NCBI GenBank assembly: GCA_030765065.1
Contig: CM060977.1
Location: 125,616,295 to 125,680,294, forward strand
DNA length: 64,000 bases
Reading direction: 5' to 3'
Source of the DNA: Deroplatys truncata
Lineage: Eukaryota > Arthropoda > Insecta > Mantodea > Mantidae
This document shows, piece after piece, positions 1 to 64,000 of the stretch. Below the pieces are notes generated by a model. The model was not told the DNA's origin, made no database searches, and worked only from the letters and a program-made list of their open reading frames with translations. Position 1 is the stretch's first letter; each line of letters starts with the position of its first letter. The translations under genes were made by a program, and so were the position numbers.

Positions 1-580
1 CTGATGATCTTTCAAAAATCTCGCTGAAGAGCGCCGAAAAAGTTAGAGTCTGCATTCCAAAAGAGACTGCCACCCGAGTTCCTCTTTATGAAACAAAGAC
101 ATCGGTGACATAATTATCCTCAATGTACCCTTCCAAATCACAAGGAAAGCAATAAACCAGATCCATGTACTACTGCTAACCCACTAAAACTTGAAGACAT
201 CTGAAGCAGTGTTGAAGGTTATATTAGCAAAGTTCATTACTGTTCCTCTCTGACGAATGTTTGTGTTTGTGATGCAAGACATTTAAGTCTCATTACGCCA
301 TACATTTTAACGCGATGTGACTGCAATTAAAAGATACCTAGAGAGTACTTCAGGAGCACCGCATCCTCTCTCAATTTTAAACCCGGTGAACGGACTTTTA
401 GGAATGGAGCAACGTGGTAACGCCCGTTTGTCACCGTAGCGTTAGCTGTCCATTTAATATTCTCTAAAGTAGTATATTTCAAACAAAAATGTACTGAAGT
501 GTTATTATTTCCTCTAAAGCGGTTTAACAACTGATGGTAATAAAAGTAAAAGGGCTATGTCCACATGACCTTAATCCATT
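1..580. other. unassigned intergenic DNA
   Basis: I see no convincing gene, RNA or repeat here. Short open frames occur on the minus strand, but their composition is low-complexity and they match no family I know. The stretch ends where the LTR copy begins at its TGAGGCAG start. Confidence 0.5.
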
Positions 581-1551
581 TGAGGCAGTATTTTTAATAC
601 TTGAATAATTTTAATTAAATTATATAATACGTAAATTCAATAACAGCCCGCCTTGAAGCAATATGTATGTAATAATTTATAAAAATGTATCTAACAGTCA
701 TTGCATATGCTTATTTTTATTGTAAACATGTTCAATAATGTTATGTGAATGCATTAGGTAATTTAATAATGCAAGAGCTGTGAGAAAAATCTGATGTGTT
801 ACACTCACATGACTTTCTCTACTCTTGTACAAATTATTTTTACAAACGCTTATTCTCCATCTACTTGGTGTTAATCGAGATAAACATTTGCAGACTCTAT
901 CTTATTGCTAATTTTCTTGTAGATGTAAGGGGAAAATATATTTACAAGGGCAATATAGAAAAACAGTAGCCTTTAAGCACATACATATCTCTTAATAGCT
1001 GGTTGCTAGGTGCAGCACTATTCCCTTTGGCACAGATTATAATTCTTTGCATATCCAAGACAAAAAAAAATGAATAACGAATTCCCATTTGAGAAAATAA
1101 GTATTGAAAAAGTTGAGGGAATAACAAGTAATATCTCGAAAATGGTTCACTCAACAAAAAAATATATATGACATAAATTGTGTATTTTAACGCGATCTAC
1201 ATTTTTTGTGTAGTAAAATTTTGTCTATCTCTTATGGTTTACCAGTTATGCAAAAGTCGTTCACAATAAAGAATACTTTTGGAGACATTCCCAGGAAATT
1301 CAAGATATGCATTTTATTTGTCATAAAAATATCTTAAACATATGATATTTTAATCAAAATCGTTGAGTCATTTTTGAGAAAATTAAAATTTTCGAAAAAT
1401 GTTCCATGTAAAGGGTACTCTGGTGTGGGGGGATTTTCTTGAAAACCTTCGTGTCGCATCTCTGGAAGATACTGAACCTAAATACCAAGTTTAGTGTTTA
1501 TCCGACTGTTCGTTTCTGAGTTATGCTGTTCACAGACACACAGACACACAG

Positions 1552-1592
<41 letters not shown>

Positions 1593-2412
1593 CACACACA
1601 CAAGGACATGTTTCCAAAAATGCTTTTTTTGGATTCAGGGGGTCTCAAAACATGTATTTCCGGTGAAATCTCGGTATCGAATTTTTGGGTGGAATACAAT
1701 ACTTCCCCTACTTACTATACGAAGCAGAGAAAGTAAAAATAAGTTTAAGTTGCTACAATGAGGTAACCTTGAGGCAATAATGAGTTTGAGAGTTTTAATG
1801 CTACTAGTCATGATTACGGCAGCGATAATGTAAATTCTGTGACAGTTTAAAAGTAGCCAATCAACAGCCAGAAAAAGCTTTAATAAAATGCAGGTATTCT
1901 ATTGGACTAGGATTAGCCAATCAGAGACTTGAAATACAAAAGTTTACGGGCTTGAACGTTTGAAATCTTTCAGTTGCTGGCAGACCTTGGTAGTGACCGG
2001 ATGGAAGATGTGTTCTCTAAAGAAATATTACGTATTTGTGTGTAACGAAAATTAAGTATACGCATTAACAAAGTGCAAGTTTTAAATTAAAGGATCTCAC
2101 AGCTCTTAATATCAGTGTAGTGCTATTTAATTTGTGCCAAGGATTAATAAAAGAAGTGAATTTAAACTTAAAATCTGTGTAAGCCTACATTCTTGTCGCA
2201 CCACGCCCTGATTAAGAGAAACGTGTCTCTACAAACATTACTGACGCAGCCGAGGCAAAACATAAACATAAATACTATCTATAGAAGCAGTTTAATAACA
2301 AAGTTAATAAATTTTTTTTTTAAAAACTTGGAGCGTAACAACAAAAATACATAATCTTAAAAATCAGCTGCTCTTACGTAGTAGTATATCACGTAACAAA
2401 TAATCCACTTCA
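581..2412 (+). mobile_element. LTR of retrotransposon family L, copy 1, split by a family A insertion
   Basis: The copy begins with TGAGGCAGTATTTTTAA and ends near CCACTTCA, so it fits the TG...CA form of an LTR. Two CCAAT-type boxes (AGCCAATCA) lie near 1856 and 1917. AATAAAA-type polyadenylation signals occur near 2150, and a conserved GACGCAGCCGAGGC block lies near 2243. The same blocks recur in five other copies in this window. A family A element occupies 790-1739, so the LTR proper is about 0.9 kb. Downstream, 2413-2545 has the look of a primer-binding/leader region. No coding interior was recognised. It is an old, broken fossil, older than the A insertion it carries. Confidence 0.65.
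790..1739 (+). mobile_element. family A element, copy A1, nested in LTR copy 1
   Basis: Family A is a non-autonomous repeat of about 0.85-0.95 kb with 15 copies or fragments in this window. A typical copy starts with TCTGATGTGTTACACTCACA after an A-run, then ACTTTCTCTACT. Mid-element there are ACATTTTTTGTGTAGTAAAA and GGTTTACCAGTTATG blocks. A CAGACACA-type microsatellite follows, here about 1531-1602, and the copy ends with GTAGTAGAGAAAGTAA or a variant. ACTTTCTCTACT and AGTAGAGAAAGT form a 12-bp inverted repeat near the two ends. The flanks here (GAGCTGTGAGAA left, TAAGTT right) match the uninterrupted sequence in LTR copy 4 near 42130, so an empty site is available. No transposase is present. 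MITE-like or Helitron-like mobility is possible but unproven. Confidence 0.7.
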
Positions 2413-2545
2413 AAATTGACGTTCATACATGGAGCTGATTAAATAAATAAACTCCAAGACAATAACTACTTCAAGTTGGCTTTCCAAGCGTGTGGCTAAC
2501 AACAACAGAATAACTTCAAGTTGGCACCCATACGTGGGACATACC
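2405..2545 (+). mobile_element. LTR leader with PBS-like repeats
   Basis: Three spaced copies of a CTTCAAGTTGGC-type box occur here, near 2409, 2471 and 2515. They are followed by variants of CCCATACGTGGGAC. In retrotransposons a box like TTGGCnCCCAaACGTGGGGC just inside the 5' LTR is usually the tRNA primer-binding site, so I read this as a leader with a repeated or decayed PBS. The box recurs beside LTR copies 2 and 4. The exact tRNA is not identified. Confidence 0.4.
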
Positions 2546-2910
2546 TTCTTCACATTAGACCTCAGTAACTAAACTAAACAAGATACTTGTAATTTTAGTT
2601 TGTTCTAGAATGACAAGGTTAGCTCTTAGATAGCAACATTGGTTACTATACCTACTGAAATGAAAGTATCCACCTCGAGATTTCTAGCTAGATATGCATC
2701 TTACATACCGTGATTTCGTTTTGGAAACTGGTTTGTTGGGCTGAATAACGGTAAACTAACAATACTGTTAAGTTAAAGCAAGGCAGTGGATTCGTATTTT
2801 ATTTTACATCTTTATAGAATTAAGGATTCTCTATGTATTTTACTCGCTTTAACTCCTTCCTATCGTGACGGATCTGTTAGTGGATAACTCTTAGAACGAT
2901 ATGTGATGGA

Positions 2911-3305
2911 CAGTTAGCATTCTAGGTCTCATCACTGTAACCACCCGCTCCGTCACGTGTCACAGAGACCCTAGTGCATAGCTACCGGATCTTATGCTTC
3001 GTGCCGTGCAGATGGCATTAGGGCGCCGTCCAGTTCAGCTGTCGCTCTCATTTAGAAAAGCGGAGAGTTAGCCTTTTAGGTCTCATCCCCGTAACCACCT
3101 GCTTCGTGCCGTGCAGATGGCATTAGGGTGCCGTTCTGTCTAACCGCCGACCTCACACAGAAAGGTGGAGAGTTAACCTTCTAGGTCTCATCCTTGGAAT
3201 TGCCATCTTGCTTCGTCACGTGCCCACAGAGAGCCCAGCGCATGGCAGCCGGATCTTCTGATTCGTGCCGTGCAGATGGCGTTTGGGTGCCGTCCAGTCT
3301 AACTC
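2911..3305. repeat. degenerate tandem repeat, three units
   Basis: Three units begin near 2911, 3065 and 3170. They share GTTAGCnTTCTAGGTCTCATC, CGTAACCACC, GCTTCGTGCCGTGCAGATGG and CATTAGGGnGCCGT. Spacing is uneven (about 155 and 105 bp) because the middle unit lacks the CACAGAGACCC segment. GC content is above that of the flanks. No coding function is evident. It may be a minisatellite or an array derived from an old repeat. Confidence 0.6.
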
Positions 3306-3399
3306 CTTACATTGTGTGTGGATAAATAGCACAGCATTCGCTATTACCACTTATTTTTCATTTTACTATTGTTTTAGACTTAAGGTGGATCTTTGGGTC

Positions 3400-3530
3400 G
3401 TGGTAGTAAATATCCAATCTGGTATTTACCTTGGCACTGAGGGAAACCACGAAAAAACCTCAGACAGATTGGTCGGCCCACGGGATTTGAACCCGGGACC
3501 TCCCGAATGCGTAAGGATTCTCTCTTCCAC
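3400..3530 (-). mobile_element. SINE fragment with tRNA-like head
   Basis: On the minus strand, CCCGGGTTCAAATCCCG at about 3481-3497 is a good pol III B box. It is followed by the TTTTTTCGTGGTTTCCCTCA body seen in the family D SINEs. The 5' part of the head and the tail are missing or unrecognisable. Confidence 0.45.
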
Positions 3531-3558
3531 TGTTACTTAAACATAATTTGTAGAAAAA

Positions 3559-4092
3559 TTAAAGGGAGTCGAAATTCCCTATCTTGTCAATGTTAATTGA
3601 TGATCCATTATCTAGCAAACCATTTAAGATAATTAGCTGAAGTTTTTAGCCATGTTCAGCAATATCCTTAAAGTTAATTGAAAAAAAAGTAATCAATGTG
3701 TCTTTACCAGAGAAGCTATGATTTTTTAAATATAAGGTCTAACATTTTATTAAAAATAATAGCCTCTAAATTTAAAAAAAATGTTTTACAAAAGCAATTT
3801 TCATTAAAATAAAACTTATTTAGCTGCAAATGTGTGGCAAAAATTTCACCTTTTTGTACCAATAACTTTCAGAGATAATGGGGTATTTGTATAAAAATTC
3901 TTCAGAAATTTCTGTTAAACAAGATGAGAGAGCCTAAGAACTATGCGCAGCATTATTTTCAATAATATTTTTAAACTGTTTACGATTACCGTACGTCTAT
4001 GAAGATTATATCAAAATGAGCGGATGATTCGAAGTATCATATGCAATTAAAACCTGAAAATGGGAGGAAAATGCCATTTCGACTCCCCTTAA
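3559..4092. mobile_element. MITE with TTAA target duplication (534 bp)
   Basis: The left end reads TTAAAGGGAGTCGAAAT. The right end, inverted, reads TTAAGGGGAGTCGAAAT. They are near-perfect terminal inverted repeats lying directly against TTAA at 3559-3562 and 4089-4092. The interior is AT-rich without a transposase. TTAA duplication is the signature of piggyBac-type cut-and-paste elements, so this is probably a non-autonomous piggyBac-like MITE. The superfamily call rests only on the target site. Confidence 0.6.
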
Positions 4093-6207
4093 AGAGTGTC
4101 AAGTGTTTGTTACTGATTACAAAGCTCTCTTCCAATAATTTCCTCGACTACCGTTTCCTTCTCCTAGCCTTGCTCGGCGAAATAGTTTCTGTATCATTTC
4201 CTACGTCACTTACTGTTCGAAACTTGCGTAAATATAGGTATAATAGAACAAACAGAGCCACAAACTTCACAAACGACATTTTCCTAATCAAACAATCACC
4301 TGAATGACGAACAAATTTGAAATCACATGGCATCTGACTTAATTGTGTTCGGTCAATATGACAAGAGCCAAGGAGATTGACTTGTTTGGAACTAACACCG
4401 ATTTTATATCCTTAATTTCAGAAACGTTTTTTTTTTCTTTCTTTCTTTTTTCGATACGAATATCCATAGACTGATTATCAAGGGAGATTGTCCACGAGAC
4501 TTGTAGCACAGAATTATGATAGGTACAAAGCAATATACCTAAAATACAGCCGGTAGCCCTCAAAAAGGAAGTAAAACTTAAGAAAACATTTATATTGCGC
4601 GGTGAAGATACTCTCTTGCAACGCTGTGTTTATTACAGAACACGATACGCCAATTCAGATTTTTTAAAATAATGATTCATTTAAAATAATAAAACAGATA
4701 ATCGTGCAAAAACAATATGGAATACACATGTTTAAATAATATAAATTTCGAAAATAGAACTATTCCTCGATTCTGTAATAACACATTACCCACACTCATT
4801 AAGTATTTACTATTTTCCGCGAGTCTTTTTCGATCCATTTCCCGCTCATGTTGCCATATCGGAAAGTTGAATTTCCCGCATTAGTGCTGGTAACCTAACC
4901 TACCTGCGTGATAATTTTGTCTATATTACTGCACCTATGTGCATGAACAATATTAAATTCTCTAACCTTTGACGTATTTGCTATTGCAGGTATGGAATAT
5001 AATAATTTTAGATGAATTTTACCATTTAAATCTTAACCTGTGTATTTACTTCCTTTTTATTTGTTAATATTTACTTACGAATTAATGCATGTGGCAGCTA
5101 AGTATGAGCTGCAAGTTATTAACATTTTTAAGGTCAGCAAACACGCGTGGATAATCAATCGCCAGTTCGCCATCAAGTTGGTAACCTTGCTACTAGAACC
5201 AATGTTCGACATCTGTGAATAATTAATTACTCACTAAAGTAGAAAAATAGTATGCAATACACATGCGTTATGTGCATGTCGATTTCGTCTCGTATTTTCA
5301 AACTCCGCTTCGTACCAATGTACTATTATGTGTGTTGCCATTGACCCATAATTTGTTCAATGCTTTAAATTTCGTTACCGTTCTCATCGACCACTCTCGT
5401 TCCCTCCTGTAATGAATAGCATTAACCTCCAACTAGACCGCCTCTTGTTTCGTAATGAAGATGTTAGTTTTGTTTCAGACCCTTCAAGTGCTAGGGATAC
5501 CCATCTGTGAAAAAAAGAAAAGAAAAAAAAACCAAAATTGCCAAAATTCGTAAATATGGATTTTAGTGCTCTCAAACACTACACATCTGTTACTTCAGGT
5601 TCATATAGGTTTTATAGCTGTAGGACTTTCTAAAACATGTTATAGAATGATTTAAATGTCTGTCTAAAAGCCGAAATTCCCATTGAATTGTAGTAAAATA
5701 CGATAAGTTTTACTTTATACAAGTGAACAAAAACATTCAAGAGAGTCCGAAATCTTTTAGTGGCAGAGAGACAGAAATGATTAAGTAAGCTTGTGTATGC
5801 ACCACATGCTTTTTAAGCAACATCAAGTTAGAAACAGTGTTATTTTAGTGTTATAATTTTAAATTCGCTTTTCTCGGGTTTTCATTTCTTGGCACATTCT
5901 CATTTTCAAAATATTCCACACGATGCTGTTTTCGGTATAAATAATTACATTTTTATACTTCCTTGAATAAAGGATAAAAATGACGAGATGAATTTTTGTT
6001 AACATGCGTAGTTGTGATGTTACTGAACAATAAGTTCATATTGTATAGCTTTTCAGCCAAAAAGTTATTTTCTCAGAAATAATAGGACAATAAAATTCAT
6101 TTCTGCAATTTATTTATGTACTATTAAAGAGTTTAACCATAAAATATTAATTTTTTCACAAAAGAATTCCATGCTGTGGAGCAGTTTTTCAAAACAGTAG
6201 AAAAAAA
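4093..6207. other. unassigned intergenic DNA
   Basis: This AT-rich stretch has no recognised element. Open frames at 4041-4307 (+), 4339-4563 (-) and 5384-5575 (-) match nothing I know and look like chance frames. Confidence 0.45.
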
Positions 6208-7043
6208 TCTGAGGTATTGCACCCACATGACTTTCTCTACTCTTGTCAACTATTTTTACAAACGCTTATTCACCATCTACTTCATGTTAATCGAGATACT
6301 TTTGCAGAAACTATTTTATTGCTACTTTTCTTATAGGTGCGAGGAGAATATGGTAGTGTTTACGCGACAGTCAAATCTTTTAAGAGCTGGTTGCTATGTG
6401 GAACATTCCATTCTCTTTGCATGTCCAGAGCATAAATAAAAGTGAATAACGAATTCCCGTTTGAGAAAAACTATTGCAAAATTCAAACAACAAACAAGGA
6501 ATATCTCGGAAATGGTTCACTCGACAAAAAATGTATATAACAAAGTGTGTGTTTTAACGCGATCCACATTTTTTGTGTAGTAAAATTTTGTCTATCTCTT
6601 ACGGTTTACCAGTTATGTGAGTCATTCAGAACGCAGATGACTTTTGGAGACAATCCCAGAAATTGAGGATATACGTTTCATTTGCTTTGAAAATGTTTTA
6701 AACGTATGATATTTTAATCGAAATCGTTAGAGGTATTTTTGAGAAAATCAAAATTTTCGAAAAATGTATCATGTAAAAGGTAGTATGTGGTGGAAGGATT
6801 TTCTTGAAAATCTTCGTGTCGCATCCTTGGACGATACTAAATTCAAATACCAAGTTTGATATTTATCCGACTTTTCGTTTTTTAGTTATGCTGTTCACTG
6901 ACATAACACATATGGAGATGTTTCCAAAAATGCTTTCTTTAGATTCAGGGCACCTCAAAACATGTATTTCCGTTAAATTACTTATCAAATTTTTTGGTAG
7001 AATGCAACACTTCCCCTACTTACTGTACGTAGTAGAGAAAGTA
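6208..7043 (+). mobile_element. family A element, copy A2
   Basis: A full-length but diverged copy. The start is TCTGAGGTATTGCACCCACA, the inner block TTTTTTGTGTAGTAAAA lies near 6568, and the end is CGTAGTAGAGAAAGTAAT. The CAGACACA microsatellite is nearly gone (only TGACATAACACATATG), which shows that the microsatellite is not essential to the family. A-run on the left flank. Confidence 0.7.
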
Positions 7044-7784
7044 ATAATAAAAATGTTAATATATATGGAAGTAATTTAGAAATACGCATGAAATTTCGTC
7101 TACATATTATATATTAAACTCTCACTGCTGTATTAAGATTTCAAATGAATCATCCTGAAATTGTGGATTTTTTTAAATTTCACCTATGGGTATCACCTAT
7201 GGTTAAAATCGAAAATAAAAGTTTTTGGTTATGATCTTTCTTACGATTTCGAAAATTATGTTTAAATGTAGTACGATTAATCAGTGGCACTAGAGTTATG
7301 CTATACGTAAATGAGACTCAGTAGAAACAACCACATGAAAAATGATATATTTAAATACTTGAATTTTATGGTTGAGAATCGCGTACGTATGGTGTGTAGA
7401 TAGGTATCACAGTACCAAACAAACTGGTTTCAAGTTCAACAACACCGAAGTTGCACGCGCACTTTGCTTGAGGAAACAACACTCTTGAAGCACTTGCACT
7501 TAATCGAAACGAACGCGTGGCCGCTTCGCACACGTCGGCTACACTTTGAAGGGAGTCAGACAGTTGGCACCAAATCTCACGACTTGGCGCGTCGTCCCAC
7601 CTTGGACTAAATATCGTGACAACGCCCCACTCTCGCCTATTTATTTATGTTTAATGCTGACCTCCGTGCTCTAGGATGTAGGTTCGAGTAGCGGATCGGC
7701 AGTTTATACTTGAAATAGAATTACAAATGGGGAATTTTATAGAGAGTACCAAAAGATAGCAGGGAGAGTATAAACCGAAGTAGA
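7044..7784. other. unassigned DNA, possible old repeat
   Basis: From about 7400 to 7700 GC content rises and the sequence carries TTGGCACCAAATCTCACGAC on the plus strand. Its complement resembles a retroelement leader or LTR edge, but I found no partner copy and no ends. I leave it unnamed. Confidence 0.25.
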
Positions 7785-7900
7785 AGTTATATTTACATGC
7801 TCCTCTCTACCCACTCTTCTACAAAACTTATTCCTCTATTTACCTACTTCTTGTTAATCGAGATAAGCGTTTAAAGAAATAGTTTCACTGCATGCTTGGT
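7785..7900 (+). mobile_element. family A 5' fragment (A3)
   Basis: It retains the TACATGCTCCTCTCTAC start variant, the CTACAAAACTTATTCCTC block and TTAATCGAGATA, all aligned with the first 110 bp of other A copies. The rest is absent. Confidence 0.5.
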
Positions 7901-8092
7901 TATCGCTATACTGTCGTGCATAAAAGTGGCCCAATCCCTCAGATCGCCATAGTGTTTTTCTCTCCGTAAGGTTTCCAGCTTCAGGTAACTAACTTTTGAC
8001 TCCGTCTGGGGTATCAGTTCTCTTTGTGAATGGTCTGAAAAACAAAATAAAATCTTGTGGCATAAAATCTAACTAATGAACGCCATTTATAA

Positions 8093-9040
8093 CACTAGTC
8101 TGCATGATATTGGGTGACTGAAAACTAAGAAGTGATTCTGACTCACTTTTTATGGTGATTTCATAACTGTTTTTAGTTTTTTTTTCTATCACGTGCAGTT
8201 TTTTCACAATTTCACTTCAAAAATATAGAGATATAAAGATATTGCTTCCGCCACTACCATAAAATTGGGCTTGCTGTAAGGGCTCTACCACAGGATGGAC
8301 CCTGCTTCAAGTACCTTTCCAACAAATTTCCCTTCATTACACAAGACAAATTAAAGGCTGGAATTTTTGTTGGTCCTCAAATAAAGAAATTCATGAAGGA
8401 TGACGATTTTGAGAAGACAATGAATGAGGGAGAAACAGAAGCATGGACCGCCTTCCGATCAGTTTCTGAAAACTTCTTAGGCAATAACAAACATCCTAAC
8501 TACAAGGCCATTGTCGAAACAATGTTGGAAAATTTCAAGAAGATGGGTTGTAACATGAGTGTAAAGGTGCATTTTCTACATTCACATATCGAATACTCTC
8601 TAGAAAATCTGGGACATTATAGTGAAGAGCAGGGTGGACATTTTCACCAAGATATTAAGGAAATGGAGAGGAGGTACCAGGGGAGATGGAATGAAACTAA
8701 AGTGGCCGACTGCTGTTGGATGTTGAGGAGGGACAGTCATCTTCAAGGATCTGCAAGGAAGTCAAAGAAGAGAAAGTTTGAAAAAAGTTGAAACACTTTG
8801 GCTTCTTGTTTTGTTAAAATGTAGTCATGAAATAAATCAGGGGAGTTCTTGAGAGTATTCTTAAAATGTTTCTTGAATAAAAACCTACCTTGTGGGAAAT
8901 GGTATTTGAATACTTTTCTACGCTCATTAGTAAAATTGCCAAAACATTACTTCTTATTTTGAGTAAAAACCTGACGTGATAGAAAAAAACGGAAGTTATT
9001 TCTGGAATCAGCATAAAACCGTGATTCAAGAACGCACAAG
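8093..9040 (+). mobile_element. unclassified ORF module bounded by inverted repeats, copy 1
   Basis: This block matches 58787-59733 in inverted orientation over about 0.95 kb. The reading frame encodes the C-terminal part of a protein family seen many times in insect gene predictions but without a known function. Within the module, a segment of about 48 bp at 8147-8195 recurs inverted at 8974-9018, around the word CTATCACGTG. A pyrimidine tract ending in CACGTGCAG at about 8189-8197 resembles a 3' splice site just before the coding block. The 3' homology continues about 250 bp past the stop. Both copies share the borders, so this looks like a unit that was copied. Superfamily unknown. Confidence 0.5.
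8307..8791 (+). pseudogene. hypothetical element-borne protein, C-terminal part
   Basis: The frame from about 8307 (FKYLSNKFPFITQDKLKAG) runs without a stop to TGA at 8789-8791. The first in-frame ATG of the track is at 8393, but homology begins earlier, so that ATG is not the true start. Recognisable family words are GIFVGPQIKKFM, AWTAFRSV, NFLGNNK, GCNMSVKVHFLHSH, LENLGHYSEEQG, HFHQDIKEMERRYQGRW and ADCCWMLRRD, ending in a basic KKRKFEKS tail. This pattern is widespread in arthropod 'uncharacterized' proteins and is often multi-copy. I know of no assigned enzyme activity. The conserved His, Asp and Cys residues hint at a folded domain but do not identify it. The part upstream of 8307 drifts out of frame, so this is probably a pseudogene. 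Confidence 0.55.
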
Positions 9041-9399
9041 GAAAGGTTAAACCAATTAGAAATAATTCGGCCTTCTAAAGGAAGGCGTGAAGAACATTTG
9101 CATGCCTGGTTAAATTGGACGAGAGCTACGACATTTACATATATGAGAGCTTTCACCAACGACATGGAGACGAAGGTTAAGTTATTGCTGCTATTAAACG
9201 GCAATAAGTAAACTGGCATTAAGAAAATGATAATGTAGTGTGAAAATATAAGGTTTAACTTGTAATTTTACCCTTCGGCAATTTGGCCATATCGACTTTT
9301 AGGGACGTAAAGCACCCTGCCAATCAAGTGGCTTCAGTTATCCTCGAAAAACATAGGTGGTCACACTGGTAGGGGGTGTGGCTAGATTTTGTTAGTACG

Positions 9400-9489
9400 A
9401 ACATAAACAGCTCCCTTCCATTATGGGTCACATTTTATGCACGAGAGCATATAAAGGGGACACAGTAGGCTGAATTGAGTCACGTCTTT
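9400..9489 (+). promoter_or_regulatory. possible TATA-type core promoter
   Basis: AGCATATAAAGGGGACACAG at about 9446-9465 has a strong TATA box. It is preceded by a GTAGGGGGTGTGGC motif near 9369. No exon follows, because family A copy A4 starts at 9496. It could be the truncated promoter of an older element or gene, or a chance match. Confidence 0.25.
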
Positions 9490-9495
9490 AAAAAA

Positions 9496-10329
9496 TCTGA
9501 TGCGTTGCATTCACATGACTTTCTCTACCCTCTATCGCTTATTGGTAGGTATACAAATTATTCTTATGAAAGTTTATTTTCCTATCTCCTTCATTATAAT
9601 CGAGATATGTAAAACTTTCCGGAAAAATCGGCAGTACAAATTTCGTTATAGATACAAAGGGAACAGCGTTAGTCAAATGCTTAAGAACAGGACGCTATAT
9701 ACTGACCATAAAATTCCACACTGTTTCCATGCAATCCGAAAAACAACTAAATCTCGACAAGAATTTATAGAATGACAAAAGTATTGAACAATGTGAACCA
9801 TTAATAATGGATGTCTCAAAAATGGCTTGTGCCACTTATAAAGTTATTTGAAATAAATTGTGTGTTTTAAAGAATCTATATTTTTTGTGTAGTACGTTTT
9901 TGTCTATAGCTCAACGTTTATCAACCATACAAGATTATATGAAATCTTGTTCGAATGAAGAGGACTTCACATGCTGTTCCCAGAAAATCCAAATCTAATT
10001 TTCATATTATAGCATTTCAATCAAAACATCAGAGCCATTTTTCAGAAAATTAAATAATCTCGAAAAATCTTCCATACAAAGGGTAGTTTGGGGGGATTTT
10101 CTTGAAAACCTTATGTCGCATCTTTCAAAGATACTGAACTTAAATACCAATGTTGGTACTTATCTGACTTTTCGTTCTTGAGTTATGCTGTTCACAGACC
10201 CAAGGACACACACGCGAATCTTTTTCTAAAAATGCCTTTTTTGGATCCAAGGGGCTCAAAATATACATTTACTGAAATCTCGATATTGAACTTCTCTACC
10301 TCCTATGTACCTATGTAGTAGAGAAAGAA
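9496..10329 (+). mobile_element. family A element, copy A4 (second subfamily)
   Basis: It starts TCTGATGCGTTGCATTCACA and ends TATGTAGTAGAGAAAGAAAA. It belongs with A12 and A15 in a subfamily marked by AAACTTTCCGGAAA, AAAGGGAACAGCG and CAAATGCTTAAGAAC. The microsatellite is reduced to ACAGACCCAAGGACACACAC. Copy A5 follows at once, separated only by an A-run. Confidence 0.65.
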
Positions 10330-10337
10330 AAAAAAAA

Positions 10338-11209
10338 TCTGATGTGTTACACTCACATGACTTTCTCTACTCTTGTACAAACTATTTTTACAAACGCTTA
10401 ATCTCCATATGCTTCATGTTAATGGAGATATCAAGATGTCAATCTTATTGATAATTTTCTTGTAGATGCAAGGGGAATATGGTAAGTTTTAAGCGATAGT
10501 CAAATATTTTAACGCTGGTTGCTATGTGGCGCATTCCATTCTCTTTGCATGTCCAGGACATAAAAAAAATGAATAACGAATTTGAGAAAAAGTATAAGTA
10601 TTGGAAAATTTAAGGGAATAACAAGCAATATCTCGCAAACGGTTCACTCAACAAAAGAAATGTATATGACATAAATTGTGTATTTTAACGCGATCTACAT
10701 TTTTTGTGTAGTAAAATTTTGTCTATCTCTTATGGTTTACCAGTTATGAAAAAGTCGTTCATAATGAAGAATACTTTTGGAGACATTCCCAGAAAATTGG
10801 AGATATACATTTTATTTGTCATGACAATATCTTAAACATATGATATTTTAATCAAAATCGTTAGAGCCGTTTTTGAGAAAATTAAAATTTTCGAAAAATG
10901 TTCCATGTAAAGGGTAGTCTGGGGTGGGGGGATTTTCTTGAAAACCTTCGTGTCGCATCTCTGAAAGATACTGAACCTAAATACCAAGTTTGGTGTTTTT
11001 CCGACTCTTCGTTTTTGAGTTATGCTGTTCACAGACACACAGACACACAGACAGACACACAGACAGACACACACACGGACATGTTTCCAAAAATGCTTTT
11101 TTTGGATTCAGTGAGTCTCAAAACATGTATTTCCGGTGAAATCTCGGTATCGAAATTTTGGGTGGAATACAATACTTCCCCTACTTACTATACGTAGTAG
11201 AGAAAGTAA
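10338..11209 (+). mobile_element. family A element, copy A5
   Basis: A well-preserved copy abutting A4 in tandem across an A-run. It starts TCTGATGTGTTACACTCACA, has its CAGACACA array at about 11032-11074 and ends TACGTAGTAGAGAAAGTAAA. An open frame at 10898-11197 spans the array, but the frame is not kept in copy A14, so I do not treat it as a gene. Confidence 0.75.
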
Positions 11210-11379
11210 ATATGGATCGAAACCGCGTTAGCAAGAAGAGAGTTTTTTTAAGTGGTGTTCAACGCCCGTTCTTACTGCCTGACGGCACCATAGGCGATGC
11301 ACATGGTGATACATGAAATGAAATCATTGGGAAAGAAAATTTGGGAAGGAAACGTTACAGGCAAAAGTTTAGAGTACCT

Positions 11380-11510
11380 CCCTGGTATTTGATTTTCCAG
11401 TTATGTAAACTGAGGAAAACCTGGAAAAAACGTCAGTCAGGGAGGATGGTCCTGGCGGGATTTGAACCACAAACCTTCCGTTCACGAGTCCGAAGAGGTG
11501 GTACATGGGC
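11380..11510 (-). mobile_element. SINE fragment, family D-like
   Basis: The minus strand carries a decayed B box (about 11455-11470), followed by the family D body words GTTTTCCTCAGTTTACATAA and CCAGG. The ends are not definable. Confidence 0.35.
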
Positions 11511-11971
11511 AATGAACTCAATCTATGAGAAGAAGATGAATGAAGAACGAAAGCATTATTAATAAGCAGTCCTAATTTAAAAAACTCAAAAAGTGTAAGA
11601 AAAAACAGGGAGCTCAGGAAAGAAATGGATATAATTAGCTCATCTGTTTCTACAGTGCTATAAATCAACATTTTATATTTAATTAGTGGTATGGAATTAA
11701 TTTTTTCTAAGTTTCCTTTCAACTGGTCTTGTTGATTTACAAAACTCGTCTGCCAAGGCCAGTTGCTTCATGAATGCTCTCATTTAAAGCTGTAGCACTT
11801 TGAAATTCTAACGAGTCTCCTGAAAAATAATTAATTTTGAATTATACCACAAGTCTTAACGAGAGTTAATCGTTATTGCTAGGGACGATGAGGTGAAATA
11901 GAATAATAAAAAAGATAATGAACAACTTAACCAAAAAGGAATAGAGGATGCAGAGGATGCACAAAAAAAAA

Positions 11972-13749
11972 TCTGATGTGTTACACTCACATGACTTTCT
12001 CTACTCTTGTACAATCTAATTTTACAAACGCCTATTCTCCATATGCTTCATGTTAATCGAGATATCTAGATGTCAATCTTATTGGTAATTTTCTTGTAGG
12101 TGCAAGGAAAATATGGTAGCTTTTAAGCGATAGTCAAATATTTTAACGCTGGTTGCTATGTGGCGCATTCCATTCTCTTTGCATGTCCAGGACATAAAAA
12201 AATCTGATGTGTTACACTCACATGACTTTCTCTACTCTTGTACAATCTATTTTTACAAACGCCTATTCTCCATATGCTTTATGTTAATCGAGATATCGAG
12301 ATGTCAATCTTATTGCTAATTTTCTTGTAGATGCAAGGGGAATATGGTAGCTTTTAAGCGATAGTCAAATATTTTATCGCTGGTTGCTATGCGGCGCATT
12401 CCATTCTCTTTGCAAGTCCAGGACATAAAAAAATGAATAACGAATTTGAGAAAAAGTATAAGTATTGGAAAATTTAAGGGAATAACAAGCAATATCTCGA
12501 AAACGGTTCACTCAACAAAAGAAACGTATATGACATAAGTTGTGTATTTTAACGAGATCTACATTTTTTGTGTAGTAAAATTTTGTCTATCTCTTATGGT
12601 TTACCAGTTATGCAAAAGTCGTTCACAATGAAGAATACTTTTGGAGACATTCCCAGAAAATTCGAGATATACATTTCATTTCTCATGACATTATCTTAAA
12701 CATATGATATTTTCATCAAAATCGTTAGAGCCATTTTTGAGAAAATTAAAATTTTCGAAAAATGTTCCATGTAAAGGGTAGTCTGGGGTGGGGGGATTTT
12801 CTTGAAAACCTTCGTGTCGCATCTCTGGAAGATACTGAACCTAAATACCAAGTTTGGTGTTTATCCGACTGTTCGTTTTTGAGTTATGCTGTTCACAGAC
12901 ACACACACAGACACACACACAGACACACAGACACACACACAGACACACACACGGACATGTTTCCAAAAATGCTTTTTTTGGATTCAGGAGGTCTCAAAAC
13001 ATGTATTTCCGGTGAAATCTCGGTATCGAATTTTTGGGTGGAATGCAATACTTCCCCTACTTACTATACGTAGTAGAGAAAGTAAAAAATGAATAACGCA
13101 TTTGAGAAAAAGTATAAGTATTGGAAAATTTAAGGAAATAACAAGCAATATCTCGAAAACGGTTCACTCAACAAAAGAAATGTATATGACATAAGTTGTG
13201 TATTTTAACGCGATCTACATTTTTTGTGTAGTAAAATTTTGTCTATCTCTTATGGTTTACCAGTTATGCAAAAGTCGTTCACAATGAAGAATACTTTTGG
13301 AGACATTCCCAGAAAATTCGAGATATACATTTCATTTCTCATGACATTACCCTAAACATATGATATTTTCATTAAAATCGTTAGAGCCATTTTTGAGAAA
13401 ATTAAAATTTTCGAAAAATCTTCCATGTAAAGGGTAGTCTGGGGTGGGGGGATTTTCTTGAAAACCTTCGTGTCGCATCTCTGGAAGATACTGAACCTAA
13501 ATACCAAGTTTGGTGCTTATCCGATTGTTCGTTTTTGAGTTATGCTGTTCACAGACACACAGACACACACACACAGACACACACACAGACACACACACAC
13601 ACACAGACACACACACGGACATGTTTCTAAAAATGCTTTTTTTGGATTCAGGAGGTCTCAAAACGTGTATTTCCGGTGAAATCTCGGTATCGAATTTTTG
13701 GGTGGAATGCAATACTTCCCCTACTTACTATACGTAGTAGAGAAAGTAA
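11972..13749 (+). mobile_element. family A element, copy A6, interrupted by copy A7
   Basis: The 5' part is 11972-12202, up to GTCCAGGACATAAAAAA. The 3' part resumes about 13088 with TGAATAACGCATTTGAG and runs to TACGTAGTAGAGAAAGTAAA. In other copies these two pieces are continuous through an A-run (for example 10556-10575). Its microsatellite is at about 13550-13617. This is direct evidence that family A inserts into its own A-run. Confidence 0.75.
12203..13087 (+). mobile_element. family A element, copy A7, nested in A6
   Basis: A complete copy from TCTGATGTGTTACACTCACA to TACGTAGTAGAGAAAGTAAA, sitting inside the A-run of A6. Outer and inner copies are very alike in their shared parts, which suggests recent activity of closely related templates. 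The CAGACACA array lies at 12896-12954. Confidence 0.75.
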
Positions 13750-14529
13750 AAAGGAAACAAACAAAAACAAAAAACGTATTTTGAACATCGTGCCAGTTAA
13801 GTTGTTTTAATATTTGTGAAAGAAATTGATGTTTTAGCTTGTAAATGTTGCCTGATATTGACTTGGTGAGCGGAAAACATTGGTAAAGAACCGTATGCTG
13901 GCAAAAGCTATCGGGGATATAACCGGAGCCTCAGGAGAGGCAAATTGCCATCTCTTTATAAAGGAGGTGATAATAGGCAATAAGAGATTATGAATTAAAA
14001 GAGCAACAAAAGCAAAACGACAATGTGAAATGAAATGCGGGAACAAGACGACGGGAAAAAGCAAGGAAACAGGAGGAAAACAAGGAAAGGTGTTGGCATA
14101 TTGAAGAAGAACCTCAAAAGCTAAGAGAGGGTACGGAAGGAAAGAAAAAGGGCAGAGGATAAAATAATATCAATGACCCACATCCTTGGTTCGGCTTTAA
14201 GCTGGGGGACCAATGTTCGACATCAGCAAGGAAGATGCTGCCGATATTCTTGTAGTCTGTGCGCGTATCTAGAGCTAAGTTTTCCTTCACTCTTTAAAGG
14301 TGAATGGCTGACGGATTTGTCCCCGTGTGCAGTATTGATAGCATGAATAATAAAGGTAGCTTCTTTATCTCTCCCTTCCCTTTTTCCATCAACCTAGAGT
14401 GGTACTGCCTCGGGAATTCCCGAAGTGGCTGTCGTCCTCCGCAACAGTCGTAACGGTTACTAAAATCCTGCACTTTGTATCACCAAATTTATACGTAGGT
14501 ACAATCTGCTACGCTAAGTGAAGATTAAA
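13750..14529. other. unassigned intergenic DNA
   Basis: A purine-rich stretch near 13960-14160 and mixed sequence after it. The minus-strand frame at 13834-14064 is the complement of purine-rich DNA and not a credible gene. Confidence 0.4.
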
Positions 14530-15090
14530 TGGCGGCGTGGTAGCGTGTGCGACTCGCAGTCGGAACGTCTCGGTTCGATCTCCGGCGTCCGCCCTCTAAC
14601 CAATGGGTTTTTCATGGTTTCCCCGGGTCAGCAGGCGAATGCTGGGGTGGTTCATCTTCTACCACAACTTTCCTGTCCCTCATTTCCTGTACCCATCATC
14701 TTCTTTGTCATCTGTTTCAAGGTTGATGAACCAGGTGACGTGTTTGGTGGGTTGCAACTAGGGGGTGGCTGTGCGCTCTGTAGAGATTTTTTCCCGACGT
14801 TGTTCCAAGGGACAGACCCACCTCCGGATGCTCTCGGGCAGGCACTCCTTCGGGGAACACCCGAAGTTAGGGGCCTGTGGATGCGCCTGCGCGGCGTCGG
14901 ATTCATTCAATCTGGAAACATTAGGGACCCCGTACACGCCCGTCGTCATCCGGATCCGGTCTTGTCCTTTGGGTCTCTCTCCTCATCTCTCCCTCCCTCC
15001 CTCCCTCCCAGGGTTCTCGGTAGAAGCACAAGGGGCCGGATGACCTGCGTACGGTGCTCCTCGAGGGCCCCTCCGTTCGTCAGTACCTTT
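14530..15090 (+). mobile_element. tRNA-derived SINE, family D (copy 1)
   Basis: The head reads GGCGGCGTGGTAGCGTGTGC (A-box region) and CTCGGTTCGATCTCCGGCG (B box) at about 14569-14587. The body has TTCATGGTTTCCCCGGGTCA, CCCATCATCTTCTTTGTCAT and a GC-rich region. A CCTCCCTCCCT-type tract is at 14989-15009, and the tail carries GGTAGAAGCACAAGGGGCC. It is markedly more GC-rich than its surroundings. The same body occurs in the other D copies. The long frames here are SINE shadows. Confidence 0.7.
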
Positions 15091-15125
15091 AATGATTGAA
15101 CTTGTTCAATTATTGAGTTGTGCAG

Positions 15126-15330
15126 TTAGTTTAGTATGTTAGGGAGCAAATTTGAGCATCCCCTGTCGTTTATGAACGTCGATCCAGAAGTCTTGACATC
15201 CATAATGAACTGAATCAGGCTATGGACCGTGATGGTTGAAAGTTCTTTCAATTTTGGAAGTTTACTCCCAAAAATGAAGGGTCTTTGGAGAGCAAGCGCT
15301 GAGCAATTGCACAATAGATGTCTTGTCTAC
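15126..15330 (-). mobile_element. LINE ORF2 C-terminal fragment
   Basis: Minus-strand translation gives TRHLLCNCSALALQRPFIFG, then SKLPKLKELSTITVHSLIQF. This matches the zinc-knuckle-like tail found after reverse transcriptase in R1/Jockey-type LINEs (pattern TxxHxLCxCxALAxxR...LG...LxxFI). Upstream reverse transcriptase motifs are missing, so it is a 5'-truncated or eroded copy. Confidence 0.5.
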
Positions 15331-15885
15331 CTGTTGACGTCAGCAGGCAGGATTCACTTGCTGTCCCATCGTATGCAGATGCCCTCTGAGGACATAGGGT
15401 CCTCTAAAAGGGCCCACTGCCCATGAGAGCTTTTCCTTGTTTAATATAAGCAGTTCTCGCGACCTGCATCTGTCCAATCTCTGTACGAGAGCTTTTGAGT
15501 TCCTGAAACCTACAGTTGTGTAGTTAAAAATCTATGTATATATTCTGAGCTACCATATGCCTAACCACGTACATGTTTCATTGCTGATTAGTCGGAACAG
15601 CAAAGTATCTTTGGTAGAAAAGTCCTAGAGAAGGAAAATGAAAGGAGAAAGTCTGAGTGTGGGACGTAAAAAACGTTATTTTGGTTTGTACGAGTGGTAA
15701 CCAAGGATTTCCAGCTTGGTAATATCACCTACGTTCAGCAGTGCCTCCTTGAGATCGTCCCACGAGATATCAGTGGCCCTGGGAAACAAGCAGCAACAGC
15801 TGCTGAGACAGATTACAGGAACATAAATGCTGATATAATCATCGGTCTTGGATGTTTATGTGCGTTAAGCAATTAAAAAAAAAAA

Positions 15886-16045
15886 TTCTGCATTTACATT
15901 CACATGAGTTTCTCTATCTACTATTGTTTATTTTCATATAACTTCTGCAAACTACTCTTACAACTTATTTTCTTTTACTTCATGTTAATCGAGATACACT
16001 TTACACATTTCGTTGTGGGTACAAGAGGGAAACAGATAGCTTCTG
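15886..16045 (+). mobile_element. family A 5' fragment (A8)
   Basis: After an A-run, TTCTGCATTTACATTCACAT and GAGTTTCTCTA match the A4-type start. TTCATGTTAATCGAGATACA and GTACAAGAGGGAAACAGATA also align with that subfamily. It stops where a SINE head begins. Confidence 0.55.
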
Positions 16046-16290
16046 TGGTCTCGCCTTCAAATCCAGAGGTCCCGGGTTCGATTCCCGGCTGGTGAGTGGG
16101 AATTTTTGTTAGCCCATTATTTCCCATCCTCCCTAGAGTTTGGAAATAAAAGTGAGAGTGTAAATGTGAGAGTGAATTAAATGTTTAGAAAGAAAACCCA
16201 AAGTTGTCGTCTCTAAGGCTCCCCAATTGGGGGCTACCTCATTCCATCAAGCGATGACTGGACTCATTTCTGAGGTGGAGGTACCACAGG

Positions 16291-16330
<40 letters not shown>
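16041..16330 (+). mobile_element. tRNA-headed SINE with (GA)n tail
   Basis: The A-box region is weak, but GTCCCGGGTTCGATTCCCGG at about 16068-16087 is a strong B box. The body contains AATTTTTGTTAGCCCATTAT and GCTCCCCAATTGGGGGC, and it runs to a (GA)n array at 16291-16327. It is a different family from C and D. The 3' boundary is inferred from the microsatellite. Confidence 0.5.
16291..16327. repeat. (GA)n microsatellite
   Basis: About 18 GA units, directly following a SINE-like body. Confidence 0.9.
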
Positions 16331-16392
16331 TAGAGGAAACCGAAAGGAGTCAAATGTTTAGAAACAGAGCGTTACACTCAACACACCAGTCT

Positions 16393-16482
16393 TTACTTTC
16401 TCTACTACTTATGTATAGCAAGTAGGAGAAGTATTGTATTTCAACCAAAAATTCGATACCGAATTTTACATGTTTTGAGACA

Positions 16483-16526
<44 letters not shown>

Positions 16527-17006
16527 GCCATTTTAGAAAAAGGTCTAAACGTGTATGAACAGGATAACTCAAAAACGAAATGTCTGTTAAATATAAAATT
16601 TGGTATTTATTTAAATGTTTTTGAAGATTTTCAAGAAAATGTCCCACTCCAAACTACCCCTTACATGAAACATTTTTCGAAAATTGTGATTAAAATAACA
16701 TATGTTTAATATATTTTCATGACAAATGAAACGTATAGCTTGAATTTTCTGGAAATATCCCCTGAAGTCCTCTTAATTGGTAGATACATAGAGCACAAAA
16801 ATGTAGATCTCGTTCAGGCACCAATTTATGTCAAAGAACCCGCTCTTAAAAGATTTGAATATCGATTAAAGCCTACCGTATTCCCCTAATTCCGTTGGAT
16901 TAGACAATAAGACAATTTCTGCAAATGTTTTTCCTCTATTAATAAGAAGTAGATAGTAGAAGCGTTTTGCAGGAATACTTTGTACAAGAGTGCAGCACAT
17001 CATATT
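16393..17006 (-). mobile_element. family A element, copy A9
   Basis: Read on the minus strand it runs from a decayed GATGTGCTGCACTC start (17006) to TAGTAGAGAAAGTAAA (16393). The usual CA array is replaced by an (AAT)n array at 16487-16525, exactly between the TTATCCTGTTCATAC and TCAGGGTGTCTC landmarks. Confidence 0.65.
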
Positions 17007-17083
17007 TTTAAATCATCAGTTAGTACTTATTTGAGACACACCTACACAAAATAATCAATTTGATATCCCAAAACTGACATACA

Positions 17084-17155
17084 GGTCGGCGTAGTAATGC
17101 AATTGTTAAGTCCGCTGGCTTTCTCTGAAAAATTGCGCGTTCGAACTTGGCCCAA
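17084..17155 (+). mobile_element. tRNA-like SINE head
   Basis: GGTCGGCGTAGTAATGCAAT and GCGCGTTCGAACTTGGC have A-box and B-box spacing. The body beyond is not recognised. It is not a plausible functional tRNA, because no cloverleaf closes. Confidence 0.3.
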
Positions 17156-17159
17156 AGGA

Positions 17160-18208
17160 TGGAATGTGATACCGTAATTATTGACGAGAATATATAAATA
17201 ATTAAATAAAGAAGTGATAGTGGAATATAGAAATAATTGCAATGAGTAATTTCCGTATATTAAATCAGTGTATAATGTAACACGTTTGAGTTGAAATGCT
17301 TGTCCGGAAAAATAAGGTAATTAAGAGTCATGTTGACCAAAGTCATTAGCGACAGCTGAAATAGAAAACGCATTAGCTTAAGGATTTCTGGGAATTCAGT
17401 TAGGTTATAAGCTCAATACCTTTCCACAGTCACGTAGGCAGAAATTCTGGAAAAGAGCAAGGCATTTACATTCTGAAATTTAACCAGGCCCCCAGTGACA
17501 GTCAGAAACGCACCCTCAGGATTCAAATCATTGGTGCGCGTGAAAAATAAGTTGGTGGGGAATAATGTAGTAGCCGGAGCTAAAAGTAATAAAGGCGTGA
17601 AATTGGATCCGAGAGCTACTCTCTCTGATACCATCAATGGTACTGATATTTTAAGCGCTTAGTAACGCGCTTGTGTGATTAAGATTTCGCGGCTTCCGCG
17701 ACGGATCCGGCCGGTTAACATTTTAGCAACTCACGTTGACTTACGCGTCTAGCTTCTTTTACTGCGGCAACAGTTATTTCAAACCGTGAAATTGATCCAG
17801 CAGAAGTTAGCAGGTATAATAATTTAAGTGTTATACTATCGATTGCTACAATTCAGAGTCAATCTATTTCTTCATTTCAAAAGCGAATGTTATAAAAATT
17901 TAATTAATTTTGTGGATTAAATAAGAGTCAAACACAATATTAATGAAATTTGAATATTCATAACTTCGGTCGACAACTCACTTAAAGAACTCAAATATTA
18001 GTTCACAATAACTTTCTCAGCCAACTTTAACTGGTGTCCTTCACAATACATCCACGCATACCTGGAAAATACTCACAGCTCTACCACTGGAGCAGCCATC
18101 AGCAGATATTGGAGGCGACGAGAAAAGGTGGCAACTACATTCCTGTATTAAACTGTCGCACCATCATCGCGGCATCCTCTTCTGGCTTCAAATTTAAAAA
18201 ATTTTAAA
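17160..18208. other. unassigned intergenic DNA
   Basis: Nothing recognised between the tRNA-like head and the next SINE. The minus frame at 17413-17637 has reasonable composition but no family resemblance. Confidence 0.35.
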
Positions 18209-18494
18209 TTGAGTTTTATTTATGGACGCTCTTTAACTACTATGGTTCTTAGCGGCCCATTCCCTATTGGGCGTGAAAGACCGGTAATTTTGCTCAGAGG
18301 TCTCTTTATCAGGCTTGAGGTTCTTTTACGTGCCGTAAATCTACGACACGGGACCACCGGCTTTACTTCCCTTCCGAAGGAAGCCATGCTAAAGATTTTT
18401 ACGCCCGAAAAAATCCATCGCCCTCCGCCGGGTTTAAACCCGCGACCTTGGGAACTAGAGGCTAGCACAGTACCACTAGTCCACGGAGGACGAC
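18209..18494 (-). mobile_element. tRNA-derived SINE, family C (copy 1)
   Basis: On the minus strand a 76-nt tRNA-like head starts with TCGTCCTCCGTGGACTAGTG (A box). The B box is GGGTTTAAACCCGG. The body has GGCGTAAAAATC, CTTCCTTCGGAAGGGAAGTA, CGTGTCGTAGATTTACGGCA and CCGGTCTTTCACGCCCAATA, and the 3' end is GCGTCCATAAATAAAACTCA. It is nearly full length at 286 bp. The frames called here on both strands are shadows of the SINE body, which explains why the same peptide recurs across the window. Confidence 0.8.
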
Positions 18495-18970
18495 ATTGCT
18501 TCAAATGAGTAAGTATGCTTAAGTGCTTAAGCCTCAAGCCAGCAAACATTCTATTACAGTCTCACTTTTAGCATTGAGATATCAGAATCAACGAAGAGAT
18601 GGCGAAGAACCTTTAAAACACATTTAGGCTTTCTAGGGAATATGTACGCTGTGAAATAAAACATAGTGGGCAGAATGTCATTACTATGAGTAGGAATAGT
18701 AGTTATTGTGCCATGAAATGCAGCAGATGTCAGTCAGCTTCCCGCTGGTTCCTATCCAATGTTGCACAAAGGCGGGTTTAGTTCCAACCTTAATAGCGAG
18801 CTGTCATCGGCAGCAGAGAGACACTCCAATCGGAACAAGAAAATCACGGCCCCTTAAACCTCTCCTGTCTTGGGAAAATAAGCCTTGTATGGCGCGTTGT
18901 GTGCCCTTTCTTGGTTTGGACTGCTTGACTGTCTTGCAAAGAAAGCTGGTAGTATTTCTTGCATAATGCA
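18495..18970. other. unassigned intergenic DNA
   Basis: From 18700 to 18960 the sequence is more GC-rich and open in the plus frame, but the peptide is unknown to me. It could be an old repeat. Confidence 0.3.
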
Positions 18971-18974
18971 AAAA

Positions 18975-19270
18975 CCTGATGTGTTACACTCACATGACTT
19001 TCTCTACTCTTGTACAAACTATTTTTACAAGCGGTTATTCTCCATATGCTTCATGTTAATCGAGATATCGAGATGTTAATCTTATTGCTAATTTTCTTGT
19101 AGATGCAAGGGGAATTGGTAGGCTTTAAGCGATAGTCAAATATTTTAAGAGCTGGTTACTATGGAGTATTCCATTCAAAAATAAATAAATAAAAATGAAT
19201 AACGAATTCCCATTTGAGAAAAAGTTTAAGTATTGGAAAATTTAAGGGAATAACAAGCAATATCTTGAAA
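18975..19270 (+). mobile_element. family A 5' part (A10)
   Basis: From CCTGATGTGTTACACTCACA to GCAATATCTTGAAAATG, about the first 300 bp of a typical copy. It ends abruptly where the tRNA-headed unit begins and does not resume beyond it. Confidence 0.65.
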
Positions 19271-19558
19271 ATGTACATACTGAGGCTTTCACGGCCGGCG
19301 TTACAACCGGCTTGTAGGCCGTGGTCTAGAAGGCATCGTGGATACCGACGTTTCGCCAAGTACAGCGCTCGGCATCTTCAGGGTGAAGTGATTCAGTGCT
19401 CCGACCACCGCAGACCCCTCATTCATACTCCACATTCTGGGGAGGATAGGGAATAATCTTGGCTACAGAAAAAATTTCCATCCCCCAGCCGGTAATCGAA
19501 CCCGGAACCCCTTGCGCAACAGTCAGGTGCTCTACCGACTGAGATACGGGGCCAGCCA
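19271..19558 (-). mobile_element. tRNA-headed unit with a hammerhead-like motif
   Basis: Read on the minus strand it opens with a tRNA-like head: GTATCTCAGTCGGTAGAGC as A box, then CCGGGTTCGATTACCGG as B box, 19490-19556. A short body follows. A possible minimal hammerhead ribozyme then lies at about 19384-19344. Its parts are CTGAAGA (19381-19375), a GCC/GGC stem, GAAA (19354-19351) and AC/GU closing directly as a very short stem III. GTC (19349-19347) would be the cleavage triplet, and ACC/GGT would form stem I. One U (19374) is unpaired next to stem II. Such minimal hammerheads are known from Penelope-like retroelements. The pairing is my inference and stem I is short. Confidence 0.45.
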
Positions 19559-19760
19559 GGTGCAATTTTAAACCTGTGTACCTTCTCTTTGGTTCCGTAG
19601 TTATTTAATGACATAAAAGATATACAGTTTTCCTATAATACAGGAAACCTTAACATATACAACGAAATAGAGGTGAAGCTCGTGAATATCTAGATTCCGC
19701 ACTATCAGGCTATCAAGTTTAGCCCCTTTGGAAAAGGCATAGTTGGCGACAATCAAGAAA
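19557..19760. repeat. interspersed repeat F (copy 1)
   Basis: It shares ATTTTAAACCTGTGTACCTT, TATTTAATGACATAAAAG and GAAATAGAGGTGAAGCT in the same order with 58465-58665. Two copies in one window mark it as a dispersed repeat of unknown class. Confidence 0.55.
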
Positions 19761-20173
19761 AAACATCTTCTCAGTTGTTAATTAAAACATATTGAATCAA
19801 TGAGATCTAATCTTAGATATTTTCTCTCTTTGTACAATTATTTAGCATGCCCTGATAACGAAGTTGGTTACACCAAAAGTACAAAGGAAATAAAGCAAAA
19901 CATTCATACATAACGGTTATTAAAATATTTTGGCATTGATATTACACACGTATCGTAGCGATATAAAGAGGCTCTTTTGTTTTTATGTGTCTTAATTACT
20001 AAACCGTGTCCTGCATATATACATATAGTTTGGAATGAAACATACGCGGCATTTGTCTTGTTTTACATGCAAGTTCTGTGGAGCAACGCCAACTATTTTC
20101 TACTCCATGGTATTCTCAACTGAAAATCAAGGTCTTCTTGGCAAGTGTGTTCTTTTAAAACTCCAATTAGGTG
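19761..20173. other. unassigned intergenic DNA
   Basis: AT-rich, no element or gene recognised. Confidence 0.4.
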
Positions 20174-20467
20174 AGGTTAGGTAAGTTTTTCTTTTTAATT
20201 TATGGACGCTCTTTAACTGCTGTGGTCTTTAGCGTCCATTCTATATTGGGCATAAAAGACGTTTTGCTCAGAGACCCCTTTATCAGGCTTGAGATTCTTT
20301 TACGTGCCGTAAATCTACGACACGGGACCGCCGGCTTTACTTCCCTTCCGAAGGAAGTCATGCTAAGGATTTTTACGCCCGAAAAAAATCCATCTCCCTC
20401 CGCGACCTCGGAGACTAGAGGCTAGCATGGTAACTAGTACACCACGGAGAACGACAGGTTAGGTGAG
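20174..20467 (-). mobile_element. SINE family C (copy 2) with 12-bp target duplication
   Basis: The SINE body is 20186-20455, minus strand. Flanks are AGGTTAGGTAAG (20174-20185) and AGGTTAGGTGAG (20456-20467), a 12-bp duplication with one difference. The B box region of the head is deleted in this copy. The duplication length fits LINE-driven retroposition. Confidence 0.8.
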
Positions 20468-22044
20468 TGACTACATCCTTGCCGATCGATCTCAGAGTTA
20501 AAGCAGCTCTGAGCTTGGTCGACATTTGGACGAGTGACCCTCCACCTCTGACATAAGGTATATGGGCATAACTGAACCTTCCGTAGTTTGGATTCCACGT
20601 TAAGCTGTAGGCCCTCAATGCTCATTTGGATGCATTTCTCCCTAGTTAACTCCAATGTGTTCGTGTTCAAATACAAGGGCATTGCAAATCTTTTAGCAAT
20701 TTATTAAATGAAATTAGATAGCGTTTTATATACCCTATCTCCGTCAGAACGAATTGGGCTTTCATTGGTGAAATACTTATTAAAATCGGATGAATTATTT
20801 ATGAATTATCCAAATACACACACACTCAAACAATTTTTCTCTCTTTATAATATTAATGAAGATAAAATTAGAGGAATAGGAAATCGTTTCTCTTTCATCT
20901 CCTAAACAAGGGCAGCGGCTAGCCCGAAATTAATTGTGTGTTTGTTAACATATCTTAATTTCTAACCGCACCCCCAGGTTCACAAGGAATTGGCTATTTC
21001 ATTAAAACTTTCGCCCCTAAAGGGTTGTTCAGGGTGCGGGAATACCACGAGTCTCCGTCCTGTGGGAGATTTAATAGTTAAATATGTATAGGACATTTCC
21101 TTATCGATTTATGTTATTTAAGGAGAGACTATTGATTCAAGAGGGTTCAAAACCGTGCCTAAAAAATTTAGTGCCATTATTTAGAACAAAATTATTCTAA
21201 ACATTGGATTTAACATAACATTACTTATTTCCGACGTTAGCCTTATTTAACGTATTGTTATTGTTGCTGGTGCTTCTGTTGTTCAAATCAATGAACATTT
21301 CTAAAAAGAGCCAACTTTATCACTATGAATCTTTTCATAATATAAAATTCCAAAATATTACCTAGCTGTTTACAGTTGTGATAATTATATGAGATCATAA
21401 ACACATATACATTAAAAAAAATTTACACGTGAAATTAATAGCGTTAAACAGCCCGCAATAAAAGCAAACTTCTTCTGCAAAATGAATACAGGAATAAAAG
21501 TACACCTACATCGGAGCTAAAGAAGAAGTTAGCCCAACTTCAAACTGAGTAACTAAAAGTAAATATTTTATCCAATTGAAAAGATTTTCATTAGTATCAC
21601 ACAATATTTCTCTCATATCTTGCTCTTTCCTTTTGGATACAATATCAACGAATATGCAGAAACACTGGAAAAATGGGGAATAAAATATCATGGCGTTATA
21701 CTTCATAGCTAGAAGTAAATAATGATCTAATTTGGAAAGGTAGAATCAGTCTGAAAAATTCAATGCCATAACCGGGATTTGAACTGCGGATTATCCGCTC
21801 TCCGTGCGGTTGCTGCAACCAACTAAACTACCATAGTAACATGCCAGCACGAAACAAAATTCTCCAACTAACTCGCATTTTTCCCGGTAAACCACAAGAT
21901 CTCAAATACCCCTCATGGCTTGTGTTAGAGAACAATTAATTATCAAGGCTCCAATTTCATAATAAGGCTTCAACTTTCTAAATCCCGAGGTTCCGAGTTC
22001 GAATATTGTGGGAAAATATTTTTGTTTAGGATAAATTAGGATAG
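20468..22044. other. mostly unassigned DNA with tRNA-like scraps
   Basis: A minus-strand frame at 20434-20682 overlaps the SINE edge and is not recognised. A tRNA-like B box occurs on the minus strand at about 21774-21790, and another on the plus strand at about 21990-22005. Both look like SINE head remnants. The rest (20700-21750) is AT-rich and featureless to me. Confidence 0.35.
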
Positions 22045-22575
22045 GACTAGAAGCGGAGGGGGACCTAGCACCTCTAGCTATGCAGATCTTTTGTACCTAG
22101 GCCTCTGACGAGGTGCCCCCGGGAGGGAAGGATGAGGTGAGAGGAGACAGAGGGCGGCCGGATCAGGAGGAACGACAGGCAGAGGGTAGGGTCCCTACCG
22201 CTTAGAGATATGAACTCCTCGGGTGGTGGCTGATGCAGCCAACGGTCCTCCCCTATGGGCTTACACATCCCCTGGGGGCTCGGGACCCGGAGGACGAAAG
22301 TTACCTCAGATCATCCTTTTCTCCTGTCATGCACACGCCGGGACCTCCCGCCGACACTTGCAACCCTGAAAGAAACCAAGCGGGTGAAAGGCGAAGTAAA
22401 ATGAGAATGGGGAGGAAAACGGAAGGAGAGAAAATTCAGGGACGTAATGATCCTTCCCAGCGACTCGGAGGAAACCCAAAACCACCCATGGGACAAGAAG
22501 GTCGGCCACGGGAATCGATCCCACCTCTCGAATGGGGGCCACAGACGTTACCGCTTGAGCTATCCCGCTCGATTC
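22045..22575 (-). mobile_element. tRNA-derived SINE, family D (copy 2)
   Basis: The minus-strand head reads GCGGGATAGCTCAAGCGGTA (A box) and TGGGATCGATTCCCGTGG (B box), at about 22500-22572. The body and tail follow toward 22045, with the CATTCTCATTTTACTTCGCC and CCTCTGTCTCCTCTCACCTC parts also seen in the copy at 48.9 kb. Four overlapping long frames here are SINE shadows. Confidence 0.65.
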
Positions 22576-22814
22576 TACTTCCTAGAATCTGGAAGTATGA
22601 ACAAGAATGTAAGTTCAAATTAAAACCAAAAGTAGTAAAATCCAATGTTTACAACTAAGTATAATGAGTTATCATAGCCGAAGAGCTATTGTTCCTAAAG
22701 CAAAAGCCAACAATATGATCTTAAATAATGATGTTCAAATGAGTCAGGAGCATATAAAGCTTACAACATTTGTCTTCTGAGAATAAGAAGACCGGAAATA
22801 AACCATATCCAAGC

Positions 22815-22885
22815 AGCCCCTCCCAAACGATATTCAAACTCGGGACATCTTGAATCTGGTGCAGATAGGCTAGCCCCCAAGTTGG
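22815..22885 (-). mobile_element. tRNA-like SINE head remnant
   Basis: The minus strand shows CCCGAGTTTGAATATCG as a weak B box and CTAGCCTATCTGCACC upstream of it. No further body recognised. Confidence 0.3.
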
Positions 22886-23354
22886 GCTGAAATATTGTTA
22901 ATTTCAGGTAAATTTGTCCAAATCGTGCTCTTTCCTTATCAATGTGGTTGCACAACCAATAGAAGAAATCTTATAAAACATTTGGAAAATAGCTGTCTTA
23001 AGCCCATGAATGCACGAGGCAGGGACGTGTATTCTGAGGACAAAAGAAGAAATACTATTGGAAACTGCGAGATACAACTTTTCACAGCTGTATTTGAAAT
23101 TTTAAGTACCAGGCATATAATAAATAATCGAAAGATAGAAAATCATTTAAGTTGAAAAAAAGAGCGTTCCTCCAAAATAAGAAGGTTCTAAAAGTAGAAT
23201 GGTTGTTTCTCAGGCAATGGTTTTGAACGCATGGAGAATCATAAGGTTTTATTCCGTAGATTGCTTGTACTAAAACACAAGAGTACACGTTTTTAAGTAT
23301 GGATAAGACACGGTTGCTGCATCGTAGTCACTATCGCTGTGCATTGTCGGATTC

Positions 23355-23471
23355 ATGCCGTCAGCTGAAGATAATGGCATACGTGACCTCATGCAAGCTT
23401 ACAAACACTACGGAATTTATTCAGCTGTCTACGATCTTCAATCTCTCTACACAGAGTTTGCGAATTTTCAA
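23355..23471 (+). pseudogene. short possible coding relic
   Basis: The plus frame gives SAEDNGIRDLMQAYKHYGIY followed by SAVYDLQSLYTEFANFQ before a T-run at 23471. The amino-acid mix is protein-like and unlike the AT-rich chance frames around it, but I do not recognise the family and there are no clear splice sites. Confidence 0.2.
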
Positions 23472-23675
23472 GTTTTTTTTTTTTCGTTTTTTAATATATT
23501 TATTAACTTATTGTTGCTTAACTACAAGCGGTTATATTGCGACAAATTATAGAATAATACAACAAGGTGAATACAATGCAACAGTGTCATTGCAGTGGAG
23601 TATATGCATAATAACAAATTAATACAACATTTTACAAAATAAATCCTACAGTTGTTCTAATGACACAGGAGGTTA

Positions 23676-24355
23676 TACGAGGGCCGTCCAAAAAGTAAGT
23701 TTCCCTATTTTATAAAAAAATATTACATACAATTGATCATGTTGAATTAATTTATTTACATTGCACAACCATGTTTGGGAACGTGACATAAGTTTTTCCA
23801 AGCCAGTGTTGTACCAGGTCGGGTCCTGTGCTCGCAACCACCTGAACACTGATGTGTCTTCATCCTCGGTGTTAAAAGTGCTTACCTTTGAGTTGGAGGA
23901 ACATGTGAAAATCACTTGAGGTGAAAACATAGGATACGAGAAAACTTTCACGTTGAATCTTGACCCAGGCGAAGCTCAGAAGATTCAACTGGGAAGTTTT
24001 CTCGCATCCCCCATATTCACCAGATTTTCCCAAGTGATTTTCACATGCTCCCCTGACTCAAAGATCATCATGGAGGTAAACACTTTAACACCGTGACGAA
24101 GATCAATCAGAAGTGAGCAGCTGGTTACGAGCACAGGGCCCGACTTCTAGTTGGTTGCGAGCAAAGGACACGACCTGGTACAACACTGGCTTGGAAAAAC
24201 TTGTATCACGTCCCCAAAAATGATTGGAAAATCATGTTGACTATGTAGAAAAGTAGCAAAGGATTGTACAATATAAATAAAATTAATTCAACATGATTAA
24301 TTGAGTGTAATGTTTTTTTATATAAAATACGGAAACTTATTTGACGACCCTCGTA
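23676..24355. mobile_element. palindromic mariner derivative
   Basis: TA dinucleotides at 23676 and 24354 flank ends that read CGAGGGCCGTCC and, inverted, CGAGGGTCGTCA. The arms (about 23678-23965 and 23985-24353) are inverted copies of each other, each holding the 3' part of a mariner transposase. The left arm, minus strand, reads VFRWLRAQDPTWYNTGLEKL near its end. The right arm carries FNWEVFSHPPYSPDF on the plus strand, the family's HPPYSPD catalytic-Asp motif. Arms differ by scattered changes, so it is not recent. It cannot encode a whole transposase. Confidence 0.7.
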
Positions 24356-24445
24356 GAATGATGTGGAGTGAAGGAATTTACGAATGGCTTGGATGGTTTT
24401 CGCGTTATTGAATAGTGTTGGAGAATGAGTTCACAGCTAGTGAAG

Positions 24446-24710
24446 GTCGTTCTTCTTGGTGTAGCGGTTACCATGCTAGCCTCTAGTTCCCGAGGTGGCG
24501 ATGGATTTTTTTCGGGCGTAAAAATCCTTAGCATGGCTTCCTCCGGAAGGGAAGTAAAGTCGGTGGTCCCGTGTCGTAGATTTACGGCACGTAAAAGAAC
24601 CTCAAGCCTGATAAAGAGGCCTCTGAGCAAAATTACCGGTCTTTCACGCCCAATATAGAATGGGACGCTAAGGAACACAGCAATCAAAGAGCGTCCATAA
24701 ATAAAATCTC
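24446..24710 (+). mobile_element. SINE family C (copy 3)
   Basis: The head is shortened: GTGTAGCGGTTACCATGCTA is present but the B box segment is deleted, as in copy 2. The body runs from GGATTTTTTTCGGGCG to GCGTCCATAAATAAAATC. Shared loss of the B box in copies 2 and 3 could mark a subfamily. Confidence 0.75.
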
Positions 24711-25240
24711 GATATTGTTTTACAGCGAATGAAGAAATTAATATCCAATTAAAGTGCTTATTACTTATTGAGCTAGATCCATATTTTGGAGGTAACCCAA
24801 CATATTTAAAAATATACAGAAACCTACTAGAAAGATACGCAGGAAGTCCGCATGTAAATGAAAGATTTTAATTAATCAGGAAAACAAGGTAAAAATGCAT
24901 CGTGCGGACCCAAAAACACGGCCAGTCCGGTCTAAGCGACGACGGTACGAGAACATACCGCAATGTTTCGTTTCCGATCAATGCTGAAAGTTAACTGAAC
25001 TCCAATTTGCAGCTTGCAGTCAGTAAGTTTCTCCACAACAGTAAAACATACTCTCAGAAGAAAACCGTATGGATTTCTTTCCGCACGGATAAAAGCATTG
25101 TGTGTGAACGCGGACGGAACGGACAAGCTGGCTCAAACCGCGCTGTTGTCACAGCTAATCTTGATTTTAATGAGAGCATCGGGTCCAAAACAGCCGATGT
25201 TCCCGTTATAAGTATTTTATTCCCAAACGGGAATACACAT
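24711..25240. other. unassigned intergenic DNA
   Basis: Frames at 24932-25126 (-) and 25007-25261 (+) overlap and match nothing I know. Confidence 0.35.
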
Positions 25241-25574
25241 ATAAGATGCGTTGCAAAATGATAAGACCACAGATAAAATTCGCCATATATAGAGAAAAAC
25301 TAAAACCAAATATATTTTTACTTACGTACTCGTACATAAAATTATATAACTTTTAAGGTATAATTAAATACAAACAAAAGCATTCCTTTCATACACTGCT
25401 GAATACAAGCAACAATTCTGCTGCAAAATGATAAGACCACTAGACTTTTATATCCTGTAAATGAACCCTTTTTCAGAAGTAACTGAAATGAAACACAGAC
25501 CATCATGTTCTCTTCAAGTTTCTGTAACACTGGCAGTTCAAGTTAATACCATGCAAATGTCACAGAAGTATTTA

Positions 25575-26665
25575 ATTTCTGCACACTGGCATATTACTTT
25601 CCATCGCGATAAATTGATCTGCTTAAAATTTCCCATGCGTTCTCCATAGTGTTTAGGTCTGCAGAAAGTGCGGGCCATTCCACAACACTAACACCTTTGC
25701 AATGAAACCAATTCCTTGTGAATTCAGCAGTTTAGATACTTACTTGCATTGTCCTGCTGAAATATCCAATTCACTGTTCCAATCCTTTGTGCAACTGGTA
25801 AAAGGTACTCTTCAAGCAATGTCTGATAGTGTATGGCTTTCATACGACCTGCAGGGAATGCAAGATGTGCTTTCCCTCAATGTCCGAATCCACCCCATAC
25901 CTACAGAGACTTTCCTCTGTGCTGCCTCTTTGAAAACTGTTCCTTTCTGAGCTCGATAGTAGAGCACAGTCGTCAGGAACGTATAAATTGAATTCCTTTT
26001 CATCACTAAATATTACACGCTTCCATTCTTCCTTCCAGGTGACGTGTTCCTTAACCCAGTCAACACGTCTCTGTTTATGACGGACTGCCAAACGGGGTTG
26101 CGTTTTCAGTTTCTTGTTTTTCAATATGTTTGACTAACCCGGACCACGTCAATTTGTCAACATTGACGGTGGGATCACGAGCAAGTTGTCCCAGCGATGA
26201 ATCACTAGCACCGAGTTTTCTGATCAGTTGTCGTCCTCCGTGGACTAGTGGTACCGTGCTAGCCTCCGGTTCCCAAGGTCGCGGGTTCAAACCCGGCGGA
26301 GGGCGATGGATTTTTTCGGGCGTAAAAATCCTTAGCATGGCTTCCATCGGAAGGGAAGTAAAGCCGGTGGTCCCGTGTCGTAGATTTACGGCACGTAAAA
26401 GAACCTCAAGCCTGATAAAGAGGCATCTGAGCAAAATTACCGGTCTTTCACGCCCAATATGGAATGGGACGCTAAGAACCATAGTAGTTAAAGAGCGTCC
26501 ATAAATAAAAAAAAAACTCAATGATCACTTGTGTCTTCTGTCGAGGCGTAAGTTTTTGATGTCTTCCAGACGACCTGTTTGTTCCATAATTATTTCCTAG
26601 CTTCAGAAAGTTATTTATCACGTATGGTGATTTGCCAAGCCTTCTTGCTATTGAGAAGAACATGC
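25575..26665 (-). pseudogene. Tc1-family transposase relic
   Basis: The minus strand shows three recognisable parts. The N-terminal helix-turn-helix region is SIARRLGKSPYVINNFLKLG with NRSSGRHQKLTPRQK (26480-26663). The middle has RLAVRHKQRRVDWVKEHVTW and KRVIFSDEKEFNLYVPD (about 25960-26110), which contains the first catalytic-Asp neighbourhood (SDEKEFNL). The C-terminal part has VVEWPALSADLNTMENAWEI (about 25630-25690), corresponding to the WPARSPDLNPIENLW motif of DD34E elements. Frames are broken and the SINE splits N-terminal from middle, so the protein cannot be made. Its role would have been cut-and-paste transposition at TA sites. Confidence 0.65.
26221..26531 (+). mobile_element. SINE family C (copy 4) with 10-bp target duplication
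   Basis: TGATCAGTTG (26221-26230) and TGATCACTTG (26522-26531) flank a full-length SINE (26231-26521). The tRNA-like head has A box GTGGACTAGTGG and B box GGGTTCAAACCCGG. The tail is ATAAATAAAAAAAAAACTCA. It lies inside the Tc1 transposase and therefore postdates it. This is the best reference copy of the family here. Confidence 0.85.
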
Positions 26666-26899
26666 TTCTTCTTTTAAGGCTTTAACTTGACCTTGCTTGA
26701 AACTGGACAATCCTGCCTTCCTACCCACACTACTACCCGTAGTTATCGTGAACTCTTCACAAACAATTGACATGAAGCTACTCTCTTCGAGGGCTCAGCA
26801 TAGCATATAGTACGAAGGTCACGGAATATTCACCTTGGTCTTATCATTTTGCAACAGGACTGTCTTCCAACTTGTGTGCAAAGAATGCGTTTGTTTGTA

Positions 26900-27435
26900 A
26901 TTGGCCCTACAATGCAGGTAATATAAGGGACACCTCGCACACCGCGAACTACAGATATCTATTGTAGCTACCACCCCTCAGGAGGGAGAAATGGAGTGAA
27001 AGAACCACTGGAGGCTACAGGCCATAAGCAGACAAGCTACAGAGACTCGCGGAAGTCCCTAACATTTCCAAGCTCGCACACCCGTCCCAATGCTGGAGCC
27101 GCCTAGAGAGAGAGAGAGACAGCGATGCTGTCCAAAAGTCAAGTAGCCCTCTGGTGTCCACGAAGAATAATAATTCCTTTCACTTAGCATGCATCCTGTC
27201 ATCTGTCCGGTATCGCCAAACACCATGAAACCTATAAGCACACTTGAAAGATGAGAAGGAAATGGAACGAAAGGGAAATTGTTAGGAAATCGTGGTAGAG
27301 AGGAAATTAAGCCAACATTCGCCTGCTGACCCCAGGGAAACCATGAAAAACCCATGGGTCAATGAGGGCATCGAACCCGGGACCTTCCGAATGCGAGTTG
27401 CACATGTTACCGCGGCGCCACCTCGCTTGGTGAAT
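26900..27435 (-). mobile_element. SINE family D (copy 3)
   Basis: The minus-strand head (about 27365-27432) contains GGCGCCGCGGTAACATGTGC and CCCGGGTTCGATGCCC. The body includes GGTTTCCCTGGGGTCAGCAG and runs left past 27060. It lies head to head with copy 4, with about 40 bp between. The left boundary is uncertain, as 26880-27060 has no clear match. Confidence 0.55.
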
Positions 27436-27474
27436 ACACATAAAGTCTTCACAGTCCTATGAATACGTGCCGAG

Positions 27475-27885
27475 CAGATGGCTCCGTGGTAACATGCGAG
27501 GCTCGCATTCGGGAGATCCCGGTTCGATTCCCGTCGGGTCACCTACTCTGACCATGGTTATTTTCGTGGTTTCGCCTGATGGGTAGGCGAACCCTGACCC
27601 CATCATTGCTTTTCGTCTATTTCAGCGTTGAAGGACAAGACGACGTGGAATTTGCGCCTTAGAAAAGATTTCTCTTTGACGCTCGGTAGGTCTGCTGGGG
27701 ACGGAGATTAGGCACTGCTAGCCGGCGTCAAGATGGGCTCCATATGGTATCGTAGGGACCACGCACATCGTCGTTCGGATCTGGTCACCCTTCGGGTCTC
27801 TCCCCTTATCCCTTCCTCCGAGGGGTCAGGTTGAAAGCGCACGGAGCCCAATGTGGCCTAATTGCGGTGTCGTGCTCCAGTTACT
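27475..27885 (+). mobile_element. SINE family D (copy 4)
   Basis: Head: GGCTCCGTGGTAACATGCGA and CCCGGTTCGATTCCCGTCGG. Body: TTCGTGGTTTCGCCTGATGG. Tail part: CTCCCCTTATCCCTTCCTCC and GGTTGAAAGCGCACGGAGCC, which matches the tails of other D copies. Confidence 0.6.
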
Positions 27886-28263
27886 GCAGGCCTCTCCTCC
27901 AAAATCCTATGAACGCCTAAGTTGAAAACTGTGATTAATGCTGAAGAATCCAACACGAGCAATGCAAATAAAAGAAAGATAACTCCCAATTCCAAGAAAG
28001 TGAACCGCCACGCTGACCCAAGTGCTTTCTCCAAAAAGTAGCAAAAATGTATATACCCCTCGTCAAAGGCTGCCATCCATTTTAAAGAAGGAACCCCTTT
28101 CTGCCATCCATTTTAAAGGAGGAACTCCTTTTGTCAACAAGAAGTAGGGGAGCTCTGACATGGTCCAACAGGTCGGTGTCATTCGACCCATGCTGTTATG
28201 CTGATATTCTCAAGGCAAACAGCTAAGTAAGTATACAGATATCGGTGATAATCCGTTTTTATT

Positions 28264-28440
28264 TATTATCTGTCACAGACATGCAGTTCTTTTCCTTCTC
28301 AAATTCATTCACCGTCTGCCTGAATGCTGGCGATGCATTGCATGACGAGATTGTCCGCAGTCTCTTCACTTTTGCCATCATTCACCGCGGCTGTACGAGG
28401 AAAGAGCTGGTGAATGTCAAAGACCTCAAAAAGAGAGAAC
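28264..28440 (+). CDS. possible host exon, unrecognised
   Basis: TTATTATCTGTCACAG (28265-28280) is a good 3' splice-site candidate. The plus frame after it reads SFSNSFTVCLNAGDALHDEI and then VRSLFTFAIIHRGCTRKELV, balanced in composition and more GC-rich than the surroundings. No 5' splice site stands out before the low-complexity DDYDDDDD run at 28440-28470. The opposite strand is also partly open, so orientation is unsure. I recognise no family. It could equally be an old repeat. Confidence 0.2.
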
Positions 28441-28599
28441 CAGATGATTATGATGATGATGATGATTGCGCCGCTGAGAGAGATCGATGCGGTCTCCCTC
28501 TCTCATCACGATCCAACCCCTCCCCCTCTCCGCCCGAAACAATGGAAGCCCGCAGGTCTGCTTTACATACATACTCCTAGGCACTCCAGGTTCTGCTGA

Positions 28600-28835
28600 A
28601 GTTTATATGAGAATTTCAAACGGTTTTTGCATCGACGGTATTGCTTTCGGGGTCTCTCGCACTCTGCTATCCCTTAATTAGCTCTAAGGGAGCTGATATT
28701 GACCTCGCATACTTCTGAGATCGTATTAAGATGTAGGTAAGAAACTTCCGTACTTGCCATTCCATTTATAAACTTTTCTAACTGCATATGAATGTTCAAA
28801 CTGAAGTCCTGTCCCTAAAAGGGATAAGCACTCCG

Positions 28836-28875
<40 letters not shown>

Positions 28876-30072
28876 GTCCTCGTGCAAAATTATGTATGTA
28901 ATTATAAAGCCATTTATCTAGTAACAATTAAGTCCTTCGTTTAAAATGCTGAAACCAAACAACATTCTGAGCTTACCTTGTTATAACACTTACATCCAAC
29001 TTTAAATGTAACATTGCATCCATAAAATTATATTTATTCAGGTTGGATACGAGGGCCCCACCAAGAATTATCAAATACTCTTGATTTCGCTTCTCCCGAC
29101 CTAAGAAATGCTTAGGTAAGGCGTCTCATCAATGTCAAGAACAGGTACGCTTTGAAGCTCTCGCGGATGTCCAGTACATAAACAGAAATCATTCAAAAAC
29201 ATCGAAATGTGTATTGTTCATATTCTTTAAATCCGCTAAGAAATTCAGAAAATATAACTATGAAACATTGAATTAAAATTACCTTCTGAATCACCAGTAA
29301 AAACAAACAGGTCACTCTCATGTGTTACTGTCGTATTACCATGGAAGAGAGTATTGTGTTCTGTGGGGAAGTCTTGGTACTGCACACTTTAAGGCAATGG
29401 AAACAAGGGTTGTGACATATTTCGAAGGCAATTCTTCTCCGCTATTTGAGCGATTAATATGGAATTTTGCGACGGAGCAGATTTCGCAGTATTTGACTAA
29501 TTCAACATTAACTGATCTAAACCGTTAAAACGATCTCATTTTACATGTGCTGGGCAAATATTTGACTTGCTACAACATGGAGTTGTCCCTCTTTTTTCCT
29601 CACCGCAAGGTCACAGATGACAGCAGAGAAATTCCTCATACGCGAATTAAATTTGTAATTCCTTCAATGTGATTCGTGTCACAAAATGGGCAAATGGAGA
29701 AAACGTAAGAAGTACAGAGATGTCCATGGGAGGAGATGTCACTACCTGGAAGCCTGAACTCAAATGCAGCCACCAATTTACAATAAAAAAAGTATTATCT
29801 TTAAGAAGGATTGAAGTTTCTATAATAAAGTGCAACAGCTCTATGCGTATAGTATGCAATGTTGTATCGTCTAAGCGGGGGAAATACACCTCCTCATTTG
29901 AAAGAATAGTATGAGTTATAAAACTTAAAGCTTATGATGTAAATATATAATATGTCAGCAAAGGTGCTGTCTCCCACACAAATTTTGTTTATGGATGGTG
30001 GAACCAAAAATAAAGTTTATTACATTTCCCATCTTTCTAGCAACATCTTAATGCAACTATATACTGATCAGT
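28600..30072. other. unassigned intergenic DNA with an (ATT)n array
   Basis: A (TTA)n microsatellite occupies about 28837-28875. The remainder is AT-rich. Overlapping frames on both strands at 29647-29914 match nothing I know. Confidence 0.4.
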
Positions 30073-30073
30073 A

Positions 30074-30362
30074 ATCCCGTGGCGCTACAGCCAATGAAGG
30101 GCCTAGACCCAATCCTGCCGGCCTCACACCCACGTACGCAAAGCAGAGCTTGGCGATCACCCAACCAATCATCCCCAGCTAGAATGTTGATCGGTGACTG
30201 CGATCGCTACCTATCGCAGCTCCTCACTTTTCTCACGATGCTGAGTGGGCACTGGTCCTATATCCGGGACTTAACCGCCATGGATGGGATCGAACCCGGG
30301 CGGATTACGTGTCTGGGAACAACAGTTCCACGCTCTAGCCCACAGCGGCACGGCGCAGGACC
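30074..30362 (-). mobile_element. tRNA-headed SINE, family E
   Basis: The minus strand starts CGCCGTGCCGCTGTGGGCTA and has B box GCCCGGGTTCGATCCCATC (about 30285-30303). The body ends, on the plus strand, with CCCGTGGCGCTACAGCCAAT and GAAGGGCCTAGACC. I believe this GTGGCGCTACAGCC block recurs in insect SINEs. The unit is about 290 bp and is a different family from C and D. Confidence 0.55.
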
Positions 30363-30428
30363 TTAAAGTAACTATAGAAAACATAAATACGACCACTGTT
30401 TACATACGCAGGTATAGCGCTGATGCCA

Positions 30429-30755
30429 ATACCACCATCAACAGTTGAGAGAATCAACCAATTTGAAAGGAAGAATGGCCCAGAAACTATCACCTTGGTT
30501 AGAAACAACGAAATCTATGAACTCAAAAACTAAACCAACAGAAGAAGCCATAAACAGAATGACAACAAAACACATGGACAACGCAGAGCACTCCGTGCAT
30601 GCTGGAAGCGTAATCGAACGAACAAAAGAATACAAGATGATTAGATGACACAACTCAACAAGACGCAGCCTAGCGACCCACCACCAACAACAATCATCAA
30701 AACGTACAAGAAGCGAGAGAAGAGGAAGCCAGACTACTACAATGAGATGTAAATA
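30429..30755 (+). pseudogene. unrecognised coding relic
   Basis: Plus-strand translation from 30429 gives STVERINQFERKNGPETITL and then VRNNEIYELK. A shifted frame continues with EEAINRMTTKHMDNAEHSVH and a basic tail. The composition is clearly protein-like and A-rich. I cannot place the family. It ends shortly before the mariner at 30787. Confidence 0.3.
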
Positions 30756-30786
30756 TTTTGAGTGTAGTTTATAAAAACACATGACA

Positions 30787-32064
30787 GTGGATCACTTTGA
30801 GAGTTTTGAGAATGGGCAACAATGAATAGTGGTAAGGCAAAGCAGCTTTTCCTAACTTCAGATTGAAGTTCACATAGCAACAGGTGCAAGCCTGGGCGCG
30901 CTCCAACAATGTGCATCATCAGCACCGCGCGTGTACATGTATAGCAGGAGTTGCTACGCCATACCTAGGATAGATATCAAGCGGGAGCATTTCCGTGCTA
31001 TGATTTTCTATGACATTAAAGTCGGTTTAGCGGAGAGAGAATGCCTTGAAATACTGCATCGTGCATTTGGGAATCTTTGCCCTTTGCAATACACCCTCCA
31101 TTTATCGATGGTATGCAAAGTTTAGAAGAGGAAGGGGTTCCCTCGAAGATGAAGACCGATCAGGGCAGCCGGCTATAGCAACAATGGATGAAAATGTGGA
31201 GAAAGCAGAGCGCATGCTGCGGGAAGATCATTGTTGCACATATGGTCAGATTCAAGAAGCCCTAAATATTGGATAGGCAGCAGTGAAAACAATCCTGAAA
31301 GAAAAGCTTGACGTCAGGAAGCTCTGTAGCAACTGGATCCCCCACCGACACAAATGAGCACAAACGAGGTGTGCAATGGTGCCAGGAAATAATTGAAACC
31401 TTCAGTGGAGGAAGATCCAAAAACAAATGTTTAACATTGTAAAAGGCGGCGAAAGCTGGATTTACCAATATGATCCAGAAACTAAACGACAGTCATCGGT
31501 TTGGGTGTAACCAGGAGAAGATCCCTCAACAAAAGTGAAGCGAACGAGAAATGTTGGCAAGAAGGTGATCTGTTTTTCTTCTTTTCAGCAAGTGGCCACA
31601 TTGTGACGATTCGCTTGAGGGACAAAAGACTCTTACTGCCAGATGGTACACCACAAAATGTCTGCCACAATTGCTCAATAAACTGAGAAAAAAACGTCCT
31701 AAGACTAGTCTGCGTGGAAGTTTGTTGCACCATGGCAATGCCTCTGCTCACACTGCCAAGAAATAGCCCAATTTCTGCAGGAGTCAGGTATTTGTTCTAT
31801 CCTCCCTACAGTCCAGATCTGACCCCATGCGACGTTTTCTATTCCCCAATATAAAAGCTTCAGGTGACTCAACGATTTGATAGCTGCTTACAAAGAATTC
31901 ATTTACACTTTCTCCAAAGAAGAATGGCGTTCAGCATTTGAAAAATGGTTTAAAAAGATGAGATAGTGCATAGAATGCAATGTGGAATATTTTGAAAAGA
32001 TGCAAAGATCAGATAAATTTTTAATATTTTATTGAATCCATTCTCAAAACTTTTGGAATGACCC
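30787..32064 (+). mobile_element. mariner transposon, near full length
   Basis: The right end reads TTTTGGAATGACCC followed by TA (32065). The left end, GTGGATCACTTTGAGAG with TTTTGAGAATGGG, is its degenerate inverted partner. The span of 1278 bp is what a complete mariner measures (about 1.3 kb). The transposase lies between in plus orientation. The left TA is not preserved. The element is well decayed. Confidence 0.75.
30968..32010 (+). pseudogene. mariner transposase pseudogene
   Basis: Landmarks in order are REHFRAMIFYDIKVGLAERE (30983-31042), YRWYAKFRRGRGSLEDEDRS (about 31103-31163), then HTH residues EDHCCTYGQIQEALNIG and VKTILKEKLDVRKLC. Next come GESWIYQYDPETKRQSSVWV (around 31450-31510; the family's first catalytic Asp in GDES is Gly-Glu here) and PGEDPSTKVKR. 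The C-terminus is EEWRSAFEKWFKRMR with CIECNVEYFEKM (about 31920-32000). At least one stop (31274-31276) and several frame changes break it. A whole protein would be about 345 residues and would act as a DD34D transposase at TA sites. Confidence 0.75.
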
Positions 32065-32108
32065 TATGTATATACAAAGTTGAATGTAACAGCGTTGAAT
32101 TATCATTA

Positions 32109-32142
<34 letters not shown>

Positions 32143-33989
32143 CCGCCTTTCCTCCTTCAAATAAGGTAGTAAACGACTGAAGAGGGATAATCCCTGAAGC
32201 AGACATAACAGTGAAATAACCCCTTAAATCCCACTAAGATATTTACAATATCGAGGTTTAAAAGAAAACGGTGAGGTGAATATTGGTACTATCACATTCA
32301 TTCGAAATCAAGAAAATTGAGAATGGACTAAAATGTTATAGTTTTATGACAACAATTCCATTTTAAATATTTAATTGAAGTTTGGACCAATGCAATCGGA
32401 GAGAACGTATAATTTCAACCAATCATAATTGTCTATAGTTATTGTTTTAACATTTTGTGGTAATCGCCTGCACATAACCTTTTCCAGGAGATGGCTATGC
32501 CAATTTCCAACGAAGTAGTCGAAAAGCTTTTAATGTCAAAACGCCGTGGATAGCAAGATAATCTGTTTTAAGAGTAATCAAACCGGATCAATAAAACATG
32601 ACAGCATTCTCTAAAAGCTGCCCTTGTTGTATAAGCCTTTGCAATTTCTCTTGAAACTCTCTTAATGGGTTAGATTTCAAATTATTCACTTAGTGTATTG
32701 AAATATTAAGGCGCATATGTGGAAAAACTTGTCGACAATAGCCGTGGTCGATATCAACAGATTTAAGTAATTGCTACTAGTCGGCCACGATATGAGTGCG
32801 TGAGGTGGAAGAGGAACTAAACAGTTACAGAACAAGTGGGCGGAGCATCAGGAGGACACTCTGGTAAAGAAAGCAGCCGCAGTTCCTAGTTGCATTTACT
32901 AGCGAGGCTAAGGCCTGCAAATGTAGCACTGTTTTCGTTTTGCAACTATACAATCCCCTATCGCCTTGCCCTGACGGCCCCCTGCTCCCTAGACCTTGAT
33001 GACGTTAGGCATGTCAAAATCAGTGGCGCCCTCATATCGTGGCCGATGATACAGGCGAGGTACAGTGTACCTACTTGAGAGATGTAATCGCGGCGGACAT
33101 TTTGAACACCGCTGTTCTACGAGCTGATCGATTGTAACATTGAAACTAAAAATCTTCATTTTATCTTCTCCGACCAAAATGATACAACTTCCTTCAAATT
33201 GTTGTTTTCCTCCTACTTTCCTCAAACAATATTATTCATGCTTAGTGAAATCACTCAGGTGGTGGCGTCCGAGGTTCATATTCGTAGGGCAGGTTAAAAC
33301 CCCGTGTACCGGAATCTAACGGGATTTTTCCTGGTTTCCCTCCAAAAAGTCAGCATTGGGTACTCTATACTACGATCCAAAATTCTGCTCAAGGAAAAAA
33401 GAACACATGGTAGAGGTAGGTGACTATGCGACTTAAGAAAACTATCAACACATTACCTATAGAACAGCTATGCAAAGGTAGAAATAGACTTTCCAATTAA
33501 ATCAATAGCAGTACAATAGACACAGAAAGGCGACCATGTAACGCAGGCCATCTATCAGCAAATTACTTAAGCAGATGCTATAGCAAGGCGAGGAACGTAC
33601 CTGCAAACTTCACGAATTAAGGAGTTAAAAGGGGTGTTAAATGATTAAAAAGAAAGAAAAAGAAAAGGGAGAACTTTTTCATTAAATTATAATGGTATTT
33701 GATCCAAAATTTGCGCAAGTTGAAGCCGCAAGCCAAACTTTACGTTTTTGTGAGATAAAGCAACACACCAGAGAATGGGTGGGACAATTAGACCAAGATT
33801 TAGAAACAAAAATTAAATAAATAAAAATAAAAAAAAGTTTTTTTATAAAGCTATGGCAGCATCTATCTAAACATACGGAGGTAAAGTCTAGGCATCAACT
33901 AAAAAATAAAACAAAACAAAAACTAAATAAATTAAATAAAAAACAGGCTTCGGAAAACAAATGTTAATGCATATAAAGGAATGCACAAA
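32065..33989. other. unassigned DNA with a (GA)n array
   Basis: (GA)n lies at 32111-32140. The 32800-33130 part is GC-richer with overlapping frames of unknown nature. 33255-33335 carries a decayed tRNA/SINE-like edge (GGTTTCCCTCC). From 33600 the sequence is A-rich and leads into the LINE tail. Nothing firm. Confidence 0.35.
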
Positions 33990-34205
33990 GAAGACCATAT
34001 AAAAAGTGAAAGTATAATAGAAGAACGAGGATTTTTAATATGAATAATAGATTAAATCTTAAACAACAGTGGTAGGAGCACAAGGGAATGCCTGAAACAA
34101 GACTCATAAAGCAAATCATGAAACATCCTAAAGAAAGGATATCTGAGGGTAGACCTAGTAAACGATGGCTAAAGAAGACGGAACAGGACTTGATTGCTTA
34201 CAGTA
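33990..34205 (+). mobile_element. LINE ORF2 C-terminal tail
   Basis: Plus-strand translation gives DHIKSESIIEE, MNNRLNLKQQW, then MPETRLIKQIMKHPKERISE and GRPSKRWLKKTEQDL. This is the region after reverse transcriptase in many insect LINEs (pattern W.eHv.RMPe.RL.k.....GrR..GRP..RW..).  An in-frame stop interrupts it. The upstream reverse transcriptase core is not recognisable. Confidence 0.55.
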
Positions 34206-34920
34206 CGTGGGGTTTAAGTTGAAACATTACTATTTTGACGCTACCTGAGGTCTAGGAGTCGGGAGTGACGGTCCGAGTGTTGAAAAGCCCTGTCACAGTG
34301 ACTCTGCACGGCCTAATCTCTCAGTATCAGTTGTATTTGTTGTTGCCACTTGCACTTTTGGCAGTGAAATATGGAACATATCCTGATATCTTCGGCTGCT
34401 CTTGCTTCGCTGGCTTTCTATTGTTACAAGCGGGTATTGGTTGCTCTCTTCCAAACTTCATGTTTCAACCTAACCCAGATTTTCAATAGTAGGGTTGAAT
34501 AATAAAGATTTTGAGGTTAGGCAGTTAAGGAACAACAAAGAACACGCCCATTTTAGTAGCTCTGAGACACAAATATAAAAGCCGTTCGGAAGTTTGGCGT
34601 CGAACGCGCCTAGAACGCCGAGCAGGGTGTTAATGCTGGAGAACGAGGAGGAAACAATGGCGGGGAGCTTCTTCCCATCTCATTAGTAGCACTACACTAC
34701 TACATGACATACGAGGGGGCTAACCGCTCCACTCAAAACCTGCCCCTTGTTTTAGAGATTCCTCCACCCTACCAATGAAAACACTACTCAAACGTACTTC
34801 TCGCCTCATTGCTGTTTGTAAGTGCACAGTTCCAGCACATGCGGCAGAAGCATTCAAACATGTTGGCGTTGATATGAACTACATTAATAATTAATTAGCG
34901 TGCTTTATAGTTGTAAAAAG
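34206..34920. other. unassigned intergenic DNA
   Basis: The plus frame at 34265-34489 is hydrophobic (LYLLLPLALLAVKYG) but has no family resemblance. No elements recognised. Confidence 0.35.
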
Positions 34921-35784
34921 TCTGATGTGTTACATACACTCACATGACTTTCTCTACTCTTGTACAAACTATTTTTACAAACCTTTATTCTCCATATACT
35001 TCACGTTAATCGAGATATCGAGATATTAATCTAATTGCTAATTTTCTTGTAGATGCAAGGGGAATTGGTAGGCTTTAACCGATAGTCAAATATTTTAAGA
35101 GCTGGTTGCTATGTGGAGTATTCCATTCTCTTTGCATTACCAGGACAAAAAAAAATGAATAGCGAATTCCCATTTGAGAAAAAGTATAAGTATTGGAAAA
35201 TTTAAGGGAATGACAAGCAATATCTCGAAAATGGTTCACTTAACAACAAAAATGTATATGACATAAATTGTGTATTTTAACGCGATCTACATTTTTGTGC
35301 AGTAAAATTTTGTCTATCTCTTATGGTTCACCAGTTATGCAAAAGTCGTTCACAATGAAGAATACTTTTGGAGACATTCCCAGAAAATTCGAGATATAAA
35401 ATTCATTTGCCATAAAAATGTCTTAAACTTATGGTATTTTATTCGAAATCGTTAGAGCCATTTTTGAGAAAATTAAAATTTTCGAAAAATGTTCCATGTA
35501 AAGGGTAATCTGGGGTGGGGGATTTTCTTGAAAACCTTCGTGTCGTATCTCTGTAAGATACTGAACCTAAATACAAAGTTTGGTGTTTATCCGACTGCTC
35601 GTTTCTGAGTTATGCTGTTCACACACACACGCACACACAGACACACACACGGACATGTTTCCAAAAATGCTTTATACGCATTCAGTGCACCTCAAAACAT
35701 GTATTTCCTGTAAAATCTCGGTATAGAATTTTTGGGTGGAATGCAATACTTCCCCTACTTAATATACGTAGTAGAGAAAGTAAA
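34921..35784 (+). mobile_element. family A element, copy A11
   Basis: Starts TCTGATGTGTTACATACACT after GTAAAAAG. The CA array is at about 35622-35650, and it ends TACGTAGTAGAGAAAGTAAA. The left flank GTAAAAA and the terminal GTAAAAA look alike, but this may only reflect the A-run. Confidence 0.7.
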
Positions 35785-35988
35785 AATGTTTAGTCAATAT
35801 TAAATATCTATCTAAACACCATTTATCAAGATCACATCCATATTTGAACGGTGGAAACTTGTATGAATGCATGCATGTAATTTTTGGCTGCGTTCATTGC
35901 TGTTGGAACACCCAATAACCTCGTTTAGTCTGACTGTACGCATGAAACAACTCATGAAAAATTACACTACGCAGTTGACATTTTACAC

Positions 35989-36698
35989 TTACGGGGAACA
36001 CTGAAGTGATGTTAGCTATTTTGATAAAAAAATAGATTTTTGGGTTTTTGGTCCAAAAAATGCATCATACTTTAGACTACATATCAGCGAAATTTTAATA
36101 CCCTAGGGCCGATGTAACACGTGTTTAGATGACATTTTTATAGCGCTGCGCCATTTAAATTAAACTCTGTCCTGGTAAATGATGCGTCATTTTCTCAAGT
36201 TCAGATTTTTGTTATTTTCCTGTATTTATAACCTATCATCTCCCATAAAAGTGTAGCTAGACATCTGCAAATCTTCCGCAATGCACTTTAAAATATGGAT
36301 AATAAAATGTCCGATTGGAATTTTGATATCTGTCATATTTTATATTTTAAAAAATAATTTTCATAATCGATGTGCTGTTTTTATAACTTTTTCACATTTT
36401 ACGCTACAAAATATCATATTAAAGTAAAACTATCCACTTTATAAAAATTTACATACCACAATTTGTTACAAAGGTATTAAGGAGAGTGACTGTAAAAATG
36501 ATACTTCTAGTACAATATCTATAGGAAGAGATAAATTTTGATTACAGTTAATAAATTAATATATCAAGAATGCAATTGTATTTAGACACACAATTTTGTA
36601 CAGAGACTTCTTTAATTGCCAGTAATACTTGTGCAAAAATTAAATCTATAATTCTAATACTTTAGAAAACAATTTTTATCACTTTGGTGTCCCCTTAA
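35989..36698. mobile_element. second TTAA-type MITE (710 bp)
   Basis: The left end reads TTACGGGGAACACTGAAGTGAT (35989 on). The right end, inverted, reads TTAAGGGGACACCAAAGTGAT. These are terminal inverted repeats of about 21 bp with a few differences. The right end abuts TTAA at 36695-36698, the left has TTAC. The interior is AT-rich, without a transposase, and unlike the 3.6-kb MITE. A piggyBac-like origin is likely from the target site only. Confidence 0.5.
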
Positions 36699-36847
36699 GG
36701 TTGAATATTTGTCTACTCATTTCAAATTTGGTTACAGCGAAGTGCTGCACGTATGAGCTGAGATTTTATATACGAATCTGAACAAAATTCGTTGACACCT
36801 TTAAAATTTGATTGAAATATGTGAAGGATTAAGGGTATTTTAAGTTG

Positions 36848-37065
36848 TCCTCTGGTAGTCTCTGGTTCCCGAGATGGATCGCGGATTCAAACCCGGTGGA
36901 GGCGAAGAATTTTTTTCGGGCGTAAAATTCCTTAACATGGGTTCCTTCCGAAGGGAAGTAAAGCCGATGTAATGTTTGTTGTAGCGTAAAAGAATCTCAT
37001 ACCTTGAAGAGAAGCTCCCAGAGGAAAATTGTCGGCCATTTCATTCCCGCAGCGTCCAATGTCTC
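36848..37065 (+). mobile_element. SINE family C (copy 5), decayed
   Basis: GTCTCTGGTTCCCGAGATGG, B box GCGGATTCAAACCCGGTGG, AATTTTTTTCGGGCGTAAAA and CCGAAGGGAAGTAAAGCCG follow in family C order. The 5' A box part is missing and the 3' body is strongly diverged. Confidence 0.65.
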
Positions 37066-37399
37066 TACCATGGCGCTATCTGGTGGGACAATCACCTGTC
37101 ACCATACGCGCCTAGTGGGGGAATCAGTGACTGCAGAACTTCACCTGATAACAGAAACAACCGCTAGGGTGTTCCTAACTACTAAGGGTGCCTTATATGG
37201 CGAGCCTCGAAAAACTTACGACAATTGGGCGAAACACAATACATACAGGATAGACGTTGTATATATAGAAGTTTAAAGGACGTTTGTTTACGCATTTCAA
37301 GTTTAGCAGAAATACAACGTTATGGATAGCTGACGTGCGGAGCCTCCTATAACTTAGCGATTTCTCGGATTATTTCCTAAAGTACTCAGTAAAATTAAT

Positions 37400-37498
37400 T
37401 TTAGAATGTGAAGATGTATTTTATTAGCTCCAGGTATGGACGACAATTTGAAGAAGATGGTTTGTTACGTTATTTGCACCACGCTTTGGGCGTCAATT
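37400..37498 (-). mobile_element. LTR leader with PBS-like boxes
   Basis: On the minus strand, straight after the LTR end, there is AATTGACGCCCAAAGCGTGG, and about 60 bp on AATTGTCGTCCATACCTGG. These match the repeated leader boxes next to LTR copy 1. A retained leader shows this LTR is a 5' LTR remnant rather than a simple solo LTR. Confidence 0.45.
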
Positions 37499-38383
37499 TG
37501 AAGAAGTTTATATTGTTGTATTATATTTCAACTGTTGGGGAACCGAACTTGAAATTCGTTGCAACCACACGTATAGTAACCGCTTTCCGGTAGCCTTCGC
37601 CCTAAGTTTAAAAATATTAACTTTGTAATTTAAACTGTTTCTTTAAATATTATATATTTATGTTTGCCTCGGCTGCGTCAGTATTATTGTTAGAGACATG
37701 AATGTCTTGGCAGGGTTGTGGTGCAACAAGAATGTAGGCTTACACAGATTATAATTTTACTTCACTTCTTTTATTAATGCTTGACACGATTTAAATAACA
37801 CTTCACTGATATAAAGAGCTGTGAGATTCTTTTTATTAATTAATTACACTTTTTAACAAGTAAACTTACTTTTCGTCTCACACGAATACATATTATATTT
37901 CTTGAGGACACCTTTTGCGTCTGGTTAGTAACGCTGTCTGCAGGCAACTGAAATCTAAATTTGTAAAATTTTCTCTTTTTCAGTTTCTGATTGGATAATC
38001 CTACTCAAATAGAATACCTTCATTTAACTAAAGCCTTTTCTGGTTGTTGATTGGCTATTTATAAACTGTCACTAACATTATATTATTGTTGCTCCAATAA
38101 TGACCAGTAGCATTATTAAAAATTCTTACTCATTATTGCCTCAAGGTTACCTCATTGTTAGCAACTTTTAACCTATTATTCTCACAGCTCCTACATTATT
38201 AAATTACGTAATGCATTCACATAACATTATTGAACATGTTTAAAATAATATAAGCATATGCAATGACTGTTACATACACTTCAAAAATTATTACATACAC
38301 ATATTGCTTCAAGGCGCGCTGTTATTGAATTATGTATTATATAATTTGACTGAAATCATTTAAGTGTTAAAAATACTGCCTCA
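37499..38383 (-). mobile_element. LTR of family L, copy 2
   Basis: Minus strand from TGAGGCAGTATTTTTAACAC (38383) to CTTCTTCA (37499). It includes the CCAAT box near 38050, AATAAA signals and the CGCAGCCGAGGC block near 37672. Its start lies inside a tandem duplication (38315-38514). Broken fossil, no interior proteins seen. Confidence 0.7.
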
Positions 38384-38514
38384 AATGCTACAGCAATAAT
38401 TCTAATAAAACACAGCGCTGTTATTGAATTATGTATTATATAATTTGACTGAAATCATTTAAGTGTTAAAAATACTGCCTCAAATGCTACAGCAATAATT
38501 CTAATAAAACACAG
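38315..38514. repeat. exact 100-bp tandem duplication
   Basis: Units 38315-38414 and 38415-38514 read the same base for base, both starting GCGCTGTTATTGAATTATGT and ending AATTCTAATAAAACACA. The unit covers the LTR edge plus about 31 bp of flank, so it formed after LTR insertion. Perfect identity suggests a recent event or an assembly artefact. Confidence 0.85.
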
Positions 38515-38893
38515 CGCACTTAACGTTATGCCTGCACACACGATATTTGGTTATCCTTCTAGCAAGGGCATATTTTAAGGTTGCCATTTGATCGCCAACA
38601 AATTATTTTTAGCGAAGTTGTTCACATACACAGCCTAATGCCTTCTGTTTTCCAGATGCTTCAATTGTCATTTTCTTGTAATGGTTAATGGTATACATAT
38701 GAGAAAAATATATTGCAGGTGATCTTTAAGGTAAGTTAACTTCTTATTGGAGTAGTGTGGGATTGCAGTACTGCTTTGGTGAACATTTATGATGTCCTGA
38801 AGGTGAAAGTTCTGCTGTAAACTAATATGTGTCCTTCCGAAATAGCATGTTTTAAATATGCTACAGTCACTTCAGTGGAAGCAGAAGGTCCTT

Positions 38894-40640
38894 TTTACTT
38901 TCTCCACCGCATACTTAAGTAGAGAAGGTATTGCATTCCACCCAAAAATTCGATAGCGAGATTTCACCAGGAAATACACGTTTTTGAATTCCAAAAAGGA
39001 TGTTTAGAAAAAGGTCCGTGTGCATGTGTGTCTGTGAACAACTCAAAAACATAAAGTCGGATCAACACCAAACTTGAAGAAGGTCGTATTGAAGGAGTTG
39101 TATTATATTTCAACTGTTGAGGAACCGAACTTGAAGTAGTTGCAACCGCAAGTATAGTACCCGCTTTCCGGTAGCCTTCGCCCTAAGTTTAAAAATATTA
39201 TTAGCTTTGTAATTTTGACTGTTTCTTTAAATATTATGTATTTATGTTTCCTCGGCTGCGTCAGTATTTATTTTAGAGACATGGATGTTTTGGCAGGGTT
39301 GTGGTGCGACTTAAGAATGTAGGCTTACACAGATTACAATTTTACTTCACTCCTTTTTGTTAATGCTTGACACGATTTAAATAACACTTCACTGATATAG
39401 AGCTGTGAGATTTTTTATTAATTACTTGTACTTTTTAACACGTAAACTTATTTTTCGTCTCACACGAATACGTATGAAATCTCTCAAGGACGCATCTCGC
39501 ATCCGGTTACAAACACTGTCTGCAGGCAATTGAATTGATTTCAACCGCCTAAACTTGTAAATTTCTGTATTTCAAGTCTCTGATTGGCTATTCCTAATCC
39601 AATAGAATACCTTCATTTAACTAAAGCTTTTTCTGGTTGTTGATTGGCTATTTTTATAAACTGTCACTAAAATTACATTATTGCTTCCAAGAATCACAAG
39701 TAGTATTGTTAAACTTTCAAATTCATTATTGCCTCAAGGTTACCTCATTGTTGGCAACTTTTAACTATTATTCTCACAGCTCCTATATTATTAAATTACG
39801 TAATATATGCACATAGCATTATTGAACATGTATATAATAATATAAACATTTACAATGACTGTTACATACATTTACAAATTATTACATACACATATTGCTT
39901 CAAGGTGGGATGTTATTGAATTTACATATTATATAATTAGATTGAAATTATTTAAGTGTTAAAAATATTGCCTCAAACTTGGTATTTAAGTTCAGTACCT
40001 TCCAAAGATGCGCCACGAAGATTTTCAATATCCCCTACCCCGAACTACTCTTTACATAAACATTTTTCGAATTTTTTTATTTTCTAAAAAATAACTAATG
40101 ATTTTGATTTGAGTGCCATATATTAAAACTATTTACATGACATATAAGATGTATATCTTGAATAACCTCTGAAGTCATCTTAATTCCGAAAGAATTTTGT
40201 ATAATCTTGTATAACTGGTAAACGTTAAGTGATAGACAAAAACGTACTTCACAAAAAAAATGTAGATCTCTTTAAAGCACAATATTCATTTCAAATACCT
40301 AACTTTTTTGTGGCATCGGCTATTTCCGAGATATCCGTTATTAATGGTTCGAATTGTTCAATACTTAGCTATTACTTTAAAGTCCTATCAACATTCAGTT
40401 GTTTCTCGCATTCCATTGAAATACCATGGAATTTTAAGGCCAGTGTAGAGCGTCCAGTTCTTAAACATTTGACTATCGCCGTTCCCTTTGTATCTATAAC
40501 GAAATCTGTAGCTATTTCTGAAAAATTTATTTGGGTTAAAATGAAATAGATTAAAAATAAGCTTTAGTAAAACTAGTTTGTATACCCACTAATAAACGAT
40601 ACAGGGTAGAGAAAGTCATGTGAATGTATCACATGCGACT
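38894..40640 (-). mobile_element. family A element, copy A12, split by a solo LTR
   Basis: The minus-strand copy begins at 40640 with TCGCATGTGATACATTCACA and ends at 38894 with TTAAGTAGAGAAAGTAAAAA-type sequence (one block altered). It belongs to the A4/A15 subfamily. LTR copy 3 sits at 39075-39975, inside the AACT of the CCAAACTTGG stretch that other A copies keep intact (for example 10986). Confidence 0.75.
39071..39979 (-). mobile_element. solo LTR of family L (copy 3) with 4-bp target duplication
   Basis: The LTR (39075-39975, 901 bp) runs on the minus strand from TGAGGCAATATTTTTAAC to CTTCTTCA. It is flanked by AACT at 39071-39074 and AACT at 39976-39979. TG...CA ends and a 4-bp duplication are typical of Ty3/gypsy-like elements. 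A solo LTR is the usual product of recombination between the two LTRs. Older than nothing it interrupts: it is younger than family A copy A12. Confidence 0.85.
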
Positions 40641-40934
40641 TTTCGAGTATGAAAAAGGTTCTGACAGGTGGCTGACTATGACATTTGACACCTTGAGAAA
40701 ACATATTGTTGCTTGTTATCAAGAAAGGTAGGAGTAAGTACTTTATGTGATAAATAAATTATCTTAGATAGCTATTTCCATTAATAAAGTGTGGGATTAT
40801 CTCTGTTTTCACTTTTAATAAATGCCTATTTTAATTATATTATTGCATGTTTTCGGATTTTAATGCCTGTTTGCCTGAAATTCCGGTGTACCTAAGGTAG
40901 AGAACTTTTCTCCAAAGTCCAAGCAATTTTATAC

Positions 40935-41398
40935 ATGAATTATATTCTATCGCTTAACGTTTACCAGTTATACAAGATTATATAAAACTTTTTCCGAATG
41001 AATAGGACTCCCTAGTCTATTCCCAGAAAACTCAATATAAATATTTTATTTGTTATGTAAATATCTTTCATATATATTTTAATCATATATGAAAATAAAT
41101 TTTTTTTAGAAAAATGTTCCACGTACAAGGTAGATGGGGAGGGCTATTTTCTTGAAAACCTTCGTGTCGCATCCTTGGAAGATACTAAACTCAAATATCA
41201 AGTTTGGTATTTATTCGGCTTTTCATTTTTGAGTAATGCTGTTTACAGACACACAGGCACACAAAGGGCATGTTTCCAAAAATGCTTTGTTTGGATTCAG
41301 GGCACCTCAAAACATGTATTTCCGGTGAAAGCTCGGTATCGAATTTTTGGGTGGAATGCAATACCTCCCCTATTTACTATACGTAGTAGACAAGGTAA
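40935..41398 (+). mobile_element. family A 3' part (A13)
   Basis: Aligned from the CGCTTAACGTTTACCAGTTA block to TACGTAGTAGACAAGGTAAA. It has a very short CA array (41247-41267). The 5' third is absent. It follows A12 closely in opposite orientation. Confidence 0.65.
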
Positions 41399-41938
41399 AA
41401 AGTTTATAACCTGATTTCTTCTTATAAGCAATATATCTATATTTGATACCTACCGTTATAAAGTCGTGCCCAGTAATGGGAATGAGGATAAACTTGAGAT
41501 TTGCTCTTCCATATCCATAATGTTTTCATTTATACAGAGAAGCCAGTTCTCAAAATAAATGTGGCGTCATTCCATTTATTACTTTGCTCTGCTTTGACAT
41601 GACTCGCGAGACAAAAGAACTACAGAAAGCGAGATGGTTACCATGGCAATTACAGAAAGCTTCCTACGCCCTTCTTAGGATTCACACTAATTTTAGAGCC
41701 AGCCTCCCTTACCAAGGACGTTCCCATTTAACCAATTAGCTTGCGTCAAAATGTTGCTGTGAACGAAATGTTGTCTTCCCTATGCTGCAGCTGCTGGAGA
41801 GAAAATATATGAAAATGACAGAAACGTCAGAAACAACGAAGTAATTAGAAAAGAAGTTTCTTTAAAATCCCTAAACATGTTACATTGTTAAACTTTGGAT
41901 AACCAAACAAATGCTTTTCACAATACGCAAGCTTTCAT
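41399..41938. other. unassigned intergenic DNA
   Basis: Nothing recognised between A13 and the next LTR. Confidence 0.4.
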
Positions 41939-42865
41939 TGAGGCAGTATTTTTAACACTTAAATAATTTCAGTATAATTATATAATATGTAAATTCAATA
42001 ACAGTCCGCCTTGAAGAAATATGTGTATGTAATAATGTGTAAAATGTATGTAAGTCATTGTATATGTTTATATTATTGTATACTATTATATCCATGTGTA
42101 ATAATGTTATGTGAATATATAACGTAATTTAATAATGTAGGAGCTGTAAGAATAATAAGTTAAAAGTGGCTAACAATGAGGTAACCTTGAGTCAATAATG
42201 AGTAAGAAAGTTTAACAGTACTACTTGTGATTCTTTGAGTAACAATAATGTAATTTTAGCGACAGTTTATAAAATAGCCAATCAAAAACCAGAAAAAAGC
42301 TTTAGTTAAATGAAAGTATTCTATTAGAGTACGATTAGCCAACCAGAAACGTGAAATACAGAAATTTACAAGTTTAGACGGTTGGAATCAATTCAGTTGC
42401 CTGCACACAGAGTTATTAAACCACGCAAAAAGTGTCCTCAAGAAATATAATATGTATTCGTGTGAGACGAAATGTAAGTTACATGTTAAAAAGTATAATT
42501 AATTAATAAAAAAATCTCACAGCTCTCTATATCAGTGAAGTGTTATTTAAATCGTGTCAAGTATTAATAAAACGATTGAAGTAAAATTATAATGTGTAAG
42601 CCTACATTCTTGTCGCATTACAACCCTGCTAAGAGAAACGTGTCTCTAACAAATGCTGATGCAGCCGAGGCAGACATAAATATAATATTTAAAGAAACAG
42701 TTTAATTACAAAGTTAATAGCTTTTAAACTTGGGGCAAAGGCCACCTGAAAGTACATTTGGGGCGAAGGCTACAGGAAATTGTTTACTATACGTGCGGTT
42801 GCAACTACAAGTTCGGCTCCCCAAGAATTGAAATATAATACACTCCTACAACAAAACATACTTCA
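41939..42865 (+). mobile_element. LTR of family L, copy 4
   Basis: From TGAGGCAGTATTTTTAACAC to CATACTTCA (927 bp). It includes CCAAT boxes near 42278 and 42337, the GCAGCCGAGGC block near 42661 and GGGGCGAAGGCTACAGGAAA. It is followed at 42866 by ATTGGCTCCCAAACGTGGGG, the clearest primer-binding-site-like box in the window. The lack of a recognisable interior after about 42960 suggests truncation. Uninterrupted equivalent of the site split by A1 in copy 1. Confidence 0.7.
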
Positions 42866-42890
42866 TATTGGCTCCCAAACGTGGGGCTTA
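42866..42890 (+). other. PBS-like box after LTR copy 4
   Basis: ATTGGCTCCCAAACGTGGGG follows the LTR's CTTCA end directly. Position and shape match a retrotransposon tRNA primer-binding site. The priming tRNA is not identified. Confidence 0.4.
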
Positions 42891-42999
42891 TAATACAACT
42901 CCTCCAAAAAATTATCCTTTCTCATCATGTACGAGCGAAAGATCCTGTAAGTCGTTCTTAAGTGGAAGATGGTTGCCGCATTTGCAACCGAAATAAACA

Positions 43000-43490
43000 A
43001 TGGAGTTAGGACCGGTTTCACAGTTTGGGCTTAAGCGAAAGCTTTAGTAAGCTAAGGACACCGCTTAACTAAGGCTTAAGCTTTGATTTAAGCTTTAGGA
43101 GTTTCACAGTAGAGCAAACAGGTTTAGCTTTACTGAGATGAACAATTCCAGGGAACAGTAAAGATGGTAAAGCTTGCGCATCGAGTGAATTCTCATCGTT
43201 TGTTCCTAAAGTAAGCTTTTGTAGGTTATCCAGCAACATAAAGTTTAAATGGCTGAAATCGTCAGAGTCGAAACGTAGAACTTTACTTCTCACTTCCTGA
43301 TTTTTGTACCGTCTTCTCAAGTGAACTGTTTCCAATTAAAAAGCTGTGATTTATGTTTTGAATACTCGATGTTCAAAGTTGTTTGTTATATACTGAGATT
43401 CTAAAGTGCACTACTTGCAGTAAACAATCTGTGATCAACCCATATTAATAAAGGAGTGAAGTAAAGTAAAAAAAAATTAAGAAGATTTTA
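43000..43490. other. CTTAAGC-rich repeat and unassigned DNA
   Basis: 43010-43125 has GGTTTCACAG and AGTTTCACAG borders around repeated GCTTAAG and AAGCTTTA words, partly self-complementary. A similar cluster lies at 46735-46790. It may be a MITE remnant. The rest is unassigned. Confidence 0.3.
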
Positions 43491-43491
43491 G

Positions 43492-44400
43492 AAGAAGTGT
43501 ATTATAGTTCAACTGTTGGGGAGCCGAACTTGTAGTAGTTGCAACCGCGCGTATAGTAAACAGTTTCCGGTAGCCTTCGCCCCAAATGTACTTTCAGGTG
43601 GCCTTTGCCCCAAGTTTAAAAAAAAATATGAAGTTTGTAATTTTACTGTTTCTTTAAATATTATATTTTTTGTTTGCCTCGGCTGCGTCAGTATTTTTGT
43701 TAGAGACACGTTTCTCTTGGCAGGGTTATGGTGCGACAAGAATGTAGGCTTACACAGATTATAATTTTACTTCACTCCTTTTATTAATACTTGATACCAT
43801 TAAAATAACACTTCACTGATATAGAGAGCTGTAAGATTCTTTTTATTAATCAATTACACTTTTTAACACGTAAACTATTTTTCGTTTCACATGAATACGT
43901 ATTAAATCTCTCGAGGACACTTTTTGCGTCTGGTTACAATCACTGTCTGCAGGCAACTGACTTCTAAATTTGTAAATTTTGCTATATTTCAGTTTCTGAT
44001 TGGCTATTCCTAATCCAATAGAATACCTTCATTTAACTAAATCTATTTTTGGTTGTTGATTGGCTATTTTTATAAACTGTCACTAAAATTACGTGATTGC
44101 TTCCAAGAATCACAAGTAATATTTAAACTCTCAAACTCATTATTGCCTCAAGGTTACCTCATTGTTATCTCATTGTTAGCAACTTTTGACCTATTTCTCA
44201 CAGCTCCTACATTATTAAATTACGTAATGCATTCACATAACATTATTGAACATGTTTACAATAATACAAACATATGCAATGACTGTTACATACATTTTAC
44301 AAATTACTACATACACATATTGCTTCAAGGCGGGCTGTTATTGAATCTACATATTATATAATTAGACTGAAATCATTTAAGTGTTACAAACACTGCCTCA
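43492..44400 (-). mobile_element. LTR of family L, copy 5
   Basis: Minus strand from TGAGGCAGTGTTTGTAACAC (44400) to CTTCTTC (43492). It retains the CCAAT boxes, polyadenylation signal region and GCAGCCGAGGC block. It lies in inverted orientation to copy 4, about 630 bp away. No target duplication found. Confidence 0.7.
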
Positions 44401-44401
44401 A

Positions 44402-44980
44402 CAAGATATTCAATCACTACTTCATAAAGCCAACAAGCAAGAAAAGCAAGTGTCTTTAATATGGATTCCACCCCAAATTGGAATATAACGCAACTAATTA
44501 GCCGATCAGGCAGCAAAAGAAGCCATTAAACATCCACTAGTGATCCAAGTATAACTATACCAGCCCATGATGTTATCTCAACCATTAAAAAGAAGCTCTA
44601 CCAACAGTGGAAGACAGGATGGCTCGCCTCCACGAGAAGGAAACTCCGTGATATAATATCGAGGTTTTCGACATGTCCTCCCAGTAATTCTCTTTCCAGG
44701 CAAGTTCAGGTATTAATATCCCGACTGAGAATGGGTCATACCAAGATCACACATAGGCAATTTCTTTCAAAGGACCAACCACCCATCTGCCACCAGTGTA
44801 AAATACTGTTAACGACGAAACACATAATCATGGAATGTCCACAATACAACCAATGGAGAAAACACTACTACATACCCAATGATTTACAAACAGCACTCAA
44901 CTATTCGATGTACCCTAAGATACCTGAATTTTTTAAAACCATAAATTTATCTAAAACATACAATGTTCAATCAATTTGAT
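44402..44980 (+). mobile_element. LINE ORF2 RNase H and C-terminal fragment
   Basis: Plus strand: SLIWIPPQIGI and ADQAAKEAI (about 44452-44530) match the last part of a LINE-encoded RNase H (WIPSHVGIxGNExADxAAK). Then MGHTKITHRQFLSKDQPPIC and CHQCKILLTTKHIIMECPQY (44731-44850) match the H/C-rich tail of I- or Jockey-type LINEs. The frame ends with a stop at 44977-44979. The RNase H part is interrupted, so the copy is dead. 5' truncation is usual for LINEs. Confidence 0.7.
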
Positions 44981-44984
44981 TAGT

Positions 44985-45729
44985 TATAGTGTCACAATTT
45001 TATATACCAGTTCACCGTAATGGTTTAAAACCACCAATATGTTAAGTAACCTCATTGCTTTATTTTAAAAAATTATTTTATAAAAAGTTGTGAAGTCCCG
45101 ATATGACTAATACGTTAAAGCGACTATTAACTTAAAAAAAATCAAATTGTGAAGCAGCATCGACATGTAATAGTGTACAAGCAATCGGACAAATGACTAT
45201 GGAGTAAGAAAAATCAAAAGTGAGGAAAAATCGAGATACGAAAGGTGAGTTAGAATGGTGTGAAACAATTTTGATAACTCTGAATGCTGTAAGTTTTGAG
45301 AGGCCAGAAAAATCGCAGCTGTATTTGCATGCTTTCATTTGCATGTAACCTCAATGCTAAAAGAAGCATTGCTTCTGACGAGGGACCTTTGTTACTGAAA
45401 TATACGTTATAGTATGTAGATGTGACGGCAATGCGTGCGACAATGAATAGGATAAAAGCATGAAGTATAAATTTAAAATTAAGGGCATGCCAAATTGAGT
45501 TTTGCTTCTTACCAGTCGGTTTTATGTTTAATTGTATCATCAATAATTTCTGGTCATTCATTGCCAACTGTTTACTTAATCGAAATCATTCGCAGAATTC
45601 TCGGTCATTCCATACGTGAAAATGGTTTGGACGCGTTTCTAGACCGTCATCTGGGTTAATATAATTTGCATTTCCTCATTACTAATATAGTTTTCTTCAG
45701 AAAACACAGCAACTTCTTAGCTTAAACCA
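44985..45729. other. unassigned intergenic DNA
   Basis: Possibly includes LINE 3' UTR at its start. No ends seen. The minus frames at 45132-45567 are unrecognised. Confidence 0.35.
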
Positions 45730-46664
45730 CAGTTGAGGCAGTATTTTTAACACATAAATGATTTCAGTCTAATTACATAATAAATAAAATATAATCACAG
45801 CCCGCCTTAAAACAACATGTTTTTAAATAAAATATATAAAGTGTATGTTACAGTCATTGTATTACGTTTATATTATTATGTACATGTTTAATAATGTTAT
45901 GTGAATGTATTACGTAATTTAACAATGTAGGAGCTGTGAGAATAGAAGCCGAAAGTTGTAACTATGAGGTAACAATGAGGTAACCTTGAGACAACAATAA
46001 ATAAGAAAGTTTAATAATGCTACTAATAATTCTTGGAACAAAAATGTAATATTTAAAACAGTTTATAAATAGCCAATCAACAACTAGAAAAAGCTTAAGT
46101 TAAATAAAAGTATTCTATTGGAGTAAGATTAGCCAATCGCAGACTTGAAATATTGAAATTTACAAATTTTAAGCGGTAAACGCCAGACGCTAGAAGATAG
46201 CGTACCTGAGCAGTTCGTTCGCTCGGAACGTATTAAGTGCGAGACATAAAAAATGCATTACGGCGTGAATAATATAAAATTTACGTGTTAAAAAGTACAA
46301 GTAACAATAATCTCACAGCTCTACAGTAGGATATATCAGTGAAGTGTTATTTAATCATGTGAAGGATTAATAAAAGAGTGAAGTAAACAATTATAATTTA
46401 CGTAAGCCTTCATTCTTTAGCCGCATTACCCGCTGCTAAGAGATAGATGTTTCTGCAAATTAATACTGACGCAGCCGAGGCAAACATAAATATATATTTA
46501 AATAAACATTAAAATACAAAGTTGATTTTTTTAAAAGTGGGGCGAAGGCCACCGGAAAGTGAATGTGGGGCGAAGGTCACCGGAAACTTTGTAACGTGCG
46601 TGGTGTAAACAACTTCAAGTTTTGGCTCCCCAACAGTGGAACTACAATACATATACTTCACAGT
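45730..46664 (+). mobile_element. solo LTR of family L (copy 6) with 4-bp target duplication
   Basis: The LTR (45734-46660, 927 bp) starts TGAGGCAGTATTTTTAACAC and ends ATATACTTCA. CAGT precedes it (45730-45733) and follows it (46661-46664). It carries two CCAAT boxes (near 46073 and 46130) and GGGGCGAAGGCCACCGGAAA. Like copy 3 this is a recombination remnant without interior. Confidence 0.85.
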
Positions 46665-47258
46665 TCAGTACGGTTTAACCCAAGCTACATATAAGCTCAG
46701 ATTATCGTATGAACTACGCACCGTAAAACTTCACTAAAGCTTAAGCTTCCGCTTAAGCCTGAAGTTTAAGGTTAAATGGTCCTTAGAAGGCTTAGACTAC
46801 GGCCCACAACACTGGACACGAAATCCAATGTACTGCACAATGTCTGCATTCAGAGCAGTCGTTTAGTTGGGTCACTGCTCATGATACTCAGTACCAGATG
46901 TTCAAATGATTTTCTAAACGATATCTGAAATTTCCATATGTAACAAAACCTGGTGATGCACGCTAGTACTCTTTTGTGAATCGAAAACCATAAATTACTC
47001 GTTCTCAAGGAAGTGGTAGATGCTCACATTACTGACTTCCTTTCAAACGAGGGAATCAACAGAGCCCTCTAACTGAAACTCAACCTGAAATTCCTATGGC
47101 AGAAGCCATGTAACCGAAGAAGACTACACTTAAAACATCAGCGACCAGTTGTAACTGCAAGGTGCCGAAATGAAGCCGCAATTCTTCAACGGCAACCCAG
47201 TATATGCGATTCAGATAAGCATCCTGTTTCAGAGGCGTGCTTCAATAATGCGCAGAGT
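46665..47258. other. unassigned DNA with a CTTAAGC-rich patch
   Basis: 46735-46790 repeats AGCTTAAGCTTCC and GCTTAAGCC words like those at 43.0 kb. The rest is not recognised. Confidence 0.3.
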
Positions 47259-47777
47259 TTGAGTAACTGGAACCGAGCGAGGTGACGTAACGCGTGCGCT
47301 CGCATTCGGGAGGTCCCGGTTTAGATCCCCGGCGACCTCCCACTCATACCATCGATTCGACTTTCGGCAGCCGAATGTTGGGATGGTTCATCTTCTACCA
47401 CGACTTTTCTGCCCCTCATTACATGTACCCATCATATCCCTTGTCATCTGTTTCAGGGTTTTAGGACCAGACGACGGTTTTCGGCGCGTTGCGGCTGGAC
47501 GGTGGATTGCGAGACTGCTGAGGTAGGACACACCTCCGAGCGGGCCCCACCAGGGTGGACCGCCGGGGGTTATGAGGCTTGTGGGTGGATATGGCGGCGT
47601 CGGATGCGTTCGATCTGGAAACGTTAGGGGCACCGAGGTCATCCGGATCTGTTCGCCCTTCGGGTCTCTCCCCTCATCCCTCCCACACAGGGATCACGGT
47701 AGAAGCAAAAAATCGCCGCTGCGGCCTACTTGGGGTTTCCCACCCCTCCGTCCGTACCATTACCTTGAGTAACTAGA
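47259..47777 (+). mobile_element. SINE family D (copy 5) with 13-bp target duplication
   Basis: TTGAGTAACTGGA (47259-47271) and TTGAGTAACTAGA (47765-47777) flank the SINE (47272-47764, about 493 bp). The head is CCGAGCGAGGTGACGTAACG with a weakened B box, GGTCCCGGTTTAGATCCCCG. The body has ATGTTGGGATGGTTCATCTT, CATCATATCCCTTGTCATCT and CCTTCGGGTCTCTCCCCTCA. This copy gives the true ends and length of family D. Confidence 0.8.
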
Positions 47778-48949
47778 CGGAGAACCTTAGCCCAAACCCC
47801 TCACGACATAGAAACTGGTAATCTGAGCCCTTGTTCACACACCCCGCGCGACAATCCTGAAATCAGTCAGAGCTGTCCAATCAACTAGTTAATATAAGTA
47901 TTATTTCCATGTAGCTTATATGGAAGATTTGGGCGTTCGTTTTCGAGAGTTTGCAGTTAAAACTGACACCTCGTGTTTTGGGTGTGGCCTCCTTATACTA
48001 CATCCCTTCTGTCGTAGGAATTTCAAGGTGGGTTTCGGCACGAGAGGTCTGATGCTTTGCTTGTAAATATTATCGCAGCGAACAAAAATTGGCTGTAAAT
48101 AAAATGTACTGAAACTGCAATAGAGGAAGCATAAATTACTACCTATATAGTTTCACAAAATAATGCCTGTTAGTATATTAGGACTATATAAGCAGGGTAA
48201 TTTCTTGTGCAAGAGATGGTGCCATTAAGCAAAACTTCTCCCTATGTACATATAGTTGGGAGAGAACTGAGTGGCACGGATGGCTTGCTCGTACATACTG
48301 AAGAACTTCTAACACGACTGGAAACTTCAAATAATGGAAATAAATTCTGTAATGACCTGCGGACTATGTAACGCTCTTCCTCACAAAATTGCACTTGCTG
48401 CTCGGGTTGTGTTTACGAGGTCATTTCTGTCAATTGAAAATCACGGTTAACACGATCTCTTACATAACCCCATAAAAAATTGTCATAAAAATTCGGGATT
48501 ATTGTTCCGGTTATTCTGAAGCAATTATAAGGGGGGACGAGAGAGGGTCTAAAGGGACAGATAAAAATAGAAAGTTATTTATATAGTAGTTTTTATTGAA
48601 GATGCATTAGAAAATAAATACCGGATTTTGTCTAAGAAGTTTAAACTGCAGCTCATGGAATGCATATAATGTGCCGCGTGGTTTACGTTTTCAGTCTCAT
48701 AGATGACTCAAACACGGTTAAATAAATATAAGAATGCACCTAGGGTAGAATACCTAACCAGAACAACAAAACATGCTTCGATTTTGAGTTATTCTGCTAG
48801 AGTTTGAAGTAAGGGCTAAAGGTGGAAATATGAGCAATCTCGTAAGTTATAACTTCGAAAAGCAAGAGCCAAAAATTCAAACCTTATAGCAATATTCAGT
48901 ATGCTGTGGTTCAAAATCATTGGCGTAGCCAGAAAAATATTAAGGGGGT
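47778..48949. other. unassigned intergenic DNA
   Basis: AT-rich, with no recognised element or gene. Confidence 0.45.
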
Positions 48950-49480
48950 TTATGTATAGGACTGAAATAGATTGGGGACTCGGCACTGAAACACATAGGG
49001 GATGTTGTACCTACGCCCCACAAGGGGGCCTCCCCAGGCTGAAGGATTAGGCGAGAGGAGACACCGGGCGGCCGAAACCAAGAGTGATGGCACAGAACGG
49101 CAGGGTCCCTAAGTTTCCACATAGGGACTCCCCGGAAGACCGGGGACCCCGCCCCGCACAGAGGGGCCAACGCCCCTCAAAAGGGTTCGGATACCCCCGG
49201 CAGCCAGCCGAAAACCGAGGACGAGAGAGTTGCAAAGATCATCCGTTTCCCCTGCCACACTGTACCGGAACACCATCGCTGACACTCCCAACCTCTGAAA
49301 GAGACCAACGGATGAAAGATAAAAGTGAAATGAGAATGGGGATGAAATGAAGGGATAGGAAATTCGGAGGATGTGAGAATCTTTTCCAACATTCGCCTGG
49401 CAAACCGGGAAATCCCCCGAAAAAACCCATGGACCAAGAAGGTCGGCCACGGGAATTGAACCCACAAATGCGGGCCATAG
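48950..49480 (-). mobile_element. SINE family D (copy 6), head truncated
   Basis: Minus strand: the B box is seen in GGGTTCAATTCCCGTGGCC (about 49442-49460), and the A box part is missing. The body (TTTTTTCGGGGGATTTCCCG; CATTCTCATTTCACTTTTAT) and the GC-rich tail align with copy 2 at 22 kb. Many long frames on both strands here are SINE shadows. Confidence 0.6.
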
Positions 49481-50500
49481 TATGTATGGAAATCGATTTT
49501 TAAACAATTAGTAACAATTCCAATGACAAATACGAATTAATCCTCGGTTAAAATATTTAAATAAATACATTTTATATTCGCAGATTAAGGTGCAACAATT
49601 GGAATTAAAATTAGGATATGAAGTTTTAGATATTCTAAGCAGCAAATATGTTTATATGCGAATTAATGAGCACTGCGAAGTAGGTATTTTATATTACCGC
49701 TGCAGGTCACTATTTCGCTACAAAATGAGGTTTCTAGTTATGTAATAAACTCGAAAACGTATTCATTTGTAAACAACTCAAACTTAGCAACGGAACGAAA
49801 ACATTCCCCAGATGTTGTACCCACGCCATCTAAAGTAGAATTTTTATTGCTGGTACCTTTGGCGATTATGTCTAAGACATGAAGCGTAAATACAGCACTA
49901 CCAGTTATAGATAGAAAGCATTTCGTTCCGCAAACCCAGAAAGATGCTATTATTTTAACGAAGTTAGTTTTGCTATTAATTTGTACAGTTACTTTAGAAA
50001 GGGGGTCCCAACCCCCAAAACCTCCCTATTCAAAATAGACCGTGAAAATAGGCATAATTTAGTTAAACGGATTCTTCTTTTGTAGATACGTTGCAAAAGC
50101 TATCTGCATGCCTTGTCCACCCATTCTAATTCTCAATACCTATCTGAAAGTCTTTACGTCTAGACGTCATGAAATTACTTGCAAATTGCCGAACAATGAA
50201 CGAAGCTATTCCTTATCATCTGGTAAACATTTCGAAAGAAGATCGGCTGAATATCGAGAAATATTGTCGACTGCGACCTGAATTTCGTTTTCTAGCATAG
50301 TAGGGATTTAAGGCCCATTACTGCACTACATATTTCTACTACTGATATGGTTATTCTATTCATTTCCTAAGCTGCCATTAATTTCGAAAGTTGCATTCCG
50401 CTCGGGATTTATTAGACATGTTCGGCGTTTTAACATTTTTCACCATGTCCCGCAGGCATTCAATCATTTTTCTTTTTGTTTTCGTTTTGTTTTAAAAAAA
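49481..50500. other. unassigned intergenic DNA
   Basis: Nothing recognised. Confidence 0.45.
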
Positions 50501-51363
50501 TCCGATGTGTTACACTCACATGACTTTCTCTACTCTTGTATAAACTATTTTTACAAACACTTATTCTCCATATGCTTCATGTTAATCGAGATATCGAGAT
50601 GTTAATCTTATTGCTAATTTTCTTGTAGATGAAAGGGGAATTTGTAGGCTTTAAGCGATAGTCAAATATTTTAAGAGCCGGTTACTATGTGCAGTATTCC
50701 ATTCTCCTTGCATTACCAGGACAAAAAAAATGAATAACGAATTTGAGAAAAAGTATAAGTATTGGAAAATTTAAGGGAATAACAAACATATCTGCAAAAT
50801 GGTTCACTCAACTAAAAAAATGTATATGACATAAATTGTGTACTTTAACGCGATCTACATTTTTTGTGCAGTAAAAGTTTGTCTATCTCTTATGGTTTAC
50901 CAGTTATGCAAAAGTCGTTCACAATAAAGAATACTTTTGGAGACATTCCCAAAAAGTTCGAAATATACATTTCATTTGTCATGAAAAATCTTAAACATAT
51001 GATATTTTAATCAAAATCGTTAGATCCATTTTTGATAAAATTAAAATTTTAGAAAAATGTTCCATGTAAAGGGTAATCTGGGTTGGGGGGATTTTCTTGA
51101 AAACCTTCGTGTCGCATCTCTGGAAGATACTGAACCTAAATACCAAGTTTGGTGTTTATCCGACTGTTCGTTTCTGAGTTATGCTGTTTACAGACACACA
51201 GACAGACACACACATACACACTCACACACACAGACATGTTTCCAAAAATGCTTTTTTTGGATTCAGGGGGTCTCAAAACATGTAATTCCGGTGAAATCTC
51301 GGTATCGAATGTTTGGGTGGAATACAATACTTCCCCTACTTACTATACGTAGTAGAGAAAGTA
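50501..51363 (+). mobile_element. family A element, copy A14
   Basis: Starts TCCGATGTGTTACACTCACA after an A-run, CA array about 51192-51231, ends TACGTAGTAGAGAAAGTAAT. The reading frame after the array is shifted relative to A5 and A7, which argues against a conserved protein. Confidence 0.75.
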
Positions 51364-53160
51364 ATTACTAGAAACAGCTTGCATCATGTGCCTCTCTATT
51401 CTGTTGTAGAAGTTAACAGTCTGTTAGTTTTGGCAATGGAAGCCTGAAACACGGCCTAAAGGATTTACTTTCATCCCTAAACTTGAAGCAATCTTTGGAT
51501 TCACTCTCGGAAAAGGGTTTGGAAAGAGAATGTCGTACATTTTCAGAAAAGCTGGAAGATTTTTATGAAGCGTGCATTGATTAGTACAAAAATGAATAAG
51601 CCCTTTGAAGGAATTTGAGTATTTCCATGGATCCAAGTTCAAAATATTAAAGTCAAACTAATCAAATTAATCCTTGTTCTGAGCATCCTCAAAGAAATCC
51701 TATGAAGTTAAGAGGACTCGCTATTTTTGAGTAGTTTTCTGTGTTCAACAATAATTTTACAATTTCTGGTGTGGATCGAAATTAATGCTTAATCATCAGT
51801 GTTGTGAATTTCTAAGATGTAATAACAGAATTGAACATTCAATGAACTTCTTAAAATTTTGCAATTCCGAGCGACTGCGAGGGTGTTTTCTCTGACCAAT
51901 GCTCAGTGGACAAAAGAAAGAGACGCCGAATAATAGGGTTAGTTAAACGCATTATTGTTGTTGTGAAGAATTTTACAAGTACTTGTTCCAGAAATATAAT
52001 GCATTTCTTCTGTCAAACCTAGGGCTGCGGACAAGAATCATGTTGTTTTTCCAACCAATATAGCTTCAGCATCGTCAACACAAATTTAAGGTATGCTATT
52101 TTCGAAGCTATAAAAAGAGCTCGTTAAAAGCTATAAAAAAACTGAACATTAGATTATCCTGCAAATTGTGCTTTAGATATGGCAATTATAGCCATGATTA
52201 AAATTTTCTCCGTGCTGGTAAAGCTGGCTCTAAATGATTTATGTATCCATACAATAAAAAGTGCAATTTCGACTAACGTTGTTCACAACACCTTACTGTA
52301 AACTCTCTCATCCTTATTTTAAGATTAAGTTAATGATGATATGGTGACTCTGTATACAATGCAGTTTTATATGCCCCCTGTTATTAATGAAGTATAGTTT
52401 TAGTGATATTACAACACGTGTAGATGCACAAGAGCACCAGTGTGAGAAAGAGACCCTGTTTAAAAACGTTCAGCCATAACCGTTGCGCACAGCGTTACAG
52501 AATACCCTTGTAGGGATTTGATGATTTCAGTTTTAGTTTTTCCATATTTTTCATCCAGTTTCAACTGAATGACTATGTCCGTGATAAGAAATAGTAATCA
52601 TTACAGGAAGAAAGCAGACATGCAATGGAAACAGAAGGGATGCGAAACCCAAGCCTAAGAAGTTATCAAACTTCGTAGAATACTGTTGGTATCACTGTAA
52701 CTTATGAAAATAGCTTCAACAGAGGCTTTTCCTGGATTGGTTTCCTTGTCTCAAGGTGATGCATCTGTACTATATCATCTATCTGTCTATAACACTACTC
52801 TGCATGAGTATGGAAATATGCTCTAATTCCCAAGAATGCATGTAAATACCTATGTATTGAGCTTCACTAGAGCAGTATATTCACAAAAAGATGATACACA
52901 TTTTTCACTTTCTTTGGCTACCGAAGAATATAACCAAACCACTTCTATTTTGAGCACTCTCACACCTTCACTCGCGTGCGACAGGTCCTAGGTTCACTAC
53001 GGGCACACACGACACTATCATATAAACTGCCGGCTAGGTCAGCAGATGACTGAACTGCCGGCTACTGACTTGTGCCCACTTGTCGGACTGTGATGATGAC
53101 ATAATGAGAGGGGAATGACGGAAACAGTACACCAGCTGCTTGTCTATTGGATGAATGCTA
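51364..53160. other. unassigned intergenic DNA
   Basis: No element or gene recognised over 1.8 kb. Near 53037-53090 the word AACTGCCGGCTA occurs twice, about 38 bp apart. Confidence 0.4.
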
Positions 53161-53435
53161 ACACTTGTGGAGCTCACATATGTTGCTCGTCTTTAATCTC
53201 AGACAACCGCCTTGTGAAGCAGCGAAAATCTGCGTGCAATTACATCTCCAACACAGTTCCGAGTTGAAATTGGGATCGGCCAGCGTTTTCGCTTGTTTCT
53301 TCGTGTTTTGGAAGACCGTTTTGCTGTCACTTGCTCGACGAGATGGTGACTTTAACGTGCACGTGGACAAAAGTTTTTACTCAGTTCGCTTCCAGAACTT
53401 CCTACTCCTTAAAAGATGCAAATACACATCAACAA
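53160..53435 (+). CDS. possible host first exon, unrecognised
   Basis: A 280-bp block clearly more GC-rich than its surroundings. It is open from ATG at 53165 and reaches AACAAATG followed by GTAAGT (about 53438-53443), a consensus 5' splice site. The peptide (FNLRQPPCEAAKICVQLHLQ; FFVFWKTVLLSLARRDGDFN) has no family I know. It may be a 5' UTR rather than coding. No TATA box is evident, though TCATATAAACTGC lies near 53020. Evidence is composition plus one splice site only. Confidence 0.25.
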
Positions 53436-53673
53436 ATGGTAAGTAATAGCCTTTAGTCTCGCTTCAAATGGCATGACAGAAAACTTGCTAAGCTTCTACA
53501 TTGTATCTCTGGAAGACTAGAGGTGAAATTGTCATTTTTCAAAAATGCTACCTCCTGTTTTAAGGCTTAGAGACTTTTTGAACTTTATAATTTATGTGTG
53601 GCGGTATTGTGATACACTTTAATCTTTTCATTTTCAAATAGAGGCCAAAACGTGGAGGGGTTGTAAGGGTGCG

Positions 53674-54363
53674 GCGGATGTGCTACATTCACATGGCTTT
53701 CTAAACCCTCTGTTGCTTATTAGTGGTGTAACAATTATTCTTCAGAAAATTAAGTTTTCTATTTACATTTTAATCGCGGTAAACCTTTCCGGAAATAGCT
53801 GCAATACACATTTCGTTGTTATACATACAAAGGGAATAACGAGTCAAATGTTTAAGAACTGGACGCTATATGCTGGCCTTAAAATTCCATACTCTTTCCA
53901 TGACATCGCGAGAAACAACTGACAGGACAGAACTTTAAAAGAATGGCTTAGTATTGAACAATTCGAACCATTACTAACGGATATCTCGGAAATGGCTGAT
54001 GCCATAAGAAAAGTTATTTGAAATAAAGTGTGTGTCTTAAAGAGATCTACATTTCTTGTATAGTACGTTTTCGTCTATCACTTAAAGTTTACCACTTATA
54101 CAAGATTATAAAAAAATTCTTCCGAATGAAAAGAACTTCACAGACTATTCCCAGAAAATTCGAGATATACATTTTATTAGTGAAGTAAATATCTCTAATG
54201 CGTGGCATTTTAATCAAAATCGTTGGAGCTATTTTTAGAAAATAAAAAATTTCGAAAAATGTTTCATGTAAAGGGTAGTTTGGGGTGGCAGGATTTTCCT
54301 TAAAAGCGAGTTATTGATCTAAGGTATTGATATTTATATGACTTTTCTTTTTTTAGTTACGCT

Positions 54364-54394
<31 letters not shown>

Positions 54395-54522
54395 TGGAAC
54401 TTTTTCTGCTCTTTTTGGGGTCCAGGGGGCTTCAAAACATGTATTCCTGGTGAAATCTCGACACGGAAACTTTGGGTGGAATACAATATTTTCCCTATTT
54501 ACTATATGTAGTAGAGAACGTA
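53674..54522 (+). mobile_element. family A element, copy A15 (second subfamily)
   Basis: Starts GCGGATGTGCTACATTCACA and carries AAACCTTTCCGGAAA and CATACAAAGGGAATAACG as in A4. A pure (CA)n array is at 54368-54394. It ends TATGTAGTAGAGAACGTAAT. Confidence 0.7.
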
Positions 54523-54873
54523 ATTAAAGTGTTTTATGCTTTCCGTTTATTGCAGTTTCCTTTTAATAATAAGATTTCTTGGCAGAATAAGAAAACGTAG
54601 GAATTTACAGCGTTCAACCTATCCTGTATTCAGCGCAAGAGAAAATATTGTTGAGGAAAACAAAGAGATCGAAATCGATTTTTAAAACTATGATTAATTA
54701 AGTCTGCCGTCTCGTCTACGAAGACAAAAATAGCGTGAATTTTAAGAATATACGAAGAATTTAAAATATCAGGAAAAATATATGTATTAAAATTATTATT
54801 ATCTAAATTCCGTTTAAAATTCAGGCATCAAAATCAACGATTCTTTTGAGCCCAAAATACGTAATCAGCAACA

Positions 54874-55603
54874 TACGAGGGCAGTCCAGAAAGTCCCAGA
54901 GGTTTTGGCCTTCGTGGCGATGAGTAGGGCTAGAGCCGCCATCTTAGTGTCAGAACGATCCTACATTCAGTACGCATCCAACAGCTGTAGCGTGAAGACT
55001 GTGTCTTCCTTACTGTGCTCTCTGTGAGTTGTTAAAATGTGCGCTGCAATAGAAAATCCCGCCAATTGTGAAGTGCGGTTGGCTAAAAAGAACAAACCAA
55101 TTGAAATTTATCGTCAATTTTGTGATGTTTACGGGCAGGGAATAATGAGTGAAAGCCGAGTCAGGCAATGGTGCATTGATTTTAAAAATGGCCGTACCAA
55201 TGTTCACCACGAGGATCGCAGTGGTAGGCCTAGCCTTATGACTGATGAACTGTCAATGCAAATCAATGAGAAAATTCCTGAAAATCGTCGTTTCACGATT
55301 ACAGATATTTGGGAACATTTTCCCCAAATTTCACGGAGTTTGGTGCATCAAATTGATGCTACGATACTGACGCTGAACTGCATGCCGGTGTAAACCAGTG
55401 GTTGAAGTCGCAGGCGGCAGACTTCTACAGAGAGGGTATTGAAAAACTTGTGACACGGTATGATAAATGCCTCAATTTGAATGGCGATTATGTAGAAACA
55501 TAGCTTAAGAGTGTACCTTTTAAATGTAGATAATAAACGTTGATACTGCATTTTGTTAATTGTTTATTTCAAAACGTCTGGGACTTTCTGGATTATCCTC
55601 GTA
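54874..55603 (+). mobile_element. internally deleted mariner with both ends
   Basis: TA at 54874-54875 and 55602-55603 bound the element. The left end reads CGAGGGCAGTCCAGAAAGTC and the right end, inverted, CGAGGATAATCCAGAAAGTC; both continue into CCAGA(G/C)GTTTTG-like sequence. The transposase start and stop regions are present, but the middle third to two thirds is missing. Such deletion derivatives can be mobilised in trans if a matching transposase exists. Confidence 0.8.
55037..55505 (+). pseudogene. mariner transposase, internally deleted
   Basis: The N-terminal part starts at ATG 55037: CAAIENPANCEVRLAKKNKP, then VRQWCIDFKNGRTNVHHEDR, SGRPSLMTDELSMQINEKIP and ENRRFTITDIWEHFPQISRS. This is the helix-turn-helix DNA-binding region of the SETMAR/mariner type. 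Straight after it (about 55350) comes the extreme C-terminus in another frame: VNQWLKSQAADFYREGIEKL and VTRYDKCLNLNGDYVE. About 200 of the usual 340-350 residues, including all catalytic Asp residues, are lost. The first frame stops at 55391-55393. It might still encode a DNA-binding fragment, but that is speculation. Confidence 0.75.
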
Positions 55604-57157
55604 TAAGTTGTTCTTCAGAGGGGAGGCACTAACTTGTAATCCTAAATTTGCATATGTAGCCATTAGTTCCAGAAACAGCGTAAGCTTTATTTATGGGGCT
55701 TAAATCCATGCACGATTCTGCTATATTAGAGAGAAGATATTTATTACTTAGTGATTAAGGTTAATTCATTTTAAGCGTGTTAGATCAATCTGTAACACTG
55801 AGCTGCCTACATGTAGATAATATAACTATTTAATTTAGAAAACAAATTTTGAAAATTGAAAGAAAAAAATCTTATTTGATCCTCCCCGGCCCTTGGAGAT
55901 TGCTGGGAGAAGATTACGGTTTTTCCTCCATTCAGCTATTCAGTTTCGTGCAACAAGAGTTTAGCTGCTATTAGTATTTCAAGTTTTTTTTCTCCAGGAA
56001 GAAAATAAACTACATTTGTATGAGGTTAACGCTTGGTTGTCATATCTATAGAACATTTGAATATAAAGGAGGATCATTAGTAATACGACATTAAACGGCT
56101 ATAAAATATGCCTACAGCACATTATTATCGAGAGTGAAAGGCGCTAGAATATGTTGTTTTAATAGCCTGTAGGGAAATAGGAATAGAAGCAAGTGTTTTT
56201 AATTATCAATTTAGCAGTTTTTCCATTCTTTTGAAGTAATTAAATGTTTTATAAAGGTATTTTATAATATTAGGTTTTCATACATTGCGTCGAAATTACC
56301 CCACTTTGTGCAGTACTCATAAGTCCTCTTTTCACCAAGTGTTGTCTTTTAGAGCACGGTTTGCCAAACTACGGCCCACAAGCTGCATTTGTTTGGCCCA
56401 CATAAAAACTTAAAAAACTATATAAATAAAAAGAAACGGTGCGCCTGTGTTATATTATTTATTAGCGCATTTCGAACGATTAAATAAAATTAAATATTCA
56501 GATGTCATTACAGTAGTCAGTAAATTTGGTTGATTTTAGCAATTGTCTCTCGAATGACATATTTTCTCATTTGAAAGACTTTGCACGAGGACTAATACTA
56601 TGGAAAGTATTCACAATAGTGCAGTAGCCAATTTTAATACACTACAGGGAGGCTAAAACAAGAATACAAATTTAATTATATAAAAATAATCATTTACAAC
56701 AAATTGCCAACACGAAGGTGCTACCTACAGCCCAAATATTGGCTCGAGAAGCTTAAATACTCGTACATAGGTAACTACATAAAAGACACTCACATCCATT
56801 TACCTGAAAATTTTAAAAACAACCTGAATTCAAATGCATACGAACACTTGCTCTCACTGTTAGCACCCACTATTTCTTTCTTTTTTAATAAAACTCTTTT
56901 ATCAAATTGTCGCAAGGTTAACAAAACTAAAAGTAAAGTTCACGGTTACAGTACATGAAGACAGGTCTGAAGAATTTAGGTTAGTGTGGACAGCAACAGT
57001 TTCCCCAAGGCGTACCAGGCAAGGACAGAAATAAAGATAAACATAAAAATCATAGCAAAAGGCAGATATAAAGATCAATATAAAAATCATAGTGAAAGTC
57101 AGAAATAAACATGAATACATAATAATAAACCGAGGAGTATGAAAGAATATGATTAAA
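55604..57157. other. unassigned intergenic DNA
   Basis: AT-rich. The plus frame 56704-56958 has protein-like composition (YWLEKLKYSYIGNYIKDTHI) but no family I know. No element ends seen. Confidence 0.35.
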
Positions 57158-57475
57158 TCAGTTTTCGAAAATATACCTTTGACACAAACTTAAAAATCCT
57201 ATCAACCCTATATTATCGCCCGCAAAGACCTCTGCTAATCTGGTCGGCAGTTGCAGACAGACTCGAAGATGTGCTAGAGGGACACACTCTAGCAACACAC
57301 GACGGACCGACACGTTTTCGCTACATAGCGGACAAAGGGGAGCAGGGTCCCTCTTAAATAGGTAATCGTTCGTAAAACTGCAGTGACAAATACGCAACCG
57401 AGCCAAAATCAACTCCTCACGACGAGATACACGAGAGCAAGTTACCCTGTTTATCGGAATGTGCTTCACTACTCT
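57158..57475 (-). mobile_element. LINE ORF2 C-terminal fragment
   Basis: The minus frame reads RREELILARLRICHCSFTND, then YLFKRDPAPLCPLCSENVSV and RRVLLECVPLAHLR. It matches the LINE tail pattern RREEvvLaRLRIGHtrlTHsyLL...PPlC..C...lTVrHiLleCp. An open frame of about 100 residues remains, but the RNase H and reverse transcriptase are not seen upstream. Confidence 0.65.
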
Positions 57476-57718
57476 AATCTTATTTCCGCGGAGAGCTAAC
57501 CACTCCTCGTGTCAGCATGACAGCACCGCTCTCCGCACAAGCCTAAAATCTTCCGACGTTACACGAGATATTGTAACACTGGGTTCTGTGGTCGCCGCCT
57601 AATATCGTGGTGATTTGTCGTTGCTTTCTAATATCAGGGGTAAACAAATTGTGAGCACTGAAGCCTTTTGACACCAAGTCAAGTAATAGGGATTCTTATT
57701 CTCTTAGAAAAAATTAAG

Positions 57719-58002
57719 TTGAGTTTTATTTATAGACGCTCTTTAACTACTATGGTCCTTAGCGTCCCATTATATTGGGCGTGAAAGACCGGTAATTTTG
57801 CTAAGAGACCTCTTTATCAGGCTTGAAGTTCTTTTACGTGCCATAAACCTACGACAGGGGACCACCGGCTTTACTTCCCTTCCGAAGGAAGTTATGTTAA
57901 GGACTTTTACGCCCGAAAAAATCCATCGCTCTCTGTCGGATTTGAACCCGCGGCCTCTGGAACCAGAGGCTAGCATGCTTCCCCTAATCCACGGAGGGCG
58001 AC
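57719..58002 (-). mobile_element. SINE family C (copy 6)
   Basis: Full length on the minus strand, from TCGCCCTCCGTGGATTAGGG to GCGTCTATAAATAAAACTCA. The B box is GCGGGTTCAAATCCGAC. A target duplication is not clear. The frames here are SINE shadows. Confidence 0.8.
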
Positions 58003-58464
58003 ATTACGCTCTTAGGATGCATCCGTTCAGTAAATTACTAACAGATATAAAATCAAATACGGAAACAGTTTTAAGACGCGAAAGAAGAGTTAAAAATCTA
58101 CTGCATTTCATGAATATTTTTCTTGTAATTATAATAGCATTTAAAGCTCGAATGACGGTTTAATTAATTTTATTTATCTCTCCCAACCCTTTATGAAATT
58201 ATTGTACAGTCATCTAGAAGGTTTTAGTGGTGAATCCTCCCCTTACAGTTTTAATTTCCTTATTCTTAATAACGGATTAAAAAAAAACTGATATTCGCGC
58301 AAAAGTATGTATAACATCGGCGGAACGTCCGACTTCCTTAAGCTCCTCCCCCCGACAGTCCTCCATGTTCTGGAAGTGACACATATCCTATAAGTACCCT
58401 TTGATGTTGCAACAACTATCGATCTGTATGGTGTCGAGTAATTTTGTATACAATCAAAGTAGGT

Positions 58465-58665
58465 GACATTTTAAACCTCTGTGCCTTCTCCTTGTTTTGA
58501 TGGTTATTTAATAACATAAAAGCTACATAGTTTGCACATAATACAAGCCCTTAACATACTCGACGGAATAGAGGTGAAGCTAATGAATATGAATATTGCC
58601 CGCACCCAGCCCACCGCTTTGGAAAGGACACATAGTCTGCGACCATCCAGGAAAGAAACTATTTT
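58465..58665. repeat. interspersed repeat F (copy 2)
   Basis: Matches 19557-19760 in the same orientation: ATTTTAAACCTCTGTGCCTT, TATTTAATAACATAAAAGC and GGAATAGAGGTGAAGCTAAT. It ends about 120 bp before the second ORF module, and may belong to the same larger element. Confidence 0.5.
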
Positions 58666-58786
58666 CTGTAAGAAAGAAAGCAATTCCTCATAACTGCGTT
58701 CTGATACCCCCAGCTATTTTCGAAATGTTAGTATTATAACACTAGACTGCATTTTCAAACATTTTGTTAGTTGATTTCTTAAAAGT

Positions 58787-59733
58787 AAGTGTTCTTGAAT
58801 CAAGTTTTTATGCTGATTCCAGAAATAACTTCCGTTTTTTTTTTCTATCACGTGAGAATTTTACACAAAATAAGAAGTAATGTTTTGACAATTTTACTAA
58901 TGAGCGTAGAAAAGTATTCAAATACCATTTCACAAAAGGTAAGTTTTTATTCAAGAAACATTTTAAGAATACTCTCAAGAACTACCCTAATTTATTTCAT
59001 GACTACATTTTAACAAAACAAGAAGTCAAAGTGTTTCACTTAATTTTTTTCAAACTTTCTCTTCTTTGACTTCCTTGCAGATCCTTGAAGATGACTGTCC
59101 CTCCTCAACATCCAACAGCAGTCGGCCACTATAGTTTCACTCTATCTCCACTGGTACCTCCTCTCCGTTTTCTTAATATCTTGGTGAAAACGTTCACCCT
59201 GCTCTTCACTATAATGTCCCAGATTTTCTGCAAACTATTCGATATGTGAATGCAGAAAATGCACCTTTACACTCATGTTACAACCCATTTTCTTGCAATT
59301 TTCGAACATTGTTTCGACAATGGTCTTGTAATTACGATCTTTGTTATTGCCTAAGAAATTTTCAGTAACTGATCGGAAGGCGGTCCATGCTTCTGTTTCT
59401 CTTTCATTCATTGTCTTATCAAAATCTTCATCCTTCTTCAATTTCTTTATTTGAGGACCAACAAAAATTCCAGCCTTTAATTTGTCTTGTGTAATGAAGG
59501 GAAATTTCTTGGAAAGGCACTTGAAGCAGGGTCCATACTGTAGTAGAGCCCAAATTGCTTCATCTAGCTCAATTTTATGTGTAGTGGCTGAAGCAATATC
59601 TTTATATCTCTATATTTTTGAAGTAAAATTGTGAAAAAACTGTAAGTAATAGAAAAAAAAACAACTAAAAGCAGTTCTGAAATCAGCATAAAAAGTGAGT
59701 CAGAATCACTTTCATGTAGACTAGTGTAATCAG
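58787..59733 (-). mobile_element. unclassified ORF module bounded by inverted repeats, copy 2
   Basis: Inverted relative to copy 1 at 8093-9040 and alike over nearly all its length. An inverted pair of about 48 bp (58805-58852 and 59646-59694) brackets the coding block, as in copy 1. A TTTTTTTTTCTATTACTTACAG-like tract (read on the minus strand, about 59660-59640) is a strong 3' splice-site candidate. Upstream minus-strand sequence to about 60000 contains a further open frame ending in HESDSDSLFMLISE. Superfamily unknown. Confidence 0.5.
59036..59520 (-). pseudogene. hypothetical element-borne protein, copy 2
   Basis: Minus-strand frame with the same words as copy 1: DKLKAGIFVGPQIKKLKKDE, NERETEAWTAFRSVTENFLG, GCNMSVKVHFLHSHIE and, after interruption, ENLGHYSEEQGERFHQDIKK. 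It retains the Arg in GERFHQD that copy 1 has changed to His. A few in-frame interruptions make it a pseudogene. Further upstream ILLQPLHIKLS (about 59600) matches the usual N-terminal neighbour LLPPLHIKLGL of the family. Confidence 0.55.
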
Positions 59734-60009
59734 AACGATGTTTAACAAAGCAGCCTTCAATTTCAATAGCGGTTGCTTTGTGGCTCCCTTGAGGCATTTT
59801 CGAGGCTTCTCAAACAGTTCGCCGAATTCATCAACACATGCACAGAAATACACTTTGTTTTCCAGTTTTTCTTATTGTGGAAGCAAGAACGATACCTTAC
59901 TGTACTCGGACCTAACTATTTCTGTGTTTCATTTAAAGAGCTTTTATTCACGAATGCACAATGCATTTATTTTCATTCATTTCACCAGTGCTGATGTCAT
60001 TGTTTAAAA

Positions 60010-62330
60010 TGCCCGCATGGTAACAAGTGAAACTTCTAAACTACCTGAGAAGTACAGCTTGTGCAAAGAGGGGTAGTGTTTAAACTCTCCCATGTGCTTC
60101 AATAAAATGTTTCTACGTTGTGCCCTTTAAAGTTATTTTTACTTCTGTTTTAATATGTACAGTGTTACCTAAGTAAACCGAGTCAGTATAACAAGCACGA
60201 AATGTAGTTAAATTAAACACAACCTTACAGTCAGTAGCGGCTCGTGGGTATACATTTTGGGTGTTCACAAAATTTTAGTCAGCCCTGAAAATGTGAAATA
60301 GAATCTGCTGCATAATAGTTATGATTATAAACAACTTGATGCTCCACAACAGCAATGAAAATGATGCATAAGTTTTCTGACAAGGGTTGTTTTATGGATG
60401 TTTGTTGTGTACATAATTAGGAACAGCGTTTTAGGACAAGAACGAAGTAAGGTGTAAATTAAATTGTAGTTGACACTATGGCCTGGAATAACCGGAAGAA
60501 GTTTCCGCGCTCGTGCACGTTAGCTACTTCTGCCGTAGCGCTACCATCTAGTGACATTAACGTAAAATTGTAGTGATAGGAAACACATCGCGGAAGAAGT
60601 TTCGTACGCGTCCTCAAGTGTGCACGACCCGTCTATATTTGAACCATAAGGTAATTACGTCATAACATTGCACATGTGCAAAAGTTCCTTAAAACGGGCA
60701 CAAGTAAGGATGCGCTATCGTCTCTGCTGCCACATTTCATCGAGTTACAGGAATAGCGCGGTAGATTTAAGCGCCGTAGATTTTAAATTACTGCATATAC
60801 CCGTACATTATGTTTAGCAGCATTTATAGCCAATAAATCCGCAGGTGTCAAAAGTTGGAGTGTTCACGTGCTCTTGCGCTCTTATACTGCACAGCTTACA
60901 GTTTACCATTTTGTAAGCTAATCAGTTTACGTAGCCATGGTGGTTCCCCACCTCACAGGACAATTTACAGTGCCGTGCTAAAATCCTTAGCTGTGGCACT
61001 AATTCTGCTGGCATGGCTGATAATCAACTTTCGCCTGGCTAAAGCAGAATATCACCAGCAAGTCACCATCTGCAGTACCGGCCACCGCTCCTCAGCACTC
61101 CAGTTAAAGAGAGGGCAGCTCAAGTAGACTAAGGTGGCGCCGCAGTCACTCTGATGTTATATCAAGTGTCCTAGAGGGATCCCGGGTAAAGAAGACGAGC
61201 TGGGGAGAGGGAGAGGGGGAGAGAGAGAGAGAAGTTTAAAATTGTCGAATGTTGAGGAAGATATCGGTTCTAGGGAAGCGCACACGGCATTCTTCTCCAA
61301 GAATTTTGTTGTAACAGTCTAAATTTAAACACTTAATGCGTGTGCCGACTTTCATTAACTTTCCGGGATAGAGTGTGAGTACTTTATTTTGAAGAACAAT
61401 TGTAAATTCTTTTTAGTGTGAGTTAGCAGTGTAAGAGAGAGTAATGTTTTATGTATTAAATGCACTAAAGGCAATTTATTATATATAAACCGATTTAAAT
61501 AGTTGATGTTATAAAGAATATATTAGTTGGTATCCAGCTGCAAGAAAACAAACATTTATTGTGTTTAACAGATATTTTCTGATTCCCGGTAATTAATTCC
61601 TTTACTGCTTTGTGAGGAAATTTAAATAATTTGTAACATCTGGGGGACACTTCGTGCTTCGAAATGTTAAGAGAAAAACAGGCCCAGCACTGTAACATTC
61701 CTGCTTTAAGTATTCGTATTTTTCTACGCTCTTTATTAATGGTAACATTACAACTTCAAATGGTTTTGTGGCAAGTGAAAATAAAACTGATTGCTACAAC
61801 AGGTAAACTATGAAGAAAATAGTAACTTCACGAGAAATAACCCAGCTCCAAACATTAGTCGTTTGTAAACTGCTCAGCGAATATATCGCCGCTTTTTTGT
61901 GCATTAAAGTGTATGCGAGATTGTTGCGTTTTTAAATTAATATTTTCAAGCATTCATTATTGGTTAAAAGCTCTGGATTTACATAATGTACATTAAACCA
62001 CTATACTTAAAGTATTAAGTAATGCATACTGGCAAGATATATTTCATATTTTCTTACAACTTTGTTTTTGTTTTCATATTTTATGCTTATATTAGGACAA
62101 AAAAATTGTATCGATGTGTCAAGTGCTCCAGGTACATAAAGGCTATGCAAAAGCTTGCAACACAAGGAGGAAAATATTCTAAAATATTGCATTCATTTTG
62201 AATGTTACCTTTTATACAAAGAAACATTTACGATTTACAATTTAAAGTAACTAGAAATTGTTGAACAAGTTTCCTCAAAGTTTTCTAATAGGCAATAGTG
62301 CATCTTAACGATTAATTATTTATTAACACG
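60010..62330. other. mostly unassigned, possible hAT end and GC-richer block
   Basis: At 60232 CAGTAGCGGCTCGTGGG resembles the CAGnGGCGGCTCGTG start of hAT-type elements, but I found no right end. 60480-61130 is richer in GC, with a chance-like frame at 60855-61127. A (GA)n patch lies at 61205-61232. The rest is AT-rich and featureless. Confidence 0.3.
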
Positions 62331-62589
62331 TTTGCTGTATACAGGGTGGTTTACAAACTTCCAAAATTTGTAAAGCGGAATGAGCAGATGAAATTCTGAA
62401 TAAGAATTCATATCTGAGAATGTAAAATTTCCGTAATAAAGTCTGAACCATTTCAAAGCAAGTGTTAAATATCTTGCTACTGTTTAGACGTGCAATTAGA
62501 ATACATGTGTGCGTAACTGGATATTGCATAAATGCTGTTTCAATACCATGATGGCCATGGTGCACCTTCTTAGTCTGTATCTGCCGTTC

Positions 62590-62705
62590 GCGACCATTTA
62601 AAGACGATTATTGCAAAGATGATAGATAGGGAAGTGTCAATTCTGTGCCTTGCACAATCGCTGGATTTAATTCGTTTCGACTTGAGAGGGCTGCATGTAA
62701 GTTAG
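62590..62705 (+). pseudogene. possible DDE transposase relic
   Basis: Plus-strand translation gives KMIDREVSILCLAQSLDLIR followed by FDLRGLHVS. This recalls the W.GR.GPi.WPaRSPDLtPLDFFLWG block around the last catalytic Asp of some mariner-related transposases. Similarity is weak and short. A CAGGGTGGTTTACAAACTTC word at 62342 could be its element's end. Confidence 0.25.
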
Positions 62706-62906
62706 GTACAATGTGTCAAATGCTGCTGGTGTTTACAGATGGCTAAGGTAGAAAAATAGTGTGATGATAACATGAAAAAGCGTTTTTTTCTTTCTCACCC
62801 CCTTTTTACATTCGACGTTGCAAACTAGGGCATATGAGTCTGCCTCTCCCCGTACGCCCGCCCGCCCGTCTATCTGTCCCTGGCCCTCATCTCCCCCCTC
62901 CATCTA

Positions 62907-62929
62907 GCGCGCGCGCGCACACACACACA

Positions 62930-62995
<66 letters not shown>
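62907..62995. repeat. compound microsatellite
   Basis: Consecutive (CG)n, (CA)n, (TC)n and (TA)n arrays: GCGCGCGC, ACACACACAC, about 14 TC units, then about 17 TA units. It follows a CGCCCGCCCG patch. Confidence 0.9.
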
Positions 62996-62999
<4 letters not shown>

Positions 63000-64000
63000 G
63001 CAAGGCCTAAAAGTAGAAGTTTTAACACAGTGCACACGAGCTAAAGCTTTAGATCATCGCAAAGACCAGCTCTGGTTTCAAGTCCAATCAGATGGCAATT
63101 ACTGTTTGTATTTGTACGTGTTTAATAGCCGGATTTCCATTGATTAGGTTTTACTTTTCATTGTGTTTTTACGTGATTAATTTCTCATGGCGCTCACATT
63201 ATCTGTTCACAATATAAATCGTCGTTTTTCAATTTATCGCAATTCGTTGTCGAGTTAGCCTATACGTTATATTGGCACCCTTCTGCTTTCTGTGATTAAA
63301 ACGCCATTCTTTAATCTACGATAACCTACATACAGATTCAATGTCGGAAATTATGAATTCAGAAGAAACTGAAATGGAAGACCCAGGTGAAATTACAGAC
63401 GCAGCAGAAAGAATAACACTACAAGTACTTACCAAAAAAATCCAGAAAGCAATATGATATAGCATTTAAACGCTTCATTACCTGGTGTAAGGCAAAGCAT
63501 GTTGAAAACAATTTCATTGAAAATGACTGCTAACGAATCAACAAAACATCTGACATCTGCCTTTTTTTTTAAGTAATTTCTCTTGTTTTAAGAACCGCGT
63601 TCGAAACGTTATTTCTGTTAGTTTCGGCAATCGATATAATAGTATTGATATTTTAAAAATTCGAGCGCTGTCTCAAAAACAGTGTATGCTACACGTGTTA
63701 AAAGTCGTTTTATTTGCTCTTTCGCAAACATTCCTACTCGCAAAATAAAACCCTACAAATTACCGATTGTATCATAATCTACTATTGCTCTGCGGCTTCA
63801 AAAAGTGCGTTTCCAATACATTCTTAGGGTCGAATTCATAAACGTCGCTTATTTCAAGGAAGTCCTTAAGCAGCGATTTTCAATATACAAACGCTACTCT
63901 TTCAGATGAATAAGGAAATGCTTATTCATATAAGGAAGCTCCGACCTTTGCTTATATGCAATAAGGAGTCAATGCCATCTTGCATCAACTGGCTACAACG
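63000..64000. other. unassigned intergenic DNA
   Basis: Nothing firm. The end of the window (63829 on, GTCGAATTCATAAACGTCGC) resembles a MITE-type terminal word, but the element would run past the window edge. Confidence 0.3.

Follow-up and report, generated by a model that had tools for sequence, protein, structure and literature searches.

The 64,000-nucleotide stretch of Deroplatys truncata DNA analysed here (the window) contains, from position 8093, a module that is almost certainly a non-autonomous, MITE-like internal-deletion derivative (~1,005 bp) of a ~2.3-kb cut-and-paste transposon of the CMC type, best placed in Chapaev3. It is ordinary mobile DNA and belongs to a known kind of non-autonomous transposon family. 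We call it MITE-like as it has the ends of a longer coding element, its interior is missing, and the deletion junction is common to many copies. The derivative has retained its two terminal inverted repeats and, of the transposase gene, the final ~190 codons. It has lost ~1.3 kb that holds the cysteine-rich N-terminal part and two candidate catalytic aspartates and, because of this loss, cannot make a full transposase.

The window holds two modules, copy A and copy B (Table 1), both of which start with CACTAGTCTRCATG and which match at 92% over 921 columns, the second lying at 59711-58791 on the minus strand. With the 14-bp tips added, the copy B homology covers the whole element at 59726-58740. 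In the original prediction, the homology between the modules started and stopped near a pair of inverted repeats that bracket the coding block. The left border is indeed shared and falls exactly at 8093, but on the other side copy A stops at 9033 with its right end missing. The inverted pair (8147-8195 and 8974-9018) is real and was recovered at 8139-8204 versus 8965-9028 (76% over 67 columns, E 6e-6 within 1.4 kb); copy B has an equivalent pair, also at 76%. These 48-bp-scale repeats form the inward-facing portion of imperfect terminal inverted repeats of ~100 bp, and the outer tip of the latter, CACTAGTCTGCATG, starts at that same left border. The coding block was likewise borne out as a 184-aa stop-free frame at 8237-8791. 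Homology to the transposase in copy A begins ahead of this frame, at the junction near 8226, and the frame is shortened because of small indels at about 8255-8280, as read against the majority sequence. A tip pattern allowing up to two mismatches occurred five times in the window versus 1.14 expected, a count that 0 of 100 shuffles reached, and three of the five sites belong to copies A and B. A TIR-like site at 52793-52806, CACTACTCTGCATG after TAA, is one mismatch from the element tip; a partner right end was looked for within the window and none was seen.

Table 1. Features of copies A and B, in positions of the window.
Feature	Position	Strand	Remarks
Copy A, non-autonomous element	8093..9033	+	Left end intact; last ~60 bp including right tip missing
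Copy A, left terminal inverted repeat tip CACTAGTCTGCATG	8093..8106	+	ATAA just before (TWA target site after A)
Copy A, left terminal and subterminal inverted repeat	8093..8194	+	Splice-acceptor-like pyrimidine tract and AG at inner edge
Copy A, TAGAG microhomology at internal-deletion junction	8226..8230	+	
Copy A, C-terminal third of transposase frame	8226..8791	+	Frameshift near 8255-8280; H(4)H motif near 8570; stop 8789-8791
Copy A, right inverted repeat	8974..9033	+	Outer part missing
Copy B, complete element, 987 bp	58740..59726	-	
Copy B, left tip CACTAGTCTACATG	59713..59726	-	
Copy B, right tip CACTAGACTGCATT (plus-strand reading)	58740..58753	+	
Copy B, target-site duplication TAA, one side	58737..58739	.	
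Copy B, target-site duplication TAA, other side	59727..59729	.	
Copy B, TAGAG deletion junction	59608..59612	-	

When the genome (4.29 Gb, 818 contigs) was searched with the module, 2220 first-look candidates came up, and it is solely as first-look candidates that the copy number is known. The best 40 of these, copy A among them, were scored, and all 40 matched the module nearly end to end; 17 additional rows in this search were the inverted repeats cross-matching. Our sample of 41 copies, all high-scoring, comprises 39 that were fetched plus copies A and B. Two ends could be identified in 37 of the 41 (the left one was unrecognisable in L019, the right one in L032, L043 and copy A). Of these two-ended copies, CAC is the start of 33 and GTG the end of 32, and the left tip is exactly CACTAGTCTGCATG in 23. 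In 28 of the 37 the element lies between exact 3-bp target duplications (TTA in 14, TAA in 13, TTC in one), so that TWA accounts for 27 of 28; the remaining nine have no such duplication. A precedes the duplication in 27 of 28 cases, T follows it in 27 of 28, and 26 have both; shifted offsets in the same flanks gave three-mer matches at a rate of 2.0%. These common ends and duplications are what the copy search proposed with the original prediction was to look for, and they uphold its claim of a discrete mobile unit as opposed to a lone pseudogene. Ends at random points, or homology running on through both repeats as in segmental duplication, had been named there as findings against a mobile unit, and neither describes the 41 high-scoring copies.

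Joining the flanks of one copy (L023) gave a sequence that matches five members of a local repeat family in the window, all lacking the element, at 70-76% identity; the alignments run through the junction with no gap there, and small gaps lie close by. At this modest identity, the match has the look of an empty site. The insertion target of L023 seems to be one member of a dispersed repeat of ~830 bp, diverged copies of which are numerous in the window and in several cases closely spaced; they lie at 6196-7050, 9484-10312 and 10326-11216 and near 1611, 12949, 13613, 35647, 41273 and 53700.

The structure from which the module was derived was seen in longer relatives. These were searched for with a 94-aa stretch of the module's protein family, one of uncharacterised insect proteins. 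The best 150 of 11,024 candidates were scored (E about 1e-45 to 1e-33), and ten loci were fetched with 4-kb flanks, eight of them longer relatives (L068-L075) and two, L076 and L077, members of a sister family. In all eight longer relatives the alignment to the derivative is split into two pieces ~1.3 kb apart; in derivative coordinates, the left piece ends at 136-138 and the right piece starts at 132-143. The extra ~1.3 kb includes most of a transposase gene, and the terminal regions are the same as those of the module. Both tips could be made out in six of the eight (L068-L073), although the one on the left in L070 is out of place by about 1 kb; L074 and L075 had no recognisable left tip. 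Tip-to-tip lengths were 2260-2316 bp in L068, L069, L071, L072 and L073, and an exact TWA duplication flanks four of the six two-ended loci (L069, L070, L071 and L072, not L068 or L073). TAGAG stands at both parental sites in four of the six loci printed at the junction (L068, L069, L073 and L074), and does not in L071 and L072. After TAGAG the derivative reads ATATAAAG and the parents AGACAAAAG, a mismatch which suggests that the founder was slightly different there or that a few bases were altered by repair. In a later search with part of the L068 frame (best 150 of 18,204 candidates scored), the match started at query residue 20 or 21, immediately ahead of the CFLC motif, in 13 of the 150 scored rows, a hint of a second deletion derivative that has a different junction.

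The longer relatives also bear on the proposal that the module is a mobile unit with a spliced gene, in which the coding block would be a 3' exon, its acceptor within or next to the left repeat, with more exons upstream. A pyrimidine tract and AG are present ahead of the block, as originally noted, and the AG is retained in 33 of 38 aligned copies. Two exons are also known in two Chapaev3 families, Merrow and Garfield, most Chapaev3 transposases being described as having one (in the account of PMC4079192). The tract lies within the left inverted repeat, however, and marks no intron border; the right repeat has a similar tract followed by CAG. In L068 a stop-free frame of 534 aa opens roughly 300 bp inside the left tip and continues past the junction point as far as the FHQD and RYQG motifs, and in L069 a frame of 476 aa is likewise uninterrupted there. 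With a single frame running through the supposed acceptor (AG ~8198), no intron is seen at that place. The block adjoins the repeat because of the deletion, and the upstream part is absent from the module because ~1.3 kb was deleted, not because an exon is missing. There was thus no sign of a spliced gene or of linked upstream exons, the upstream coding part being present in the longer relatives, and we consider the spliced reading very improbable. Deletions that fuse a terminal repeat to the 3' part of a gene can mimic an exon behind a splice acceptor. Even further from credible is ordinary segmental duplication of a pseudogene. The presence of two copies inside one window would suit it, but the copies are dispersed over many contigs, and their common ends and target duplications contradict it.

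That the C-terminal fragment is itself put to use also has little to recommend it. The copies are in neutral decay: among 37 copies, dN/dS corrected with the noncoding spectrum was 1.10 for all changes and 1.10 for singletons, there were 19 stop changes, and 25 of 26 coding indels were frameshifting. Selection on the fragment was rejected on the dN/dS of ~1.1. A truncated-transposase regulator would be a C-terminal product that represses the parent transposase and whose frame is kept by selection, by analogy with KP, the repressor of P elements. Consistent with such a regulator, the majority sequence has an open C-terminal frame from repeat to stop, intact in 11 of 38 aligned copies, and coding positions have changed slightly less (2.2-2.65%) than the left (3.5%) and right (3.0%) parts. 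The lower coding rate is not taken as selection because of the dN/dS value, the stop changes and frameshifts speak against a maintained frame, and the copies in the window are themselves frameshifted or stopped; a regulator of this kind is accordingly very doubtful. Scarcely more probable is that the derivative spread partly via an expressed C-terminal product, with the H(4)H region and the candidate catalytic glutamate, that bound or poisoned the full transposase as a built-in repressor before the copies decayed. Divergence from the majority sequence was 1.6-4.4% in these best-scoring copies, and that of the whole family is probably higher because the sampled copies are the top-scoring ones.

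The internal-deletion derivative that we favor could have arisen through interrupted gap repair after excision, as may be supposed from the known behavior of such elements. On the same basis, transposase from the longer copies would have acted in trans on the retained terminal repeats, and the derivative would have inserted at ATWAT sites to reach very many copies. Its C-terminal frame would have no function of its own.

Database searches offered little toward naming the protein. The profile search suggested with the original prediction came back empty, as none of 18 transposase-family members had a Pfam family at E<=0.1. The 184-aa fragment had sub-threshold matches to ARL2_Bind_BART (E 0.0021, 18.7 bits, cut-off 23) and FNIP_C (E 0.19), and three longer frames a sole match to AMG1_II (E 0.22), all of which were ignored. 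Because no Pfam model matches, automatic annotation may go on calling such copies genes. A sequence search of the PDB gave no match for the single protein and weak, unrelated matches for profiles (best E 0.65 and 0.023). The predicted fold of the fragment alone had a mean pLDDT of 45.0 and was set aside, and Foldseek against the PDB returned nothing at E<=0.001. Viral contigs gave six pattern matches, none of which was confirmed; the motif patterns had no match in viral and GTDB contigs, and a search of phages found no relatives.

In the transposase alignment, C(2)C appears as CFLC, LH as PPLHIKLG and H(4)H as HFLHSH, the module retaining the last two alone; the N-terminus of L068 has several CxxC pairs. 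Candidate DDE residues were placed by position, with RAG1 spacing as the guide, at FID, at GDFK, whose D precedes the first C of CFLC by 19 residues, and at SEEQGE, the structure model being too weak over the aspartates. Model residues 138-270 had a weak fold match to RAG1 789-959 and HzTransib 268-426. For the superfamily, which had been left open in the original prediction, a CMC-type element, best Chapaev3, can be proposed. The Chapaev3 fit is based on the termini, the TWA duplications, the length, the C(2)C/LH/H(4)H motifs and the weak Transib/RAG1 fold match. A likely identity for the insect protein family is therefore the transposase of a RAG1/Transib-related transposon group. Two other superfamilies were set aside. 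PIF/Harbinger elements are marked by a Harbinger-type DDE transposase profile; the TWA duplication would fit them, but no such profile was found among the 18 members at E<=0.1. piggyBac elements leave a TTAA duplication, and piggyBac was ruled out as the duplications here are TWA. It had been considered for the tips of Kenshin, CACTAGA (PMC4298943).

Related and other elements were noted in passing. The sister family has tips CACTGGGGAACA, TWA duplications and a length of about 1.9-2.3 kb (L048/L076, L067/L077, L051, L052, L053, L057, L078 and L089; the two paired names are each the same place, counted once). ATWA...TWAT was found in all eight distinct two-ended loci, out of 10 distinct loci printed, and the sister transposase shares 44-53% identity with that of L069. 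More distant subfamilies of the module's transposase occur in the same genome (L084, L090, L096 and L097). Within the window, three frames (24337-24867 and 26075-26524 on the minus strand, 57747-58163 on the plus strand) have the peptide GRERPVILLR...LEVLLRA in common and represent an unnamed repeat with a conserved frame. The frame at 55028-55393 presumably resembles the N-terminus of a mariner-type transposase, and that at 44530-44979, we assume, the RNase H end of a non-LTR retrotransposon.

Transib elements make 5-bp target duplications, whereas those here are 3 bp; the motif order is shared with Transib/RAG1, to which the fold match is weak. In the published groupings, EnSpm, Mirage, Chapaev and Transib are joined by common C(2)C and H(3-4)H motifs (PMC12730594), and Chapaev and Chapaev3 are put inside a broad Transib superfamily whose TransibSU clade contains RAG1 (PMC4411706). 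An origin of the same derivative from the EnSpm/CACTA branch and not from Chapaev3 is unlikely, though the least so of the alternatives. The CAC..GTG ends, 3-bp duplications and CMCT-clade C(2)C and H(3-4)H motifs are also compatible with EnSpm as described in PMC12730594. The element here, however, is small, has one long frame and has a strong TWA preference, and in the animal CACTA-like (TRC) elements for which PMC1636069 gives termini, the first bases are CCC and the duplications 2 bp. TWA with A before and T after, the 2.3-kb one-frame layout and the C(2)C/LH/H(4)H set fit the description of Chapaev3, whose hallmarks are CAC..GTG tips, a TWA duplication between A and T, and these same three motifs (as given in PMC4079192). 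The match of the parent element to Garfield, Merrow and Conan is to this published description; it extends to length, ~2.3 kb here and 2,289 bp with a 556-aa protein in Garfield_BM (PMC4079192). Internal-deletion derivatives of these mostly single-exon elements are known, among them the MITEs GarfieldN1_BM and ConanN1_AC, direct derivatives of Chapaev3 elements in that description (PMC4079192). The derivative in D. truncata has the same kind of origin; it is ~1 kb long with a sizeable coding remnant, about one third of the gene.
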